In this document: piece after piece, positions 1 through 64,000 of the stretch
Layout of the letters: each line of letters opens with the position of its first letter
Position numbering within the stretch: the stretch's first letter is position 1
DNA from: Chryseobacterium gleum
Lineage (GTDB): Bacteria > Bacteroidota > Bacteroidia > Flavobacteriales_F > PHOS-HE28
Assembly (NCBI GenBank): GCA_945872795.1
Contig: CAMCAZ010000005.1
Coordinates: 22,999-86,998, forward strand
Direction: 5' to 3'
DNA: 64,000 nucleotides
Position numbers and translations under genes: made by a program
Notes under the pieces: generated by a model
The model's input: the letters and a program-made list of their open reading frames with translations, nothing else
What the model was told of the DNA's origin: nothing
Database searches by the model: none

Positions 1-861
1 CCCGCCACCGGTCACCAGGACCGGTCCATCGGCAAGGGCCAGTGCTGTGGCCACTTGCTGTGCGATGTGCTCCACCACGGTGGCCAGCCGGTCCGGCAGG
101 CTATCTCCTTGTCCCGCGATCAGCGGCTTCAGCCACGCCTCGAACCACTCGCGCCCCAACGATCGGGGTGGCTGTTGGTGGTGGAAGGGGAGGGTGTTCA
201 GCGCATCCAGCAGTTCCGGGATGATCCTGCCCGTGCGTGCCATTGCGCCACCCTTATCGTAGGGTAGGTCTGCCTCGTTCGCCAGGAAATTCAAGGCCTG
301 GTTGCCGATGCAGACATCGTAACCGGTCACGTGGCTATCACCGTGCAGCGCGATATTGCAGATGCCGCCGATGTTCAGGAAACCCTTGTGCTGGGGGAAT
401 AGAAGCCGTTCGCCCAAGGGGACCAGTGGGGCACCCTGGCCACCGAGGGCCACGTCCATGGTGCGGAAGTCGCAGACCGTGGTGGTGCCTGTGAGGGCCG
501 CGACGCGGGCGCCACAGCCGACCTGCAGGGTCAGCCCTTCCTCCGGCTTATGGAAGAGGGTATGTCCGTGGGATGCGATCAGGTCCACGCTCCTTCCGTT
601 CAACAGGTCCCGGCAGGCCTGTCCGATGCGGTCGCCGAGGTCGCGATGCAGCCGTGCCAGGTCCAGCGCGCTGCCCTCCATGGCGTGCAACAGCCTCTCC
701 TGAAAGGCCTGGTCGTAGGGAACCGTGCGGGCCTCCCGGATGCTGAAGCTCCAGTCGCCCACGTCATGGACCAGTTCGCACCACGCCAGATCAAGCCCGT
801 CGAGGGAGCTTCCGCTCATCACGCCGATGACCTGGTACCGATCCGCTCCGGGCGCTTCCAT
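1..861 (-). CDS. anmK: Anhydro-N-acetylmuramic acid kinase, 3' end outside window
   Basis: This gene phosphorylates and opens 1,6-anhydro-MurNAc to MurNAc-6-P during recycling of peptidoglycan fragments in the cytoplasm. It is absent from the ORF track because it has no stop inside the window. I translated it from the ATG at 861, giving 287 open codons to base 1. Residues 12-26 read VIGVMSGSSLDGLDL, the N-terminal signature of the family. Further on come DLIASHGHTLFHKP, a stretch with CNIALHGD, and GPVLVTGGG at the edge, all typical AnmK positions. Family members are about 350-390 residues, so roughly a fifth is missing. It is divergent from the acyl-CoA dehydrogenase, with under 50 bp between the two starts. 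Confidence 0.9.
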   Translation of the reverse strand, partial: MEAPGADRYQVIGVMSGSSLDGLDLAWCELVHDVGDWSFSIREARTVPYDQAFQERLLHAMEGSALDLARLHRDLGDRIGQACRDLLNGRSVDLIASHGHTLFHKPEEGLTLQVGCGARVAALTGTTTVCDFRTMDVALGGQGAPLVPLGERLLFPQHKGFLNIGGICNIALHGDSHVTGYDVCIGNQALNFLANEADLPYDKGGAMARTGRIIPELLDALNTLPFHHQQPPRSLGREWFEAWLKPLIAGQGDSLPDRLATVVEHIAQQVATALALADGPVLVTGGG

Positions 862-878
862 GACGCGAAGTTACCCCC

Positions 879-886
879 TACTTTTG
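879..886 (+). promoter_or_regulatory. -7 box TACTTTTG of the acyl-CoA dehydrogenase gene
   Basis: Exact match to the Bacteroidota -7 consensus TAnnTTTG. It lies 22 nt before the ATG at 909 and only 7 nt before the TTG used by the ORF track, so it favours the ATG start. Confidence 0.6.
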
Positions 887-908
887 CGCTCCCTTGAACA
901 GAATTCCC

Positions 909-2078
909 ATGCAGGAAACCACCACCCTTGCCGGCCTCAATTTCGAACTCTCCGAGGAGCAGATCGCAGCGCGCGATGCCGCCCGTGATTTCGCCCAGAA
1001 CGTGTTGAAGCCCGGCGTGATCGACCGCGACCGCGAACAGCGCTTCCCCGCCGAGGAGATCAAGCAGCTCGGTGAGCTCGGTTTCCTGGGCATGATGGTG
1101 GACCCCAAGTACGGCGGCGGTGGCATGGACACCATCAGCTACGTGCTGGTGATGGAGGAGCTGAGCAAGGTGGACGCCAGCGCCAGTGTGGTGGTGAGCG
1201 TGAACAACAGCCTGGTGTGCTGGGGTCTGGAGTCCTTCGCCAATGAAGAGCAGAAGCAGAAGTACCTGGTGCCCCTGGCCAAAGGTGAGAAGATCGGCGC
1301 CTTCTGCCTCAGCGAGCCCGAGGCCGGCAGCGATGCCACCAGCCAGCGCACGACCGCCATCGACATGGGCGATCACTACCTGCTCAACGGTACCAAGAAC
1401 TGGATCACCAACGGCAACAGTGCCAGCACCTACCTGGTGATGGCCCAGACCGACGCCGCCAAGGGGCACAAGGGCATCAACTGCCTCATCGTGGAGAAGG
1501 GAATGCCCGGCTTCGTGGTGGGTGCCAAGGAGGACAAGATGGGTATCCGCGGCAGCGACACCCACACCCTGATGTTCCAGGACGTGAAAGTCCCCAAGGC
1601 CAACCGCATCGGTGAGGACGGTTTCGGATTCACGTTCGCCATGAAGACCTTGAGCGGTGGCCGCATCGGTATCGCCGCGCAGGCATTGGGTATCGCGAGT
1701 GGTGCCTACGAACTGGCCCTCGCCTACAGCAAGGAGCGCAAGGCTTTCGGGAAGACCATCAGCGACCACCAGGCCATCGCCTTCAAGCTGGCCGATATGG
1801 CCACGGAGATCGAGGCGGCCCGTCTGCTGTGCCTGAAGGCCGCGTGGCTGAAGGACCAGCACCTGAACTACGACCAGGCCAGCGCCATGGCCAAGGTCTT
1901 CGCCAGCGAAGTGGCCATGCGCACCACCACCGAAGCGGTGCAGGTGCACGGCGGTTACGGCTACGTGAAGGAGTACCACGTGGAGCGTCTGATGCGGGAC
2001 GCCAAGATCACGCAGATCTACGAGGGCACCAGCGAGGTTCAGCGTATCGTGATCAGCCGGTCCGTCCTGAAGGGATAA
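909..2078 (+). CDS. Acyl-CoA dehydrogenase (short/medium-chain type)
   Basis: FAD enzyme that introduces the alpha-beta double bond into acyl-CoA in fatty-acid or branched-chain amino-acid oxidation, passing electrons to ETF. The ORF track starts at a TTG (894); I prefer the ATG at 909 (MQETTTLAGLNFELSEEQ), giving 389 residues, the usual family length. The N-terminal helical domain is followed by the FAD/acyl-binding stretch AFCLSEPEAGSDA and the C-terminal domain with RKAFGKTISDHQAIAFKLAD. The late motif QIYEGTSEVQRIVISR carries the Glu that acts as catalytic base in this group. Closest general type is the butyryl-CoA/short-chain dehydrogenases; the chain length of the substrate cannot be read from the sequence. 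It is a single-gene unit between divergent anmK and convergent murF. Confidence 0.93.
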   Translation: MQETTTLAGLNFELSEEQIAARDAARDFAQNVLKPGVIDRDREQRFPAEEIKQLGELGFLGMMVDPKYGGGGMDTISYVLVMEELSKVDASASVVVSVNNSLVCWGLESFANEEQKQKYLVPLAKGEKIGAFCLSEPEAGSDATSQRTTAIDMGDHYLLNGTKNWITNGNSASTYLVMAQTDAAKGHKGINCLIVEKGMPGFVVGAKEDKMGIRGSDTHTLMFQDVKVPKANRIGEDGFGFTFAMKTLSGGRIGIAAQALGIASGAYELALAYSKERKAFGKTISDHQAIAFKLADMATEIEAARLLCLKAAWLKDQHLNYDQASAMAKVFASEVAMRTTTEAVQVHGGYGYVKEYHVERLMRDAKITQIYEGTSEVQRIVISRSVLKG

Positions 2079-2116
2079 TTGCTCAGGCTCGCACTGACGC
2101 TCCTCGGAGGCATACC

Positions 2117-2135
2117 GTCGACCCAAGGGGTCGAC
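2117..2135. terminator. Perfect hairpin between convergent genes
   Basis: GTCGACCC-AAG-GGGTCGAC forms a perfect 8-bp stem with a 3-nt loop, directly abutting the murF stop codon and 38 bp after the acyl-CoA dehydrogenase stop. It may be a bidirectional terminator. Its shape (6-8 bp stem, 3-nt loop, GACCC core) resembles the REP-like palindromes near 58.4 kb. No T-tract follows on either strand. Confidence 0.5.
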
Positions 2136-3428
2136 CTACAGCGCTTCCAATAGGGTTTCCAACCTGATCCCCCGCGAACCCTTCACCAGCACCAAGTGCC
2201 CGGTGAGGGGTTCGTTCTTCAGGATACCGAGCAGCGCTGCGGTGTTGGGATAGCACCGTTCCAAAGTGCTGCGCTGGAATTCAGGCCCCACGAAGCGGGC
2301 ATCGATGTTCAATTCCCTGACCAAGGCAACGATGGCATCATGCTCGGTCCGGCTGTCCGCACCCAGTTCCAACATGTCGCCTAGGATCGCCAGTTTGGGC
2401 CGGTCCGTGGTCATGGCCGCGAAGTTGCGCAGCGCGGCGGCCATGCTGGTGGGGTTGGCGTTGTAGGCATCCAGCACCAGCTGGTTGCGGCCGGTATCGG
2501 AGAACTGTGAGCGGTTGTTGCTGGGCGTGTAGTCCCCGATGGCTCTGGCGATCACGTCGTCGGGAACGCCGAAGTGCCTGCCGATGGCCACGGCCGCCAA
2601 CGCGTTCGGTGCATTGTAATCGCCGATGAGCTTGGTGGAGACGTGAAAATGGCCCACGCGACCGCGGTCATCGAAGACCAGCTCCATGTGGGGCGTATCA
2701 CCGGTGACGGCATTCCCGCGCGTATCAGCAGTTTTGTCGTTCCCGTAGGTCACGCGTTCGAGGCCGGCGCTCTTTTCCATCAACAGGGCATCGTCCGCGT
2801 TCACGAAGACAAGGCCCTCATGGTCGCCCAGGAAGCTGTACATCTCCGTCTTTGCCCTGATCACGCCTTCATAGCTGCCAAAACCTTCGAGGTGTGCGCG
2901 CCCCACGTTCGTGATGAGCCCGTGGGTGGGCTCGGCGATGGCCACCAGTTCGGCTATGTCACCGACCTTGTTCGCGCCCATCTCGATGATGGCGATGCGG
3001 TGCTCCGAGGTCAGCCGTAGCACTGTCAGCGGCACCCCGATGTGGTTGTTGAGGTTGCCGGTGGTGGCCAGTGTGGGGCGGTCGGCGCTGAGCACGGCAT
3101 GCACCAGTTCCTTCGTCGTCGTCTTGCCGTTCGTGCCGGTGATCCCGATCACGGGGATGGAGAATGTGCGACGGTGATACCGGGCAAGCTCCTGCATCGC
3201 GGTGAGCACATCGGGGACCAGCAGGAAGCGCTCGTCCAGCGCCACGGCCGGGTCGTCCACCACGGCATAGCGGCTGCCTTGTGCCAGGGCCTCGGCGGCG
3301 AAGGCATTGGCGTTGAAGTGGGGGCCTTTCAGGGCGAAGAAGAGACTCTGTGGAGCGATTGAACGAGTGTCCGTGCAGGCCCCGGAGCATTCCAGGAAAC
3401 GCTGATGCAGTGCTGCGATGGTGATCAT
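2136..3428 (-). CDS. murF: UDP-N-acetylmuramoyl-tripeptide--D-alanyl-D-alanine ligase
   Basis: Adds D-Ala-D-Ala to UDP-MurNAc-tripeptide, the last cytoplasmic step of peptidoglycan precursor synthesis. The 430-residue protein has the Mur ligase order: an N-terminal UDP-binding domain (ACTDTRSIAPQSLFFALKG), the ATP-binding P-loop GITGTNGKTTTKEL near residue 96, the central domain with ITNVGRAHLEGFGS, and a C-terminal domain with LDAYNANPTSMAAAL. Length is normal for Bacteroidota MurF. It is the third gene of the minus-strand set porP-gldJ-murF, separated from gldJ by a strong hairpin. gldJ followed by murF is an arrangement I recall from other Flavobacteriia. Confidence 0.95.
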   Translation of the reverse strand: MITIAALHQRFLECSGACTDTRSIAPQSLFFALKGPHFNANAFAAEALAQGSRYAVVDDPAVALDERFLLVPDVLTAMQELARYHRRTFSIPVIGITGTNGKTTTKELVHAVLSADRPTLATTGNLNNHIGVPLTVLRLTSEHRIAIIEMGANKVGDIAELVAIAEPTHGLITNVGRAHLEGFGSYEGVIRAKTEMYSFLGDHEGLVFVNADDALLMEKSAGLERVTYGNDKTADTRGNAVTGDTPHMELVFDDRGRVGHFHVSTKLIGDYNAPNALAAVAIGRHFGVPDDVIARAIGDYTPSNNRSQFSDTGRNQLVLDAYNANPTSMAAALRNFAAMTTDRPKLAILGDMLELGADSRTEHDAIVALVRELNIDARFVGPEFQRSTLERCYPNTAALLGILKNEPLTGHLVLVKGSRGIRLETLLEAL

Positions 3429-3435
3429 AACGAAA

Positions 3436-3460
3436 GAGCCCCCGGACAGGCCGGGGGCTC
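3436..3460 (-). terminator. Strong hairpin between gldJ and murF
   Basis: On the minus strand GAGCCCCCGG-CCTGT-CCGGGGGCTC is a perfect 10-bp stem with a 5-nt loop, followed by TTTCGTT. It begins 24 nt after the gldJ stop codon and its 3' arm ends 7 nt before the murF ATG. It looks like a rho-independent terminator with a short T-rich tail, so it may end most gldJ transcripts and set murF to a lower level by read-through. Confidence 0.6.
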
Positions 3461-3484
3461 GAAGATAGAAGGGGGATCGAACGA

Positions 3485-5239
3485 CTACTTGTCGAGCTTC
3501 TCGCGGCGCTTGTCATCGCCCAGGCCCTTGGGACTTCCCACACGGGTCATGGCACAACGGAAGCCGATGGTGGCCGTGCTCTGGCGCTCATCCAGGTGAC
3601 GGCGCGTTCCGGGGTTCGCCCAGTAGATGCGGTCGGCCCAAGAGGCACCCTTGTACACGCGACTGCGGTCGTTCACCAGGGTGGTCTTGCCCCAATCGTA
3701 CATCGGGTTGCCCTCGAAGTCGGGTTGTTCGAAGTAGATGCTGCTCTCCACATCACCATCGGTGAAGCTGATGTTGTCCGACTGACGGTAGTTGCGACGG
3801 TCGATGTTCTCCTCCACGGTCACGTTGCGGACGCGCACGTCACCGGGCTGGTCGGCCTGGTAGTCGCTGATGCCGGCCAACAGCTTGGGGCAGATCTCCA
3901 GGTCCTTGCCCTTGATGTTGTCCACCATGTCCTGCACCCGCTGCATCGCTGCGTCCTGCTTGCGGGTGTTGTTGAACTCGATGGCCTGATCGATGGTCGT
4001 CAACAGCTCGTCAATGAGCCCCGCCTCCTCATCGGTTGCACGGCCCTGCATGGCGGTCTGGAACTGGGTGAGGTAGTACTTGATCCCGTCCACATCGTAG
4101 ATCACCAGGTCATGCTTGTCCTCCACCACACCATCGCTGTTCAGCACTTTGGTCTTGAACACGTTGCCGCGGAAGGGGCGGAAGTCGTCCTTGTCCTCGG
4201 GGCTCAGGGGACGATAAACGTCCATCACCCACTCGCTGACGTTGCCGGCCATATTGTACAGACCGTAGTCATTGGGCCAGAAGCTGAACACGGGGGCGGT
4301 CACGTCGGCATTGTCGTTCAGCGTGCCGGCAACACCCATGTAGTCACCACGACCGCGCATGAAGTTGCCGCGGAAATCACCGTAGAACGCACCGCCTTTC
4401 TTGCGGCTGTCGTAACGCACCCAGTGACCGTTCCAAGGATAGATGCGACGCTCCACCACGCGCTCGTCCACGGTATTGCCTACGAGGCCATAGGCGGCGT
4501 ATTCCCACTCGGCCTCCGTCGGCAGACGGTAGCGGGGCAGCAGCACACCGTCCTCCATCTTGATATTCCGCGTGTCCTTGTTCGGGTTGAAGTCGGTCAC
4601 GCCATCCACCTTCTTGCCGCTCTCATACTGGCCGGCGAGATAGGCGTCGGTGGTGAAGTGGTCCTCGTTGATCTGGTTCGGGTAGTGCTCGAACAGGCCT
4701 TCCCGGATCAGGATCACCTCGTTCACCCGGTCCGTACGCCATGCGCAATAGTCATTGGCCTGCAGCCAGTTCACACCGACCACGGGGTAATCGCGGTAGG
4801 CCGGGTGACGGAGGTAGTATTCCACAAAGGGCTCGTTGAAGGCCAGTTTGCTGCGCCACACGAGGGTGTCGGGCAGGGCTTTCTTGTAGATCTCAGGATA
4901 ATCCGCCGCGAAGACGCGGTCCAGCCAGTAGAGGTATTCCAGCCAATAGAAGTTGGTCACCTCCACCTCATCCATATAGAAAGAGGATACTGTGACCGTG
5001 CGGGGCACATTGTCCCAATCATGGCGCAGGTCATCCGTCACGCGGCCCATGGTGAACTGACCGCCTTCCACCAGGATCAGGCCGGGGCCCGTTTCCTGGT
5101 CCGCGAACGCAGCCTTTTCAAAGCCACCGTTCTTGGAATCGTTGTAGTTCCATCCGGTTGCGCCGCTCTTCTCGAACTGGCAACTGGTGAACAGTGCCGT
5201 GCCAGAAACGAGTATGCCGATATTCCTTACAAGGCTCAT
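3485..5239 (-). CDS. gldJ: Gliding motility / T9SS lipoprotein GldJ
   Basis: GldJ is an outer-membrane-associated lipoprotein with a formylglycine-generating-enzyme (sulfatase-modifying factor) fold, needed in gliding Bacteroidota for motility and stability of the T9SS motor proteins. The 584-residue product starts MSLVRNIGILVSGTALFTSC, a signal peptide with a lipobox-like cysteine at residue 20. Next come SGATGWNYNDSKNGGFE and GPGLILVEGGQFTMGRVTDD, which match GldJ rather than GldK as I remember the families. The FGE domain continues with PVVGVNWLQANDYCAWRTDR, RLPTEAEWEYAAYG and MAGNVSEWVMDVYRP, ending with GASWADRIYWANPGTRR and TATIGFRCAMTRVG. It sits 19 bp after a porP/sprF-like gene and is divergent from porU. 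In Flavobacterium johnsoniae gldJ also neighbours porU and porV. GldK is the main alternative and less likely. Confidence 0.88.
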   Translation of the reverse strand: MSLVRNIGILVSGTALFTSCQFEKSGATGWNYNDSKNGGFEKAAFADQETGPGLILVEGGQFTMGRVTDDLRHDWDNVPRTVTVSSFYMDEVEVTNFYWLEYLYWLDRVFAADYPEIYKKALPDTLVWRSKLAFNEPFVEYYLRHPAYRDYPVVGVNWLQANDYCAWRTDRVNEVILIREGLFEHYPNQINEDHFTTDAYLAGQYESGKKVDGVTDFNPNKDTRNIKMEDGVLLPRYRLPTEAEWEYAAYGLVGNTVDERVVERRIYPWNGHWVRYDSRKKGGAFYGDFRGNFMRGRGDYMGVAGTLNDNADVTAPVFSFWPNDYGLYNMAGNVSEWVMDVYRPLSPEDKDDFRPFRGNVFKTKVLNSDGVVEDKHDLVIYDVDGIKYYLTQFQTAMQGRATDEEAGLIDELLTTIDQAIEFNNTRKQDAAMQRVQDMVDNIKGKDLEICPKLLAGISDYQADQPGDVRVRNVTVEENIDRRNYRQSDNISFTDGDVESSIYFEQPDFEGNPMYDWGKTTLVNDRSRVYKGASWADRIYWANPGTRRHLDERQSTATIGFRCAMTRVGSPKGLGDDKRREKLDK

Positions 5240-5258
5240 GGTCTTGTGGGTTGCTGGT

Positions 5259-6236
5259 TCAGAAGGTGGGGCAGGCTACGACCCGGAACCTCCTCTTCTT
5301 GGGTTTGCAGTTGAATTGCAGTTGCATGCTGATCTCGTGGGAGCCAGCAGTGGCAGTGGTCAATTTGGACGTGGTCACATCGTAGCTGTAACCGAACTTG
5401 AACTTGTCCGTCTGGAAGCCGATCAGGGCGATGAAGGCATCCCGCGTGCGATACCATACACCGGCGGTGATCGGTCCGTGGTCAACGTACAGGCCGAGGT
5501 TCAACTGTCGGAACGCGGCCTGCTGCTGGTAAAGTATGTTCGGCGAGATCCGGGTGCGGGCCTCACCGTACTTGCCGTTCATGCCCAGGGGAATGGCGGC
5601 ACCGGCATGAGCGGTCAGTTTCATGGGCAGCTTGCTGGTGCCCACGATGAGCGACTCATTGGGTTCGGTGAGGTGATGGGCGGAGAAGCCGATGAAGTAC
5701 ACATCACTATAACCCAGCACACCGGCGCTGAAGTCGGCGTTGCCCACCTGGCCGCCGCGGGGCACATCCTGAGTGTTGTACACGAAGCCCCGGCGGGGGT
5801 CGATCTGGTCGCCGAACGTGAGCTTTGTCCAGTCCAAGGACTTTTGGAAGTACGTGGCTTGGAATCCCACCTTGAGGGAGAATTTCCGGGAGATGGCCTG
5901 CTGGTAGGAGTAGATCCCGCTGACCGTGGTGGTGTTCAAGGTCCCTTTGCCTGCCTGGTCGTTGGTCACCAACAACCCCAAGCCACCCATGAGGCCGTCC
6001 ACATGCTGGTCGTAGCTGGCGCTGGTGGTGACGAAGGTGCCCGTCAGTGCAGGCCACTGGTTGCGGTAGTTCAGGACCACACGCGGACAGCGTGCGGTGC
6101 CGGCGAACGCGGGGTTCAGATACAGCGGGTTCGCATAGAATTGTGTGAACTGCGGATCCTGTGCGTTAGCGCCCAAGGTCGCGAACACAGCCAGTGCCAG
6201 GCCTAGGGCCCCACGCCTAATGGTCCATTCCATCAT
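5259..6236 (-). CDS. PorP/SprF-family T9SS outer-membrane protein
   Basis: Predicted outer-membrane beta-barrel of the PorP/SprF family, whose members assist T9SS export or anchor particular adhesins. The 325-residue protein has a signal peptide ending near ANAQ (residues 23-26), followed by the family hallmark DPQFTQFYANPLYLNPAFAG. Alternating beta-strand patterns run to the end, with GLGLLVTNDQAGKG and KFKFGYSYDVTTSKL typical of the family. The tail CKPKKRRFRVVACPTF, with two cysteines, resembles the basic tail ending in CPxF seen in the subgroup next to gldJ. It is the first gene of the porP-gldJ-murF group. A start at the second Met (6233) is equally possible. Confidence 0.88.
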   Translation of the reverse strand: MMEWTIRRGALGLALAVFATLGANAQDPQFTQFYANPLYLNPAFAGTARCPRVVLNYRNQWPALTGTFVTTSASYDQHVDGLMGGLGLLVTNDQAGKGTLNTTTVSGIYSYQQAISRKFSLKVGFQATYFQKSLDWTKLTFGDQIDPRRGFVYNTQDVPRGGQVGNADFSAGVLGYSDVYFIGFSAHHLTEPNESLIVGTSKLPMKLTAHAGAAIPLGMNGKYGEARTRISPNILYQQQAAFRQLNLGLYVDHGPITAGVWYRTRDAFIALIGFQTDKFKFGYSYDVTTSKLTTATAGSHEISMQLQFNCKPKKRRFRVVACPTF

Positions 6237-6270
6237 GCTCTCAGATCGATCAAGGCTTTCGAGCCAGCGC

Positions 6271-6278
6271 CAAGTATA
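6271..6278 (-). promoter_or_regulatory. -7-like box TATACTTG for porP-gldJ(-murF)
   Basis: TATACTTG on the minus strand, one base from TAnnTTTG, 34 nt upstream of the porP-like ATG. The 177-bp divergent region also carries the porU box on the other strand. Confidence 0.4.
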
Positions 6279-6374
6279 CGCAACCCTTCGCGATACGGTT
6301 CACCTTCCCCACGGCAATATTCGTGAACCTGGACCGTTGGTCGGGTGTTCCGTGAACGCAAGGGTCGAAGGTAG

Positions 6375-6382
6375 TAGTTTCG
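6375..6382 (+). promoter_or_regulatory. -7 box TAGTTTCG of porU-porV-ispF
   Basis: TAGTTTCG matches the TAnnTTCG variant seen repeatedly in this window, 31 nt before the porU ATG. Confidence 0.5.
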
Positions 6383-6413
6383 ACCGATCTGTTGATAACC
6401 TGCTCATCGCCGC

Positions 6414-9400
6414 ATGACCGCCACCCGTCCAGCCCTCGCCATCCTGCTGTTGTTCAGTACGCTTCCGTCCATGGCCCAAGAGCGTGCTCAGCGCCTGTTG
6501 AACTGGGGGGAGAGCGCCAACCCGGCCAAGGTTGCCACGGAGGGACGGAACGTTCAGCCTGTGGAAGGGCTGGTCCGTGCAACGACCTCTCCTTTAGTGC
6601 TTGCGTTCGATGGTGCTTTCTTCGATGAGGACCGTGGAGGACTGCCATACTACAACGAACAGACCGAAATGCCCACCGGCGTCACAGGCATCTCCGCCTA
6701 TGTGAGGGATGCGGTTTACGTGCCACTGACCGCCGCGGAACGTGCAGCATGGCCCGCCGTGGAGCAGGCAGGCCCTGAACCTGAGGTGCATGCCCGTGTG
6801 ACCTTCTACCGCAAACGGCCTCAGGGTCTGGTCAGCGTCTATCCCTATCGGCGCGATCCGGTCACCGGGTCGTTGGACAAATTGCTGTCCTTCCGCATCG
6901 AACTGGTGGAGGGCCGCTCGGAGGCCCGTGGTGGGGGACAACGGTCCTACCCGGAGAACTCCAAACTGGCGTCCGGCGATTGGTTCCGCTTCACCATCGC
7001 CAAGGATGGCGTCTATAAGGTCACCTACGAGACCCTGCGCGACATGGGGGCGGATATCAGTTCGCTGAGCTCCGACCGGATCAACGTCTACGGCAACCAT
7101 TTCGGCCTGCTGCCCTTCGTGAACAATGTGGAACGGCCCACGGACCTTCTGCTCAATGCCATTCAGATGGTGGACGGTGGCGATGGCGTGTTCGGCCCGG
7201 GTGACCACCTGCTGTTCTACGGGACCGGAGCGCACCGATGGGAGGTGCAGAACGACCGGTTCGTGCACACCCGCAATGTCTATTCCGACTCCGCATCCTA
7301 CTTCATCGGCATCGATGTGGATCCGCCATCGCGCATTGCCGATGCCGAACTGAGCTCGGATGATGCCACCCTCACCGTCACCTCCTTTAGTGATCGGCAT
7401 TTCATCAACCGTGAGCTGGTGAACCTCCTGAAGTCGGGCAGGAACTGGTTGGGCGAGACCTTCGATCTGACCACCACCTATAACTACAACTTCGAGACCC
7501 CGTTCCTGAACCCCGGCAGTGATGCGACGCTGGTGGTGAACGTCGCAGGCCGGACCTACGGATTGGGCAATACCAGCAGCTTCACGATCACCTCGAGCGG
7601 CAGCTTGAACACCTCGCTCACGGTGCCCGGTATCTCGCAGAACAATACGTCCCCCGTGGCCAGTGCTGCACAGGGTGTGTACACCTTCAGCCCCACGGGC
7701 AATAATGTGCCGGTGACACTGTCCTTCATCAAGTTCGACCCGATCACTTCGGTGGGCTGGTTGAACTATCTGGAGCTCAATTGCCGCCGCCAGTTGCGCA
7801 TGACCGGTGACCAGGTGGCGTTCAGGGACCTGGCTTCCGTGGGTGCCGGACAGGTGGCCGAGATGGTCATGGACCAGGCACAACCGGTCTACCGGATCTG
7901 GGAGGTGACCAACCCCACAGCGGCACGCAGCGTGCCCTTCACGACCGATGGCTCCACGAAGCGTTTCCGTGTGCGCACGGATGAACTTCGGGAGTTCATC
8001 GCCTTCCGCGATGCGAATTACCTCACGCCTACGGTGATCGGTCGTGTGCCGAACCAGAATCTGCATGCCTCGGCTACGCCCACCGACCTGGTGATCGTCG
8101 TTCCTCCCATGTTCCAGGCCGCGGCCTCCCGCTTGGCGGAACGGCGCGCCAGCGAAGGCATGACCGTGTTGATGGTCAGCCCCCAGCAGGTGTTCAACGA
8201 ATTCTCCAGTGGTGCCCGTGATGCGACGGCCATCAAACGCTACATGCGTATGCTATACGACCGGGCGGGCATGGATGACGCTTTGATGCCTAGACACCTG
8301 TTGCTCTTTGGCGATGGCTCATACAATAACCTCTCCCTGATACCGACCAATCAGAACTTCATCCCATCCTACCAGACCGCCGACGGCATCTCCCCCTCCA
8401 ACTCCTACACCTCCGATGATTATTTTGGACTGCTGGACGAGACCGATGGCGAGAGCACAGGTGACCTGGTGGATATCGGTGTAGGGCGACTTCCCGTATC
8501 CTCCTCCCAGCAGGCACAGGAGGTGGTGACCAAGATCCTGGCCTACGATCGATTGCAGTTGTTGAGCTCCTCGGACGACAACTGTTCGGCGATCGGTGGC
8601 GGCGGTATCGCTGATTGGCGGAACCATGTACTGTTCGCCTCCGACGATCAGGAGGGTGATTCCTTCGAGGGCGTCATTCATATGGAACAAAGCAACCAGT
8701 TGGCCATGCGTGTGGAGACAGAGCATCCGCATCTCAACGTGGACAAGATCTACATGGATGCCTACCAGCAGGTGACCACGCCGGGTGGTGAGCGCTACCT
8801 GCAGGCCAATGAGGAACTGAGGGACAAGGTGCAGAAGGGGTCCCTCGTGGTGAACTATGTAGGACATGGTGGTGAGGTGGGGTGGGCCCACGAGCGCTTC
8901 CTGGACAACGGGACCATCACCAACTGGTCCAACCTGGACCGTCTGCCGCTCTTCATGACCGCCACCTGCGAGTTCTCCCGCTGGGATGATCCCGGACGGA
9001 CATCGGCCGGTGAACTCGTGCTGCTGAACCCTTCCGGAGGTGGTATTGGTCTGATGACCACCACGCGCCTGGCCTATTCCAACCAGAACTTCGATCTGGC
9101 CCGTCGCTTTTACGATCATGTGTTCACTGAAGAGGATGCCCTGGGCCGTCCCTGGCAGCTGGGGGATATCTACCGCGAGACCAAGCGCTCCATCACGGCG
9201 GCACAACCCAGTCAACGCAACCACCGCAACTTCTCGTTGCTGGGCGATCCCAGCATGCGACTTGCCCTTCCCCGCGAACGGATCGTCATCACGTCGATCA
9301 CCGATACTCTGGGCGTACCCATGGATACCCTGAAGGCCCTCTCCACTGCGCGCATCTCGGGCTTCGTGGATGATGGCACTGGACAGCCCATGGCCGACTT

Positions 9401-10349
9401 CAATGGTCGGGTACTTCCGCTGGTCTACGACAAGGAATCGGACCAAAGCACGCTCGCCAACGATGGTGGTGGCCCCTTCAACTTCAAGATCCGGAAGAAC
9501 ATCATCTACCGCGGCAAGGCGACCGTTACCAACGGCCAGTTCGATTTCACCTTCGTGGTGCCCAAGGACATCAACTACCAGGTGGGGCCGGGCAGGGTCA
9601 GCTGTTATGCAGAAAGTTGGTCAACGAACGCCAGCGGCTACACTAACTCGCCCTTGATCGGGTCCACGGCCACGGATATCGTGGAGGATAGCCAAGGTCC
9701 CCAGATCGAACTGTTCATGAACGATGAACGTTTCGTGCGGGGCGGTATGACCAACGAAACACCGCTGTTGTACGCGAAGCTGTTCGACGAGAACGGGGTC
9801 AACACGGTGGGCAGCAGCATCGGTCACGACCTGCTTGCCGTACTGGATGAGAACACCGAACAGGCCGTGGTGCTGAACGACCTTTATGAAGCGGACCTGG
9901 ATACGTACAAGAGCGGAGCCGTGCGCTATCGGTTCGACAACCTCGCCGAGGGCCCGCACTCCCTACGCCTGAAGGCCTGGGATGCCCATAACAACTCCTC
10001 GGACGCGACCACGGACTTCGTGGTGGCCTCCTCGGCCGAGCTGGCCTTGGACCACGTGCTGAACTATCCCAACCCGTTCACCACCCGCACATCCTTTTTC
10101 TTTGAGCACAACCGGCCCTGTACCACCCTGAATGTGCAGGTGCAGGTGTTCACGGTCAGCGGACGCTTGATCAAGACCCTGAGCCGGCAGCTGGCCTGCG
10201 AGGGTTTCCGCAGCGAACCGCTCGAGTGGGACGGCCGTGATGATGTGGGGGACACCATCGGACGCGGGGTCTATGTGTACCGCCTGAGCGTGGTGACCCC
10301 GGAGGGTGAGCGTGCCGAGAAGTTCGAGAAACTGGTGGTCCTGCGTTAA
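6414..10349 (+). CDS. porU: T9SS sortase PorU (C25 gingipain-family peptidase)
   Basis: PorU is the cell-surface transpeptidase that removes the C-terminal sorting domain of T9SS cargo and links the cargo to anionic LPS; it works with PorV in the outer-membrane attachment complex. The 1311-residue product has a signal peptide (to about residue 22, SMAQ). The peptidase C25 domain occupies about residues 560-950: LLFGDGSYNN, SDDYFGLLDETDGE and GRLPVSSSQQAQ, then the likely catalytic His in VVNYVGHGGEVGWAHERF and the likely catalytic Cys in LFMTATCEFSRWDDPGR. GLMTTTRLAYSNQNF and NFSLLGDPSMRL close it. The C-terminus (LNYPNPFTTRTSFFFEHN to GRGVYVYRLSV) is a FlgD-Ig-like domain. Length is in the usual PorU range. 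It is followed by porV, the conserved order. Confidence 0.95.
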   Translation: MTATRPALAILLLFSTLPSMAQERAQRLLNWGESANPAKVATEGRNVQPVEGLVRATTSPLVLAFDGAFFDEDRGGLPYYNEQTEMPTGVTGISAYVRDAVYVPLTAAERAAWPAVEQAGPEPEVHARVTFYRKRPQGLVSVYPYRRDPVTGSLDKLLSFRIELVEGRSEARGGGQRSYPENSKLASGDWFRFTIAKDGVYKVTYETLRDMGADISSLSSDRINVYGNHFGLLPFVNNVERPTDLLLNAIQMVDGGDGVFGPGDHLLFYGTGAHRWEVQNDRFVHTRNVYSDSASYFIGIDVDPPSRIADAELSSDDATLTVTSFSDRHFINRELVNLLKSGRNWLGETFDLTTTYNYNFETPFLNPGSDATLVVNVAGRTYGLGNTSSFTITSSGSLNTSLTVPGISQNNTSPVASAAQGVYTFSPTGNNVPVTLSFIKFDPITSVGWLNYLELNCRRQLRMTGDQVAFRDLASVGAGQVAEMVMDQAQPVYRIWEVTNPTAARSVPFTTDGSTKRFRVRTDELREFIAFRDANYLTPTVIGRVPNQNLHASATPTDLVIVVPPMFQAAASRLAERRASEGMTVLMVSPQQVFNEFSSGARDATAIKRYMRMLYDRAGMDDALMPRHLLLFGDGSYNNLSLIPTNQNFIPSYQTADGISPSNSYTSDDYFGLLDETDGESTGDLVDIGVGRLPVSSSQQAQEVVTKILAYDRLQLLSSSDDNCSAIGGGGIADWRNHVLFASDDQEGDSFEGVIHMEQSNQLAMRVETEHPHLNVDKIYMDAYQQVTTPGGERYLQANEELRDKVQKGSLVVNYVGHGGEVGWAHERFLDNGTITNWSNLDRLPLFMTATCEFSRWDDPGRTSAGELVLLNPSGGGIGLMTTTRLAYSNQNFDLARRFYDHVFTEEDALGRPWQLGDIYRETKRSITAAQPSQRNHRNFSLLGDPSMRLALPRERIVITSITDTLGVPMDTLKALSTARISGFVDDGTGQPMADFNGRVLPLVYDKESDQSTLANDGGGPFNFKIRKNIIYRGKATVTNGQFDFTFVVPKDINYQVGPGRVSCYAESWSTNASGYTNSPLIGSTATDIVEDSQGPQIELFMNDERFVRGGMTNETPLLYAKLFDENGVNTVGSSIGHDLLAVLDENTEQAVVLNDLYEADLDTYKSGAVRYRFDNLAEGPHSLRLKAWDAHNNSSDATTDFVVASSAELALDHVLNYPNPFTTRTSFFFEHNRPCTTLNVQVQVFTVSGRLIKTLSRQLACEGFRSEPLEWDGRDDVGDTIGRGVYVYRLSVVTPEGERAEKFEKLVVLR

Positions 10350-10380
10350 GCCCTGCACAATAAGCACCCCTGTTCCGGCG

Positions 10381-10388
10381 TATATTTG
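10381..10388 (+). promoter_or_regulatory. -7 box TATATTTG of porV-ispF
   Basis: Exact TAnnTTTG match 26 nt before the porV ATG and 31 nt after the porU stop codon, so porV-ispF may also be transcribed separately from porU. Confidence 0.6.
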
Positions 10389-10414
10389 ACGTCCTGTTCC
10401 CGACCCCTGCCCTG

Positions 10415-11722
10415 ATGCGTTCCATCCGTCGTCCCGTTATTGTCGCAGCGATCGTTCTGTCGATCGCTGCACCCCTGGTCGTCATGGCCCAGCCTTGCGA
10501 TCCGCAGTTCCAATCGGCCGGACAGCAATGTGGCGACCAGCTGAACACCATCACGACGGCCGTGCCATTCCTGATGATCTCCGTGGACTCCCGTGCGGGC
10601 GGCATGGGTGATGCGGGTGTCGCGGTCTCTCCGGATGCCAATTCCATCCACTGGAACCCCGCCAAACTGGCCTTCGCCGAGCAGGACGGTGAGTTCAGTA
10701 TGAGCTACAGCCCCTGGCTCAGGAACCTGGTGCCCGACATGAGCCTGGCCTACCTCTCCGGGTACAAGCGTTTGGGCAACAAACGCAGCTCCATCGGTGG
10801 TTCCCTGCGCTACTTCAACCTGGGCAGCATTCTGTTCACCGACCAGAACGGTTCCACCATCCGCGATTTCAAACCGGCCGAGTTCGCCGTGGACCTCGCT
10901 TTCGCGCAGCGGTTCGGTGAGAACTTCTCGGGGGGGGTCGCCATCCGATACGTCAACAGCAACCTCACCGGTGGGATCAGTGTGCAGGGGGCCAACTCCA
11001 AGGCGGGGCAGAGCGTTGCCGCCGACGTATCCTTCTACTACCAAAAGAAAGATCTGAAGTGGGGCAAGAAGGACGGGACCTTTGCCTTGGGCCTGAACAT
11101 TTCGAACGTCGGTGCGAAGATGTCCTACACGGAGACCTCCGCCCAGGACTTCATCCCCATCAATCTGCGGCTTGGACCTGCGTTCACGCTGGACATGGAC
11201 GAGTTCAACAGCCTGACCTTCGCCTTCGATGTGAACAAGTTGCTGGTTCCCACGCCGCCGGTCTATCTGCTGGATGAGAACGGCGCGGTGGTGATCGATC
11301 CGGTCACCGACCGGCCTGCGGTGGCCAGTGGCCGAGACCCGAACGTGGGTGTAGCTTCCGGTATGATCGGGTCCTTCAGCGATGCTCCGGGAAATGTGAG
11401 CTATGATGACAATGGCAATTTAGTCGTGGAATCCGGCAGCATTCTCCGCGAGGAGATGCGCGAGATCAATCTGGGTGGCGGCTTGGAGTATTGGTACGCC
11501 AAGCAGTTCGCTTTCCGTGCCGGCTATTTCTGGGAGCATTACACCAAGGGTAACCGCAAGTACTTCACCCTGGGTGCAGGTCTTCGCTACAACATCTTCT
11601 CGCTTGACCTGAGCTACCTGATCGCCAATACCCAGCGCAGCCCCTTGGCGAACACGCTCCGCTTCACATTGGGCTTCCGCTTTGATGGCAAGGGCGCCAA
11701 GAAGACGCCTGCGGAAGGATGA
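10415..11722 (+). CDS. porV: T9SS outer-membrane shuttle protein PorV (LptO)
   Basis: PorV is a FadL-like outer-membrane barrel that collects cargo by its C-terminal domain from the translocon and delivers it to PorU. The 435-residue protein has a signal peptide ending near VVMAQP. The family signature follows: AVPFLMISVDSRAGGMGDAG and SPDANSIHWNPAKLAFAEQD, then MSYSPWLRNLVPDMSLAYL. It ends with the strand-rich LRYNIFSLDLSYLIA and NTLRFTLGFRFDGKG. Length fits PorV (about 390-440). It lies directly after porU and overlaps ispF by 4 nt. Confidence 0.95.
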   Translation: MRSIRRPVIVAAIVLSIAAPLVVMAQPCDPQFQSAGQQCGDQLNTITTAVPFLMISVDSRAGGMGDAGVAVSPDANSIHWNPAKLAFAEQDGEFSMSYSPWLRNLVPDMSLAYLSGYKRLGNKRSSIGGSLRYFNLGSILFTDQNGSTIRDFKPAEFAVDLAFAQRFGENFSGGVAIRYVNSNLTGGISVQGANSKAGQSVAADVSFYYQKKDLKWGKKDGTFALGLNISNVGAKMSYTETSAQDFIPINLRLGPAFTLDMDEFNSLTFAFDVNKLLVPTPPVYLLDENGAVVIDPVTDRPAVASGRDPNVGVASGMIGSFSDAPGNVSYDDNGNLVVESGSILREEMREINLGGGLEYWYAKQFAFRAGYFWEHYTKGNRKYFTLGAGLRYNIFSLDLSYLIANTQRSPLANTLRFTLGFRFDGKGAKKTPAEG

Positions 11723-12201
11723 TGATCCGTGTCGGTTTCGGCTTCGACGTGCATCAGCTCGTGGAAGGTCGTGAGCTCTGGCTCGGTGGTGTTCAGATCC
11801 CCCATTCGGTGGGTGCCCTCGGTCATTCGGACGCCGATGTGCTGCTGCACGCCGTGTGTGACGCCCTGCTCGGGGCTGTTGCCTTGGGCGACATCGGCAA
11901 ACATTTCCCCGATACTGATCAGCGCTGGAAAGGTGCTGACAGCAAGGTCCTGCTGAAGGCGGTGGTCGAGCTGCTCGACGAACGCGGCTGGACCGTGGGC
12001 AATGTGGATGCCTCCCTGGTCCTGGAGCGGCCGAAGATCATGCCCCATGTTCCCGCCATGCAGCAGATCATGGCCGAGCTGTTGCGCGTGGGGGAGGATG
12101 CCGTGAGCATCAAGGCCACCACCAACGAGCGCATGGGCTACGTGGGTCGGGAGGAAGGTGTGTGCGCCTATGCGGTGGCCCTGGTCCAGCGCAAGGGCTG
12201 A
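11719..12201 (+). CDS. ispF: 2-C-methyl-D-erythritol 2,4-cyclodiphosphate synthase
   Basis: Cyclises CDP-ME-2-phosphate to MEcPP in the non-mevalonate isoprenoid pathway. At 160 residues it has the normal trimer-forming size. RVGFGFDVHQL supplies the metal ligands Asp and His, LGHSDADVLLHAVCDALLGA the third ligand region, and NVDASLVLERPKIMPHV plus SIKATTNERMGYVGREEG the CDP-binding and C-terminal parts. The ATG at 11719 overlaps the porV stop; the next ATG (11722) is also possible. Its link to the T9SS genes is probably only positional. Confidence 0.95.
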   Translation: MMIRVGFGFDVHQLVEGRELWLGGVQIPHSVGALGHSDADVLLHAVCDALLGAVALGDIGKHFPDTDQRWKGADSKVLLKAVVELLDERGWTVGNVDASLVLERPKIMPHVPAMQQIMAELLRVGEDAVSIKATTNERMGYVGREEGVCAYAVALVQRKG

Positions 12202-12207
12202 GCCCTT

Positions 12208-12855
12208 CTAATCATCGCCATCATCGGCCACCTCCGCGAAGGTGCCGTGGCCCTGCTCATCCTCGAAATAGAACACCCGCAACTGCGCCGTGTCCTTCAG
12301 CAGGTCGATCTTGCCGATCTCCACACGGCTCACCGTGACACCCAGCCGCTCATGCAGGTCCGCATACAGCTGCACCCGGTTTCCCGGTTTGATGAGCTCG
12401 ATGCGCTCGTACAGGATCTGCTTCATGGCCTCGTGACGGGTGAGCCACATGTGCTCCAGTGCATAGGTCATCACCAGGATCATCCCGTCCGTGAAGACCA
12501 GTTCGGCGATGCTGACCTTCTTGCTCGCCAACGAATTGATCACCGCAATGGTGATCACCGCGAACAGATAGGTCATATCCTTGATGCTGATCTGTTCCGT
12601 GCGGTAGCGCAGCACGCCGAAGATGGCGAAGAGGCCGAAGGCGAAACCGATGCTGAGCTTCACGCTGTTCAGCAGCACGCAGAGGAAGAAGATGAGCGTG
12701 TTGAACAGGAAGTAGGTGAACAGGTAGTCCTTCTTCCGGTGGATCGGGTAGTAGATGAGCCGGATGAGGACGAACAGCACCAGGGCGTTCAATCCGAACT
12801 TGAACAGGAGCTCCCACATGTCTGCGTGGAAGACGGGCATTCCAAAGACCTTCAT
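12208..12855 (-). CDS. DUF4956 membrane protein
   Basis: A 215-residue membrane protein with three or four hydrophobic segments near the N-terminus: LLFKFGLNALVLFVLIRLIYY, YFLFNTLIFFLCVLLN, IGFAFGLFAIFGVLRYRT and LFAVITIAVINSLA. The short conserved run FGVLRYRTEQISIKDMTYLF is the DUF4956 hallmark. A soluble C-terminal domain of about 100 residues follows (ERIELIKPGNRVQLYADL). Function is not established; the family is repeatedly found beside VTC-type polyphosphate polymerase domain genes, as here. It shares an ATGA overlap with that upstream gene, so the two are very probably co-translated. Confidence 0.8.
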   Translation of the reverse strand: MKVFGMPVFHADMWELLFKFGLNALVLFVLIRLIYYPIHRKKDYLFTYFLFNTLIFFLCVLLNSVKLSIGFAFGLFAIFGVLRYRTEQISIKDMTYLFAVITIAVINSLASKKVSIAELVFTDGMILVMTYALEHMWLTRHEAMKQILYERIELIKPGNRVQLYADLHERLGVTVSRVEIGKIDLLKDTAQLRVFYFEDEQGHGTFAEVADDGDD

Positions 12856-13631
12856 CGTTTCAGTTCCATAGGTAAGGGAAGGGCCCGCTGCCGCAAGCGG
12901 TGCAGGCGGAGCAGCACTTCCTTGAACGCATTGTGTTTCACCGGGCGATCGAGCATGATCATGCCCACGCAGTATTTGCTCATGCCCGCCTCACGGATCC
13001 CCCGGGCACGCATCAGGCGAACAAAGGGCGAGCTGCGGTCCGAACGTTCCTGCTTCAGCTCTGCCACCACGATGTCCCCCAGCTCACTTCCCTTCGCAGG
13101 GTCGGCGAACCGCAGTCCGATGTCCATGGTGAGCCGCTCGGGACGCGCCTTGTTCACGAAGGTGTAGCGGGTGAAGTAGTTCCAGAGGGTGGGCACGAGG
13201 TCCTCATCCCTGCCGGTGGCCTCCGCGATGTACCGTTGCTGTTCGGGGCTCAACTGCTCCGGTATGCCACCCACCTTCACGCGGGCCTTGTCCGTGCGGC
13301 CACCACCGGTCTTGCGCTTCACCTCCAGAAAGGTGAGGCCACTGCCGATGTACTCCCGGAAACGGACCTTGTTGCGGAAGGTGCGCTTGTTGTGATGGTC
13401 CTGGAAATGGCGGTGGTCCGCCGTGTCGAAATAGAGGCTACGGTACGCCGTCCCGGGCTGTCCGTCCACGTGCAGCAGGCGGTAGTGCTCCTGCATCTCA
13501 CCCAGCAGTGCGGGCAGGTCCTTGCCGGCGAACACATACTTGGTGTCCACCCGGTTCTGCAGCTTGACGCTGTCCATCTCGGCCAGGGAGATGGGCGTGA
13601 AATGGGCTATCTGCAGAGCGATGGGATCCAC
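12852..13631 (-). CDS. VTC-domain (polyphosphate polymerase-like) protein
   Basis: The product resembles the VTC domain, a triphosphate-tunnel fold that makes polyphosphate in eukaryotic VTC4 and has uncertain roles in bacteria. Visible landmarks are MDSVKLQNRVDTKYVF, YRSLYFDTADHRHFQDH, RNKVRFREYI and TFLEVKRKTGGGRTDKAR, with the alternating basic residues of a tunnel enzyme. The ORF track begins at 13769, but that extension overlaps the divergent cdd start. A GTG at 13631 (reading VDPIALQIAHFTPISLAEM) follows a TAGCTTTCG box at 13655-13663, so I place the start there (259 residues). It forms an operon with DUF4956. Whether it makes polyphosphate cannot be told from sequence alone. Confidence 0.75.
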   Translation of the reverse strand: MDPIALQIAHFTPISLAEMDSVKLQNRVDTKYVFAGKDLPALLGEMQEHYRLLHVDGQPGTAYRSLYFDTADHRHFQDHHNKRTFRNKVRFREYIGSGLTFLEVKRKTGGGRTDKARVKVGGIPEQLSPEQQRYIAEATGRDEDLVPTLWNYFTRYTFVNKARPERLTMDIGLRFADPAKGSELGDIVVAELKQERSDRSSPFVRLMRARGIREAGMSKYCVGMIMLDRPVKHNAFKEVLLRLHRLRQRALPLPMELKR

Positions 13632-13654
13632 GGTGGTGGGGCGGGGCAAGGAGG

Positions 13655-13663
13655 CGAAAGCTA
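13655..13663 (-). promoter_or_regulatory. -7-like box TAGCTTTCG for VTC-DUF4956
   Basis: A 9-mer close to TAnnTTCG with one extra base, 23 nt before the GTG start at 13631. It supports the shorter start of the VTC gene. Confidence 0.35.
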
Positions 13664-13717
13664 AGTATCGGCAGGGTTGGACCGTGGATGCCTCGTCCGG
13701 TCCGATCGCCGGGTGCG

Positions 13718-13725
13718 TAAATTCA
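13718..13725 (+). promoter_or_regulatory. -7-like box TAAATTCA for cdd
   Basis: TAAATTCA fits the TAnnTTCA variant, 21 nt before the cdd ATG, in the divergent VTC/cdd interval. Confidence 0.4.
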
Positions 13726-13746
13726 GCCCCCTTTCCGAAGAACCCC

Positions 13747-14232
13747 ATGGCCACGGTCCGCACGATCACACTGGAATTTGTCTCCCATGATGGGGCCTCG
13801 GGCCTTTCATCCGCCGACCGCTTGCTGCTCCAAGAAGCGGCCGCCGCGGCGGACCGGGCCTATGCCCCGTACTCGAAGTTCCATGTGGGCGCCGCCCTCC
13901 GCATGGCCGATGGCACGGTGGTCACGGGCAATAACCAGGAGAACGCCTCCTTTCCCGCAGGCATCTGCGCCGAACGGACCGCGATCCATGCGGCGATGTC
14001 CCGCTGGCCACAGGGAGTGGTCACCGAAATGGCCATCATGGTCCCTTCGGTCACCGGTGAACGCCCGGTATCGCCCTGTGGCATATGCCGCCAGGCCTTG
14101 CTGGAGCAGGAGCACCGGCAGGGCGCGCCCATTCGGCTGTTGATGGCGACCTCCGGGAATGCCGTCCACGAGCTCGCCAGCGCTGCGGCCTTGCTGCCCC
14201 TGTCCTTTGATGCCAGTTTCCTTCAACCCTGA
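13747..14232 (+). CDS. cdd: Cytidine deaminase
   Basis: Zinc enzyme that deaminates cytidine and deoxycytidine in pyrimidine salvage. The 161-residue protein carries SKFHVGAALRMADG, then NNQENASFPAGICAERTAIH with the Cys ligand and catalytic Glu (CAE), and SPCGICRQALLE with the other two zinc cysteines. This is the small tetrameric type. The start was set at the ATG at 13747 (MATVRTITLEF); the upstream 75 codons in the track overlap the opposite promoter and have no family similarity. It is a single gene between VTC and pdhA. Confidence 0.93.
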   Translation: MATVRTITLEFVSHDGASGLSSADRLLLQEAAAAADRAYAPYSKFHVGAALRMADGTVVTGNNQENASFPAGICAERTAIHAAMSRWPQGVVTEMAIMVPSVTGERPVSPCGICRQALLEQEHRQGAPIRLLMATSGNAVHELASAAALLPLSFDASFLQP

Positions 14233-14259
14233 AGGGCCCCCTGCGCAACTGCCCGGGGC

Positions 14260-14267
14260 TATATTTG
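14260..14267 (+). promoter_or_regulatory. -7 box TATATTTG of pdhA-pdhC
   Basis: Exact TAnnTTTG match 22 nt before the pdhA ATG. Confidence 0.6.
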
Positions 14268-14289
14268 CCCCCTCACGAATGCGTCCTGT

Positions 14290-15336
14290 ATGAGCACAAA
14301 GACCGCTTCCAGTAAGAAGCCGACCAAAAGCGCGGCGTCCCCGACCCAAGGGGGCTTTGACAGTGCCACGTACATGCGCTGGTTCAAGGAGATGGTGCTG
14401 ATGCGTCGTTTCGAGGAGAAGTGCGGGCAGCTCTACACCATGCAGAAGTTCGGCGGTTTCTGCCACCTCTACATCGGACAGGAGGCCATCCTTGCGGGCA
14501 TGATCACCGCCATCCGCCCGTCCGACCGCATCATCACCGGCTATCGCGATCACTGCCATCCGCTGGTGCTGGGCGTTTCGCCGAAGAACGTGATGGCCGA
14601 GCTCTACGGCAAACTGACCGGAACGAGCAAGGGCAAGGGAGGCAGCATGCACTACTTCGACAAGCAGCGCAACCTCTTCGGTGGGCACGGCATCGTGGGC
14701 GGGCAGATCGGCCTGGGCGCCGGTATCGCCTTCGCCGACAAGTACCGCGGTGAGGACCATGTGACCCTGTGCATGATGGGTGATGGTGCGATCCGCCAGG
14801 GCATGCTGCATGAGACCTTCAACATGGCCATGACGTGGAAGTTGCCGGTGATCTTCATCATCGAGAACAACAACTATGCGATGGGCACCAGTGTGGAACG
14901 CACCAGCAACGTGCATGACCTGAGCACCATCGGCGAGAGCTACGACATGCCCGGACTGGGGGTGAACGGCATGCGCTGCGAGGATGTGCACGAGGCCATC
15001 GCCATGGCCTGCGATCATGTGCGCGCCGGCAACGGACCCTACCTGCTGGACATCAAGACCTATCGCTACAAGGGGCACAGCATGAGCGACCCCCAGAAGT
15101 ACCGCACCAAGGAGGAAGTGGAGGAGTACAAGAAACAGGACCCCATCGAGGGCGTGCGCGATGTGCTGCTCTCCAGCAAATGGGCCACCGAGGCCGAGCT
15201 CGAGGCGATCGATGCGGCCGTGAAGAAAGAGGTGGAGGAAGCGGTGAAGTTCGCGGAGGACAGCCCGATGGCCACCGCTGAGGAGCTTTACAACGATGTG
15301 TATTTCGAGCGGGATTATCCATTCGAGAAGGACTGA
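14290..15336 (+). CDS. pdhA: Pyruvate dehydrogenase E1 component, alpha subunit
   Basis: ThDP-dependent half of the E1 decarboxylase of the pyruvate dehydrogenase complex. The 348-residue protein has a Lys/Ser-rich N-terminal tail, MVLMRRFEEKCGQLYTMQ, GFCHLYIGQEA and HGIVGGQIGLGAG. The ThDP motif is present as MGDGAIRQGMLHETFNM... ENNNYAMGT, and the phosphorylation-loop equivalent is RYKGHSMSDPQKYR. The beta subunit is not in the window; E1-alpha next to E2 with E1-beta elsewhere is common in Bacteroidota. It is followed by pdhC after 33 bp. Confidence 0.94.
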   Translation: MSTKTASSKKPTKSAASPTQGGFDSATYMRWFKEMVLMRRFEEKCGQLYTMQKFGGFCHLYIGQEAILAGMITAIRPSDRIITGYRDHCHPLVLGVSPKNVMAELYGKLTGTSKGKGGSMHYFDKQRNLFGGHGIVGGQIGLGAGIAFADKYRGEDHVTLCMMGDGAIRQGMLHETFNMAMTWKLPVIFIIENNNYAMGTSVERTSNVHDLSTIGESYDMPGLGVNGMRCEDVHEAIAMACDHVRAGNGPYLLDIKTYRYKGHSMSDPQKYRTKEEVEEYKKQDPIEGVRDVLLSSKWATEAELEAIDAAVKKEVEEAVKFAEDSPMATAEELYNDVYFERDYPFEKD

Positions 15337-15369
15337 GCAACACCTGCGCCGGGCTACGGCGTTATAGAC

Positions 15370-16659
15370 ATGGCCGAGATCGTACGCATGCCCAAGTTGA
15401 GCGACACCATGACCGAAGGGGTGGTGGCCGCCTGGCACAAGAAGGTGGGGGACAAGGTCAAGAGCGGCGAAGTGCTTGCCGAGATCGAGACCGACAAGGC
15501 CACCATGGAATTCGAAAGCTTCACCGATGGTGTGCTGTTGCACATCGGTGTGCAAAAAGGCAAGACGGCCGCGGTGGACAGCGTGCTTGCCGTGCTGGGC
15601 AAGGAAGGGGAGGACATCACCAAGTTGCTCGCCGATGCCGCCGCTGGTGCACCCAAGGAGACGGAGGTGAAAGCGGTGAAGGAAGAGAAGGAGGAGAAGG
15701 GCGTGAAGGAGGAAGAAGCCCCGGTGAAAGCGGCCGCACCTGCTAGTGCGCCGAAGGCCGTAGCACCTGCTGCTCGTCCGGTCGCACAATTGCAAACACC
15801 AGCTAACGGTCGGGTGAAAGCCAGCCCGCTCGCGAAACAATTGGCCGAGGAGAAAGGCATCGATATTTCACGGGTGCCGGGCTCCGGTCCCGAAGGGCGT
15901 GTGACCAAGGCCGACATCGAGAACTTCACCGGTGGTGCCGGCATGTTCACCGTGCCGCAGGTGGAAGCCTTCGAGGAAGTGCCCGTGAGCCAGATGCGGA
16001 AGACCATCGCGCGCCGCCTCGCGGAGAGCAAGTTCACGGCGCCGCACTTCTATTTGACCCTGGAGATCGACATGGAGCGCGCCATGCAGGTGCGCGAGGC
16101 CATCAACACCAGCATCGCTCCGGAGAAGGTCTCCTACAACGACCTTGTGATCAAGGCGGTGGCCGTGGCCCTGAAGCAGCACCCCAAGGTGAACAGCTCA
16201 TGGCTCGGTGACCGCATCCGCTTCAACCAGCACGTGCACATCGGCGTAGCGGTGGCTGTGGAGGAAGGCCTGTTGGTGCCCGTGGTGCGCTTCGCCGATG
16301 GGAAGCCCCTGCGCACCATCGGGGCGGAGGTGCGCGACTTCGCCAAGAAGGCCAAGGAGAAGAAACTGCAACCGGCGGACTGGGAAGGCAACACCTTCAC
16401 CATATCCAATCTGGGCATGTTCGGCATCGAGGAGTTCACCGCCATCATCAACCCGCCCGATGCCTGCATCATGGCCGTGGGGGGCATCATGGAGAAGCCC
16501 GTGGTGCGGAACGGCGCCGTCGTGCCAGGCCACACCATGAAGGTGACGCTGAGCTGCGACCACCGCGTGGTGGACGGCGCCACCGGAGCAGCCTTCCTGA
16601 ACACCTTCAAGCAGATGTTGGAGGAGCCGGCGTTGCTGCTGGGGGCGGGAGCTATCTGA
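15370..16659 (+). CDS. pdhC: Pyruvate dehydrogenase E2, dihydrolipoamide acetyltransferase
   Basis: Core acyltransferase that carries acetyl groups on a swinging lipoyl arm to CoA. The 429 residues divide into one lipoyl domain (about 1-78, lipoylated Lys in EIETDKATMEFES), a linker rich in Ala, Pro, Lys and Glu (about 95-145), a small E1/E3-binding domain (VKASPLAKQLAEEKGIDISR and GPEGRVTKADIENF), and the catalytic domain from about 200. The active-site His lies in LSCDHRVVDGATGA. Only one lipoyl domain is present, where some homologues have two. It is co-directional with pdhA and convergent with the AAA ATPase, one base apart. Confidence 0.94.
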   Translation: MAEIVRMPKLSDTMTEGVVAAWHKKVGDKVKSGEVLAEIETDKATMEFESFTDGVLLHIGVQKGKTAAVDSVLAVLGKEGEDITKLLADAAAGAPKETEVKAVKEEKEEKGVKEEEAPVKAAAPASAPKAVAPAARPVAQLQTPANGRVKASPLAKQLAEEKGIDISRVPGSGPEGRVTKADIENFTGGAGMFTVPQVEAFEEVPVSQMRKTIARRLAESKFTAPHFYLTLEIDMERAMQVREAINTSIAPEKVSYNDLVIKAVAVALKQHPKVNSSWLGDRIRFNQHVHIGVAVAVEEGLLVPVVRFADGKPLRTIGAEVRDFAKKAKEKKLQPADWEGNTFTISNLGMFGIEEFTAIINPPDACIMAVGGIMEKPVVRNGAVVPGHTMKVTLSCDHRVVDGATGAAFLNTFKQMLEEPALLLGAGAI

Positions 16660-16660
16660 G

Positions 16661-17830
16661 CTATCCTTCTGCCACCGTTACTCTCTTTCCCAAGAACTCC
16701 CGCTTGAACCACAGTTCGAAACCGGGGTCAAGGAAGGAGTAACCCTCTTGTGTGCGTTCGATGATGTCCTTGCCTTCGAGGGCATCACGCGTCTTCGTCA
16801 CGTTACGTGGGGTGCCGATGCGGTAGGTGCGCATCACTTCGGCCGAGGTCAGCTGGCTCTCCCCGCTGGCGACGGCCTTGAGCACGTTGATGGCGGTGTT
16901 GCTCAGCGTTTCGCAGGTGAGCTGGTAGAGCGGTGTGTTGGCGTCCATCACCAGTTGCAAAGCCGCTTCCAAGGCTTCTGGTCCTGCCTTCTTCTTGGTA
17001 AGCGTCCATGTGAAGTGGGCCAGTTGCTGCACGTACCAGCTGTGGCAGCCCATGGTGAGCGCCAGTGCGGTGGCCAGTTCGGGCGCAATGCTCTTGCCCG
17101 TGCTCTTGAAGCGTTCCACGATGAAGGGTGTCCAGTGCTCCAGAGCGATGCGTTGCAGCCAGATGATGTCGCCAAAGCGGTAGAAGGGGCTGGCACTGTC
17201 GTCGAAGAGCGTGGCCATCATGTGGCGCTTGCTGCCGTACAGGACGTAGGTCACGTGCTTGTGGCGTTGCCAGTGGGCGCGCATGAGCTTCTGCATGCGC
17301 AGGTCCTCCTCCCAATTGTCCAGGTTCTGGAACTCGTCGATGCACACCACCATGCGCAACTTCTTCGCCTCAGCGATGCGTTCGGGAAGGTCCAGGATCT
17401 CGCCCACATGCTTCCGTGCCTCCTGCCAGTCGAAACCCAGTGACACCTGGCCTTCCAGCTCGCTGCCGATGGAGATGCGCGGTGCCACCGCCTTGAAGAA
17501 GGACCTGGCATTGTTCATCCGTTCCTGCCATTTGCCGCTGCTGGCCGTGATCACCTCGCGGCTCAGGTTCTCCAGGAATTCCTCGAAGGTGTGGCAGGCG
17601 AACATGTCCAGGATGGCCACGCGGGCGTTCTTGCGTTCGGCTCGCAGTTCCAGGGCCGCCTGTTCCACCAACGAGCTTTTGCCCCAACGCCGGGGGCTGA
17701 TGAGGATGGTGTTGATGCCCGCCGCCATGTTGGCCTTCAGCCGGGCAAGGTCCGCACTTCTGTTGGTGAACTTCACCTGGTTCACCGTGCTGCCGAAGTC
17801 GAAGGGGGAGACGGGCGCTTCCTGGATCAT
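16661..17830 (-). CDS. AAA-type ATPase of the archaeal/MJ-like single-domain family
   Basis: A 389-residue P-loop ATPase of unknown target. The Walker A motif is ILISPRRWGKSSLVEQAA at about residues 42-59, with an unusual Arg-Trp in the loop that is typical of these MJ-type ATPases. Walker B is RMVVCIDEFQNLD near residue 168, and a sensor-like YVLYGSKRHMM follows. The C-terminal third, with TSAEVMRTYRIGTPRNVTKT, looks like a winged helix. Such proteins are sporadic in Bacteroidota and often have no known partner. Its promoter box at 17836-17843 lies 5 nt from the ATG and overlaps one of two perfect palindromes (17840-17865), so it is probably tightly regulated, possibly by itself through the winged helix. 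It is convergent with pdhC. Confidence 0.8.
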   Translation of the reverse strand: MIQEAPVSPFDFGSTVNQVKFTNRSADLARLKANMAAGINTILISPRRWGKSSLVEQAALELRAERKNARVAILDMFACHTFEEFLENLSREVITASSGKWQERMNNARSFFKAVAPRISIGSELEGQVSLGFDWQEARKHVGEILDLPERIAEAKKLRMVVCIDEFQNLDNWEEDLRMQKLMRAHWQRHKHVTYVLYGSKRHMMATLFDDSASPFYRFGDIIWLQRIALEHWTPFIVERFKSTGKSIAPELATALALTMGCHSWYVQQLAHFTWTLTKKKAGPEALEAALQLVMDANTPLYQLTCETLSNTAINVLKAVASGESQLTSAEVMRTYRIGTPRNVTKTRDALEGKDIIERTQEGYSFLDPGFELWFKREFLGKRVTVAEG

Positions 17831-17835
17831 GGACC

Positions 17836-17843
17836 CAAAGGTA
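17836..17843 (-). promoter_or_regulatory. -7 box TACCTTTG of the AAA ATPase gene
   Basis: Exact TAnnTTTG match on the minus strand, with a TTG about 21 nt further upstream as a possible -33 element. Only 5 nt separate it from the ATG. Confidence 0.6.
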
Positions 17844-17865
17844 TTATACCATGTGGTATTATACC
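17840..17865. promoter_or_regulatory. Twin palindromic operator-like sites
   Basis: GGTATTATACC occurs twice (17840-17850 and 17855-17865), each a perfect palindrome around a central T, with centres 15 bp apart. The first overlaps the -7 box of the AAA ATPase gene. The AT-rich sequence stands out from the GC-rich surroundings. It fits a dimeric repressor binding two adjacent sites. Confidence 0.55.
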
Positions 17866-17945
17866 AAGTGATATAAGTTATTTACCCAGCTGTTCCACGG
17901 TGGCACGGCTCTGTATGGTGGCCCCCGGTGTTCCTGAACGCTTTT

Positions 17946-17953
17946 TATCTTCA
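17946..17953 (+). promoter_or_regulatory. -7-like box TATCTTCA of the rhomboid gene
   Basis: TATCTTCA (TAnnTTCA variant) ends 5 nt before the ATG at 17959, suggesting a leaderless transcript. Confidence 0.4.
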
Positions 17954-17958
17954 TCGCC

Positions 17959-19404
17959 ATGGCCGCCCAACGCCCCACCATCCGCTGCTCCACCGATGGA
18001 CTTTCGCGGTCCGAGGTGATCGTCCTGCTCTTCCAGGCCTTTCGCGAACTGAAGTGGGGCGTGGAACACCTGCACCCCATGCGCGTGGTGGCGGTCACGC
18101 CAAGGTCCGCGTTCTCGTGGGGTGAAGAGGTGGTGATCGACCTTGACACCGACGGCTTCACAGCCCTGAGCAAGTTCCAACAATGGAGCATCATCTCAGG
18201 ACGCAAACGACACCAGCGCAATCTGGACCGGCTCATGGAGGCTTTTGCCCTGGCCCGGGTGAGCGTGAGCCCGGAAGTGATGGCCGCTGAACTGAAGGAA
18301 CTGGAGGAGAGCGGCGTGATGGCCCAGGATGCCAGCACGGCGAAGGCCCACGAGTTCAGCTGGAAGGACATCGGTATGGCCTTCATCCCCGGCAGGAATC
18401 TTTTCGCCACGCCGCTGCTCATCGATATCAGCGTGCTGGTATACCTGCTGATGGTGGCCTCGGGCGTGCATTTCATGGAACCCGGCAGTGAGGACCTGCT
18501 GGCCTGGGGCGGCAACTGGCGTGGTGCGACCATGGCCGGGGAATGGTGGCGCCTGCTGAGCTGCTGCTTCGTACACATCGGCATCGTCCACCTGCTCTTC
18601 AACATGTACGCCCTACTGATGGTGGGCATCCACCTGGAACCCCTTTTGGGCCGCTTCCGGGTACTTGCGCTGTATGTGATCACCGGTGTCCTGGCCAGTG
18701 TGGCCAGCTTGTGGTGGCATGACAATACGGTGAGCGCGGGTGCTTCCGGGGCCATCTTCGGGCTGTACGGCGTCTTCCTGGCCTTGCTCACCACCGACCT
18801 GTTGCACAAGGAGGTGCGCCAGCAATTGCTCTCCAGCATCGGCATCTTCGTGGTGTACAACCTGGTCTATGGCCTGCAGGGCGGCGTGGACAATGCCGCG
18901 CACATCGGTGGGCTGGTGAGCGGGGTGGTGCTGGGCTTCGCGATGTATCCCTCACTGCGTCGACCTGAGGCAGCGACCTTGCGCTGGAGCTCCGTGCTGC
19001 TGCCGTCCGTGGCCCTGGCCGCGGTCGGTGTCTGGGCCGTTGGCTCGCTTCCGGGCGAGGACCATGTGTTCGAGGAACGGATCCAGGTCTTCAGTCGATT
19101 GGAGGATGAAGGTTTGGCAATGTTCAAGTTGGGGGACCAGGCGACGAGCGTCCAGCAGCTGGTGGTGCTGGATGAACGCAGCGCTCCGGCCTGGGACAGC
19201 GCCTTGGTGCTGTTGGAGGGTACCACCACGTTGGACCTATCACCGGCTGCAACCGAGCGTAGAACCATGCTGCTGGCCTACACCCACGAACGCATAGCGA
19301 ACACCCGCCTGGTCCGACAAGCGCTCACCAGCCCTGACACGGATACCGACAGCCTCATCGAACGCAGCTTCGCAAGGCTCGATTCGATCGTTGGTGAGCC
19401 TTGA
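17959..19404 (+). CDS. Rhomboid-family intramembrane serine protease
   Basis: Predicted membrane protease cutting substrates within or next to their transmembrane helix. The 481-residue protein has a soluble N-terminal region of about 130 residues, rich in charged helices, that I do not recognise. The six-helix rhomboid core spans roughly residues 150-340. LLFNMYALLMVG carries the conserved Asn, SAGASGAIFGLYGVF the catalytic Ser in GxSG, and AAHIGGLVSGVVLGF the catalytic His. A final transmembrane segment (LLPSVALAAVGVWAVGSL) leads into a soluble C-terminal tail of about 110 residues. The motifs make active protease likely. Substrate is unknown. It is co-directional with recG after 63 bp. Confidence 0.9.
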   Translation: MAAQRPTIRCSTDGLSRSEVIVLLFQAFRELKWGVEHLHPMRVVAVTPRSAFSWGEEVVIDLDTDGFTALSKFQQWSIISGRKRHQRNLDRLMEAFALARVSVSPEVMAAELKELEESGVMAQDASTAKAHEFSWKDIGMAFIPGRNLFATPLLIDISVLVYLLMVASGVHFMEPGSEDLLAWGGNWRGATMAGEWWRLLSCCFVHIGIVHLLFNMYALLMVGIHLEPLLGRFRVLALYVITGVLASVASLWWHDNTVSAGASGAIFGLYGVFLALLTTDLLHKEVRQQLLSSIGIFVVYNLVYGLQGGVDNAAHIGGLVSGVVLGFAMYPSLRRPEAATLRWSSVLLPSVALAAVGVWAVGSLPGEDHVFEERIQVFSRLEDEGLAMFKLGDQATSVQQLVVLDERSAPAWDSALVLLEGTTTLDLSPAATERRTMLLAYTHERIANTRLVRQALTSPDTDTDSLIERSFARLDSIVGEP

Positions 19405-19455
19405 ATGTTGGCTCAGGACCTTGGTGTGGAACTGCTCCGCGCCGTGTGCTACCCC

Positions 19456-19463
19456 TAATTTGG
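19456..19463 (+). promoter_or_regulatory. -7-like box TAATTTGG of recG
   Basis: TAATTTGG is one base from TAnnTTTG and ends 4 nt before the GTG start of recG. Confidence 0.35.
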
Positions 19464-19467
19464 CACC

Positions 19468-21585
19468 GTGCAGCAGGTGCTTTCCACTCCGATCGAATTC
19501 CTCAAGGGCGTCGGCCCCTTGCGGGCTGAGTTCCTGCGCAAGGACCTGAACATCCACACCTTCGGTGATCTCCTCCAGCATTATCCCTTCCGTTATGTGG
19601 ACCGTAGTGTGTTCCATCGGATCGCAGAACTGACCGAGGACCTTCAACAAGTCCAGCTGCGCGGAGTGCTGGGTCCCGTGCGCACGGTGGGGGAAAAGCA
19701 GGGACGACGGCTCACGGCCACCCTCTCCGACCCCTCGGGCAGCGTCGACCTGGTGTGGTTCAAGGGAATCCGGTGGCTGCAGGGATCCCTGAAGCCCGGC
19801 CATGAATACGTGGTGTTCGGCAAGCCCTCGGTCTTCAAGGGGCGTTTCAACCTGGCACATCCCGAGCTGGAGCTCGCCGCCACCTGGGACGAAGGCCTGG
19901 AGGCCGCCCTGCAACCCGTATACAGCACCACCGAGAAGCTCATCGCCAAAGGGCTCACGAGCCGTTCGATCTGGAAGCTGCAGAAGACCCTGTTGCTCAC
20001 CGTGGCCGGTGCCCTTCCGGAGAACCTGAGCCGCGAACTGGTGGACCTTCTCGGCGGCATCTCCCGGGAGGAGGCGATCCGCCAGATGCATGCTCCACAG
20101 GACCAGGAACGACTGGAACTGGCCACCCGGCGCCTGAAGTTCGAGGAGCTCTTCTTCATCCAGATGCAGCTGCTCAAACAGAAGTTGCTGCTTCAGCAGA
20201 GCCTGCGGGGCAACGTGTTCACCCAAGTGGGCGAGCTTTTCAACACCTTCTACCATACACACCTGCCCTTCGACCTCACCGGCGCACAGAAGCGGGTGGT
20301 GAAGGAGATCCGCAAGGACATGGGCACGGGGCGGCAGATGAACCGCCTGGTGCAGGGCGATGTGGGCAGTGGAAAGACAGTTGTCTCGTTGCTCAGCATG
20401 CTGATCGCACTGGACAATGGGTTCCAGGCCGCGCTGATGGCCCCCACGGAGATCCTTGCGCAACAGCACTTCCATTCCATCAGCCGCATGGTGGAAGGCA
20501 TGCCGGTGGTGGTGCGGCTGCTCACCGGCAATTCGCGGATAGCGGAGCGCAGGAGCATCCTCTCCGCGCTGAAGGCCGGCGAGGTGCACATCATCGTGGG
20601 TACCCACGCGCTGCTGGAGGACCGCGTGCAGTTCCAGCGCTTGGGACTGGTGGTGATCGATGAGCAGCACCGCTTCGGCGTGGCGCAGCGCGCGCGCCTG
20701 TGGGGCAAGGCCGAGGTGCCTCCGCATGTGCTGGTGATGACCGCCACGCCCATCCCCCGCACCTTGGCCATGACGCTCTACGGAGACCTGGACACCAGCG
20801 TCATCGATGAGCTTCCGCCGGGCCGCAAGCCGATCCGCACCGTGCATCGTTTCGATCATTCACGTAACGCCGTGTTCGCCTTCATGGAGGAGGAGATCAC
20901 CAAGGGGCGCCAGGTCTACGTGGTCTATCCGCTCATTGAGGAAGGCGATCCGGAGAAGATGCGCGGATTGGAACTGAAGGACCTCACCGATGGCTTCGAG
21001 AGCATCTCCCGCCGATTTCCGCTGCCGAAGTATGCCGTGAGCATCGTGCACGGCCGCATGGACCAGGCCACGAAGGACTACGAGATGGCGCGGTTCAAGA
21101 AGGGTGAGACCAACGTCCTGGTGGCCACCACGGTGATCGAGGTGGGCGTGGACGTGCCCAACGCCAGTGTGATGGTGATCGAGAACGCGGAGCGCTTCGG
21201 CCTGTCGCAGTTGCATCAGTTGCGCGGTCGGGTGGGGCGGGGCGCCGAGCAGAGCTTCTGCATCCTGATGACCGGCGACAAGCTGGGCAACGATGCCCGG
21301 TCACGCATCGAGACCATGGTGCGCACCAACGACGGTTTCGAGATCGCGGAGACGGACCTGCGGCTGCGCGGGCCGGGCGACCTGATGGGTACGCAGCAGA
21401 GCGGACTGCCCGAGATGCACATCGCCGACCTGGTGCAGGATGGCGCCCTGTTGCAGCAGGCCCGCCAGGTGGCCATGCGGATCCTGGACATGGACCCCGG
21501 GCTGGCCGAACCACGCCACCAGCCCATTGCGCGTGCCTTCCAGGAACGGATGAAGGACAAACCCCTGTGGGGGCGGATCAGCTGA
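19468..21585 (+). CDS. recG: ATP-dependent DNA helicase RecG
   Basis: Branch-migrates stalled forks and Holliday junctions. The 705-residue protein begins at a GTG (residues MQQVLSTPIEFLKGVGPLRA, the usual start of RecG). The wedge/OB domain follows (RGVLGPVRTVGEKQGRRL). Helicase motifs are Walker A GDVGSGKTVVSLL near 300, MAPTEILAQQH, the DExH-type VVIDEQHRFGVAQR, and MTATPIPRTLAMTLYGD. The second RecA lobe contains VATTVIEVGVDVPNAS and HQLRGRVGRGAEQS, and GPGDLMGTQQSGLPE lies in the C-terminal region. Length matches the family. A GTG start with no Shine-Dalgarno fits the nearby -7 box. Confidence 0.96.
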   Translation: MQQVLSTPIEFLKGVGPLRAEFLRKDLNIHTFGDLLQHYPFRYVDRSVFHRIAELTEDLQQVQLRGVLGPVRTVGEKQGRRLTATLSDPSGSVDLVWFKGIRWLQGSLKPGHEYVVFGKPSVFKGRFNLAHPELELAATWDEGLEAALQPVYSTTEKLIAKGLTSRSIWKLQKTLLLTVAGALPENLSRELVDLLGGISREEAIRQMHAPQDQERLELATRRLKFEELFFIQMQLLKQKLLLQQSLRGNVFTQVGELFNTFYHTHLPFDLTGAQKRVVKEIRKDMGTGRQMNRLVQGDVGSGKTVVSLLSMLIALDNGFQAALMAPTEILAQQHFHSISRMVEGMPVVVRLLTGNSRIAERRSILSALKAGEVHIIVGTHALLEDRVQFQRLGLVVIDEQHRFGVAQRARLWGKAEVPPHVLVMTATPIPRTLAMTLYGDLDTSVIDELPPGRKPIRTVHRFDHSRNAVFAFMEEEITKGRQVYVVYPLIEEGDPEKMRGLELKDLTDGFESISRRFPLPKYAVSIVHGRMDQATKDYEMARFKKGETNVLVATTVIEVGVDVPNASVMVIENAERFGLSQLHQLRGRVGRGAEQSFCILMTGDKLGNDARSRIETMVRTNDGFEIAETDLRLRGPGDLMGTQQSGLPEMHIADLVQDGALLQQARQVAMRILDMDPGLAEPRHQPIARAFQERMKDKPLWGRIS

Positions 21586-21594
21586 AGGGCCGGC

Positions 21595-22326
21595 TCAGGT
21601 GGAGAGCGCTGCCTTGCGGCGGATCTCCTCGGGGTTCAGGACATGCCATAGCGCACCGGCCGTGATCAGCGCCTGCCCCAGCCCGTAGGTGAGCATCACC
21701 GACCACGATGCGTGGTACAAGGGGCGGGCGAAGCGGTTCGTGGCCAACAGACTGTCCGAAACAATGAACAACAGTGCACCGGCGAAGACCAGGACGAAGC
21801 TCTGCGTGTATGTGCGTCCGAAGCGCAAGGCGGCCAGCACACCCATGGCACAGATGGCGATGGCATAGATCGTCACCGGCAGTACCAAGGTCTCCTCCAT
21901 GCGCGGCAGCAGGTCGCTCGCGAAGATGATCCCGTAGCCGACCACCGCGGCGGCCAACAGCGAGCCCACCAGCAATCCCTGCCCGCCCGGGGTCTCGGAG
22001 ATGTTCTGTGCAAAGGCCAGCGCGTAGCACAGCTGGGCCACCATGAAGGCGCCCAGACCGATGAGGAAGTTGAATTCGTCCACGTGCTGGAACATCAGGG
22101 CGACATCCCCGAAGAGACTGAACAGGAGACCGGCCTGGATCAGCAGGGTGAAACGATCGCCCACACGGCGGCTGTTGAAGAAGAACCAACTGCCCAACAC
22201 CAGCATCAGCAGGGGCTTGGTGGCGTACACCAGCATGCGTGTCCCTTGCACCTCGCCGATGATGTTCAGCATCAGCAAGATCCCGTAGACGCTCAGGTTC
22301 AGTACGGTGTGCTTCCGGATATCCAT
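21595..22326 (-). CDS. YhhN-family lysoplasmalogenase-like membrane protein
   Basis: Multi-pass membrane protein of the YhhN/TMEM86 family, whose animal members hydrolyse the vinyl ether bond of lysoplasmalogens; the bacterial role is inferred from that. From the ATG at 22326 (MDIRKHTVLNLSVYG) it is 243 residues with about eight hydrophobic helices. Recognisable positions include LFSLFGDVALMF, FLIGLGAFMVAQLCYALAFA and LLFIVSDSLLATNRF, which carry the conserved acidic residues. The track start at 22380 lies upstream of the box TAACTTGG (22362-22369), so I chose the downstream start. It is convergent with recG, separated by 9 bp. Confidence 0.8.
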   Translation of the reverse strand: MDIRKHTVLNLSVYGILLMLNIIGEVQGTRMLVYATKPLLMLVLGSWFFFNSRRVGDRFTLLIQAGLLFSLFGDVALMFQHVDEFNFLIGLGAFMVAQLCYALAFAQNISETPGGQGLLVGSLLAAAVVGYGIIFASDLLPRMEETLVLPVTIYAIAICAMGVLAALRFGRTYTQSFVLVFAGALLFIVSDSLLATNRFARPLYHASWSVMLTYGLGQALITAGALWHVLNPEEIRRKAALST

Positions 22327-22361
22327 TATGGTCGTGGAGGCGATAGGGGTGTTGGCAGCGG

Positions 22362-22369
22362 CCAAGTTA
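22362..22369 (-). promoter_or_regulatory. -7-like box TAACTTGG of the YhhN gene
   Basis: TAACTTGG on the minus strand, one base from TAnnTTTG, 35 nt before the chosen ATG at 22326. Confidence 0.35.
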
Positions 22370-22445
22370 AGCGGCTTCACCCCTCATGCTGTGCGGACCG
22401 ACGTCCGGGTCGGGCATGTTCACGGCCAGAACCAGGGAGCCCGGG

Positions 22446-23666
22446 TCAATGCAGCACCGGCCGGGGCAGCTGGCGGAAGAGCAGGGCCAGCGCCAGGAGC
22501 GATGCCAGGGTGAGCACGGCGGTGACCGGGAGCAGGACGGTGGCAGGGAGCAGGTCCGTGCTTCGGAACAGGAGCAGCGCGAACAGGACCACGCGCAGCA
22601 CTTCCACCATCAAGCCCCCCCGACGTCCTTCCAGCAGTAGCCCCATGGTCATCACCCAGACCACGATCAGGCCTGCGGTGGCCCACATGCGCACCGTGCC
22701 CAGGTCGTTCTGTCGGAACAGGAAGAAGGTGACCACCGCGAGCAACATTATGAACTGGGCCACCACATAGCCCGAGATGCTGCCGGATACCTCAGTGTCG
22801 AATTTCCGGTAGGTGCTGCGGTCCTTCGCCGTGGCGCCCTGGAAACCGCCCAGTTCGCGCGGCCTCCACCCCGGTGGCTTCAGGAAGACGAGCACCTTGT
22901 CCTTCCAGTTCGAGCACCGACCGGCGAGTGCGATCAGATCACCCCAGTAATGGAAGTTGGCCTTCACGGGGTCCCAGGTGCCCAGTGTGCCGGTGATCCC
23001 GTAGGTCGGTTCCTCCTCCTCCTCCTGGTAGGTGCCGAAGAGCTTGTCCCAGATGATCAGCGTTCCCGCATGGTTGCGGTCGATGTACTTCGGGTCGCTG
23101 CCGTGGTGCACACGGTGGTGGCTCGGCGTGTTGAAGAGCCATTCCACCGGCCCCAACTTGCCCAAGGCCTTGGTATGGATCCAGAACTGGTAGAGCGTGA
23201 CGAAGGCGCCCACGGTGAGGATGGTCAGGGGGTGCACACCCAGCAGGGCCACCGGGATGTAGAACCAGAAGCTGAAGAGCCCCTGCCACCAGCTCTGGCG
23301 CAGGGCCACGCTCAGGTTGTACTCCTCGCTCTGGTGGTGCACGATGTGCGCCGCCCACAGGAAGTTGATCTCGTGGCTCAGCCGGTGGAACCAGTAGTAC
23401 AGCAGGTCGATGAGCAGGAAGGTGGCGATCCAGGTGAGCACCGAGTTCTCCAGCGTGGTGAGCCGCCAATGATCGTAGACCCAGAGGTAGACCGCGAAGA
23501 CCAGCGTTTTGGTGAAGGCGCCCACCACCTGCGACCCGATGCCGCAGCCCATGTTCGCCACGAAATCGTTGAAGCGGTAGACCTTGCGGCCGCTCCAGGC
23601 GCTCCACGCCAGCTCGATGCCCATGAGCAGGAAGAACAGCGGGATGGACAGGGCGATGTACTCCAT
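22446..23666 (-). CDS. Sterol desaturase / fatty acid hydroxylase family membrane enzyme
   Basis: Di-iron membrane oxidase of the fatty acid hydroxylase superfamily; in bacteria these act on lipids of mostly unknown identity. The 406-residue protein shows the histidine clusters that bind iron: WFHRLSHEINFLWAAHIVHH, with further histidines in FNTPSHHRVHHGSDPKYIDRNHAG. The first half holds several membrane helices. The C-terminal 120 residues add three or four more (GYVVAQFIMLLAVVTFFLF, VLLPVTAVLTLASLLALALLF), a longer tail than in the minimal family. A TAATTTTG box sits 10 nt before the ATG. It is divergent from pheT. The substrate cannot be inferred. Confidence 0.85.
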   Translation of the reverse strand: MEYIALSIPLFFLLMGIELAWSAWSGRKVYRFNDFVANMGCGIGSQVVGAFTKTLVFAVYLWVYDHWRLTTLENSVLTWIATFLLIDLLYYWFHRLSHEINFLWAAHIVHHQSEEYNLSVALRQSWWQGLFSFWFYIPVALLGVHPLTILTVGAFVTLYQFWIHTKALGKLGPVEWLFNTPSHHRVHHGSDPKYIDRNHAGTLIIWDKLFGTYQEEEEEPTYGITGTLGTWDPVKANFHYWGDLIALAGRCSNWKDKVLVFLKPPGWRPRELGGFQGATAKDRSTYRKFDTEVSGSISGYVVAQFIMLLAVVTFFLFRQNDLGTVRMWATAGLIVVWVMTMGLLLEGRRGGLMVEVLRVVLFALLLFRSTDLLPATVLLPVTAVLTLASLLALALLFRQLPRPVLH

Positions 23667-23676
23667 GGTCGAACCT

Positions 23677-23684
23677 CAAAATTA
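23677..23684 (-). promoter_or_regulatory. -7 box TAATTTTG of the sterol desaturase-like gene
   Basis: Exact TAnnTTTG match on the minus strand, 10 nt before the ATG at 23666. Confidence 0.55.
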
Positions 23685-23736
23685 GGGCGACCGGCGGCGG
23701 TCCTGCACCAGCACCCATCGGCCCCGGGCCATTGGG

Positions 23737-23744
23737 TAACTTCG
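23737..23744 (+). promoter_or_regulatory. -7-like box TAACTTCG of pheT
   Basis: TAACTTCG lies inside the N-terminal extension proposed by the ORF track, 50 nt before the ATG at 23795, which argues for the shorter pheT start. Confidence 0.45.
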
Positions 23745-23794
23745 CCGACCGTTATTACGCCCCATCCACCTGCGCCGAGGCTTCGGCGGATATC

Positions 23795-26230
23795 ATGCGC
23801 ATCTCCTGGAACTGGCTCAAGCAGTACATCGATACGGACCTGACCCCGCAGCAGGCGGGAGCGATCCTCACCAGCACCGGCCTCGAGACAGAAAGCGTGG
23901 AGCTCCATGAGCCCATCAAGGGCATGCTTGCCGGAGTGGTGGTGGGCCATGTGCTTCAGTGCCGCAAACACCCCGATGCCGACCGACTGAGCGTGACCCT
24001 GGTCGACCTCGGGCAGGGCGAACCCGTGCAGATCGTGTGCGGCGCACCGAACGTGGCGGCCGGACAAAAGGTGCTGGTGGCCACCGTCGGTGCCAATCTG
24101 TGCATGACGGACGGCACCTGCATCATCATCAAGAAGAGCAAGATCCGCGGACAGGAGAGCCAGGGCATGATCTGCGCCGAGGATGAACTGGGGCTGGGCC
24201 ACGACCACGATGGCATCCTGGTCCTGGACCCGAGCGCCGTGGTGGGCACCCCCGCTGCGCAACAGCTGGGCCTGGTGAGCGACCATGTGCTGGAGATCGG
24301 CCTCACGCCCAATCGGACCGATGCCATGGGGCATGTGGGGGTGGCGCGCGACCTGATCGCTGCGGTCAACCATCGCGAGGGGCGTTCATTGGAATTGAAA
24401 TTGCCCGATGTCTCCGCGTTCGCACAGGATGATGAGGCACGCAGCATCGTCGTCTCCGTGCAGGATGCGAAGGCCTGCCCTCGATATGCCGGGCTGACAT
24501 TGACGCAGGTGCAGGTGGGGCCATCGCCTAAGTGGCTGCAGGACAGGCTCGGGTCCATCGGCCTGAAGCCCATCAACAACGTGGTGGACGTGACCAACTA
24601 CGTGCAGCACGAGCTGGGGCAGCCGTTACATGCGTTCGATGCCGATCAACTGGCCGGTGGACGCATTGTCGTGCGCATGGCCTCGGCCGCGGAACCCTTT
24701 TTGACCTTGGATGGCAAGGAGAGGAAGCTGGATGCCGGTGACCTCGTGATCGCCGATGCGAAGGATCCCGCGTGCATCGCCGGCGTGTTCGGCGGTGCGG
24801 CAAGCGGTGTCAGCGAGGCCACCACCACGGTGTTCCTGGAGAGCGCCTGCTTCGATCCCAGCACCATCCGTCGGACCGCCCGGCGCCATGGCCTGAACAC
24901 CGATGCATCCTTCCGTTTCGAACGTGGTGTGGACCCGGAGATCACCGTGTATGCGTTGAAGCGCGCGGCATTGCTGCTGAAGGAGGTCGCCGGCGCGCGC
25001 ATCAGTTCAGCCATCACGGACATCGATCACTCGCCGAAGCAACGGGTCGAGGTGCACCTGAAGTTCGCCGACCTGGAGCGGCTCGCCGGGTTGCACATCC
25101 CTGCCGATCAGGTGGTGCGTATCCTCGAACTGCTCGACTTCCGGATCCGCGAACGCAACGCTGTGGGCATCCACCTGCAGGTGCCGGCCTACCGTGTGGA
25201 CGTGCGTCGCCCGGCGGATGTGATCGAGGAGGTGCTGCGGATCCATGGTTACGATCATGTGCCATTGCCCGCCCACCTGTTGCTCCCTCCCGTGCTGCAG
25301 GATGCCCTCACCTTGGAGAGCCTTCGCCAACAGAGCGGTCAGCACCTTGCCGCCCGCGGGTTCCGGGAGGTGATGACCCCTTCGCTCGTCAACGGTGAGC
25401 GCACGGTGCGCAGCGGTTCCCACGAAGCTGCACAGCTCGTCACCCTCGCCAATCCGCTGAGCGCCGAACTGGATGTGCTGCGCCCCACGATGCTCACCGG
25501 CATGCTGCAGGCCATGGCCTATAATGTGAACCGCCAGCAACGCGATCTGCGCTTCTTCGAGCGGGGACGCACCTACGTGGAGGCGAAGGGCCGGACCGTG
25601 GAGACCGAGACCTTGGGCATCGCCATCACGGGAAAGCACGCGCGCGAGCGTTGGCGCAGTGTGGACCGCAAGGCCGAACTGGCCGACGTGAAGGAGGAAC
25701 TGGAGGCGCTGTTCGAACGCTTGGGCGTGAACGCGCTGGCCACTTGGGAGCCCATTGAACACGCCTTGCTCGAGAACGCCCATGCCGTACAGGTCAACCG
25801 CCGTACGCTGGGCCTGATCGGCGAGGTGAGCAGGACCCACCTGAAGGTTCAGGACCTGGCCCAGTCCGTGTATTTCGCCGAAGTGGATGAGCAGGCCCTG
25901 CTCGACGTGTGCCGTGCACAGGTGATCGGCTTCAACGAGGTCTCCCGCTTCCCCAGCGTGCGTCGCGATCTGAGCCTGCTGCTGGACAAGGCCGTACGCT
26001 TCGAACAGTTGCGCAAGCTGGCCTTGAACGCCGAACGCAAACTGTTGCGCGAGGTGGATCTCTTCGATGTCTATGAAGGCGACAAGTTGCCTGCGGGAAA
26101 GAAGAGTTATGCGCTCAGTTTCATCCTCCAGGATGTGGAGAAGACCTTGACCGATGAACAGGTGGACAAGGCCATGGGCCGCATCCGCCAGGCTTTGGAG
26201 AAGGAGGTGGGCGCGGAGTTGCGCGGGTGA
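23795..26230 (+). CDS. pheT: Phenylalanyl-tRNA synthetase beta subunit
   Basis: Charges tRNA-Phe together with PheS, which is not in the window. From the ATG at 23795 (MRISWNWLKQYIDTDLTPQQ, the standard start) the protein has 811 residues, the expected length. The tRNA-binding OB domain is near 40-150 (GVVVGHVLQCRKHPDADRLS and VCGAPNVAAGQKV), the B3/B4 editing region near 200-400 (RFERGVDPEITVYALKRAA), B5 after it, and the class II-like domain next. The C-terminal anticodon-binding fold ends with FPSVRRDLSLLLDKAVRF and YALSFILQDVEKTLTDEQV. The first 21 codons in the track are not conserved. It ends in a TGATCA shared junction with convergent ppa. Confidence 0.96.
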   Translation: MRISWNWLKQYIDTDLTPQQAGAILTSTGLETESVELHEPIKGMLAGVVVGHVLQCRKHPDADRLSVTLVDLGQGEPVQIVCGAPNVAAGQKVLVATVGANLCMTDGTCIIIKKSKIRGQESQGMICAEDELGLGHDHDGILVLDPSAVVGTPAAQQLGLVSDHVLEIGLTPNRTDAMGHVGVARDLIAAVNHREGRSLELKLPDVSAFAQDDEARSIVVSVQDAKACPRYAGLTLTQVQVGPSPKWLQDRLGSIGLKPINNVVDVTNYVQHELGQPLHAFDADQLAGGRIVVRMASAAEPFLTLDGKERKLDAGDLVIADAKDPACIAGVFGGAASGVSEATTTVFLESACFDPSTIRRTARRHGLNTDASFRFERGVDPEITVYALKRAALLLKEVAGARISSAITDIDHSPKQRVEVHLKFADLERLAGLHIPADQVVRILELLDFRIRERNAVGIHLQVPAYRVDVRRPADVIEEVLRIHGYDHVPLPAHLLLPPVLQDALTLESLRQQSGQHLAARGFREVMTPSLVNGERTVRSGSHEAAQLVTLANPLSAELDVLRPTMLTGMLQAMAYNVNRQQRDLRFFERGRTYVEAKGRTVETETLGIAITGKHARERWRSVDRKAELADVKEELEALFERLGVNALATWEPIEHALLENAHAVQVNRRTLGLIGEVSRTHLKVQDLAQSVYFAEVDEQALLDVCRAQVIGFNEVSRFPSVRRDLSLLLDKAVRFEQLRKLALNAERKLLREVDLFDVYEGDKLPAGKKSYALSFILQDVEKTLTDEQVDKAMGRIRQALEKEVGAELRG

Positions 26231-26761
26231 TCACTTCACCTGCCAACGCTGCACCGTGGCCATCGCATCGGCCTTGCCCTTCACGGCGATCAGTTCCGCA
26301 CCGTCCTCGGGGTCATAGTTCAGCAGCCAGGTCACGAGGATGTCCCGCGCTGCTTCGGGCAGTTCGAGGAGGTCGTCCGCATCCACGGTACGGAGCGCCG
26401 GGTCCACGGGTAGGGCGATCAGCTTGTCGTCGCGCTCACCGGCATCGAGCAGCTCGATGATGCCGATCGCTTCCACTTCCAGCACGGTGCCGCTGGGTAA
26501 GGAGCCGCAGAGGACGAAGACATCCACCGCGTCGCCATCGCCACCCTCCTCCTTGTTCATTTTGGTGCCCGGGATGAAGCCATAGTTGGCGGGATAGGGC
26601 AGGAAGCGGATCATGCGGGGCACCCCGTTGCGCAGGTCGATAGGGAAGCTGTTCGTTGCCGGGTCGTACTGCCGTTTCTCCGCACTGCCGGCCGGGATCT
26701 CGATCACTGCGTTCAGGATGCCGGGACGGGCCAGGGGGGCGAGGTTCTCCAAGTCGTTCAT
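26231..26761 (-). CDS. ppa: Inorganic pyrophosphatase (family I)
   Basis: Soluble Mg-dependent enzyme that hydrolyses pyrophosphate and so drives biosynthetic reactions. At 176 residues it is the bacterial hexamer size. Visible are VIEIPAGSAEKRQYDP, RFLPYPANYGFIPGTK, the signature DGDAVDVFVL with the metal-binding aspartates, VEAIGIIELLDAGERDDKLIALP and a C-terminal GKADAMATVQRWQ. Its upstream region holds copy A of the duplicated leader (26804-26866), starting 42 nt before the ATG, so its expression may be coupled to that of the T9SS cargo gene behind it. The two are separate units because a terminator-like hairpin lies after the cargo gene. Confidence 0.94.
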   Translation of the reverse strand: MNDLENLAPLARPGILNAVIEIPAGSAEKRQYDPATNSFPIDLRNGVPRMIRFLPYPANYGFIPGTKMNKEEGGDGDAVDVFVLCGSLPSGTVLEVEAIGIIELLDAGERDDKLIALPVDPALRTVDADDLLELPEAARDILVTWLLNYDPEDGAELIAVKGKADAMATVQRWQVK

Positions 26762-26803
26762 GGGGGAAGGGGCCGGCTGTGATGGAGCGGTGGGGGTGGA
26801 GGT

Positions 26804-26866
26804 GTCGGTTCACTCTCATACACGGAGCCGACCGCCGCGGGGTTGGGTGCGACCGAAAATTAATCC
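26804..26866 (-). promoter_or_regulatory. Duplicated leader, copy A (upstream of ppa)
   Basis: Read on the minus strand: TAATTTTCG (-7-like), 4 nt, CACCCAACC, 16 nt, CGTGTATG. It aligns without gaps to copy B at 28310-28372; over the 59-bp core I count 45 identities concentrated in three blocks. A hairpin (26804-26832) has stem GTCGG/CCGAC, five pairs, and loop CTCCGTGTATGAGAGTGAA. In copy B the loop differs at one base while the stem differs with partly compensating changes. It is either a transcribed RNA leader downstream of the -7 box, or an ECF-type promoter with -35 ACCCAACC and -10 CGTGTATG. Confidence 0.6.
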
Positions 26867-26885
26867 ACCGGCCATCCCCGAACGC

Positions 26886-26917
26886 AGTAGCGCCCCGCAT
26901 TGCTGCGAGGCGCTACT
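26886..26917 (-). terminator. Hairpin after the T9SS cargo gene
   Basis: AGTAGCGCC and GGCGCTACT form a 9-bp perfect stem with a further GCA/TGC pairing inside the loop. It lies 20 bp after the stop codon of the Cys-repeat protein. There is no long T-tract, as is frequent in this phylum. Confidence 0.6.
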
Positions 26918-26936
26918 GGAAGGATCGGACGGCGGA

Positions 26937-28289
26937 TCAATCCGCTTTCACGAACCGGATGCTGATGTTGTGTCCTTTGCTGTCGGTGGCGCGCAGGGTG
27001 TAGATGCCGGCCGGCAGGTCGGTGGTGTCGAAGCGGTTTTGGCTGCGGCCGGCGTTCATCGTGCGGCTCTCCTGGCGTACTTCGCGACCGTTCACATCGA
27101 AGAAGCTCACGCGCAGTAGGCCGTCAGCCGTGGCTACCAGCGCCAGGTTCAGGTCGCCATTGCTGGGGTTCGGCCAGATGGCGGCATTCGTCAGCTCCTG
27201 CATCTCAGTGATGGAGGTGGTCAGCGGGTTCTGCACGTTCAGCGTGAAGCCATCGGTGCGCTCCGTGTTCGCCAAGTGGTGGCCACCGAGCACCATGCCG
27301 TTCAGCGTGCCGTTCTCGCCGATCGAGATGGTATCGCAGGAGGTGCTGGTGCAGCCGCTGGCATCCGCAATGGTGAGGCAGAGCAGGTAGGGGCCGTTCT
27401 GGCTGTAGGTGTGCGTGGGGAAGGGGTCAGTGCTGCTGGTACCGTCACCGAAGTTCCAGAGATAGGTGAGCGCGCCATTGCCGGTGCTCAGGTTCCACAC
27501 CCACACTTCGTTGGGCACGGGCAGGCTGTCCTGGCCATAGGCCTGGATCACCCAGAAACCCGCCTGGCAGGGCAAGCCGCCACCACTGGTGCAGTTGCAG
27601 TTGGCGTCCCAGGTGCCGATGAAGTTGGTGCCAGGCGTCCAGCAGGGCGTTCCGGGCAGGTTGTCCCCGTTCAGTACGCCGAGGCAATCATAAGCGCCGC
27701 CGGTGGTGTCGGAAACACAGATGCAATCAGGGCTCCAGAAGCCGCTGACACCGGTGGCCGGGTTGGTACAGGGCATGCCGGGCATCGCAGGACCGTTGGG
27801 TACGCCCTCGCAGTCGACCACGGCATTCAGTTCACATGTGCAGTTCGTGCTCCAGACACCGGCCAGGCCAAGTGCCGTGGTGCATGCGGTGCCGGGCAGC
27901 GCACTGCCACCGGGCACTCCCAGGCAATCGGGTGTGCCGCCACCACCGCAATTCAGGACCACCATGATCGAATCTGAACCGGAAGGGTCCACCTGGTACT
28001 GGCCCACTGCGGTGAGCATGGCGCCGTTGCAAGCCACATTGAACGTGAAGGCGCCACCAGGGCTCTGCATCCAAGCCACGGTATCAAAACCGCAGTTCAC
28101 GAGGTCGAGCGTGTAGCTCCAGGAAGGTTGCGTCCCGGGCATGGACGCGATGGTCACCTGGCTGTTGGGCATGCATCCCTGCACCATGCCGGTGATGAGG
28201 ATGGGATAGGGAGGTATGGGCTGTGCGAAGGCGGCCAGCCCAAAGAGGGTGGCGGCTGCGAACAGCATGGAGCGGAATGCGTGTTTCAT
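26937..28289 (-). CDS. T9SS-sorted surface protein with Cys repeats and PKD domain
   Basis: Predicted secreted surface protein of 450 residues, function unknown. A Sec signal peptide ends near FAQP (residues 21-24). Three Cys repeats of about 33 residues follow at 121-153, 159-191 and 201-233, each of the form DCxGVxxG, PGxxC, GxWxxxCxC (for example DCLGVPGGSALPGTAC). A PKD domain follows at about 260-322 (TYLWNFGDGTSSTDPF, THTYSQNGPYLLCLTI). The last 85 residues are a type A T9SS sorting domain (AIWPNPSNGDLNLAL, FFDVNGREVRQ, LPAGIYTLRATDSKG). It is thus a likely client of the PorV-PorU system encoded upstream. Leader copy B lies just before it. Confidence 0.87.
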   Translation of the reverse strand: MKHAFRSMLFAAATLFGLAAFAQPIPPYPILITGMVQGCMPNSQVTIASMPGTQPSWSYTLDLVNCGFDTVAWMQSPGGAFTFNVACNGAMLTAVGQYQVDPSGSDSIMVVLNCGGGGTPDCLGVPGGSALPGTACTTALGLAGVWSTNCTCELNAVVDCEGVPNGPAMPGMPCTNPATGVSGFWSPDCICVSDTTGGAYDCLGVLNGDNLPGTPCWTPGTNFIGTWDANCNCTSGGGLPCQAGFWVIQAYGQDSLPVPNEVWVWNLSTGNGALTYLWNFGDGTSSTDPFPTHTYSQNGPYLLCLTIADASGCTSTSCDTISIGENGTLNGMVLGGHHLANTERTDGFTLNVQNPLTTSITEMQELTNAAIWPNPSNGDLNLALVATADGLLRVSFFDVNGREVRQESRTMNAGRSQNRFDTTDLPAGIYTLRATDSKGHNISIRFVKAD

Positions 28290-28309
28290 GGTCGTGAGGT
28301 TCGGTTATC

Positions 28310-28372
28310 GGGCGTTCACTCACATACACGGAGCGTCCCCTTGCCGGGTTGGGTGGCCCACGAAATTAATCC
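28310..28372 (-). promoter_or_regulatory. Duplicated leader, copy B (upstream of the T9SS cargo gene)
   Basis: Minus strand: TAATTTCG (a -7 box), CACCCAACC, 16 nt, CGTGTATG, with the hairpin at 28310-28338: stem GGACG/CGCCC (four of five pairs) and loop CTCCGTGTATGTGAGTGAA. The 3' arm ends 20 nt before the ATG at 28289. Spacing between all blocks equals copy A except that the -7 box is one base shorter. Confidence 0.6.
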
Positions 28373-28379
28373 TCTTCCC

Positions 28380-30407
28380 TTACCCCAGCGCCCCGTCGAT
28401 CACCGCATCCTCCGCTTCGTTCGGCAGGGTCACTTTCAGCAGCGGCGTGCGCTTCATCTCCTGCTCGATGCTCCACACCGCGTTGGGGTTGCGGGCCCAG
28501 GCGCGGCGCGCAATGCCGTTGTTCACGTCCCAGTGCAGCATGCTCTTCAGGCGACGGTCACTGTCGGCGCTTCCGTCCAGCACCATGCCGAAGCCGCCGT
28601 TGATCACTTCGCCCCAGCCCACGCCACCACCGTTGTGCAGACTGATCCAGGTGGCGCCGCGGAAGGCATCGCCCACGAAGTTCTGCACCGCCATGTCCGC
28701 GGTGAAGCGGCTGCCGTCGCGGATGTTGCTGGTCTCGCGGTACGGACTGTCCGTGCCGCTCACGTCATGGTGGTCGCGGCCCAGCACGATCGGTGCGCTG
28801 ATGACCCCGGCCTTGATGGCCGCGTTGAAGGCCTCGGCGATGCGGATGCGGCCCTCGCTGTCGGCGTAGAGGATGCGCGCCTGGCTGCCCACGACCAGCT
28901 TGTTCTGCTGGGCGTTGCGGATCCAGTGCAGGTTATCCGCGATCTGCTGGCGGATGGCCTCGGGTGCTTCGTGCAACATGGCCTCCAACACATCACCGGC
29001 GATGCGGTCGCTGGTGGCCAGGTCCTTCGGGTCGCCGCTCGCGCACACCCAGCGGAAGGGACCGAATCCATGGTCGAAGCATAGGGGACCCATGATGTCC
29101 TCCACGTAGCTCGGGTAGCGGAACTCCTCGCCCTCCGACCCGCCGATCTCCGCACCGGCGCGCTTGCTCTCCAACAGGAAGGCATTGCCGTAGTCGAAGA
29201 AATACATGCCCTGCGCGGTGAGGCTGTTGATGGCCTTCACCTGGCGCTTCAGGCTGGCCTGCACGCGCTGCTTGAACGCTGCCGGGTCCTGCACCATCAG
29301 CGCGTTGCTCTCCTCATAGCTCAGGCCCACGGGGTAGTAACCGCCGGCCCAGGGATTGTGCAAACTGGTCTGGTCGCTGCCCAGGTCCACGTTGATGTTC
29401 CGCGCGGCGAGGCGCTCCCATAGGTCCACGATGTTGCCGAGGAAGGCGATGCTGTGCGCCTCGCCCTTCCGCTGCCAGGCCAGGGCGGCGTCGATGCAGG
29501 CATCCACGTCGCCGATCACCTCGTCCACCCAACCCTGGCTGTGGCGTTTGTGGGCCGCAGTGGCGTTCACTTCGGCGCAGATGGTCACCACCCCGGCGAT
29601 GTTGCCTGCCTTGGGCTGGGCGCCGCTCATGCCACCCAGACCGGAAGTGACGAAGAGCTTGCCGCTCGTGCCGGGCGATCCCTTGATCATCCGGCAGGCG
29701 TTCAATACGGTGATGGTAGTGCCATGCACGATGCCCTGCGGACCGATGTACATGTAACTGCCCGCTGTCATCTGGCCATACTGCGTCACACCGAGGGCGT
29801 TGAAGCGCTCCCAGTCATCGGGCTTGCTGTAGTTGGGGATCATCATCCCATTGGTCACCACCACGCGCGGGGCGTCAGCATGGCTGGGGAAGAGGCCCAT
29901 GGGGTGGCCGCTGTACATCACCAGGGTCTGCTCCTCGGTCATCTCCGAGAGGTATTGCAGGGTGAGGCGGTACTGCGCCCAGTTCTGGAATACTGCACCG
30001 TTGCCCCCGTAGGTGATGAGCTCATGCGGGTGCTGCGCCACGGCCGGGTCCAGGTTGTTCTGGACCATCAGCATGATGGCCGCCGCCTGCTTGCAACGCG
30101 CGGGGTAGTGTTCGATCGGCCGCGCATGCATCGGGTAGTCCGGACGCAGCCGGTACATGTAGATGCGGCCGTGGGTGTTCAGTTCATCGGCGAACTCGGG
30201 CGCCAGCGTGGCGTGATGCTTCGGGTGGAAGTAACGCAGGGCATTGCGCAGGGCCAGCTTCTTCTCCTCGGCGCTCAGGATGTCCTTGCGCTTGGGGGCG
30301 TGGCTTACCGACGGATCCAACGGCCGGGCGGGCGGGAGGACATCAGGGATGCCTTCGCGGATGGTCTGTTGGAAGAGAGCGAGGTCGGACTGCGTCAAGG
30401 TGGCCAT
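28380..30407 (-). CDS. hutU: Urocanate hydratase
   Basis: Second step of histidine degradation, converting urocanate to imidazolonepropionate with tightly bound NAD. The 675-residue protein is of the longer urocanase type. Visible features: LRYFHPKHHATLAPEFADEL near 55, the glycine-rich stretch FVTSGLGGMSGAQPKAGN near 255, LGSDQTSLHNPWAGGYYPVG near 340, VCASGDPKDLATSDRIAGDV, and NGGGVGWGEVINGGFGMVLD near 595. No other hut gene is in the window. Its -7 box TAGTTTTG (30424-30431) lies 16 nt from the ATG. Confidence 0.93.
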   Translation of the reverse strand: MATLTQSDLALFQQTIREGIPDVLPPARPLDPSVSHAPKRKDILSAEEKKLALRNALRYFHPKHHATLAPEFADELNTHGRIYMYRLRPDYPMHARPIEHYPARCKQAAAIMLMVQNNLDPAVAQHPHELITYGGNGAVFQNWAQYRLTLQYLSEMTEEQTLVMYSGHPMGLFPSHADAPRVVVTNGMMIPNYSKPDDWERFNALGVTQYGQMTAGSYMYIGPQGIVHGTTITVLNACRMIKGSPGTSGKLFVTSGLGGMSGAQPKAGNIAGVVTICAEVNATAAHKRHSQGWVDEVIGDVDACIDAALAWQRKGEAHSIAFLGNIVDLWERLAARNINVDLGSDQTSLHNPWAGGYYPVGLSYEESNALMVQDPAAFKQRVQASLKRQVKAINSLTAQGMYFFDYGNAFLLESKRAGAEIGGSEGEEFRYPSYVEDIMGPLCFDHGFGPFRWVCASGDPKDLATSDRIAGDVLEAMLHEAPEAIRQQIADNLHWIRNAQQNKLVVGSQARILYADSEGRIRIAEAFNAAIKAGVISAPIVLGRDHHDVSGTDSPYRETSNIRDGSRFTADMAVQNFVGDAFRGATWISLHNGGGVGWGEVINGGFGMVLDGSADSDRRLKSMLHWDVNNGIARRAWARNPNAVWSIEQEMKRTPLLKVTLPNEAEDAVIDGALG

Positions 30408-30423
30408 GCGGGTAGGGATGCTC

Positions 30424-30431
30424 CAAAACTA
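30424..30431 (-). promoter_or_regulatory. -7 box TAGTTTTG of hutU
   Basis: Exact TAnnTTTG match on the minus strand, 16 nt before the hutU ATG. Confidence 0.55.
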
Positions 30432-30583
30432 CGGGGCTTCGGGCACCCTGCTAAACACGCGGCAGGGCGTGTGGTTCAGCGCCCAATGCTGCCCAAAGCA
30501 GAGCAATGTGATCGTGATCAGGAGGGCGGATAGGATCCGAATGGCTTTCGGAACCTTGAAGAAAACAAAATGCGACAGATGCC

Positions 30584-30832
<249 letters not shown>

Positions 30833-30953
30833 CTAGGACGGTTGTAAAGATGCCGGGCCCGGTGTACGCCGGGGAGACCTTGGCACGTTGTTTCCACGAT
30901 CACTTGTGCACGCTGGGCGCCCTAACGGCCCTTCGGCCCCCTGTCGGCAGGGG

Positions 30954-30961
30954 TAGTTTCG
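30954..30961 (+). promoter_or_regulatory. -7-like box TAGTTTCG of the glucosaminidase gene
   Basis: TAGTTTCG ends 11 nt before the ATG at 30973 and excludes the longer ORF start at 30790. Confidence 0.5.
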
Positions 30962-30972
30962 CCCTTCAACCC

Positions 30973-31992
30973 ATGGAGAACCCCGGAATGTTGCATTCAC
31001 CCAAGGTCCTGCGCTCGCTGGTGGGGGTGTTCATCCTCCTGGTCTGTTCATCGCTGGACCTGCCCGGACAGCCCGATGGCGAGCGCCTGACGGCCGAGCA
31101 GTACATCGAGCAGTGGAAGCAGGTGGCCGTGCGCAAGATGAAGGAGCACGGGATCCCGGCCTCCATCACCCTGGCCCAGGGGCTGCTGGAGAGCGGCAAC
31201 GGCAACAGCAAGCTGGCGCGGGAGGCCAACAACCACTTCGGCATCAAGTGCACACCCGACTGGACCGGGGGCAAGAGCTACCACGACGACGACAAGAAGG
31301 ACGATTGTTTCCGCAAGTACAAGGACGCTGCCCAGAGCTTTGAGGACCACGCCAAGTTCCTCCAGAAGCCGCGCTATGCCGCACTGTTCGAACTGAAGCC
31401 CACGGATTACGAAGGTTGGGCCAAGGGGCTGAAGAAGGCGGGCTATGCCACCGACCCGGCCTATCCGCAGAAGCTCATCAGCCTCATCGAGCGGTACCGG
31501 CTGAACGACCTGGACCGTGGGGTGGACGTGACGTACAAGCCCGCATCGAAGCCGGAGGCCAAGCCTGCGCCCACGCGTACCGGACGACGTTCCGGCGGGG
31601 GAGGTGATGTGATCACCATCGGCGCAGCGCGACCGGTGGAGAAGTTCGAGGGGCGCATCAAGTTCGTGCGGGCCAAGCAGGGCGATACCTACCGCAAACT
31701 GGCCGAGGAACTGGAGATGACCCACGGTATGCTGGCGCGCTGGAACGACATGGACAAGGAGGCCGCACTGGCGGAAGGGCAACGGGTGTACATCCAGCCC
31801 AAGCGCAATGCCTCGAAGACCGTTGCCACCCACACGACGAAGGAAGGGGAGTCCCTCTGGGGTGTGAGCCAGCAGTATGGCGTGAAGCTCTCCCGACTGG
31901 CCCAGTACAACGACCTGCCCGAGAATGCCCGGCTGCAGGCGGGGCAGCAGATCGCGTTGCGGAAGCCCAAGCGATCGTTCAACGACCGGTGA
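30973..31992 (+). CDS. Secreted glucosaminidase with two LysM domains
   Basis: Predicted peptidoglycan hydrolase (endo-beta-N-acetylglucosaminidase, GH73-like) acting in the cell wall. From the ATG at 30973 it has 339 residues. A signal peptide is present (VLRSLVGVFILLVCSSLDLPGQ). The glucosaminidase domain spans about 38-180, with HGIPASITLAQGLLESGNGN carrying the likely catalytic Glu, and REANNHFGIKCTPDW and CFRKYKDAAQSFEDHAKFL after it. A Pro/Lys-rich linker leads to two LysM domains, FVRAKQGDTYRKLAEELEM (about 233) and HTTKEGESLWGVSQQYGVKL (about 287). It is convergent with the truncated haemoglobin gene, and their 3' ends overlap by 14 bp. Confidence 0.9.
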   Translation: MENPGMLHSPKVLRSLVGVFILLVCSSLDLPGQPDGERLTAEQYIEQWKQVAVRKMKEHGIPASITLAQGLLESGNGNSKLAREANNHFGIKCTPDWTGGKSYHDDDKKDDCFRKYKDAAQSFEDHAKFLQKPRYAALFELKPTDYEGWAKGLKKAGYATDPAYPQKLISLIERYRLNDLDRGVDVTYKPASKPEAKPAPTRTGRRSGGGGDVITIGAARPVEKFEGRIKFVRAKQGDTYRKLAEELEMTHGMLARWNDMDKEAALAEGQRVYIQPKRNASKTVATHTTKEGESLWGVSQQYGVKLSRLAQYNDLPENARLQAGQQIALRKPKRSFNDR

Positions 31993-32350
31993 CGCGGTGC
32001 GCCATGACGCCCGCTATGGTGCGTGCCCGCTGCTTGGCCTCGTCGGCCTTGGGGCCTGTGAACAAGCTGTCCACGGTGTGGTCGAAGAGGCTCAGCCAGC
32101 GTTCGAAGTGCTCGGGTTCCATGGGGATGCGCTGGTGCAGGTGCACATGGGCCGTCATCGGATCGCCCTGGTACTTCCGGTCACCGAAGAGCACCATCTC
32201 CCAGAACGAGGCGATCAGGGGGATGTGGTGGTCCCAGTCCAGGGTAGTGAAGAAATGCCCGATGAGCGGGTCGGGGCGTGCTCTGGCATAGAACGCTTCG
32301 ATCAGCGCACGCACATCGGCAGGCGTGGAGAGTTCCCGTGTTCCCGGCAT
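31979..32350 (-). CDS. Group III truncated haemoglobin
   Basis: Small haem protein of 123 residues, thought to bind oxygen or handle nitric oxide. The sequence fits the group III (trHbP) pattern: DVRALIEAFYARARPDPLIG, HFFTTLDWDHHIPLIASFWE, and MTAHVHLHQRIPMEPEHFERW with the likely proximal His. It is followed by LFDHTVDSLFTGPKADEAKQRA. A CATCTTTG sequence, one base from the -7 consensus, lies 4 nt before the ATG. It is in line with, but 44 bp after, the trkA gene end. Confidence 0.88.
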   Translation of the reverse strand: MPGTRELSTPADVRALIEAFYARARPDPLIGHFFTTLDWDHHIPLIASFWEMVLFGDRKYQGDPMTAHVHLHQRIPMEPEHFERWLSLFDHTVDSLFTGPKADEAKQRARTIAGVMAHRVTGR

Positions 32351-32354
32351 GGCG

Positions 32355-32362
32355 CAAAGATG
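32355..32362 (-). promoter_or_regulatory. -7-like box CATCTTTG of the truncated haemoglobin gene
   Basis: One mismatch to TAnnTTTG on the minus strand, 4 nt before the ATG. Confidence 0.3.
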
Positions 32363-32394
32363 GGCGCATGCGGAGGCGGGCGGACTGACGAGCC

Positions 32395-33084
32395 TCAGCT
32401 GGTCTCGCCGGTGAAGCGGGTCACTTCATCCTTGGTGCCGAAGAGCACGAGGATATCGCCCTTGGTGGGCACGAAGTCGGGGTCCATCACGCCCAGCGCA
32501 CCCAGCTTGATGGTCTTGCGGCCCATGAAGCTCTTCTCGCTCTCCTTGCGCAGCACGGTCACGAGACCGAGTTGGCGTTTGGTCAGTTCCACGATCTGGC
32601 TGAGAGGCTTGCCCACGAACTTGTCCGGCACCACGATCTCCGCGATGATGAAGCCACCGGGGAGCTCGAACTGATCCACCAGGCGCCGAAGGTTCAGCTT
32701 GCGTGCCAATCCCTCCGCGGCCTTCTCCTCGGGGTGCACGATGTCCGTCACGCCCATGGAGTTCAGCACCATCTCGTGCAGCGGGTTGATGGCCCGGCTG
32801 ATGACGCGCTTCACCTTCAGGTTCACCAGCAGCGCGGTGGTCATGATGTTGGCCCCCTCGTTCTCGCCGATGGCCACCACGGCGGTGTCCACCTCGTTCA
32901 AGGGCAGGGAGCTCACCGCCTGCGGGTCGTTGCTCTCCAGGCAAACGGCATAGCTCACCTCCTGTTTGATGGCCTCGACCTTCTCCATGTCGTGGTCGAT
33001 GGCGATGACCTCATGGCCCATCTGGGTGAGCTTGATGGCGAGGTGCTTGCCGAAATTGCCGAGGCCGAAGACAGCGACTTTCAT
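32395..33084 (-). CDS. Potassium uptake regulatory subunit TrkA/KtrA
   Basis: Peripheral cytoplasmic subunit that gates the TrkH channel in response to nucleotides. The 229-residue protein has one RCK_N domain (MKVAVFGLGNFGKHLAIKL, dinucleotide-binding GxGxxG, and the acidic IAIDHDMEKVEAI) and one RCK_C domain from about 140 (VVPDKFVGKPLSQIV, PTKGDILVLFGTKDEV). A single RCK pair makes it KtrA-like rather than the double E. coli TrkA. It lies 6 bp after trkH. Confidence 0.93.
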   Translation of the reverse strand: MKVAVFGLGNFGKHLAIKLTQMGHEVIAIDHDMEKVEAIKQEVSYAVCLESNDPQAVSSLPLNEVDTAVVAIGENEGANIMTTALLVNLKVKRVISRAINPLHEMVLNSMGVTDIVHPEEKAAEGLARKLNLRRLVDQFELPGGFIIAEIVVPDKFVGKPLSQIVELTKRQLGLVTVLRKESEKSFMGRKTIKLGALGVMDPDFVPTKGDILVLFGTKDEVTRFTGETS

Positions 33085-33090
33085 GGGTGA

Positions 33091-34851
33091 TCAGTTGATG
33101 AGGATGTCCTCCTTGGGATAACGGTACGGAGTGACCTGCACCTGGCGCAGCACGCCAACGAGCAAGGTAAGCGCGCTGACACGGCCCACGAACATGACCA
33201 CCACCAGGGCCAGGCGGGCGGGATCGCCCAATTGTCCGGTGAGGTTCATCGAAAGCCCCACCGTGCTGAACGCACTGAAGCACTCAAAGGCGATGGGAAG
33301 CAGGCCGAGCTCCTTTTCCAGTGAGGCGATGGTGGTGATGGAAAGGCCCAGGAACACCAGCGAAAGCACGATGGCCGCGAAGGCCCGGCGGATGCTCAGG
33401 TTGCTGATCTCGCGGCCGCTGAACTCCACCCGTCTGCGACCGCGTGCCGTGGCGAAGATGTTCAGCGTGGCCACCGCGAAGGTGGTGGTCTTGATGCCGC
33501 CCCCGGTGGACCCTGGTGACGCACCGATGTACATCAGGAGCAGGGTGATCATCAGCGTGGGCACGGAGAGCGTTCCGTAATCCACCACGTTGAAGCCTGC
33601 CGTACGCGGCGTGACCCCGGTCATGAAGGCCGTGGTGAACCGGCCCCACCACGTGGGGTGTTCCGCCAGGGCGCCGTTCCACTCGAACACCATGATCGCC
33701 ACGGTGCCCACCACGATGAGCATTGCCGTCACTTTCAGCACCAGACGGGTGCTGATGTTCACGATCCGGGGATAACGTTCGCAGGGGGCACCGGTGAGGA
33801 GGCGGCGCACCCGACTTGTGATCCACAGTTGCATATAGCGGCTGAAATTGAAGATGATGCCGAAGCCAAGGCCCCCGAAGATCAGCAGCAGGGCGAGGAT
33901 CCACATCAGGGAGTAGTTGAAGCGGAACGGAAGCTCGTACATGCCCAGGGTCTGCGTGGAGAAACCCGCGTTATTGAAAGCGGAGACGCTGTGGAACAGG
34001 GCAAAGAAGAGCCTGTCGCTCTGGGTGGTGAAGACCGCCTGGGGCACGGCGTAGTAGATCAGGATCATGCCCACGAATTCCACAGCAAGCGTGAAAGCGA
34101 TGACCTGCACGATGAAGCCCTTCGCGTTCACCAACGAGGTGTTGGCGATGTCGCGGATGCGCAATTGTTCCTCCAGGCTGGTGCGGCCCTTGAAGAAGAA
34201 GGCGAAGAAGCTGGTGAAGGTCATCACACCCAGACCACCCAGCTGGATCAGCAGCAGCAACACCCACTGGCCCATGGCGGTGAGGTCGCGGCCCACATCG
34301 ATGACGCTCAATCCCGTTACGCAAACGGCACTGGTGCTGGTGAACACGGCCTCCACGAGGGTGATCGGACGGGTGCTGGCGTTGGGCAGCAGGAACAGCG
34401 CCGATCCGATGGCGATGAGCATCACGAAGCTCACCGTGAACAGCAGCGCCGGATTGAACAGCGTGCTGTTGCGGCCCAGTTCCAGCCGTGACAGTTCGAT
34501 GAAGATGAAGCCCAGCAGGAACAGGAGATGCGGCCAGTGCATGGTGCGGTCCCAGACCTCGAAGCCCAGTGGACGTGCCAGCACCAGCAACACGGCGAGG
34601 ACCAACCAGAGGAACTCGGCGTTGCGCACCGTCTCCTCACGCAACTTCGCCCGCAGCACACTGGCCAGGGTCACCAAGCCCGCCGCGAACACCAGGCCGT
34701 AGCTCAACTGGTCCAACAGGAGACCGGTCGCCGCATCGGTGCTGTATCCGAATTCCAGCAGGAACAGGAACACGGCGAGCACGATGACGGTGACCCGGGC
34801 CAGGCCGACCATCTCCCTGCGCAGGACCGTTCGAAGGAGGGATTGTTTCAT
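33091..34851 (-). CDS. Potassium transporter TrkH/KtrB family
   Basis: Inner-membrane potassium channel/transporter with four pore loops. In the 586-residue protein the four filters are visible as SAVCVTGLSVID, SVSAFNNAGFST, GVTPRTAGFNVV and AFSTVGLSMNLTG. There are about three extra hydrophobic segments before the first repeat (VTVIVLAVFLFLLEFGY, YGLVFAAGLVTLASVL), longer than KtrB. It is the first gene of the trkH-trkA pair; its -7 box TAGATTTG is at 34896-34903. Confidence 0.92.
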   Translation of the reverse strand: MKQSLLRTVLRREMVGLARVTVIVLAVFLFLLEFGYSTDAATGLLLDQLSYGLVFAAGLVTLASVLRAKLREETVRNAEFLWLVLAVLLVLARPLGFEVWDRTMHWPHLLFLLGFIFIELSRLELGRNSTLFNPALLFTVSFVMLIAIGSALFLLPNASTRPITLVEAVFTSTSAVCVTGLSVIDVGRDLTAMGQWVLLLLIQLGGLGVMTFTSFFAFFFKGRTSLEEQLRIRDIANTSLVNAKGFIVQVIAFTLAVEFVGMILIYYAVPQAVFTTQSDRLFFALFHSVSAFNNAGFSTQTLGMYELPFRFNYSLMWILALLLIFGGLGFGIIFNFSRYMQLWITSRVRRLLTGAPCERYPRIVNISTRLVLKVTAMLIVVGTVAIMVFEWNGALAEHPTWWGRFTTAFMTGVTPRTAGFNVVDYGTLSVPTLMITLLLMYIGASPGSTGGGIKTTTFAVATLNIFATARGRRRVEFSGREISNLSIRRAFAAIVLSLVFLGLSITTIASLEKELGLLPIAFECFSAFSTVGLSMNLTGQLGDPARLALVVVMFVGRVSALTLLVGVLRQVQVTPYRYPKEDILIN

Positions 34852-34895
34852 GGAACCGAGGCAAAAGGCATTGCCCCGGAAGTGCTGTGCGGTGG

Positions 34896-34903
34896 CAAAT
34901 CTA
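34896..34903 (-). promoter_or_regulatory. -7 box TAGATTTG of trkH-trkA
   Basis: Exact TAnnTTTG match on the minus strand, 44 nt before the trkH ATG. Confidence 0.55.
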
Positions 34904-34928
34904 GGAGCATCCGAACTTCCGCGCTATA

Positions 34929-37562
34929 CTAATTCGAGGTATTGCCGGGCAGGGGCAGGCACTTCAGCGTCCCGTCGGGAAGCAGGGTGATCAGTTCGTG
35001 GCGACCATCCCGGTCCAGGTCAGCGAAACGACCCGGGCCCGCCTGCTCCACCGGAGTGCCGGGAAATACGCCTCCCTCCAGGTCGAAGACGTGCAGCTGC
35101 CGGGCCTCCGGTACGGGCACACTGAGGAGCATAGGCCCATCGCCCGCGCTCTGGAACAATGCCCCGGCCGCTTGGCATCCGGGCACTGTCCGCTGGAACA
35201 GGACGCGTTCACCCTGACGGACGGAAACACTATCGCCGCCCACCTGGGCTACCGATCGTTCGCCATCACTTCCCACGGGACCGAGCAGGTAGCTGCCCGG
35301 GCCGGCGGGTGCCCGCTGGTCGCGCTCGCCGGAAAGCTGCCCGCGCCACAACCGGCCCTCCCGGTCCACCCAATGGATCGCCGAGCGGCTGATGTCCGTG
35401 CCCGGCGCGATCGACAGCACCCGGGGCGACCCTCCGAGCTCCAGCTTGCTGCGTTCCCGGTCGCTGCCCCGGCGGTCCAGCACACGCACCTTTCCAAGGG
35501 TGTCCACCACGATCAGGTGGTCCTTGTTGCGGATGCGCAGGTGATGCACGGCACACGCGGCAGGTGCGGCCAGTTTCGGCCGTTCCCAGCCGTTCACCGG
35601 CAGGCCGTCCATGCCGTAGTTCATCACCACACCGTTCTGCAGGGTGACGAGGATGCGGTACTCGCCATCCCCTTCGTAGTCGAACACGGCGAGCGGCGCG
35701 GAGATGCGGCTGTCCGTCCGCACCGGGAACCCGCCCACGTCCTTGCCGTTCCGGTCGATGAGGTGGAGGCCTTCCGCCGTGGCGAAGAGCAGCTGCAGTT
35801 TTCCGTTCTTGAACCGGTCCACCTGCTGCACCTCGCCCAGGATGCGGCTTTCCAGCGCCCTGCTCCACAGCACTTTGCCCGTGGTACCCACCAGGTGCAG
35901 GCGGTGCAGGTCATCCTGCACCAGCACTTCATGCGTTCCGTTCGTGTGGTTCACCACGATCTGCGGCAATCCTGATGCGGGAGCGCCCAGGGCCACCTGC
36001 CAGCGTTCGTTGCTTGGCTGCTCCGTAAGGGGTGCGAACTGCAGTGCTGCGGACACATGTATGCTGCCCCGCTGTCCCGGCGTCACCTGCAGGGTGAGGC
36101 CACCGAAGGATGACCAAAGACCTTGGAGGCTGTCCATGAAAGGTGTCATGTCAGGTCGGGTGCCCTTGGAAAGCAGCGGTGTGGCGCGGGCCACATCACA
36201 CCACCAGCTGGCACCCACCTCACTGGCCATCCGCGACCACCAGGCCGAGGTGCGACCATCTTCGGCAAGGGAATTTCCGTCCAGCCAGGCATCCACAGCC
36301 TGCTGGATCCCCGCGGCCTCAGGGGCGAAGACCACCACATCGCCGAGCACCACCCACCAGGGCCGGCCCAGGTCTGCGAATTCGGGTCCGAGCAGTTCGG
36401 CGTGCATCTGTGCCCGCGGTAGGCGTTGGGCGCGGATCCCGCGATAGCCGATGGTATCGCAGCCTTGCGGGCACAGTGCGGACAGGCGTTCCGAGGCGGC
36501 CTCCGGGGAGGTGGTGGCGAACACGCCCCAAGGTCCCTGTTCGGGCTCGGCGCTGCGGGCAATGCCCACACTTCCCTCCACCCAATGGAACAGGTCGGCC
36601 ACCCAGGCGCTGTCCTGCACCCGGCCGCGGTCCTGGAGGTAGCGTACGGGATCGCTGACCTGCGTGGCCGTGTAGCTGACGGCACGCGTGGGGATGGCTC
36701 GGGCGCCGCTCCAGGCCCCGGGTTCCTGTCCTTGTAAGGCAGTGGCCCAGCTTGTTCCCTCCACGCCCAACAGCAGTCCGCTCAACAGCAGGGCATCGGG
36801 TCGGGTACGCAGGTCCATGGCCAACCAACCCTCGGGTGCTTCGAGACCCTCCAAGGTCTCGCTCGTCAGGCTCAACAGGGCGAGGTCCTTCAGGCGGTCG
36901 GGACGAAGCAGGACGTGTGCATCACTGCCGGCCCCCAGGGTGGCCAGGGCGCGGGAGAAGATCCCGTCCTGCGCCAGTGATCGGCCTGAACCCCATTGCA
37001 GCAGGGCCTCGTCCATGGTGGCGGTTGAATTGCTGAGCAACCAGAGCCCTTCGCGCACGCAGAACGAGAGCGTGGGAAGTGCCGTGTCCGGACGCACCTG
37101 CACCACCTCGCCCTTCGTAAGGGCCTGCAGTGCCGTGGCGTCCAGGCCCAGCAGTTCGCTGAAGGCCTTCAGAGGAGCGACGTCCGTGGAGCCGGGGGAA
37201 CCCACGAAGAGGCAGCCCATGGCCTCACCGCCATTGCGCATCACCGCAGCGAGCACCGTGGTATTGCGCAGCGCGCCGCGCAGGGCCTCATCGTTCTCCA
37301 TGCGCGCCACGGCCCTGGCCAGTAGCGCATCAGCAGCGGCCGCACCGGGCAGGGTGGATAGCGCGGCCCAAAGCTGTGACGTGTGCGTGAAGCGGTCCCA
37401 ACTGACGAAGGCATCGGGCACCGCCACCACGATGGCCGAACGCTCCGGCACGGCCCGCCACGGATCGACGGCCTGGGTGCTGCCGCGGTTCCAGCGGTAG
37501 AGCGTCCAGCCGACGGCAGCAGCAATGGCCAGCAGCAGGAGAACGGAAAGGAGGCGGCGCAT
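34929..37562 (-). CDS. Large membrane-anchored DUF3352-like protein with repeat C-terminus
   Basis: An 877-residue protein of unknown function, counted from the ATG at 37562 (MRRLLSVLLLLAIAAAVGWT, a signal anchor). The 53 codons before it in the track are rejected, because the -7 box TACTTTTG lies there. The long first half (VPERSAIVVAVPDAFVSWDR, GVFATTSPEAASERL) resembles the DUF3352 type. From about residue 560 the sequence breaks into short units such as VLVQDDLHRLHLVGTTGKVL, LLFATAEGLHLIDRNGKDV, VFDYEGDGEYRILVTLQNGV and LIVVDTLGKVRVLDRRG, which look like blades of a beta-propeller. It is probably periplasmic, scanning or scaffolding. A single-gene unit between trkH and rnhB. Confidence 0.7.
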   Translation of the reverse strand: MRRLLSVLLLLAIAAAVGWTLYRWNRGSTQAVDPWRAVPERSAIVVAVPDAFVSWDRFTHTSQLWAALSTLPGAAAADALLARAVARMENDEALRGALRNTTVLAAVMRNGGEAMGCLFVGSPGSTDVAPLKAFSELLGLDATALQALTKGEVVQVRPDTALPTLSFCVREGLWLLSNSTATMDEALLQWGSGRSLAQDGIFSRALATLGAGSDAHVLLRPDRLKDLALLSLTSETLEGLEAPEGWLAMDLRTRPDALLLSGLLLGVEGTSWATALQGQEPGAWSGARAIPTRAVSYTATQVSDPVRYLQDRGRVQDSAWVADLFHWVEGSVGIARSAEPEQGPWGVFATTSPEAASERLSALCPQGCDTIGYRGIRAQRLPRAQMHAELLGPEFADLGRPWWVVLGDVVVFAPEAAGIQQAVDAWLDGNSLAEDGRTSAWWSRMASEVGASWWCDVARATPLLSKGTRPDMTPFMDSLQGLWSSFGGLTLQVTPGQRGSIHVSAALQFAPLTEQPSNERWQVALGAPASGLPQIVVNHTNGTHEVLVQDDLHRLHLVGTTGKVLWSRALESRILGEVQQVDRFKNGKLQLLFATAEGLHLIDRNGKDVGGFPVRTDSRISAPLAVFDYEGDGEYRILVTLQNGVVMNYGMDGLPVNGWERPKLAAPAACAVHHLRIRNKDHLIVVDTLGKVRVLDRRGSDRERSKLELGGSPRVLSIAPGTDISRSAIHWVDREGRLWRGQLSGERDQRAPAGPGSYLLGPVGSDGERSVAQVGGDSVSVRQGERVLFQRTVPGCQAAGALFQSAGDGPMLLSVPVPEARQLHVFDLEGGVFPGTPVEQAGPGRFADLDRDGRHELITLLPDGTLKCLPLPGNTSN

Positions 37563-37571
37563 GGGACCGTT

Positions 37572-37579
37572 CAAAAGTA
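37572..37579 (-). promoter_or_regulatory. -7 box TACTTTTG of the DUF3352-like gene
   Basis: Exact TAnnTTTG match on the minus strand, 9 nt before the ATG at 37562. Confidence 0.55.
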
Positions 37580-37644
37580 CCCGGAGACCATGGTGGATCT
37601 TCGTGCGTCCGACGGGCCTTTGCACACGGGCGTGTGGACAGTGC

Positions 37645-38250
37645 TCAGGTGCCTTGAGGCTTCTCCAGCGCCAGCAGCCGGAAGGTCTGGCGGTGCTGGG
37701 AGCAGGGTCCCTCGCGGGCAATGGCAGCCCGATGGTCCAGCGTGGGATAGCCCTTGTTCACGGCCCACCCGTAGGCGGGATGACGGAGGGCCATCAGCTG
37801 CATGTGCTCGTCGCGGTGGGTCTTGGCCAGGATGCTCGCCGCGGCGATGCTCCGGTAGCGACCATCGCCCTTGATCACGCAGGTGTGCGGAGCGCAGCCA
37901 TGACCCGGAAAACGGTTGCCATCGATCAACAGGTGCTGGGGCCGAACGCTGAGCAGGTCGATGGCCCGTTGCATGGCCGCGAAACTGGCCTGCAGGATGT
38001 TGATCCGGTCGATCTCCTCGGGGTGAACGAAGGACACGGCCCAGGCCTGGGCCTCCGCTTCGATCAGGATGCGCAGGCGCTCACGGTGGGCGGCGGAAAG
38101 TTTCTTGCTATCGTCCAGCCCCGGCAACTTCAGTCGTGGAGGGAGGATCACCGCAGCGGCCACCACGGGTCCTGCCAGACAACCGCGTCCGGCCTCATCG
38201 CATCCGGCCTCCAAAAGACCCTTGGTGTGATATGCAGCCAACAGGGCCAT
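37645..38250 (-). CDS. rnhB: Ribonuclease HII
   Basis: Cleaves RNA in RNA-DNA hybrids and removes single ribonucleotides from DNA. The 201-residue protein has the motif EAGCDEAGRGCLAGPVVAAA near the N-terminus with the first two acidic residues, LPGLDDSKKLSAAHRERL, the third acidic site in HLLIDGNRFPGHGC, and SILAKTHRDEHMQ with the fourth. A GTG (38253) directly precedes the ATG at 38250; the box TATATTCG at 38257-38264 leaves room only for an almost leaderless message. It is 27 bp after the glycosyltransferase gene, same strand. Confidence 0.94.
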   Translation of the reverse strand: MALLAAYHTKGLLEAGCDEAGRGCLAGPVVAAAVILPPRLKLPGLDDSKKLSAAHRERLRILIEAEAQAWAVSFVHPEEIDRINILQASFAAMQRAIDLLSVRPQHLLIDGNRFPGHGCAPHTCVIKGDGRYRSIAAASILAKTHRDEHMQLMALRHPAYGWAVNKGYPTLDHRAAIAREGPCSQHRQTFRLLALEKPQGT

Positions 38251-38256
38251 CACCAG

Positions 38257-38264
38257 CGAATATA
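38257..38264 (-). promoter_or_regulatory. -7-like box TATATTCG of rnhB
   Basis: TAnnTTCG variant on the minus strand, 6 nt before the ATG at 38250. Confidence 0.45.
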
Positions 38265-38277
38265 ACCCGGATCGGGA

Positions 38278-39423
38278 TCACAAAAGGTCCAGGCCGGCAT
38301 CGCGGCACATCCGCGCAAAACTGTCCCACAGGTCGGTCGCGGCATTGTCCCACGTATAGCGTTGCGCCCGCTTCAGGCCCTGTGCGCACAGTTGCTCACG
38401 CAGCGCATCATCGCTCCACATGGTGTACAGCGCCTTGGCGATGTCGGTGACACTGTATGGATCGCAGTAAAGCGCGGCATCGCCGGCCACCTCGGGCAAT
38501 GCTGTGGCCCCGGCCGCCACCACGGGAACGCCGCAGCGCATGGCCTCGGCCACGGGGATGCCGAAGCCCTCGAAGTAGCTCACGAAGGCCAGTGCCATGG
38601 AGCCGCCCAAGGCCATCCGCAGATCGGCCTGGCCCAGCCGACCGGTGAACTCCACCCGGTCGCGGTGGCGCATCCCTTCCCAGGCCTGCTTCATGCGGTC
38701 ATCCCACCAGAAGCTCTCGCCCACCACCACCAGCCGCAGATCGCCGGGATGATGGGCCAGCACAAGGTCGAAGGCCTGTAGCAGGCGGGCGATGTTCTTC
38801 CGCGGATGCAGCGAACCCACACAGATGAAATAAGGCGAACCCTTGCCGTAGCGCTCCAAGGCCTGCTGTTTCTCCTCCGCAGAAAGTGGCGTGAAGGTGG
38901 AGCCCACACCATTGTAGACCACGTCGATCCGGCTTTCATCCAGTTCGTAGCGTTTCGCGATGTCCCTGCGGGAATATTCGCTCACCGTGGCCAGCCGGGT
39001 GGCGTGCCGTGCGAAGCGCGGAAAATAGCTGCGGTAGAAGTTCCGGTAGGCGCGCGGCAGGTCCTCCGGATGGTGCTCAAAGTTCAGGTCGTGGATCACC
39101 GCCAGGGTGGGCACCGTGCTGTGCAGCGCGAGGTAGCCATCGGGACTGATGAAGGCATCGGCCTTCAGCGCCTTCAACTTCCGGGGCAGCAGCCAGTCGA
39201 ACCACAGGCGATAGAGCAGCGGGTGCCGTGTGGGCGGTCCCATCACCACCGGGCTCACGTTCGGGGCGTAGATGAAGCGCTTGTCGTAGGCCCTATCGAA
39301 GAGGAACAGGAACTCATGCTCGGGGTGCGCCCGCACGATGCGCTGCAAGGTCTCGTGCGTGAACCAGCCGATGCCCTCCAGCTTGTCGGCGAGCAGCAGG
39401 CGGGTGTTGACGGCGATGCGCAT
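38278..39423 (-). CDS. Glycosyltransferase family 4 (GT-B)
   Basis: Retaining sugar-nucleotide glycosyltransferase, probably for surface polysaccharide. From the ATG at 39423 (MRIAVNTRLLLADKLEGIGW, the usual GT4 opening) it has 381 residues. The N-terminal acceptor half has VIHDLNFEHHPEDLPRAYRN; the donor half has FICVGSLHPRKNIARLLQAF and the E-x7-E motif within ALAFVSYFEGFGIPVAEAMR, then CGVPVVAAGATALPEVAGDA. The upstream 22 codons in the track are not needed. It is divergent from the flippase with about 200 bp between starts. Donor and acceptor are unknown. Confidence 0.9.
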   Translation of the reverse strand: MRIAVNTRLLLADKLEGIGWFTHETLQRIVRAHPEHEFLFLFDRAYDKRFIYAPNVSPVVMGPPTRHPLLYRLWFDWLLPRKLKALKADAFISPDGYLALHSTVPTLAVIHDLNFEHHPEDLPRAYRNFYRSYFPRFARHATRLATVSEYSRRDIAKRYELDESRIDVVYNGVGSTFTPLSAEEKQQALERYGKGSPYFICVGSLHPRKNIARLLQAFDLVLAHHPGDLRLVVVGESFWWDDRMKQAWEGMRHRDRVEFTGRLGQADLRMALGGSMALAFVSYFEGFGIPVAEAMRCGVPVVAAGATALPEVAGDAALYCDPYSVTDIAKALYTMWSDDALREQLCAQGLKRAQRYTWDNAATDLWDSFARMCRDAGLDLL

Positions 39424-39623
39424 GGGGAAGGGGGCAGGCGGGTTCGGAGCTGCAAAGGTGGCGATCCTGGAGCAGGGGTGGCGGACCAACTTCCGTCCAT
39501 GGCAAACGTCTCCGCGGGTAGGGTGGAAAGTTCATCCCCCCAAGGTTGATGATGTCGTTCTTCACGCTCGTGGCACTGGCCGCTCGGTGCATTCCCCGCG
39601 CTCTCCTCATCTTCACCCCGCCA

Positions 39624-41066
39624 ATGCAACGCACCTTCCTCACCAACCTGGCCCTGTTGCTGGTGCTGAACCTGCTGGTGAAGCCCTTTTACCTGCTGGG
39701 CATCGATGCGGGCGTGCAGGATGCCGTGGGGGCATCGGCCTATGGCAGCTACGCGGCCTTGCTGAGCTTGAGCTTCCTGCTGAACATCGTGCTGGACCTG
39801 GGCCTGACGAACTACAACACGCGGAACATCGCCCAGCATACGCACCTGATGGGCAAGTACCTGAGCGGTGTGATCGGTGTGCGCATGGTGCTGGCCGGGC
39901 TCTACGCCCTGTTGACCGTGGTGGTGGGCCTGGTACTGGGCTACAGCGGGGAGCAACTGGGCGTGCTGGGCTGGCTGGTGCTGAACCAGGCGCTGGTGGC
40001 CAGCATCCTCTATCTGCGCAGCAACATCGCGGGCGCCCAGCGCTTCCGGCAGGACAGCCTGTTGAGCGTGCTGGACCGGGTGCTGCTGATCGCCGCGGTG
40101 GGCTGGCTGCTCTGGGCACGCGGCGGCGATGCGCCCTTCCGCATCGAATGGTTCGTGTGGGCCCAGACCGCAGCGTACGGTACCACGCTGCTGGTGGCCC
40201 TGGTGATGACCCTGCGCCTGAGCGGGAAGGTGCGGGTGGGCTGGAACCCCACGTTCAGCCGGGTGGTGCTGAAGCAAAGCTTCCCCTACGCTCTGCTCAT
40301 CCTGCTGATGACCTTCTACTACCGCACGGATACCCTGATGCTGGAGCGGATGCTGCCGGACGGTGCCTTCCAGGCCGGGATCTACGCGCAGGGCTTCCGC
40401 TTCTTCGAGGCCTTCAACATGCTGGGCTACCTCTTTGCCGGATTGCTGCTGCCCATCTTCAGCCGGCAGCTGAAGCATCGGGAGGCCGTCGCTCCACTGG
40501 TTGTGTTGGCGCTGCGCCTGGTCCTGGGCGGGTCGCTGGCCGTGGCGGCCTTCGTGCACTGGAACGCGTTGCCCGTGCTGGAGCTGATCTATGACCAGCA
40601 CGCGGGCCTTTCCGCCCCGTCCTTCGTACTGCTGATCCATTGTTTCGTGGGGGTGTGCGTGACCTATGTGTTCGGCACCCTGCTCACGGCCTCGGGCGAA
40701 CTGCGCCTGCTGAACTGGATGGCCGCGGGAGGGGCACTGCTCAACGTGGCGCTCAACCTGCTACTGATCCCGCGCATGCAGGCCGAAGGCGCCGCCTGGG
40801 CGAGCCTGGCAACGCAACTGCTCACGGCTGCGGTGCAGGTGGTGCTGGCCGGCCGCAGCCATGCCTTGCAGGGTGTGGGTGCCGTCCTGGTGCGGGCGGG
40901 CATCTATGGCGCCGTGCTGCTGGCCGCGGGTTGGGCCACGCTGGGCTTGGAGCTGGGCTGGCGGGCCCTGGCCTTCGCCGTGCTGGCCGCCGCCGCCGTG
41001 TTGCTGACGGGGCTGATCACGCCCCGTGTGGTGCGTGATGCAATGAAGCTGCCCCGCGCGCGTTAG
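39624..41066 (+). CDS. Polysaccharide flippase (Wzx/MATE-like)
   Basis: Inner-membrane transporter expected to flip lipid-linked oligosaccharides. With the ATG at 39624 it has 480 residues and about 12-14 hydrophobic helices. LALLLVLNLLVKPFYLLGID is a typical first helix and AYGSYAALLSLSFLLNIVLD matches the polysaccharide biosynthesis family (PF01943/PF13440). Charged residues in helices such as FYYRTDTLMLERMLPDG are typical. The track's 26 extra codons begin at 39546 (MMMSFFTLVAL) and remain possible. It is followed by two chain-length genes and a polymerase, so it is the export step of that set. Confidence 0.85.
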   Translation: MQRTFLTNLALLLVLNLLVKPFYLLGIDAGVQDAVGASAYGSYAALLSLSFLLNIVLDLGLTNYNTRNIAQHTHLMGKYLSGVIGVRMVLAGLYALLTVVVGLVLGYSGEQLGVLGWLVLNQALVASILYLRSNIAGAQRFRQDSLLSVLDRVLLIAAVGWLLWARGGDAPFRIEWFVWAQTAAYGTTLLVALVMTLRLSGKVRVGWNPTFSRVVLKQSFPYALLILLMTFYYRTDTLMLERMLPDGAFQAGIYAQGFRFFEAFNMLGYLFAGLLLPIFSRQLKHREAVAPLVVLALRLVLGGSLAVAAFVHWNALPVLELIYDQHAGLSAPSFVLLIHCFVGVCVTYVFGTLLTASGELRLLNWMAAGGALLNVALNLLLIPRMQAEGAAWASLATQLLTAAVQVVLAGRSHALQGVGAVLVRAGIYGAVLLAAGWATLGLELGWRALAFAVLAAAAVLLTGLITPRVVRDAMKLPRAR

Positions 41067-41104
41067 CCCTGCTCCACCGTCCTGAGCGAGCGGGCCCGAA
41101 GCCC

Positions 41105-41112
41105 TACTTTAG
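41105..41112 (+). promoter_or_regulatory. -7-like box TACTTTAG of the Wzz-Wzz-Wzy genes
   Basis: TACTTTAG, one mismatch to TAnnTTTG, 10 nt before the first ATG (41123) and 19 nt before the second (41132). Confidence 0.4.
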
Positions 41113-41122
41113 CGCCCCGTTA

Positions 41123-42172
41123 ATGCGAACCATGCAGTCCAGTAACCCAGAAGGGCAGGCCCGCCCACGTTCCGATGACGCTGCCGTGGACCTGGTCCGA
41201 TACCTCCTGTCCCGCTGGCGCCTCGTCGCCGGGATCACCCTGCTGGGCCTGATCGGGGGACTGATCGCGGCCTACGCCATCCATCCGCTCTACCGCAGCG
41301 AGGTGGTGCTCTTCCCCACGCGGACGAACTCGGTCTCCAAGGCCCTGCTGGTGGACCAACGCACCACCGGTGACGATTTCCTGGCGATGGGAGAGGAGCC
41401 CGATCTGGAGCACCTGGTGCAGATGCTGCAGACCGACGTGATCCGCGACCGAGCGGCGGAGCGCTTCGACCTTTACAAAGCCTATGGCATCGATGATGAT
41501 GTGAAGTACCCCAGGGCCGAGTTCATTGGGATCTACAATGACCAGGTGACCTACCGCAAGACACGCTTCAACAGCGTGAAGGTGGAGGTGCTGGACGGCG
41601 ATCCACAGCGTGCGGCCGACCTGGCCAATTTCATCTGCGACCAGGTGGATACGGTGTGGCGCGAGATGCTGCACGAACGCGTGAGCAGTGCACTCACCCT
41701 GCTGAACGGACAACTGGAGATCTCCCAATCCGAGCTGCACCAGCTCACAGACAGCCTCAAGGCGCTGCAGCGCTCCGGGGTGCATGATTACGAGTCACAG
41801 GCCGAGCGCTACAACGAGTACATCGGCGCCGCCATCGTGAAGGGTGATGACCGTGCCCTGAAGGCCTTGGAGGAGCGTTTCGCGGGTCTGTCCGAAACGG
41901 GAGGCCCCTACCTGGTGCTCAGCGAACAGGTCATCAAGTGGAGCTGGCGGATCAATGAACTGCGGGCCAAGCGTGATCTGGTGCGTGCCGAGCTGGAAAG
42001 CCAGATGCCCTTCAAGTTCGTGGTGAACCGCGCCCAGGTCACCGACAAGCCGGCCTACCCGATGAAGTGGCTGGTGCTGCTTGCCGGAGGGCTCAGCGGA
42101 TTGCTGCTGTCGCTGGTGCTCATCATCGTCCAAGCGAACCTCTCCAAATTCACCTGGGACAATGGCCAGTGA
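41123..42172 (+). CDS. Wzz-type chain-length determinant protein 1
   Basis: Polysaccharide co-polymerase that sets chain length with a Wzy polymerase. The 349-residue protein has the PCP layout: a short cytoplasmic tail, TM1 (WRLVAGITLLGLIGGLIAAYAI, about 32-53), a large periplasmic coiled-coil domain (QLEISQSELHQLTDSLKALQR) and TM2 preceded by a proline-rich turn (KPAYPMKWLVLLAGGLSGLL). No Walker motif or Tyr-rich tail follows, so it lacks the BY-kinase domain of Wzc. Starts at 41123 (MRTMQSS) or 41132 are both possible. It overlaps the next gene by 11 bp. Confidence 0.85.
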   Translation: MRTMQSSNPEGQARPRSDDAAVDLVRYLLSRWRLVAGITLLGLIGGLIAAYAIHPLYRSEVVLFPTRTNSVSKALLVDQRTTGDDFLAMGEEPDLEHLVQMLQTDVIRDRAAERFDLYKAYGIDDDVKYPRAEFIGIYNDQVTYRKTRFNSVKVEVLDGDPQRAADLANFICDQVDTVWREMLHERVSSALTLLNGQLEISQSELHQLTDSLKALQRSGVHDYESQAERYNEYIGAAIVKGDDRALKALEERFAGLSETGGPYLVLSEQVIKWSWRINELRAKRDLVRAELESQMPFKFVVNRAQVTDKPAYPMKWLVLLAGGLSGLLLSLVLIIVQANLSKFTWDNGQ

Positions 42173-43103
42173 GCTCACCTTCGCGCATTACCTGAAGATC
42201 GCCCAGCGGAACTGGAAGACCATGGCCCTGGTGGCTGTGGTGTCCGCGGTGATCGCCGTGGTGGCCAGTTCGCCCACCTTCATGCCACCCCGCTACCTGA
42301 GCCGGGCCACGGTGTATCCCGTGAACCTGAACAGCTACAGCATCGAGACGCGCACGGACCAATTGCTGCAATTGTTGCAGAGCAACAGCATCCGCGACAG
42401 CCTCATCATGCAGTTCGACCTGGCCACGGTCTATGACGTGGATACCACGGTGAACGGCGGGTACTTCGCCCTGTACAACGAGTTCAACGACCGGGTGGAG
42501 ATCAACAAGACGAACTTCGAGTCCGTGCGCATTGAGATCGTGGACGAGGATCCCGTACGTGCCCGCGACCTGGTGAACGCGATGCTCAAACAGGTGAACC
42601 TGCTGGCCCGGCGCCTGCAGCGCGAGAAGTCCAACGAACTGCTGGTGATCGCCGGACGTTCACTGGTACATGCCCAGGCGAAACTGGATTCCGTGGAGAC
42701 GCGCCTGGACACGCTCCGGGTGCGGGATGGTATTCTCGACTACGAGAGCCAGGTGCGCGAACTGACCAAGGGTTACATGCGGATGATCCAATCCGGAGCT
42801 CCAGTGTCCCGCATCGAGGAGGTGCAGGGCCTGATGAAGGACATGGAGGAGAAGGGGGGCGAGTTCCGCCAGCTTATGGAACTGAGCAACTTCTTCCGCG
42901 CCAACTACGATCGCCTGCTCACCGAATATGAGCGCATGGTGAACGACGTGACCAAGGAGCTCACCTACACCAACGTGGTGGTCTATCCGGAGGTCAGCGA
43001 CAAGAAGGTCTATCCCGTGCGCTGGTTGATCCTGCTCCTCACCACCGTGAGCGCGGTGTTCCTCAGCTTCCTGTTGCTCATCTGGCGCGATCAACGTTCC
43101 TGA
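42162..43103 (+). CDS. Wzz-type chain-length determinant protein 2
   Basis: Second co-polymerase, 313 residues from the ATG at 42162 (MASELTFAHYLKIAQRNWKT). TM1 is MALVAVVSAVIAVVAS, the periplasmic coiled-coil includes LVHAQAKLDSVETRLDTL, and TM2 is YPVRWLILLLTTVSAVFLSFLLLIW at the very C-terminus. Its architecture matches the preceding gene but the sequences are clearly diverged, with a similar RTDQLLQLLQSNSIRDSLIM against DLEHLVQMLQTDVIRDRAAE, so an old duplication is likely. The 80 or so bases before the ATG in the track are in the neighbour's frame shadow. It is followed by the polymerase after 6 bp. Confidence 0.85.
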   Translation: MASELTFAHYLKIAQRNWKTMALVAVVSAVIAVVASSPTFMPPRYLSRATVYPVNLNSYSIETRTDQLLQLLQSNSIRDSLIMQFDLATVYDVDTTVNGGYFALYNEFNDRVEINKTNFESVRIEIVDEDPVRARDLVNAMLKQVNLLARRLQREKSNELLVIAGRSLVHAQAKLDSVETRLDTLRVRDGILDYESQVRELTKGYMRMIQSGAPVSRIEEVQGLMKDMEEKGGEFRQLMELSNFFRANYDRLLTEYERMVNDVTKELTYTNVVVYPEVSDKKVYPVRWLILLLTTVSAVFLSFLLLIWRDQRS

Positions 43104-43109
43104 CCGCCC

Positions 43110-44555
43110 ATGCGGCTGCTGAAGGAACACTGGGTCTTCGGGGCAAGTATCGCCTTCGTGCTGCTCAATGCGGTGTTGCTCGCCGAGCGCATCTATTGGT
43201 TCAGCGCACTGCCCATCGTGCTCCTCAGCGCCTGGGCCATGCTCACGGCGGTGGATCGCCTGGTGTATTTCGTCGCCTTCGCCACCCCGCTCTCCATCAA
43301 TCTTGAGGAGATGGACCTGGGAGGTATCGGCATCGCGCTGCCCACCGAACCCTTGCTGGTGGGTCTCATGGTGCTCTTCCTGGTGAAACTGGTGCTGGAG
43401 AAGGACCTGGTGGAGCAGCGGCTCTGGCGACATCCCATCACGGTGATCATCCTCGTGCAGGTCGCTTGGATGGCCATCTGCATCCTGCCCAGCAGCATGC
43501 CGCTGGTCTCTGCCAAATACGTCCTGGCCCGGGTGTGGTTCGTCACCACCATGTACCTGCTCGTCTCGCGCATCTTCCGGGACGAACGGAACATGCAGCG
43601 CTTCATCTGGTCCTACCTCGCGGGCCTGAGCATCGTGATCGGCTACACGCTGATCCATCACGCCCAGTTCGACTTCGCGCACGATCCCGCGCACTGGGTG
43701 ATGACGCCCTTTTTCAAGGACCACACGAGCTACGGGGCCATCATCGCCTTCTTCCTGCCCTTCGCGCTGATGGCGGTGACGATGCCCGGCTACACCGCCA
43801 CCGGCCGGATCTTCACCTACCTGATGCTGGCCATGCTCACGGCCGGCCTCATCTTTTCCTACACCCGTGCCGCATGGCTCAGCCTTGTGGGGGCCATCGG
43901 GGTGTTCCTCATCGTCCGCCTGCGCATCCCCGTCTGGACCCTGGTCGTGCTGGCCCTGACCGCAGGCGGCGTGTATTGGGCGAACTACGAGCAGATCACG
44001 ATCGCGCTGGAACGAAACCGCGAGGAATCATCCGATGACCTCGGAGAGCACGTGCGATCCATCTCCAACATCTCCAGCGATGCCAGCAACCTGGAACGCA
44101 TCAACCGCTGGAATTCGGCAATGCGCATGTTCGAGGAACGCCCGGTGTTCGGCTGGGGCCCCGGCACCTACATGTTCCAGTATGCGCCTTTTCAGGCTTC
44201 GGAGGACCGCACCATCATCAGCACCAATTTCGGCGAGGGTGGTAATGCCCATAGTGAGTACCTGGGACCGATGAGCGAGCAGGGCATCCCCGGCATCGGG
44301 TTGATGCTCACCTTGGTGATGGTGACCCTGGTGACGGGCATGCGCCTCTATGCCCGCATGCCCCCAGGCGTGGACCGGCGACTGATGTTGGCCGCCCTGT
44401 TGGGACTGGTGACCTATTACCTGCACGGCGCGCTCAACAACTTCCTTGATACCGACAAGGCATCCGTGCCCTTCTGGGCCTTCACGGTGATCATCGTGCA
44501 CTTCGACATGAAGTATCCGAAGGCATCCCGGAAGGTCCTGGCGGAGTCTGCGTAG
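43110..44555 (+). CDS. O-antigen polymerase/ligase (Wzy/WaaL family)
   Basis: Multi-spanning membrane enzyme (481 residues) that polymerises or attaches O-antigen/exopolysaccharide repeats. About ten to twelve hydrophobic helices are visible; SYGAIIAFFLPFALMAVTMP and SYTRAAWLSLVGAIGVFLIV correspond to the conserved Wzy_C region, followed by a periplasmic loop with MRMFEERPVFGWGPGTYMFQ and NAHSEYLGPMSEQGIPGIGL, the usual PF04932 landmarks. It completes the set glycosyltransferase-flippase-Wzz-Wzz-Wzy. Polymerase versus ligase cannot be decided from the sequence. Confidence 0.87.
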   Translation: MRLLKEHWVFGASIAFVLLNAVLLAERIYWFSALPIVLLSAWAMLTAVDRLVYFVAFATPLSINLEEMDLGGIGIALPTEPLLVGLMVLFLVKLVLEKDLVEQRLWRHPITVIILVQVAWMAICILPSSMPLVSAKYVLARVWFVTTMYLLVSRIFRDERNMQRFIWSYLAGLSIVIGYTLIHHAQFDFAHDPAHWVMTPFFKDHTSYGAIIAFFLPFALMAVTMPGYTATGRIFTYLMLAMLTAGLIFSYTRAAWLSLVGAIGVFLIVRLRIPVWTLVVLALTAGGVYWANYEQITIALERNREESSDDLGEHVRSISNISSDASNLERINRWNSAMRMFEERPVFGWGPGTYMFQYAPFQASEDRTIISTNFGEGGNAHSEYLGPMSEQGIPGIGLMLTLVMVTLVTGMRLYARMPPGVDRRLMLAALLGLVTYYLHGALNNFLDTDKASVPFWAFTVIIVHFDMKYPKASRKVLAESA

Positions 44556-44601
44556 ATCACATCGGTGCCATGGAACAGGGGCGTCCACCGGTCCTGCCCC
44601 T

Positions 44602-45825
44602 CTACTTGATCCGGCAGGTGAGCACGGCGATATCGTCCAGGTAGGGTTGATCGCCCCGATGAACGTTGAAGGCGGCGATGAGCGCTTCGTTGACGGGCTC
44701 AGGTCCGGCCAGCGAGAAGTCGCGCAGCAGGGTGCCCAGGATGTCCGTGCCGAAGTCGCGGCCTTGCTCATCCTCCTGCTCCACCAAGCCATCGGTGTAG
44801 CAGAACAGTGTGGCGCCTGGTGGCAGGTCTGCCGTGCCCACGCGAAGTGAGGGGAGCTGCGGCATCATGCCTAGGGCGATGCAGCCATCGTGCAGCGGCT
44901 TGGTGCCGTTGGGGGTGAGCAACAGGGGAGCGTTGTGGCCGCAGTTGATGTACGTGATGCGGCGGGCCACCGGATCGATATGGCCGATGAACAGGGTGAT
45001 GAAGCGTTCGCCGCGCGCACTGGCCTGCACTCGAGCATTGAGTTCGCGCACCACCTCGCTCAGGTCAGAGTTGTGTCGCACGCTCGCGTGCAGGTGGGCC
45101 TGGAAGTTGCTCATCAGCAAGGCCGCCGCGATGCCCTTGCCGCTCACATCGGCCACGCAGGCCACGTAAGTTCCGTCATCCAAGGTGATGAGGTCGTAGT
45201 GATCACCTCCCACCTGGCTGTGCGGTTGGTACCACGCGGCCGCTTCGATGATGGCGTTGTTCGGTAGTTGTGCGGGTACCAACATGCGCTGCATCTCCCG
45301 GGCGAGTTCCAGTTCGCGTTGGTCGCGCACCTGGCGCAAGGCCTGGTTCGCCAACCGCTGGTTCTCCATCGCCACCACGATCAGGTTGGTGAGGGTCTGG
45401 ATGTAATTGAGGTGCTTGACCGTGGGGCTCATCCGTTGCTCGTCCTCGTCGATGTCGCCGATGAGCAGGAAGGCCAGCGGCCGGTTGCGGTGGTAAACGG
45501 GAACAGCGACGTCAAAAGCCCCGAGGCTGCCCGCACTCTCACTGTCGATGACCTGGATGTCGCTGAAGCGGCTGAAGGCTTGCTCCACGTCCATCCCGTC
45601 ATCGGCGGGCGTGGTCCCGAAGGCCAGTATCCGCACCCATTGCTCCGTGCGTTCGAAGAGCATCAGTCGGGTGATGCCGAGGTCCTCGCGCACGATCTTC
45701 TCGTAGAGCTTCAGCAGCTCCTCGCGCGGCATGGTGTTATTGATGGCCTTGGTCACATCGAGCAATGCTCGCAGCTGGAACTCCTTCAGCTCCAGACGTT
45801 CGATGATGCGTTCCAGGCGGGCCAT
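44602..45825 (-). CDS. PP2C-type serine phosphatase with GAF-like sensor (RsbU/SpoIIE family)
   Basis: Mg/Mn-dependent phosphatase likely acting in a partner-switching or stress pathway. In 407 residues it has a short N-terminal coiled coil (MARLERIIERLELKEFQLR), a GAF-like domain about 25-170 (VPVYHRNRPLAFLLIGD), a linker helix with ELELAREMQRMLVPAQLPNN, and the PPM/SpoIIE domain: SQVGGDHYDLITLDDGTYVA, CVADVSGKGIAAALLMSNFQ, and the late metal site GATLFCYTDGLVEQED... LDDIAVL. No anti-sigma factor or STAS antagonist is nearby. It lies 4 bp after the LpxD-like gene. Confidence 0.9.
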   Translation of the reverse strand: MARLERIIERLELKEFQLRALLDVTKAINNTMPREELLKLYEKIVREDLGITRLMLFERTEQWVRILAFGTTPADDGMDVEQAFSRFSDIQVIDSESAGSLGAFDVAVPVYHRNRPLAFLLIGDIDEDEQRMSPTVKHLNYIQTLTNLIVVAMENQRLANQALRQVRDQRELELAREMQRMLVPAQLPNNAIIEAAAWYQPHSQVGGDHYDLITLDDGTYVACVADVSGKGIAAALLMSNFQAHLHASVRHNSDLSEVVRELNARVQASARGERFITLFIGHIDPVARRITYINCGHNAPLLLTPNGTKPLHDGCIALGMMPQLPSLRVGTADLPPGATLFCYTDGLVEQEDEQGRDFGTDILGTLLRDFSLAGPEPVNEALIAAFNVHRGDQPYLDDIAVLTCRIK

Positions 45826-45829
45826 GGCG

Positions 45830-46753
45830 TCAGTCCTTCAATTTCTTGTACAGTTCGGGCAGTTTGGCCAGCAGGGCGATCTCGCGCATCTTGGTCTTCC
45901 ATTCGCCCGCAGGGCTGCCGAAGTAGGTCCTTCCGCCTTCCAACGAGCCGATCAGACCGCTCTGTCCCAGGACCACGGCACCCTTGCCGATGCGCAGTTT
46001 GCTGGGCACGCCCACCTGGCCCCACAGCGTCACACCATCCTCCACCACCACGGCGCCGCTGATGCCCACGTGCGATGCGATGAGGCACTCCGCACCGATC
46101 AGGGTGTCGTGCCCCACTTGGATGTGGTTGTCCAATTTGCTGCCGCGACCGATGCGGGTGTCCGCGCTCACGCCGCGGTCGATCGTGCACAGTGCACCGA
46201 TCTCCACGTCGTCCTCGATCACCACGCTGCCGCCGGGGGTCATCTTGTCATAGCCCGTCGGGCGTTTCTTGTAGTAGAAGGGGTCCGCGCCGATCACCGT
46301 GTTGGCGTGGATGATCACCCGGTCGCCGATGGTGCAGTGCTCATAGATCACCACACCGGGGTGGATGATGCAATCGGCGCCGATGCGCACGTGCGGCCCC
46401 ACCACCGCGCTGGGATGCACCTCGCTCCCCGGACCGATGTGGATGTTGCTCTCCGCCCAGCCGGCACGTGGCATGAAGCGCCGGATCAGCGCGTTGTAAT
46501 CGCGGCAGGGGTCATCGCTGACGATGATGGCCTTGCCCTCTGGCACGCTCACCTCCTTGTTGATCAGGATGGTGGTGGCCGCGCTGTTCAGCGCCTTGTC
46601 GTAGTACTTCTCGTGGTCCACGAAGACCAGGTCGCCCTCCTCCACCCGGTTGATCTCGTTGAGGCCGGTGACCAGGCGTTCGCTGTTGCCCTGTACCCGG
46701 GCGTTGATCAGGTGCGCCAGTTCTGCGGCGGTCTGTGGAAGGGCGAGTTTCAC
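45830..46753 (-). CDS. LpxD-like hexapeptide N-acyltransferase (second copy)
   Basis: A 307-residue left-handed beta-helix acyltransferase similar to UDP-3-O-acylglucosamine N-acyltransferase (LpxD). It has the LpxD N-terminal uridine-binding part (AHLINARVQGNSERLVTGLN, EEGDLVFVDHEKYYDKAL) and hexad repeats, with DNHIQVGHDTLIGAECLIAS containing the likely catalytic His. It is distinct from the LpxD at 50.9-52.0 kb, being shorter with a different C-terminus (EWKTKMREIALLAKLPELYK). The GTG at 46753 is the start, with the box TACCTTTA 20 nt upstream. Such a paralogue near efp is known in Flavobacteriales; whether it acylates lipid A or another sugar is unknown. Confidence 0.82.
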   Translation of the reverse strand: MKLALPQTAAELAHLINARVQGNSERLVTGLNEINRVEEGDLVFVDHEKYYDKALNSAATTILINKEVSVPEGKAIIVSDDPCRDYNALIRRFMPRAGWAESNIHIGPGSEVHPSAVVGPHVRIGADCIIHPGVVIYEHCTIGDRVIIHANTVIGADPFYYKKRPTGYDKMTPGGSVVIEDDVEIGALCTIDRGVSADTRIGRGSKLDNHIQVGHDTLIGAECLIASHVGISGAVVVEDGVTLWGQVGVPSKLRIGKGAVVLGQSGLIGSLEGGRTYFGSPAGEWKTKMREIALLAKLPELYKKLKD

Positions 46754-46772
46754 GGGTTGCGGGGAATTGGGC

Positions 46773-46780
46773 TAAAGGTA
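46773..46780 (-). promoter_or_regulatory. -7-like box TACCTTTA of the LpxD paralogue and PP2C genes
   Basis: One mismatch to TAnnTTTG on the minus strand, 19-20 nt before the GTG start at 46753. The remaining ~190 bp up to the efp terminator hold nothing I recognise. Confidence 0.35.
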
Positions 46781-46969
46781 GCGGTCGCGGACATGCCCTC
46801 GGGGAGCGGCGGGTCAGGGTGCGCCCGGAGCGTTTCAACCGTGGTTCTGGGCGCAGAATGGATCGCATCTGTTTGGTGCCCAAAGCTCCGTGGACCAAGC
46901 ACGGTACCGTCCTTCCCTGCGCCCCTGGAGCCTTTGCAGACCCCTGCCCACAGCCATGCCTTGAACGAC

Positions 46970-47003
46970 GGACCCCGCCTCCCAGTTGTTGGGGGCGGGG
47001 TCC
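46970..47003 (-). terminator. Terminator-like hairpin after efp
   Basis: GGACCCCGCC and GGCGGGGTCC form a perfect 10-bp stem, with further CCC/GGG pairing within the loop; outside it CCTTGAAC and GTTCAAGG add an 8-bp outer stem separated by short internal loops. It lies 19 bp after the efp stop. Confidence 0.65.
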
Positions 47004-47022
47004 GCAAAGCCGGTTCAAGGCC

Positions 47023-47586
47023 TTATTTCTTCACACGGTCCAGGTACTCACCGGTCTCGGTGTCCACGCGCACCACGGTGCCGATGTCCACGAAGCTGGG
47101 TACGCTGATCTCGGCGCCGCCCGCGAGGGTGGCGGCCTTCATCACCTTGTTGCTGGTGTCGCCCTTCACGGCGTGTTCGGTGTAGGTCACCTCCAGTTCC
47201 ACCACTTTCGGCGGACGGGCGAAGATGGGCGTGTCGCTCTCGAAGCCGATCTGCACCACCATCTCCTCCTTGATGAAGCGCATGGCATCACCGAACAGTT
47301 CTGCGGGCACGTACTTCTGCTCGAAGCTCTCCTGGTCCATGCACACCAGGTTGTCGCCCTCCCGGTAGAGGTACTGCAGTTCGTGGACTTCCACACGGAG
47401 CACCTCCATGGTCTCGCCGCTGCGCCAGCGGTGCTCGTTGAGCTTGCCGTTGCGCAGTACGCGCATCTTGCCCTGGTAAAAGGCGCGCAGGTTGCCGGGC
47501 GTGCGGTGCTGCCACTCCATGATCTGGCAGATGTCGCCATTGAAGCGGATGTAGGAGCCGATATTGACGTCGGACGTGGAGGCCAT
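47023..47586 (-). CDS. efp: Translation elongation factor P
   Basis: EF-P relieves ribosome stalling at polyproline. From the ATG at 47586 (MASTSDVNIGSYIRFNGD) it has 187 residues, the normal size. The KOW-like domain I, the middle OB domain (LYREGDNLVCMDQESFEQ) and the C-terminal OB domain (FARPPKVVELEVTYTEHAVK, ISVPSFVDIGTVVRVDTETG) are all present. The loop at the position of the modified Lys reads RTPGNLRAFYQGKMR: an Asn stands where E. coli has Lys34 in PGKGQAF. The loop has no insertion. It is preceded by the box TATTTTCG (47614-47621). Confidence 0.93.
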   Translation of the reverse strand: MASTSDVNIGSYIRFNGDICQIMEWQHRTPGNLRAFYQGKMRVLRNGKLNEHRWRSGETMEVLRVEVHELQYLYREGDNLVCMDQESFEQKYVPAELFGDAMRFIKEEMVVQIGFESDTPIFARPPKVVELEVTYTEHAVKGDTSNKVMKAATLAGGAEISVPSFVDIGTVVRVDTETGEYLDRVKK

Positions 47587-47613
47587 GATGCTGGGATTCA
47601 GATGTTCGGGCCG

Positions 47614-47621
47614 CGAAAATA
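47614..47621 (-). promoter_or_regulatory. -7-like box TATTTTCG of efp
   Basis: TAnnTTCG variant on the minus strand, 27 nt before the efp ATG. The 80 bp further upstream is low-complexity, with an 8-G run at 47674-47681. Confidence 0.45.
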
Positions 47622-47702
47622 GGCTTTTTGGGGTGGTGAGCGCAGAGTAGCGAGTAGGTGTGGGGCGAGTGGCGGGGGGGGTGCTCACCACTCGCTCACT
47701 CG

Positions 47703-48326
47703 TCACTGCTTGAACGTGCTGATCTCCACGCTGTCCGCGCACAGATCGTGCTCCGCGGCCTGGCGGTTGCTGGCCACCAGCAGGGTTCGACCGGACATGT
47801 GTTCCTGCAGCAGGGTGCGGTACCAGGCAATGGCCTCGGCGTCCAGGTTGCTGGCGGGTTCATCCAGCAGCAGCAGCGGTGTGTCGCTCAGGATGGCGAG
47901 GGCGAGCTTGAGGCGCTGCTTCATGCCACTGCTGAAGTGCAGGACCGGCTTCTCCAAGGCTTGGTCCAGATAGGCGATGCGTGCCACATCGGCGGGCTTC
48001 AGGCCGGCGCGCAGCGGCTTGAAGCGTGCGTGGAACTCCACGGCTTGGCGCAGGCTCAGGTCCTCATAAAGCCCCAGGTAGGGCGCGGCGATGCTGACGT
48101 GGCGGTAGACCTCCTCCTGCGGGATCGTGCGACCATGGAGCCGGTGTTCGATGGTCCCTTCCGTGGGCACCAGCGCACCGCCGATGACCTGCAGCAGGGT
48201 GCTCTTGCCGCTGCCGTTGGGTCCCAGGATGGCCGTGCGGCTGCCGCTGGCCAGCGAGCGCGTCACACCGCGGAAGACCACTTCACGGCCGAAGTGTTTG
48301 GAGATATCGGTCAGACGAAGATCCAT
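47703..48326 (-). CDS. ABC transporter ATP-binding protein (CcmA-like)
   Basis: Single ATPase domain of 207 residues: Walker A LGPNGSGKSTLLQVIGG, a Q-loop near SIAAPYLGLYEDLS, the signature HFSSGMKQRLKLALAI and Walker B PLLLLDEPASNLD. The lack of a partner permease gene nearby is notable. The short form without extra domains resembles haem-exporter CcmA and gliding GldA-type ATPases; I cannot choose between them. Its upstream region is an array of 8-bp repeats (48331 on), with no recognisable -7 box. Confidence 0.85.
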   Translation of the reverse strand: MDLRLTDISKHFGREVVFRGVTRSLASGSRTAILGPNGSGKSTLLQVIGGALVPTEGTIEHRLHGRTIPQEEVYRHVSIAAPYLGLYEDLSLRQAVEFHARFKPLRAGLKPADVARIAYLDQALEKPVLHFSSGMKQRLKLALAILSDTPLLLLDEPASNLDAEAIAWYRTLLQEHMSGRTLLVASNRQAAEHDLCADSVEISTFKQ

Positions 48327-48330
48327 ACTC

Positions 48331-48508
48331 TCATGTGGTCATGTGGTCATGTGGACATGTGCGCATGTGCTCATGCCGTATCTGCAAGGTTGCAGGTTTC
48401 TGCTTGAGCTGCTGTGTTCACCACGTTGGTGCCGAGCACTCCATTGAAGGTGACCATCGAGATACATCGAAGCACTCTTCCATGAGCACATGGTCACATG
48501 AGCACCTG
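48331..48508. repeat. Inverted arrays of an 8-bp repeat
   Basis: From 48331 the unit TCATGTGG repeats about five times with drift (TCATGTGG x3, ACATGTGC, GCATGTGC, TCATG). At 48480-48504 the same kind of 8-mer occurs inverted (CATGAGCA, CATGGTCA, CATGAGCA). About 100 bp of unremarkable sequence separates them. The two arrays can pair as arms of a hairpin between the ABC ATPase gene and lpxA. Confidence 0.55.
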
Positions 48509-48511
48509 TCT

Positions 48512-49294
48512 TCACTCGGCCAGTCCCCGCATGATCCCCTTGGGGCTGTTGCGGATGAAGTCGAGGATCTGTCCGCGCTCGGGGCTGCGGGGCAGGGTCT
48601 GCTCCACGTTCTGCACCGCACGGTCCACGTTGGTATTGCGCACGAAGATCTCGCGGTAGATGTCCTCGATGCGGGCCACGGCGGCATCATCGAAGCCTCG
48701 GCGGCGCAGGCCCACCACGTTCACGCCCACGTAGCTCAAGGGCTCGCGGGCGGCCTTCACGAAGGGCGGTACGTTCTTCCGCACCAGGCTGGCACCGGCG
48801 ATGAAGCTGTGCGCACCGATGTGGATGAACTGCTGCACGGCCACATTACCCTCCAGGATGGCCCAATCGTCGATGGTGACGTGGCCGGCGAGGTTGACGC
48901 TGTTGGCCACCACGATGTTGTTGCCCAGGATGCAGTCGTGCGCGAGGTGCACGTAGGCCATCAGCAGGCAGTTGGCGCCCACGGCCGTCTTTTCCCGGTC
49001 GGCCGTCCCGCGGTTGATGGTGACGCACTCGCGGATGGTGGTGCCATCGCCCACCTCGGCCGTGGTATGCTCTCCGGCGAACTTCAGGTCCTGAGGAATG
49101 GCAGCGATCACCGCACCGGGGAAGATCCGGCACTTGCTGCCGATGCGCGCACCGTCCATCAGCACGCTGTTCGGGCCGATCCAGGTGCCGTCGCCCACCA
49201 CCACATCCCCGTAGATGCTCGCGAAGGGTTCCACGGTGACGTCCTTCCCGATGCGGGCATCGGGGTGCACGAAGGCGAGGGGTGAGATGCTCAT
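48512..49294 (-). CDS. lpxA: UDP-N-acetylglucosamine acyltransferase
   Basis: First step of lipid A synthesis: transfers a 3-hydroxyacyl chain from ACP to the 3-OH of UDP-GlcNAc. The 260-residue protein starts MSISPLAFVHPDARIGKDVT and shows hexapeptide repeats, with LLMAYVHLAHDCILGNNIVV carrying the catalytic His, NSVNLAGHVTIDDWAIL, and HIGAHSFIAGASLVRKNVPP. A helical C-terminus ends in the usual RGLAE-type tail. It overlaps lpxC-fabZ by 4 nt (ATGA), and lpxD is the gene before that. Confidence 0.96.
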   Translation of the reverse strand: MSISPLAFVHPDARIGKDVTVEPFASIYGDVVVGDGTWIGPNSVLMDGARIGSKCRIFPGAVIAAIPQDLKFAGEHTTAEVGDGTTIRECVTINRGTADREKTAVGANCLLMAYVHLAHDCILGNNIVVANSVNLAGHVTIDDWAILEGNVAVQQFIHIGAHSFIAGASLVRKNVPPFVKAAREPLSYVGVNVVGLRRRGFDDAAVARIEDIYREIFVRNTNVDRAVQNVEQTLPRSPERGQILDFIRNSPKGIMRGLAE

Positions 49295-50739
49295 CGGACG
49301 GTGGCGCTTGCTTGCGGTGGTGCGGCGGCTTCGACCTTGTCCTTCACGATCTGCGCCATCATCTCGGCCTCCACGGCCAGCTGGCCGTTCACGTAGCCGT
49401 GGCCCTGCATGTGCACCAGGCCTCTGCGGATGGGCGTGATCAGGGTGAGGTGGAACACCAGCGTATCGCCGGGGATCACCTTTCGGCGGTAACGGATGCC
49501 GTCGGTCTTCAGGAAGTAGGTGGTGTAGTTCTCCGGATCGGGCACCTGGCTCAGGGCGAAGATGCCGCCCACCTGTGCCATCGCCTCCACCTGCAGCACG
49601 CCCGGCATCACCGGATTCCCCGGGAAGTGACCGGTGAAGTGCGGCTCGTTCATCGTCACATTCTTCACGCCCACGATGCTGGTCTTGTCCATGCTCATCA
49701 CCTTGTCCACCAGCAGGAAGGGGTAGCGGTGGGGGAGCATCTTCTCGATGGCCATGATGTCGAACAGCGGCTCCTTCGTCAGGTCCACGTGGGCCACGGG
49801 GTTCTTCTCCTCCTCGCGGATCTTTTCCTTGATGCGCTTGGCAAAACTGGTGTTGCCGAAGTGCCCGGGACGGGCAGCGAGGATGTGGCCCTTGATGGGG
49901 CGGCCCACCAACGCCAGATCGCCCACGATGTCCAGCAGCTTGTGCCGTGCGGGTTCGTTGAAGAACTTCAGGTCGGTGGTGTTCAGCACTCCGTTGCGGC
50001 GCACTTCCACGTCCTGGTATTCGCGGCCCAAGGTCTTGGCAAGGTCCTTCAGTTGCTCCTTCGTGGTGCCTTCGCGGTCCTCCAACACGATGGCGTTGTC
50101 CAGGTCGCCACCCTTGATCAGGCCGGCCTTGGCCAGCTGCTCCAGCTCGCGCAGGAACACGAAGGTGCGGCAGGGTGCGATCTCGGTCTTGAACTCCTCG
50201 GCGCGGTACATGCTGGCATGCTGGGTGCCCAGCACGGGACTGTTGTAGTCCACCATCACTGTCACGCGGAACTCGCCGCCGGGGGTGGGCACGCCCAGCA
50301 TCTCGGTGCCGCGCTCCTGGGTCTCGAACCAGATGGGCTCCTTCAGTTCGTACCAGTTGCGCGGGGCGTCCTGCGCCACCAGGCCCACGCTCTCAATGGC
50401 ATCCACGAAGGGCAGCGCACTGCCGTTCATGATGGGCACCTCCGGACCGCTGAGCTGCAGCAGGCAGTTGTCCACGTTCAGCGCATACAGGGCGCTGAGC
50501 ACGTGTTCGGTGGTGTTCACCACGGCATCGCCCTTGCCCAGGGTGGTGCCGCGGGCGGTGCTCACCACCAGGTCGGCATCCGCATCGATGGTGGGCTGGC
50601 CCTCGAGGTCGGTGCGCTGGAATTTGTAGCCGTGACCCACCGGGGCGGGGTTCAGCGTCAGTTTCACCGGTACACCGGAGTGAAGGCCCACGCCTTCCAG
50701 GGTGACGGAGGCCTTGAGGGTATGCTGGTTGTCGCTCAT
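49291..50739 (-). CDS. lpxC/fabZ: Bifunctional LpxC deacetylase - FabZ dehydratase
   Basis: Fusion typical of Bacteroidota. The 482-residue protein has LpxC in about residues 1-305: LKASVTLEGVGLHSGVPVKL, the zinc His in VVNTTEHVLSALYAL, and RHKLLDIVGDLALVGRPIKG with further ligands. This half commits UDP-3-O-acyl-GlcNAc to lipid A. FabZ occupies about 325-465: IMAIEKMLPHRYPFLLVDKV with the catalytic His, HFTGHFPGNPVMPGVLQVEA with the Glu partner. That half dehydrates 3-hydroxyacyl-ACP in fatty acid synthesis, so both users of the 3-hydroxyacyl pool are tied together. A TACCTTCG box lies at 50791-50798; the other ~100 bp up to lpxD show no gene. Confidence 0.96.
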   Translation of the reverse strand: MSDNQHTLKASVTLEGVGLHSGVPVKLTLNPAPVGHGYKFQRTDLEGQPTIDADADLVVSTARGTTLGKGDAVVNTTEHVLSALYALNVDNCLLQLSGPEVPIMNGSALPFVDAIESVGLVAQDAPRNWYELKEPIWFETQERGTEMLGVPTPGGEFRVTVMVDYNSPVLGTQHASMYRAEEFKTEIAPCRTFVFLRELEQLAKAGLIKGGDLDNAIVLEDREGTTKEQLKDLAKTLGREYQDVEVRRNGVLNTTDLKFFNEPARHKLLDIVGDLALVGRPIKGHILAARPGHFGNTSFAKRIKEKIREEEKNPVAHVDLTKEPLFDIMAIEKMLPHRYPFLLVDKVMSMDKTSIVGVKNVTMNEPHFTGHFPGNPVMPGVLQVEAMAQVGGIFALSQVPDPENYTTYFLKTDGIRYRRKVIPGDTLVFHLTLITPIRRGLVHMQGHGYVNGQLAVEAEMMAQIVKDKVEAAAPPQASATVR

Positions 50740-50790
50740 GACACAAGACGGCCGACATAGGGTTCATGACAAGCCCATGCCGACGCTCGG

Positions 50791-50798
50791 CGAAGGTA
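50791..50798 (-). promoter_or_regulatory. -7-like box TACCTTCG of lpxC/fabZ-lpxA
   Basis: TAnnTTCG variant on the minus strand, 51 nt before the ATG at 50739. Confidence 0.45.
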
Positions 50799-50902
50799 CG
50801 AGCGCGTCCCGGACCGGCAGATGATCTCCCCAGGGCAGGTCACCCTGAAACAAGGTCTTCGTACGTGGAGTAACGGTCAGGATCGGGGTTCAGAGACCGG
50901 GT

Positions 50903-51967
50903 TCAAGCCTCCGGCATCGCATCATCCTGCGACTTGCGCAGGGCGGCGAGCTCCTTCTCCAGTGCATCGATCCGCCGCTGCAGGGCGGGCAGGTTGCGGT
51001 ACACCACATAACTCCGGTCATACAGGCCTTTGGCGAAGGCCGGGGATCCCTGCACGGTCACGCCGTCCTCCAGATTGCTGCCGATGCCGCTCTGTGCCGC
51101 CACCCGCACCTTGTTGCCGATGGTGAGGTGACCGGCGATGCCCACCTGGCCGCCGATCTGGTTGTGGTCGCCCACCTTGGTGCTGCCCGCGATGCCTGTT
51201 TGCGACACGATCACGTTGTGCCTCCCGATCTCCGCATTATGCCCCACCTGGATCAGGTTGTCCAGCTTGGTGCCCTGGCGGATGATGGTGTGCCCGATGG
51301 TGGCCCGGTCGATGGTGGTGTTCGCGCCCACCTCCACTTGGTCCTCCAAGATGACGTTGCCCACCTGGGGCATCTTCTCATAGACCCCTTCCGCGTTGGG
51401 CACGAATCCAAAGCCATCGGCACCGATCACCGCACCGCTGTGGATCACGCACTGCGCGCCGATCACCGTCTGGTGGTAGATCTTCACACCGGCATGGATG
51501 CGCGTGCCGGCCCCCACTGTGGTGCGGTCGCCGATGAAGCAACTGGGGAACACCTTCACGCCATCGCCCAACACCACATCATCGCCGATGTAGCAGAAGG
51601 CACCGATGTATACGCTCTTGCCCAGCTTCGCCCGTGGGCTCACATAGCTGGGTTGCTCCACGCCCTTCTTCTCGTACTGTAACTGGTAGTTGCGCTCCAG
51701 CAGCTGGGTGAAGGCCATGCGCGCATCGGCGACACGGATCAGCGTGAGGCTTTTGGGGGTCGCCTTGGTGGCCACGAATCCCCGGTCCACGATGGCGATG
51801 GTGGCCTTCGTGGTGTAGATGAACTCGGTGTACTTGGGGTTGGCCAGGAAGGTGAGGGTGCCACTGCGGGCCTCCTCGATCTTGGCCAGGTCGTTCACCA
51901 TCACCTGCGGATCGCCGTCCACTTCTCCTTGAAGGAGCTCGGCGATCTGGTCTGCGGTGAACTGCAT
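50903..51967 (-). CDS. lpxD: UDP-3-O-(3-hydroxymyristoyl)glucosamine N-acyltransferase
   Basis: Third step of lipid A synthesis. The 354-residue protein has the N-terminal uridine-binding domain ([40 protein letters not shown]) and the left-handed beta-helix of hexapeptides ([40 protein letters not shown] with the catalytic His). The C-terminal helix is [20 protein letters not shown]. Length and order are those of canonical LpxD, and it heads the lpxD, lpxC-fabZ, lpxA series. A TATCTTCA sequence lies only 4 nt before the ATG. Confidence 0.96.
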
Positions 51968-51971
51968 AGGG

Positions 51972-51979
51972 TGAAGATA
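51972..51979 (-). promoter_or_regulatory. -7-like box TATCTTCA of lpxD
   Basis: TAnnTTCA variant on the minus strand, 4 nt before the lpxD ATG. Confidence 0.35.
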
Positions 51980-51991
51980 GGCTAGGGCGGA

Positions 51992-52540
51992 TCAGTGCTT
52001 CAAGGGAACCTGGACCTGCACATCATCCCAACGCAGCACCAGTTCACTGGGCGAGCCCTCCACGGAAATGGTGAATTGCTCCGTGATCGCATCGGTACGA
52101 CGGACGGGTGCTTTCGCCTTGGCCACATCGGCCATCGGGTCGCGCTGTGCCACCCCGTCGAAGTTCACCCCCCAGCCGTACATCTTGCCGTTCAGGATCA
52201 CCAGCCATTCGTCCTCGTTGGGTATGGTCCACAGCGTGTAGGTGCCCGCCTTTAACGGCGCCTCACCCAAAGTGACGTCCTTGTTCACCGTGAAGGTGGT
52301 GGCCTCGTTGGCCCCGGTGCGCCATACTTTGCCGTAGGGTACCAGTGTGCCGAAGATGGCGCGGCCCTTTTTGAAGGGGCGGCTGTAGGTCACCTCCACC
52401 TTCAGGTCGTCCACCACGAAGGTCGTTGTCTCCTCCGGACTGGCCTTCTTGGTCTGGCTGGTCATGTATCGGAAACCGACGAAGGCCAGCAAGGCCACAA
52501 AGCCGATACTGATCAGGGTCCACTTGAGGTACTTGGGCAT
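51992..52540 (-). CDS. DUF2911 protein with N-terminal membrane anchor
   Basis: A 182-residue protein from the ATG at 52540 (MPKYLKWTLISIGFVALLAFVGF, one membrane helix). The rest matches DUF2911, a Bacteroidota family of unknown role: VEVTYSRPFKKGRAIFGTLV, PYGKVWRTGANEATTFTVNK, LKAGTYTLWTIPNEDEWLVI and NGKMYGWGVNFDGVAQRDPM. It is probably periplasmic. The longer ORF start (52654) runs into the miniature element at 52574-52737 and is rejected. That element ends 33 bp upstream of the ATG, so it may have altered the promoter. Confidence 0.85.
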   Translation of the reverse strand: MPKYLKWTLISIGFVALLAFVGFRYMTSQTKKASPEETTTFVVDDLKVEVTYSRPFKKGRAIFGTLVPYGKVWRTGANEATTFTVNKDVTLGEAPLKAGTYTLWTIPNEDEWLVILNGKMYGWGVNFDGVAQRDPMADVAKAKAPVRRTDAITEQFTISVEGSPSELVLRWDDVQVQVPLKH

Positions 52541-52561
52541 GAGCGCTCGGTTTTGCGGCGG

Positions 52562-52569
52562 TGAAGTTA
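52562..52569 (-). promoter_or_regulatory. -7-like box TAACTTCA of the DUF2911 gene
   Basis: TAnnTTCA variant on the minus strand, 21 nt before the ATG and 4 bp from the end of the miniature element, which would therefore supply the -33 region. Confidence 0.35.
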
Positions 52570-52573
52570 CTCC

Positions 52574-52737
52574 AGTGTCGCAACCCGTAAGTTCCTTAAC
52601 CATCTCCGCCCCTCTTTCACCTTCCTGCCGCGTTGGAACATTTCGTCGTAGCACACACTAAGCCGTGCATGTTCCGCCTTGCATGAAGGCGAAATAGTGG
52701 TAGACCTTCAGTTAACCAACTTACGGGTTGCGACACT
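52574..52737. mobile_element. 164-bp MITE-like element
   Basis: AGTGTCGCAACCCGTAAGTT (52574-52593) recurs as its exact reverse complement at 52718-52737; two mismatches then TTAAC extend the terminal repeat to 27 bp. The interior (about 110 bp) has no ORF worth noting. No clear target-site duplication is visible next to the ends. The right end runs into the stop codon of the SDR gene. I do not recognise the parent insertion sequence. Confidence 0.65.
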
Positions 52738-53509
52738 AGGTCCGGCGGTGCACCACCATGCTGCTGGCCTGCGCGGTGGGCGTCACCACCAGGTCGTTCA
52801 CGCACACGTGTGCTGGCAGCGTGGTCACGAAGTGCACGAGGTGGGCGATGTCCTCGCCCTTCAGCGGGCTCAGCCCCTGGTAAGGGGTGCTGGCCTTGTC
52901 CTCGTCGCCGTGGAAGCGTACCAGGCTGAACTCCGTCTCGGCCAGTCCCGGAGCGATCTGCGTCACCTTGATACCGTGGGGCAGAAGGTCCTGTCGCATG
53001 CCCTTGCTCAAGGCATCCACCGCATGCTTGCTGGCGCAGTAAACATTGCCCTTGGGGTACACCTCCTTACCGGCGGTGCTGCCGATGTTGATGATGTGTC
53101 CCTTTCCGCGGGCGATCATGCCGGGTATGATGGCGTGGCTCACATGGAGGAGACCCTTCACGTTGGTGTCCAGCATGCGGTCCCAATCGTCCAGGTTACC
53201 GTCCTGTATCGGATCAAGGCCAGCGGCGAGCCCGGCATTGTTCACCAGCACGTCGATGGACCTCCATCCCTCGGGCAGGCCGGTGATGGCGGCTTCCACA
53301 GCGGCGTTGTCGCGCACATCGAAGTGCAGGGCATGGATGGTCGGGCGATCCAAGCTCCCGTGAAGGCCTTCCAGTTCTTTGCGCAGTGCTTCGAGACGTT
53401 CTTTCCGGCGACCGGTGATGATGACGCGCCAACCCTCGGAAGCGAAGCGACGTGCGGTGGATTCACCGAAGCCGGAGGTGGCACCGGTGATGAGGATGGT
53501 CTGGGGCAT
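52736..53509 (-). CDS. Short-chain dehydrogenase/reductase (YdfG-like)
   Basis: NAD(P)-dependent oxidoreductase of 257 residues. It has the Rossmann TGATSGFGESTARRFASEG, VDVLVNNAG-type IDVLVNNAGLAAGLDP, the catalytic Ser in HIINIGSTAGKEVYPKGN and Tyr-Lys in VYCASKHAVDALSK. The pattern is closest to the classical SDR group that includes E. coli YdfG (3-hydroxy acid dehydrogenase). Its stop codon TAG is formed at the junction with the miniature element, so its natural C-terminus may have been changed by a few residues. It follows the HD gene by 9 bp. Confidence 0.9.
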   Translation of the reverse strand: MPQTILITGATSGFGESTARRFASEGWRVIITGRRKERLEALRKELEGLHGSLDRPTIHALHFDVRDNAAVEAAITGLPEGWRSIDVLVNNAGLAAGLDPIQDGNLDDWDRMLDTNVKGLLHVSHAIIPGMIARGKGHIINIGSTAGKEVYPKGNVYCASKHAVDALSKGMRQDLLPHGIKVTQIAPGLAETEFSLVRFHGDEDKASTPYQGLSPLKGEDIAHLVHFVTTLPAHVCVNDLVVTPTAQASSMVVHRRT

Positions 53510-53518
53510 GGTGCGAAC

Positions 53519-54736
53519 TTACTGTACGACCCACCTCGGCCACGCCAGGTACCACTTGGTCACTGGCCGTGCCAGCGCTTGGATACCCAGGTTGTCACTG
53601 GCTTCCGCGATGTCGCGCAGGGTGCCGTCCTTGTAGCGAAGCTCGATCCGGTCCTTGCCCGGGTCGTAGGCATTGTTCACGATGCTGCCGGTGAGGACGA
53701 AATGCGCTGCATCGGTAACCGAGATGCCCAGTTGTGTGGCCACCAACTGTCGAAGGTCGTCGACCTTTGACGGCGGCCACTCGACGTTCTGCAGTTTGAT
53801 CCGCAGGTTGCGGCGATGCACGAGGTCACCGGCCAGTTTGGACAGCACCGGATCGGGGTGTTCGCTCCAGACCTTCACAGCGCCCATCACGTCGTGGTCG
53901 TCCAACTTCAGGAAGTCCGCCAATACCTGTGGGTCGCGGAAGGAGGAACGATCCTGCTCCGCGGATAGGAAGCGCATCAGGGCAGGGGAGGCGAACACGG
54001 GCACACCGGACATGGCCAGGTCCTTGGCGCGTCGCAGCGTTTCCACGAGCATCAGCTCGCAGGCCACCACGGTCTTGTGCAGGTATACCTGCCAGTACAT
54101 CAGCCGGCGCGCCACCAGGAACTTCTCGATGCTGTAGATGGCTTTCTCTTCCACCACCAGCTTGTCGTCCACCACCTGCAACATCTTGATGATGCGCTCC
54201 CCACCGATCACGCCTTCGCTCACACCGGTGTAGAAACTGTCGCGGTTCAGGTAGTCGATGCGGTCCACATCCAGCTGGCCGCTGACCAATTGGTGCAGGA
54301 AACGCTTGGGGTATTCATCGCGGAAGATGCGGATGCCAAGGTCCAGCGCGCCATTGAACTCGGTGTTCAGGGCGTCCATCACCAAGGCGCTCACCGCTTC
54401 ATGTCCGATGCCTTCCACCAGGCTGTGCTCCAGCGCGTGGCTGAAGGGTCCATGGCCGATGTCATGCAGGAGAATGGCGATGCGGGCGCCCAAGGCTTCC
54501 TCGTCCGTGATGGCGTGGCCCTTGTCGCGCAGGGTGGCGATGGCATCACCCATCAGGTGCATGGCCCCCAGCGCGTGGTGGAATCGTGTGTGCAACGCGC
54601 CGGGATAGACCAGGTGGCCCAGCCCCAGCTGCTTGATGTAGCGCAGTCGCTGGAACCACGGATGGTCGATCAATCGCAGCACCGTGGGGTGCGGCACGGT
54701 GATGAAACCGTAGATGGGGTCGTTCAGGATCTTCAT
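53519..54736 (-). CDS. HD-domain phosphohydrolase
   Basis: Metal-dependent phosphohydrolase of the HD superfamily, resembling the dGTPase-like group of B. subtilis YwfO. The 405-residue protein begins MKILNDPIYGFITVPHPTVL and has the metal-binding His in GALHTRFHHALGAMHLMGDA, the HD pair in ARIAILLHDIGHGPFSHALE, and YLNRDSFYTGVSEGVIGGER. Nucleotide substrate is likely but not shown. It is divergent from porX and is the first gene of a group running toward SDR. The bases upstream hold a low-complexity stretch (CACACCTCACA repeated) rather than a clear promoter. Confidence 0.88.
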   Translation of the reverse strand: MKILNDPIYGFITVPHPTVLRLIDHPWFQRLRYIKQLGLGHLVYPGALHTRFHHALGAMHLMGDAIATLRDKGHAITDEEALGARIAILLHDIGHGPFSHALEHSLVEGIGHEAVSALVMDALNTEFNGALDLGIRIFRDEYPKRFLHQLVSGQLDVDRIDYLNRDSFYTGVSEGVIGGERIIKMLQVVDDKLVVEEKAIYSIEKFLVARRLMYWQVYLHKTVVACELMLVETLRRAKDLAMSGVPVFASPALMRFLSAEQDRSSFRDPQVLADFLKLDDHDVMGAVKVWSEHPDPVLSKLAGDLVHRRNLRIKLQNVEWPPSKVDDLRQLVATQLGISVTDAAHFVLTGSIVNNAYDPGKDRIELRYKDGTLRDIAEASDNLGIQALARPVTKWYLAWPRWVVQ

Positions 54737-54784
54737 TGGTCACTTCACACCTCACAAGTAACAACTCACACCTCACACTTCCTA

Positions 54785-54815
54785 CCCAGTACCTTCACGC
54801 CCCGAAAGTACTGGG
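54785..54815. promoter_or_regulatory. Inverted repeat upstream of porX
   Basis: CCCAGTAC and GTACTGGG form a perfect 8-bp inverted repeat with a 15-bp centre containing TTC/GAA, in the HD-porX divergent region, about 90 bp before the porX ATG. It may be an operator or a small hairpin. Confidence 0.4.
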
Positions 54816-54902
54816 CAACACGGCACGCTATTCCGCGTTTCCATTGGTATGCGATCTTTCACCACCGAACCTGTAGCGCCGAAAGGCACCACCATACCAC
54901 TG

Positions 54903-56456
54903 ATGACCGCTTCCATCCTCTGGGCCGACGACGAGATCGATCTGCTCCGTCCCCACGTGCTCTTCCTGCAAGGCAAAGGCTACACGGTGGATACCGTGAA
55001 CAACGGCCTCGACGCCGTGGAGAAGGCGCAGGCGAAGGAATACGACATCATCTTCCTGGACGAGAACATGCCCGGCCTCAGCGGGCTGGAGACGCTCAAC
55101 CGCATCAAGGCGGTGCTGCCCCATGTGCCCGTGATCATGATCACCAAGAGCGAGGAGGAGCATATCATGGAGGAGGCCATCGGCGGCAAGATCAGCGATT
55201 ACCTGATCAAGCCCGTGAACCCCAACCAGATCCTGCTCTCGCTGAAGAAGCACCTGGAGGGCCGGCGCCTCGTGAGCGAAAAGACCAGCAGCAGCTACCA
55301 GCAGCAGTTCCGCCAGCTGGCCATGCGCCTCAGCGACCGCCTGGGCACCGAGGACTGGAAACAGCTCTACGACGAGCTGGTGAAGTGGGAACTGGACCTC
55401 AGCGGCAGCCAGGACCAGGGCATGACCGAGATCCTGCGCAGCCAGTGGACCGAGGCCAACGAGCAGTTCTGCCGCTTCGTGGAGCGCAACTACATCGACT
55501 GGGTGAACAACAAGGGCGGCGACGTGCCCCTGCAATCACACCAGATCTTCAAGACCAAGGTGGCGCCGCTGATCGATGAGAAGCAGCCGCCCCTGTTCAT
55601 GATCCTGATCGACAACCTGCGGCTGGACCAATGGCGCATCCTGGAACCCATCCTGGGCCAGTTCTTCCGTACCGAGGAGCAGGGAATGTTCTACAGCATC
55701 CTGCCCACCGCCACGCAGTACGCGCGCAACGCCATCTTCTCCGGCCTCATGCCCAGCGAGATCGAAAAGCGCTTCCCCGGCAAGTGGGTGAACGAGGAGG
55801 AGGAGGGCAGCAAGAACGCGCACGAGGAGGAGTTCGTGGGAGACCAGTTGAAGCGCCTGGGCAAGAACGTGAAGTTCAGCTACCACAAGATCCTGAACCT
55901 GAACGCCGGTCGCAAACTGGCCGACAGCCTGGACAACCTGATGGGCAACCCGCTGAACGTGATCGTCTACAACTTCGTGGACATGCTGAGCCATGCCCGC
56001 ACCGAGATGGAGGTGATCCGCGAACTGGCCGATGACGATGCCGCCTACCGCTCCCTCACCAAGAGCTGGTTCGAGCACTCGCCGCTGTTCGACATCTTCA
56101 AGGGCATCGCCGAGCGCGGTGGCCGCGTGATGCTCACCACCGACCACGGCACCATTCGCGTGGGCGAACCCAGCAAGGTGGTCGGCGACCGCAATACCAA
56201 CTCCAACCTGCGCTACAAGTTCGGCCGCAACCTCACGTACGAGAACCGCGATGTGCTGGTGGTGAAGGACCCCGGACAGGCCTTCCTCCCCAAGGCCAAC
56301 GTCAGCACCGTCTACGTCTTCGCCAAGGGCGACCGTTTCTTCGTCTACCCCAACAACTACAACCACTTCGTCACCTACTTCCGCCACACCTTCCAGCACG
56401 GCGGTATCAGCATGGAGGAGATGATCGTGCCGTGGGCGGTGTTGAAGCCGAGGTGA
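54903..56456 (+). CDS. porX: T9SS response regulator PorX (CheY-PglZ)
   Basis: Response regulator of the PorX-PorY system that controls T9SS genes. From the ATG at 54903 (MTASILWADDEIDLLRPHVL, the typical PorX start) it has 517 residues. The receiver domain (1-120) shows the acidic ADDE, the phospho-acceptor Asp in DIIFLDENMPGLSGLE, MITKSEEE and the switch Lys in SDYLIKPVNPNQ. The C-terminal two thirds are a PglZ-type alkaline phosphatase fold: MILIDNLRLDQWRI, VIVYNFVDMLSHARTEMEVI and VMLTTDHGTIRVGEPSKV carry metal-binding acidic and His residues. The 18 upstream codons in the track are not conserved. PorY is not in this window. Confidence 0.95.
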   Translation: MTASILWADDEIDLLRPHVLFLQGKGYTVDTVNNGLDAVEKAQAKEYDIIFLDENMPGLSGLETLNRIKAVLPHVPVIMITKSEEEHIMEEAIGGKISDYLIKPVNPNQILLSLKKHLEGRRLVSEKTSSSYQQQFRQLAMRLSDRLGTEDWKQLYDELVKWELDLSGSQDQGMTEILRSQWTEANEQFCRFVERNYIDWVNNKGGDVPLQSHQIFKTKVAPLIDEKQPPLFMILIDNLRLDQWRILEPILGQFFRTEEQGMFYSILPTATQYARNAIFSGLMPSEIEKRFPGKWVNEEEEGSKNAHEEEFVGDQLKRLGKNVKFSYHKILNLNAGRKLADSLDNLMGNPLNVIVYNFVDMLSHARTEMEVIRELADDDAAYRSLTKSWFEHSPLFDIFKGIAERGGRVMLTTDHGTIRVGEPSKVVGDRNTNSNLRYKFGRNLTYENRDVLVVKDPGQAFLPKANVSTVYVFAKGDRFFVYPNNYNHFVTYFRHTFQHGGISMEEMIVPWAVLKPR

Positions 56457-56462
56457 TCTTTA

Positions 56463-56627
56463 TTGGCCGCAAAGGCGCAAAGACGCCAAGTTTGCGGTGG
56501 GATGGTGAACTTCTAATAGGGTTGAAGGTCACAAGGCCGAACGAGGAACGTGTATCCAAGAACGTACTCGAACATGGTGAGATAGAGGTTCATATGTTCC
56601 TTTGCGCCTTAGCGTCTTTGCGGCCAA
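56463..56627. repeat. 165-bp inverted-repeat element (CGCAAAG type)
   Basis: TTGGCCGCAAAGGCGCAAAGACGC at the left end (56463) is matched, imperfectly inverted, by TTTGCGCCTTAGCGTCTTTGCGGCCAA at 56601-56627; about 22 of 25 bases pair. It fills the porX-tsaE interval. Repeats built of CGCAAAG/GGCGCAAAG are frequent intergenic elements in many bacteria. No ORF lies inside. Confidence 0.55.
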
Positions 56628-56634
56628 CTCACCC

Positions 56635-57063
56635 ATGCTCGCCACCCTCACCCTCCGCAAAGCCTCCGAAGCTCCGGACATCGCGCGCCTCATCCTGCAG
56701 AGCCATGCTGAGCGACGCGTCTTCGCCCTGCACGGTGACCTCGGTGCCGGCAAGACCACGCTGATCAAGGCCTTGTGCGAGGCGCTGGGCGTGGCCGATG
56801 CCACCAGCAGCCCCAGCTTCGCCATCGTGAACGAGTACCGCATGGCCGACGACCGCCCCGTGTACCACTTCGACCTCTACCGCCTGCGCGATGCCCGCGA
56901 GCTGCTGGACATCGGCTTCGAGGAGTACCTGGACAGCGGCGCCTACTGCTTCATCGAGTGGCCTGAGCTGGCGGACGAGCTCTTGCCCCGCGAGGTGCTG
57001 CACATCACCATCGAGGCGCCTGACAGCGGGGTGCGCACCATCCGGATGGTGCCGGGCGCCTGA
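56635..57063 (+). CDS. tsaE: tRNA threonylcarbamoyladenosine ATPase TsaE
   Basis: Small ATPase that drives the TsaB-TsaD cycle of t6A modification of tRNAs. From the ATG at 56635 (MLATLTLRKASEAPDIARLI) it has 142 residues. Walker A is HGDLGAGKTTLIKALCEAL, followed by TSSPSFAIVNEYRMADDRPV, HFDLYRLRDARELLDIGFEE and CFIEWPELADELLP, all family landmarks. The upstream codons in the track belong to the inverted-repeat element. It is followed by ald after 60 bp. Confidence 0.94.
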   Translation: MLATLTLRKASEAPDIARLILQSHAERRVFALHGDLGAGKTTLIKALCEALGVADATSSPSFAIVNEYRMADDRPVYHFDLYRLRDARELLDIGFEEYLDSGAYCFIEWPELADELLPREVLHITIEAPDSGVRTIRMVPGA

Positions 57064-57097
57064 AGGTCCGCCGGCCTCACCGCTCTTCCGCAGGCCG

Positions 57098-57105
57098 TAC
57101 CTTCG
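57098..57105 (+). promoter_or_regulatory. -7-like box TACCTTCG of ald
   Basis: TAnnTTCG variant, 18 nt before the ald ATG. Confidence 0.45.
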
Positions 57106-57123
57106 CGATCCCACCACACCCCC

Positions 57124-58344
57124 ATGAGCTCCTCCAGTGATCTGCTGAAACAACTGGCCCGCGATGTGGCCATGATGCCCCAGGAACAGGTGATGGCCGT
57201 GGGGCGCCGGAAGAAGAGCCTCTTCATCGGCATTCCGAAGGAGATCATCTACCAGGAGCACCGCGTGCCCCTGACCCCCTCGGCCGTCGCCGTGCTGGTG
57301 GGGCGCGGGCACGAGATCATCATCCAGCGCGGCGCCGGTGAGCCCGCCCAGTGGCAGGACAATGACTACAGCGAGGCCGGCGCCATGGTGGTGGACAGCC
57401 CCGAGGAGGTCTTCAAGGCGGATATGATCCTGAAGGTGGCACCGCCCACGCATGCCGAGATCGAGATGCTGCGCCACAAGCAGATCCTGGTCTCCGCCCT
57501 GCAGCTCACCGTGCAGCCCAAGGACACCCTGAAGCGCATGATGGAGAAGCGCATGACCGCCGTGGCCTGGGACTTCATCAAGGACCGCGAGGGCATCTAT
57601 CCCATCATCCGCGCCATGGGTGAGATCGCCGGCAACACCTCCATCATGGTGGCCAGCGAATACCTCAGCGCCGACAAGGGCGGCCCCGGCCTCATGCTCG
57701 GCGGCATCAGCGGCGTGGCACCGGCCGAGGTGGTGATCATCGGCGCCGGTACCGTGGGCGAGTTCGCCACCCGCGCCGCGCTGGGCCTGGGCGCCAGCGT
57801 GAAGGTCTTCGACAAGAGCATCTACCGCCTGCGCCGTTTGCAGAACGACCTGGGCCAACGCATCTGGACCTCCGTGATCCAGCCCGAGGAACTGAAGAAG
57901 GCCCTGAGCCATGCCGATGTCGCCATCGGTGCCCTGCGTCCCGAACAAGGCCGCACCCCCATGGTGGTGACCGAGGAGATGGTGAAGGAGATGAAGAACG
58001 GCAGCGTCATCGTGGACGTCAGCATCGACCGCGGCGGCTGCTTCGAGACCAGCGAGGTCACCACCCACACCGACCCCGTCTTCAAGAAGTACGGCGTGCT
58101 GCACTACGGCGTGCCCAACATCGCCAGCCGCGTACCCCGCACCGCCAGCACCGCCCTCAGCAACATCTTCGGCCCCATGCTCCTGCACATGGGCGAGGTC
58201 GGCGGCTTCGAGGACCTCATCAAACAGGACCTCGGCGTGCGCCATGGCGTCTACTGCTACAACGGCACCGTCACCAGCCCCATCCTCGGTGAGGCCTTCA
58301 AGCTTCCCTACAAGGACTTGGATATTCTGCTGGCCGCTTTTTAG
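57124..58344 (+). CDS. ald: Alanine dehydrogenase
   Basis: NAD-dependent interconversion of alanine and pyruvate. The 406-residue protein is longer than the classical 370-residue enzyme by an N-terminal extension of about 30 residues (MSSSSDLLKQLARDVAMMPQ). IGIPKEIIYQEHRVPLTPSA, GHEIIIQRGAGEPAQWQDND and MILKVAPPTHAEIEMLRHKQ precede the Rossmann motif VVIIGAGTVGEFATRAAL. SVIVDVSIDRGGCFETSEVT and HYGVPNIASRVPRTASTALS complete it. This longer form resembles those Bacteroidota proteins annotated as alanine dehydrogenase; it could act on a related substrate. Followed by the REP-like cluster. Confidence 0.9.
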   Translation: MSSSSDLLKQLARDVAMMPQEQVMAVGRRKKSLFIGIPKEIIYQEHRVPLTPSAVAVLVGRGHEIIIQRGAGEPAQWQDNDYSEAGAMVVDSPEEVFKADMILKVAPPTHAEIEMLRHKQILVSALQLTVQPKDTLKRMMEKRMTAVAWDFIKDREGIYPIIRAMGEIAGNTSIMVASEYLSADKGGPGLMLGGISGVAPAEVVIIGAGTVGEFATRAALGLGASVKVFDKSIYRLRRLQNDLGQRIWTSVIQPEELKKALSHADVAIGALRPEQGRTPMVVTEEMVKEMKNGSVIVDVSIDRGGCFETSEVTTHTDPVFKKYGVLHYGVPNIASRVPRTASTALSNIFGPMLLHMGEVGGFEDLIKQDLGVRHGVYCYNGTVTSPILGEAFKLPYKDLDILLAAF

Positions 58345-58390
58345 GATCGGACGTACAGATGATCGGCAGTGTCCGGGGAATATCGAAGGA

Positions 58391-58575
58391 ACACCGGCTG
58401 CGACCCCTCCGGGGTCGTATTTCTGGCGTTGATGCCAGAGCTAGATGCTGTGACCCCTCCGGGGTCATCCAACCGGAGACGCATTGTCCCGACCCCGGAG
58501 GGGTCACAGCATGTAGCCCGAAGGGCGTTGAACGGCGCGTTGGATCTTCGACCCCGGAGGGGTCGCAGCCGGTGT
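58391..58575. repeat. Nested REP-like palindrome cluster
   Basis: Four copies of GACCCCTCCGGGGTC or its complement occur at 58402-58416, 58452-58466, 58491-58505 and 58550-58564; each is itself a hairpin (6-bp stem, 3-nt loop). Copies 1 and 4 lie within 27-bp perfect inverted arms (58391-58417 and 58549-58575), copies 2 and 3 within 22-bp perfect inverted arms (58445-58466 and 58491-58512). The rest of the 485-bp ald-58830 interval shows no gene; the small ORFs there encode repeated phrases such as TPEGSQ and DPSGV and are artefacts. Confidence 0.75.
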
Positions 58576-58829
58576 ATTGCATGCCACTGGGAATGGATGC
58601 CCATTCTACCACGACCTTGTTCTTCGCTATACTGCAGCCACAATTCATGTCGGTGTCGCAGTTTTCCCGGGACACCACTGATCGGAAGATCGGATCACGG
58701 GACGATCGATGGCCTCAACAATGGTTCACCATCAAGACCATCCTCCGACCCTATCTATCGTTTTCACCATTCCACCCGCGAACGGCATTTCCATTTTCTG
58801 ATCGTCTGACCTTCTGATCCCCTCCCCCC

Positions 58830-59213
58830 ATGGATCTCCAGCGCCGCCTCACCCTCTACCTCTTCGGACTCCTCATCGGCGGTGGCATGGCCTACTGGAT
58901 CTATGGCCAGCGACTGACCAGTGGCGCGTGGCTGCCCGAGAACAAGACCAAGCAGCGGCTGGAAAGCACCCTGCTGCGCAGTACCCCTGCGGCGGATAAG
59001 GACCTTGCCACCTGGCCCGCCGACCTGGAGAGCGTGCGCAAGAGCATCGCCACGGCAACGGTGTCCTTCAAGGAGAGCATCCGCCGAAACGACAGCATCT
59101 ACTACGCCCTCGACGGCACGGTGAACGGACGCGATGCGCGTTTCGTGATCGTGGGCCTGCGCGATTTCGACCGCGACAGCACCGCCACGCTCTGGAGCCT
59201 GCGCGCCCGCTGA
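58830..59213 (+). CDS. Small membrane-anchored protein of unknown function
   Basis: A 127-residue product with one N-terminal membrane helix (LTLYLFGLLIGGGMAYWIYG) and a soluble part rich in charged residues: SGAWLPENKTKQRLESTLLR, KSIATATVSFKESIRRNDSI, YALDGTVNGRDARFVIVGLR. I do not assign a domain, but the position between ald and proline dehydrogenase, followed by aroB, is one I recall for a conserved short protein in Flavobacteriia. Codon use and start context look normal. No promoter box is evident in the upstream 250 bp. Confidence 0.6.
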   Translation: MDLQRRLTLYLFGLLIGGGMAYWIYGQRLTSGAWLPENKTKQRLESTLLRSTPAADKDLATWPADLESVRKSIATATVSFKESIRRNDSIYYALDGTVNGRDARFVIVGLRDFDRDSTATLWSLRAR

Positions 59214-59326
59214 GCCCTGCTTACATCCGGTAGGTGTAGGCCTCCTCCACCTCCTTGTCGTTCAGCGCAGTAGCTCGAAACAAGGGTGATCGAGGGTCCT
59301 GGAACACAATGCTCCAGAGGGGAGCT

Positions 59327-60535
59327 TCACCCCTTCCTCCTCTTCCGTTCCGCCAGCAGCAGCCCCAGTTCGCGGCCCGTCTGGCCTTTTACGCTGGTGT
59401 TCTCTGCCGCGCGGCGGATGAGGTAGGGCAGCACCTCGCGCACCGGGCCGTAGGGCACGTACTTGGCCACGCGGTAGTGCGCGGCGGCCAGGTTGTAGCT
59501 GATGTGGTCGCTCATGCCCAGCAGCTGCGCGAAGCAGATGCGCGGGTCGTGGTGGACGATGCCCCGCTCGTGCATCAGGCGGGCCAGCAGCAGCGAGCTC
59601 TGCTCATTGTGCGTGCCGGCCATGAAGGCGATGTGCTCCACATGCTCCAGGCAGTAAAGCAGCGCGGCATCGTAGTCGCGGTCCACCGCCGCCTTGTCCG
59701 CGTGGATGGGAGAGGGGTAGCCCTGTTCGGCGGCACGTTCGCGTTCCTTCTCCATGTAGGCGCCGCGCACCAGCTTCAGGCCCAGGTGGTAGTTGCCCGC
59801 CACGGCCCGCGCGTGGCTCGCCTTCACGTAGGCCAGGCGGTCGTGCCGGTACAGCTGGGCGGTGTTGTACAGCAGCGCCCGCTGGCGGTTGTAGCGCGCC
59901 ATCATCTCCTCCACCAGCGTGTCGATGGCGGGTTGCAGCCAGCTCTCCTCGGCATCCACCAGCAGGGGCACGTCGGCATCCTGCGCGGCCTTGCACAGGC
60001 GCACCAGGCGCTGCTGCACGCGCTGCCACTCGGCCTCCTCGGCGGTGCCCAGCGCCTTGCCCGCGCTCACATCCGCCAGCAGTTGCGTGCGGCTGATGCC
60101 CGTGGGCTTGAACACGCAGAAGGGGATGTCTTTGCGCTCGCCCGCCACGGCGATGGTGCGCAGCACCTCGAACACGGTATCGTCCAGCGCCGCCTCATCG
60201 TCCTGCCCCTCCACGCTGTGGTCCAGGATGGTGCCGATGCCGCTGCGGTCCAGCCGGGCCGCCGTGCGCAGGCTCTCCTCTATGGTCTCGCCCCCGCAGA
60301 ACTGCTTGAAGATGGTGGCCTTGATCAGCCCCTTGATGGGCAGGTGCAGCGCGATGGCCGCCCGCGTGGCCGCCTGCCCCAGGCCGGAGAGCGTGGGATT
60401 GCCGATGAGGCGGAACAGCCACGTGGCCCGCCACAGGTCCGCCGTGCTCTTGTCCGCGAAGGCGATCCGCGTGTCGTGCAGGTCGGGCAGCGCTGTGGCG
60501 CTCGGGGGGGGCTGGGGGTCGGCGGTGGGCCGCAT
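59327..60535 (-). CDS. Proline dehydrogenase family protein
   Basis: FAD enzyme oxidising proline to pyrroline-5-carboxylate. The 402-residue single-domain protein lacks the P5C dehydrogenase half of PutA, as is usual in Bacteroidota. The barrel shows IKGLIKATIFKQFCGGETIE, LDHSVEGQDDEAALDDTV, CVFKPTGISRTQLLADVSAG, PLLVDAEESWLQPAIDTLVE and MEKERERAAEQGYPSPIHAD near the active site. Late landmarks are AFMAGTHNEQSSLLLARLMH and LGMSDHISYNLAAAHYRVAK, followed by KYVPYGPVREVLPYLIRRA. Its box TAATTTTG (60612-60619) lies about 76 nt upstream. It is divergent from aroB. Confidence 0.92.
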   Translation of the reverse strand: MRPTADPQPPPSATALPDLHDTRIAFADKSTADLWRATWLFRLIGNPTLSGLGQAATRAAIALHLPIKGLIKATIFKQFCGGETIEESLRTAARLDRSGIGTILDHSVEGQDDEAALDDTVFEVLRTIAVAGERKDIPFCVFKPTGISRTQLLADVSAGKALGTAEEAEWQRVQQRLVRLCKAAQDADVPLLVDAEESWLQPAIDTLVEEMMARYNRQRALLYNTAQLYRHDRLAYVKASHARAVAGNYHLGLKLVRGAYMEKERERAAEQGYPSPIHADKAAVDRDYDAALLYCLEHVEHIAFMAGTHNEQSSLLLARLMHERGIVHHDPRICFAQLLGMSDHISYNLAAAHYRVAKYVPYGPVREVLPYLIRRAAENTSVKGQTGRELGLLLAERKRRKG

Positions 60536-60611
60536 GCGGGGGCGCCGGGGCGCGGGCTGGGGTGGGTGCCCGTTCCTTCGTTCCTTTGGGTCCGGGCGGC
60601 GGTGGGGCGCC

Positions 60612-60619
60612 CAAAATTA
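60612..60619 (-). promoter_or_regulatory. -7 box TAATTTTG of the proline dehydrogenase gene
   Basis: Exact TAnnTTTG match on the minus strand, only 4 bp from the aroB ATG on the other strand, in a very compact divergent promoter region. Confidence 0.5.
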
Positions 60620-60622
60620 ACA

Positions 60623-61720
60623 ATGGCCGAGGACCCGACGATGCTGCACACCGTGGATGCCGGGGGACACCCCGTGGTGCTGGGCCCCCAGGCCCTGGCC
60701 CAGCTGCAACGCCAGCTGCTACAGCTGGAGCGACCCGCCGTGCACATCCTGGGCGACGAGAACACCCTGCGCCACTGCCTGCCGGAACTGCTGGCCCATG
60801 TGCCCGCCCTGCGCAAGGCCACCACGCTCTCCGTGCCCGCCGGCGAGGGTAGCAAGGGCCTGCCCGTGTGCCAGGCCGTGTGGCAGCACTTGGCGGACCA
60901 TGCCGCCGACCGCCGCACGCTGCTGCTCTGCCTGGGCGGCGGCGTGGTCAGCGACCTCGGCGGCTTCGTGGCCTCCACCTACAAGCGCGGCATCCGCTGC
61001 ATCCACGTGCCCACCACCCTGCTCGCCATGGTCGATGCGGCCATCGGCGGCAAGACCGGCGTGGACCTCGGCGGGGTCAAGAACATCGTGGGCACCTTCC
61101 ATGATCCGCTCTGCGTGTACCTCCACGTGCCCTTCCTGCGCAGCCTGGGCAAGCGCGAACTGCTCAACGGCCTGGCGGAGATGATCAAGCACGGCCTGGT
61201 GCACGATGCCGCCCACTGGGAGGCCATCGCCGATGCGCCCCTGCACGATATCGATGCCCTCGCACCCCTCATCGCGGAGAGCGCCGCCATCAAGGCCGCC
61301 ATCGTGGCGCAGGACCCGCGCGAGGCCGGGCCCCGCAAGCTCCTCAACTTCGGCCACACCATCGGCCACGGCATCGAGGCCTTCTCCTGGGAAAGCCCCC
61401 AGCGCGCCCTGCTCCACGGCGAGGCCGTCGCCATCGGCATGCTCTGCGCCGCCTACATCAGCTGGCGCAGCGGCCTGCTGCCCCGTGAAGCCAATGACCG
61501 CATCGCCGCCCAGCTCCGCGCCCTCTACCGCCCCTTCGAGCTGGCACAGACCGACGCCCACCGCATCGTCCAGCTCATGCGCAACGACAAGAAGAACGTC
61601 GGCGACGAGTTCCGCTTCACCCTCCTCACCGCCATCGGCCAGGGCCGCGTGGATGTCCCCGTCAGCGCCGCCCAGGTGCAGGAAGCGGTGGAGTATTATA
61701 GGTTGTTGGTGAGAGAATAG
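60623..61720 (+). CDS. aroB: 3-dehydroquinate synthase
   Basis: Second step of the shikimate pathway, NAD- and metal-dependent. The ORF track gives an 821-residue reading frame from 59255, but its first half is antisense to proline dehydrogenase. From the ATG at 60623 (MAEDPTMLHTVDAGGHPVVL) the real protein has 365 residues. It shows SVPAGEGSKGLPVCQAVWQH, the NAD-binding CLGGGVVSDLGGFVASTYKR, VPTTLLAMVDAAIGGKTGVD, and metal-binding residues in LAEMIKHGLVHDAAHWEAI and LLNFGHTIGHGIEAFS, then LLHGEAVAIGMLCAAY. A second ATG at 60641 is possible. The last housekeeping gene before the accessory-looking right end. Confidence 0.95.
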   Translation: MAEDPTMLHTVDAGGHPVVLGPQALAQLQRQLLQLERPAVHILGDENTLRHCLPELLAHVPALRKATTLSVPAGEGSKGLPVCQAVWQHLADHAADRRTLLLCLGGGVVSDLGGFVASTYKRGIRCIHVPTTLLAMVDAAIGGKTGVDLGGVKNIVGTFHDPLCVYLHVPFLRSLGKRELLNGLAEMIKHGLVHDAAHWEAIADAPLHDIDALAPLIAESAAIKAAIVAQDPREAGPRKLLNFGHTIGHGIEAFSWESPQRALLHGEAVAIGMLCAAYISWRSGLLPREANDRIAAQLRALYRPFELAQTDAHRIVQLMRNDKKNVGDEFRFTLLTAIGQGRVDVPVSAAQVQEAVEYYRLLVRE

Positions 61721-61725
61721 GTGAT

Positions 61726-61798
61726 GGCATCCCGCTGGGGCGGGACAGGTCGTGCCCATATGCTCATGTGGGCATCCCGCTGGGCGGGACAGGTCGTG
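61726..61798 (+). repeat. Two direct REP-like repeats
   Basis: GGCATCCCGCTGGGGCGGGACAGGTCGTG (61726-61754) is repeated, minus one G, at 61771-61798. Each holds a perfect stem TCCCGC/GCGGGA with a 3-4-nt loop. The remaining ~170 bp to the lipoprotein gene show no gene. This palindrome is different from the GACCCCTCC family at 58.4 kb but has the same design. Confidence 0.6.
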
Positions 61799-61971
61799 GA
61801 CATGGAATGCGCGCTACTGGGTAGGTGGGTACGCTTTATGAGGGTTCATGCGAAGGGTAGGCTCCTCGTGGAGAGATGCTGCCCAGGCTCGGTACGTCGT
61901 GTTTTGGCGCAGCGATGCATCAAGATTCGCATACCTGTACCATCAGGTCCGGCCTGAACCGACAAACACGG

Positions 61972-62847
61972 ATGACAATGAAAGGGACTTGGATCCTATG
62001 CGGGATGGTCATGATGAGCGGTTGCAGTGACTCCAAGCTACGGAACGAGGCCACGATGGCGTCCACGGAGTTCTTTTCCGCCATCAAGAACGGCGACACG
62101 GAGCGTGCTGGGAACTTGTACGCAGGATTCGGGGAATTGCCTTCGTACTTCAAGAGCGATTCTATCAGCGTTCGTGAGGTAATTGTCATGGATACACTGG
62201 TGGTCAGCAAGGTCAGGAACTTCTTTACCAACCTGGCTGGCAAGAAGTCGGTACGGGACATCGACCTGTACTTCGTCCGGGAGAAGGACAACCCATTGGT
62301 GCTGGTGGATTCAAAGGGCATGTCAGACTTCAAGGAGAATGAGGACCACCAGTTCGCGGTCTCCACGGGATGCATCGATACCCGATCGGATACGCTTGAC
62401 CAGCGCATGTGTGAGCGGCTCAAGTTGGCGAACGACCTGATGGTCGCCAAGGCGGTGGACCTGTGGAAGGAGCTCAGGCTTGGCTGTGTGGTGGACAACT
62501 GGAGTTGGGAATCCGGCTATGCAGGTTCGGCGAACGGCAAGGGCATTGTGGTGAACAACACCACGTACCGGATACCGCGTGTTAAGTACAAGATCACCTA
62601 CAAGGACCGTGCGGGCAGCATGATCACCACGGATGATGGGTACGTGACCTACGACGCGCTGGTGCCATTGGGCAGCAGGTCCTTCACATTCTACACCAGC
62701 TATGTGGGCAATGCGCATACAGCAAGCATCGAGCTGGTGTTCGATGACGAACTGCTGATGGACTGCGTGAAGATGGCGAAATGGACCGGCAGCGAATGCG
62801 CGGAGTTCCTGGCAGCAAAGGATGCAGGGCAAGCAGAAACGGAGTAG
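61972..62847 (+). CDS. Orphan lipoprotein of unknown function
   Basis: From the ATG at 61972 the product has 291 residues (an ATG at 61978 is equally possible). MKGTWILCGMVMMSGCSDSK is a lipoprotein signal with Cys after MSG. The region after it (ATMASTEFFSAIKNGDTERA) resembles the start of DUF4878/NTF2-like accumulation domains, and the C-terminal part (GIVVNNTTYRIPRVKYKITY, DALVPLGSRSFTFYTSYVGN) has the look of an FxLYD-type beta domain. Both assignments are weak. The base composition is visibly less GC-rich than the genes before aroB, which fits an accessory region. The longer ORF start (61876) is not supported. Confidence 0.6.
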   Translation: MTMKGTWILCGMVMMSGCSDSKLRNEATMASTEFFSAIKNGDTERAGNLYAGFGELPSYFKSDSISVREVIVMDTLVVSKVRNFFTNLAGKKSVRDIDLYFVREKDNPLVLVDSKGMSDFKENEDHQFAVSTGCIDTRSDTLDQRMCERLKLANDLMVAKAVDLWKELRLGCVVDNWSWESGYAGSANGKGIVVNNTTYRIPRVKYKITYKDRAGSMITTDDGYVTYDALVPLGSRSFTFYTSYVGNAHTASIELVFDDELLMDCVKMAKWTGSECAEFLAAKDAGQAETE

Positions 62848-62957
62848 GGCGACACATCCAGAAGAGAGCGCCTTACAGGTCTGGGGCAGGATCCCTACGG
62901 AAGACCTTGGGAAGGCATGAAGAACTCAATGAGCATTCGCATAAGCAGGGTAGGGTA

Positions 62958-63182
62958 TCACTCCTTCGCCACCACCGTATCATACAGCCCGTAATGCGTC
63001 AGCCCCTCATGGCTCTCAATCCCTGTGTAGCGTAAGGACGCATCCTCGTATCGGCGGAACGCGAACACGTTGAAGAACTCCACCCAGAAGGGCTTGGCGT
63101 CCGCCTCCTCATTGTGTGCATCGGCCTATTGCTTGGCAAAGCGCGTGGCGCGGGTGCGGATCTCTCGGCGGGATAGTGGCAT
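62958..63182 (-). pseudogene. Remnant of an MmeI/YeeA-like restriction-modification enzyme N-terminus
   Basis: Reading from an ATG at 63182, MPLSRREIRTRATRFAKQ is followed by an in-frame TAG where homologues have Trp, then ADAHNEEADAKPFW and VEFFNVF. These match, as I know the family, the N-terminus of large Type II restriction-modification enzymes of the MmeI/YeeA type (EIRxRAxxFxKxW, FWxxFFxVFG). The expected continuation (GxxRRRVAxFE) is missing; the frame goes on with RRYEDASLRYTGIESHEGL and stops at TGA 62958 after HYGLYDTVVAKE, whose origin I do not recognise. So it has a nonsense codon plus a large deletion. Too short for the ORF track. It is divergent from the SIR2-like gene. Confidence 0.6.
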
Positions 63183-63262
63183 GGCTGGAAAATTAAGTAT
63201 TCAACAACGACAGAATTTGCCGTGGTTCCAGTTCCATCTTTATGCGGTGACGAGCAGACCCC

Positions 63263-64000
63263 ATGCGTAAAGTAGCCTATCTCCTTGGTGCCGGTGCCAG
63301 CGCTCAGCGACTCCCGGTGATTGCTTCCATGTCGGCAGTGATCTTGGAGCAGGTCGAGTGGTTAAAGAATGAAGTGCGCACCATGGCCTTAGGTCCGGCG
63401 GGTTCCATTGCGGAACTGAACGGTAAGCTTGATAAGTATCTCGGTGCCTTGGACGACCTCGCCGTTGAATCGGTCAAATACGTGTCCGTGGACACCTATG
63501 CTCGGTGGCTCAGTAACGATCGGAAGCTCAGCGAGATCAAGGCAGCGCTCTCCACCTTCTTCGCCATTGAGCAATTCCGGAAAGGATATGACCCACGCTA
63601 CGAATCATTCGTGAGCACCCTGCTGGACCATGACGAGAAGGCGATCAACAAGGATGCCGTAATTCTTACTTGGAACTACGACCAGCATCTGGCGCAGGTG
63701 CTGAAACGAGCGACCGGTTCATCCTCTGTCAGGGATGTGATGCGCCAGCATTCCATCACCACCCTGCATCGGTTGCAGAAAATGAACATCACGGATTATC
63801 ACGTCTTACACTTGAATGGGATAGCGGGTATGTACGGTAGAGGTACGGACCACCCCATTCTTGACCGCTATGAGCCCGGTTCACTGACTGCCTCCAACCT
63901 GAATGTATGGTTGAGTCAGTTTGAGCTCTTGAGCCAGGAACGTTATACCTCCAGCGATTCGCCGACCAACTTGATGTGTTATACCTGGGAGGCGCCCGAT
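63263..64000 (+). CDS. SIR2-like family protein, 3' end outside window
   Basis: Not in the ORF track because it has no stop in the window; 246 open codons run from the ATG at 63263 to base 64000. The N-terminus MRKVAYLLGAGASAQRLPVI has the glycine-rich GAGAS of SIR2-type NAD-binding folds. Around residue 137 comes KDAVILTWNYDQHLAQVL, matching the TxNYD motif, and near 185 DYHVLHLNGIAGMYG, matching the HxxG (HLHG-like) site with the likely catalytic His. This pattern fits the SIR2-like domains that degrade NAD in anti-phage systems (DSR, Thoeris ThsA, SIR2-HerA and others) rather than protein deacetylases. Any C-terminal domain or partner gene lies beyond the window. It is less GC-rich than the core genes and lies next to a restriction-modification remnant. 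Confidence 0.72.
   Translation, partial: MRKVAYLLGAGASAQRLPVIASMSAVILEQVEWLKNEVRTMALGPAGSIAELNGKLDKYLGALDDLAVESVKYVSVDTYARWLSNDRKLSEIKAALSTFFAIEQFRKGYDPRYESFVSTLLDHDEKAINKDAVILTWNYDQHLAQVLKRATGSSSVRDVMRQHSITTLHRLQKMNITDYHVLHLNGIAGMYGRGTDHPILDRYEPGSLTASNLNVWLSQFELLSQERYTSSDSPTNLMCYTWEAPD

Follow-up and report, generated by a model that had tools for sequence, protein, structure and literature searches.

In the 64,000-nucleotide stretch of DNA analyzed here (the window), two matching stretches at 26804-26866 and 28310-28372, both on the minus strand, are very likely promoters for one ECF sigma factor. We infer the binding of this sigma factor, the start site, the signal and present activity from features that sequence comparison has established, namely the element, its spacing, its targets, its linkage with the sigma gene, a deletion, and the absence of the sigma gene from the window's own genome. 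It is the rigid layout of the element, together with the linkage of the motif to the sigma gene and the targets, that leads to this reading. The gene order in the window is pheT (plus strand), ppa (minus), a T9SS cargo gene with PKD and Por_Secre_tail matches (minus) and hutU (minus). The position and strand of both copies given in the initial annotation were confirmed, with the 19-mer CTCCGTGTATGWGAGTGAA occurring exactly twice in the window, where 0.02 occurrences are expected at up to three mismatches. Pfam likewise agreed with its naming of a pyrophosphatase and a surface protein behind the two copies. The former is ppa, an inorganic pyrophosphatase (26231-26761, minus strand; PF00719), and the latter, cargo1 (26937-28289, minus strand), has a PKD domain and a type A sorting tail (Pfam PKD and Por_Secre_tail, TIGR04183 above the cut-off) and is the predicted target gene of the promoter at 28310-28372. 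Beyond the 19-mer, the two copies agree at 76% of positions in a 59-bp alignment.

Across 45 genomes of the genus, the element reads CACCCAACC-N16-CGTGTATG with small variations. ACCCAAC and CGTG are invariant in 49 genus sites, and ACCCAAC and CGTGTA are invariant across 32 aligned sites. The 16-base spacer between the boxes is fixed in length and random in sequence, carrying little information in the logo of the 49 genus sites. A spacing of 16 was observed in all 26 different sites from loci that had not been fetched with the motif, and none was found at N8-15 or N17-24. A weight matrix built without the own-genome sites gave scores of 52.3 (ppa side) and 51.6 (cargo side) for the window sites, and nothing else in the window scored above 1.8. 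The same logo revealed an A/T tract that stands out at -13 to -8 (up to 0.95 bit at -12 to -9), about 8-16 bp upstream of CACCCAACC, and TGAAC at +37 to +41 (0.8-1.4 bits). The A/T tract and TGAA, neither of which was used in the query, recur in an independent set of 37 AT-rich sites including Saprospiraceae. What had been described as a conserved 19-nt loop is in fact CGTGTATG plus TGAA, with variable bases between. ECF promoters are characterized by an AAC-containing -35 element, a CGT-containing -10 element and a fixed spacing of about 16-17 bp, and CACCCAACC-N16-CGTGTATG has exactly this layout. Fixed boxes at a rigid 16-bp spacing around a random spacer therefore point to the anatomy of a promoter rather than that of an RNA leader.

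The proposed promoter would consist of a -35 element CACCCAACC, a 16-bp spacer and a -10 element CGTGTATG, with the A/T tract upstream and transcription starting at the conserved TGAAC. On the ppa side, reading along the minus strand, these parts are the A/T tract TAATTT at 26857-26862 (seen in the logo and in the 37 AT-rich sites), the -35 element at 26841-26849, the -10 element 16 bp further on at 26817-26824, and TGAAC at 26808-26812, with a predicted start region at ~26809-26811. On the cargo side, also on the minus strand, the A/T tract lies at 28363-28368, the -35 element at 28347-28355 (found by the pattern search, the weight matrix and the 32-site alignment), the -10 element at 28323-28330, and TGAAC at 28314-28318, with a predicted start region at ~28315-28317.

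Further copies were reached through genome searches within the genus, after which the hutU-ppa region of relatives was read; there, the element precedes T9SS cargo paralogues. Sites at up to two mismatches are present in 43 of the 45 genus genomes, and the genes that follow the element at a distance of 20-45 nt encode PKD adhesins secreted by the T9SS, or lipoproteins. The suggestion of the initial annotation that the copies form a shared regulatory module thus held, given the many further copies in related genomes. The 19-mer occurs at only two places in the 3.3-Mb own genome at up to three mismatches; with the spacer left free there are four sites at up to one mismatch, two of them in the window. 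The product behind the third site has a weak match to the T9SS sorting tail (Por_Secre_tail at 20.4 bits, below the Pfam cut-off), and the fourth site precedes a lipoprotein gene. A scan of 85,000 species yielded 39 exact stretches, mostly from this genus and before cargo genes; of the remainder, some precede secreted proteins in Saprospiraceae/Chitinophagales and others lie inside unrelated genes. Exact matches inside Burkholderiales pheT and in Pseudomonas, Alistipes and Verrucomicrobia were judged to be chance. In a class-wide exact search with a variable gap, the N16 form was confined to this genus; a different genus gave two N20 matches, which have one identical sequence in common and were set aside.

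The form ACCCAACC-N16-CGTGTA was found in 19 of 120 Saprospiraceae genomes, while a reversed-pattern control gave a handful of matches. The motif precedes an orthologous ECF sigma gene in eight of the loci read, in most cases followed by an anti-sigma-like gene (the Saprospiraceae protein examined at L136 had no Pfam match), and many other Saprospiraceae loci carry it before adhesins. T9SS sorting tails were detected on three adhesins from the wider Saprospiraceae/Chitinophagales group. These data bear on whether the boxes are functionless and reflect mere shared ancestry of tandemly duplicated cargo genes. Both window copies are indeed derived from the leaders of tandem paralogues; however, the boxes have stayed invariant between spacers that diverged, and they are also found in front of unrelated lipoprotein genes and, in Saprospiraceae, of sigma operons, which makes this explanation very improbable.

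To identify the candidate sigma factor, seven Saprospiraceae sigmas were placed in a tree, in which they form one clade, and a profile of these sigmas was then searched in relatives of the window genome. The search revealed an ortholog inside the hutU-ppa island of the relatives. All sigma orthologs read carry GTSKWH in the recognition helix, versus TSKS or TSRS in the own-genome paralogues. A genus profile detected the sigma in 40 of 45 genus genomes, 35 of which have a co-directional site 1.2-5.5 kb upstream of the sigma gene. Among the strong sites (at most one mismatch) of the genus, 43 of 59 lie near the sigma gene, and the presence of sites is associated with that of the sigma across the genus genomes (p=0.033). 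Five sigma-bearing genomes have no strong site, and G017, which like the window genome lacks the sigma, keeps one good site, before a lipoprotein gene. The other sigma-less genus genomes are G009 and G038, which have no sites, and G030, which is an incomplete assembly. The same promoter-sigma linkage was observed in four genomes reached via the Saprospiraceae/Chitinophagales matches. Thus, the element precedes the gene, or the gene run, of its candidate sigma in Saprospiraceae and in genus relatives; in the window genome, profile searches of the whole assembly (rated 100% complete) found no ortholog of this sigma.

Pfam and NCBIfam assign the protein as a general ECF sigma, and NCBIfam Sigma_PG0214 is under the cut-off both for it and for the own-genome ECFs. 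The own ECF genes at C56, C8 and C32 were considered as candidates and rejected, because the GTSKWH ortholog lies in the relatives' islands and these genes score far lower; no autoregulation sites were found upstream of the own ECF genes. In G010 and G044, the sigma gene is adjoined by one for a protein of 555-561 aa with a membrane stretch and an S/T-rich linker, both seen by reading the sequence, and a C-terminal OMP_b-brl_2 barrel, identified by Pfam. This putative anti-sigma is predicted to span both membranes.

The linkage also argues against an alternative in which a DNA-binding regulator uses the element as its operator, behind a primary-sigma promoter that has the A/T tract as its -7 box (TAATTTTC versus TAnnTTTG). 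The tract, which the initial annotation had taken for a -7-like box, does look like one in some copies, the two fixed boxes could be half-sites, and an operator could account for continued expression of the genes where the sigma is missing. However, the tract is not consistently TAnnTTTG over the 49 genus sites, the two boxes are not repeats of each other, they resemble ECF promoters in spacing and in CGT/AAC content, and the motif keeps company with the sigma gene. We therefore regard the operator as improbable and favor the ECF sigma promoter.

The arrangement of the window becomes understandable upon comparison with relatives such as G010, in which the order is hutU-cargo1-promoter-cargo2-sigma-anti-sigma-ppa-pheT. 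The ppa leader of the window is nearly identical to the cargo2 leader of G010 over 147 bp, ending after GAGTGAAC. Past this joint (26807-26808), the window reads in frame TDTSTPTAPSQPAPSP-MNDLE, while G044 has a lipobox ...LLVGC followed by TDVPSPEAAP-MTNLE; the window sequence thus corresponds to what follows the lipobox cysteine in the relatives' ppa. Because the leader match ends after GAGTGAAC and the ppa sequence begins past the lipobox, the difference is most simply explained by one deletion, which would have removed cargo2, the sigma, the anti-sigma, and the ppa signal peptide with its lipobox cysteine. That the module is common to two seemingly unrelated genes follows from ppa having ended the ancestral cargo2-sigma-anti-sigma-ppa run. 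As this event placed the cargo2 promoter in front of ppa and took away the sigma gene, both window promoters are probably orphaned. Their intact boxes in a sigma-less genome imply that the sigma was lost not long ago, that another sigma acts, or that the assembly is faulty; they suggest a recent loss, and a faulty assembly seems less likely since the flanking gene order is otherwise conserved. The ppa of the closest relatives (L038, L039, L037, L040, L044 and L045) begins with a predicted lipoprotein signal, so that their pyrophosphatase may work outside the cytoplasm; comparison of the N termini indicates that this signal is gone from the window ppa, lost in the deletion. An inverted repeat, AGTAGCGCC...GGCGCTACT (26886-26917), which follows the stop codon of the cargo gene and precedes the promoter on the ppa side, is conserved in G010; it has no T-run and is possibly a terminator.

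The deletion also accounts for the hairpin on which the initial annotation had based a structured RNA leader, that is, a transcribed hairpin with a conserved loop that regulates the downstream genes. All five pairs of its stem are perfect in the ppa copy, and the cargo copy forms four of them. Over the 49 homologous sites, however, pairing was found in 41% of cells versus 36% by shuffling, and the full five pairs formed at one site, the ppa copy. The 32 aligned sites gave 41.9% versus 36.5%, the counts of changes on both sides were near the shuffle level, and a stem slid by one column did nearly as well. RNAalifold consensus folding predicted no pairs and an Rfam search of the window gave no match. 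The sites thus show no covarying helix of the kind expected for a structured cis-regulatory RNA. The CCGAC arm sits at the deletion joint, where the intact G010 leader has CGCCC, unpaired; the stem in the ppa copy exists because the deletion placed CCGAC beside the box. With its 3' arm created by the deletion and its 5' arm falling upstream of the predicted start, the covarying hairpin is a coincidence and an RNA leader is extremely unlikely. Two copies with a chance stem can mimic a covarying RNA when one of them sits on a deletion joint.

We propose that the element is read by the ECF protein whose recognition helix carries GTSKWH, a Bacteroidota sigma that in relatives is encoded just downstream of the adhesin genes it would control and beside its putative anti-sigma. 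A surface or envelope signal would release the sigma, which would then turn on the adhesin-sigma-anti-sigma run along with some distant genes, few in number. The deletion in the window genome brought the cargo2 promoter to ppa, with loss of the sigma gene. More tentatively, the system might be a self-sensing circuit for surface display, in which the promoter drives the T9SS adhesin, the sigma and the anti-sigma in both membranes, and the barrel reports adhesin export or surface contact back. The window genome would then be a natural knock-out that has kept its promoters and handed one to ppa.

A comparable system is Das/Dma of Bacteroides thetaiotaomicron, an ECF21 sigma with a dual membrane-spanning anti-sigma that, according to the available text, was studied for vesicle formation (PMC13088901). 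Both systems pair a Bacteroidota ECF sigma with an adjacent anti-sigma that has a membrane helix, a long low-complexity linker or tether and a C-terminal beta-barrel (PMC13088901), a plan recognizable from sequence in G010 and G044. Unlike Das/Dma, for which the text available in PMC13088901 contains no promoter motif, the system here is tied to T9SS adhesins and has a promoter of defined consensus, and its likeness to ECF21 is one of the anti-sigma plan. The SM6 promoter class of Flavobacterium psychrophilum, inferred to be of the ECF type and carrying a CGT box at -10, is described before T9SS genes and an ECF/anti-sigma pair (PMC9723704). It shares these traits with our element, the comparison in sequence covering the -10 box; its targets include the T9SS machine parts GldN and PorU, whereas those here are cargo adhesins (PMC9723704). 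Another ECF sigma, SigP of the Porphyromonas gingivalis SigP-PorXY regulon, acts on T9SS machine genes that are subject to a two-component system (PMC4800418). T9SS genes would be under ECF sigma control here as well, but the SigP motif given in that source, C(T)AAA(G/C/T)A(T)A(C)T(A/G)A, is unlike our boxes when compared by eye (PMC4800418). Among the matches listed in a literature search for CACCCAACC, all were unrelated, and the consensus does not appear in the accessible text of PMC9723704 or PMC4800418. The consensus, its regulon and its link to this sigma appear to be unreported in the searchable literature.

Few Bacteroidota ECF promoters have a defined consensus, and little is known about the direct target promoters of dual-membrane anti-sigma systems. 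Comparative genomics here links a sharp 17-base promoter with a sigma and the adhesins that it targets, in no fewer than two lineages (this Flavobacteriales genus, and Saprospiraceae/Chitinophagales), so that a pattern search is enough to list the regulon of any genome.

Several observations were made among the putative targets. A second target family (L084, L094, L103 and L109) comprises lipoproteins of 315-334 aa, and a Pfam search with L084 gave no match. In one Saprospiraceae genome, G425, the promoter is followed in about five places (L218/L226, L227, L228 and L198) by a repeated sequence, TTGAAAGCAAGAAAAAATGTTGTTCTAAA..., with no obvious gene directly after the promoter; candidates for this repeat, which the same sigma may govern, are a small RNA, a mini-ORF and a mobile repeat. 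In the hutU-ppa island, the number of tandem cargo paralogues varies (L066, L067, L068, L076, L077 and L080), as do the copies of their cysteine-containing "DCLGVPGG.ALPGTPC" module, suggesting fast turnover of these surface proteins.
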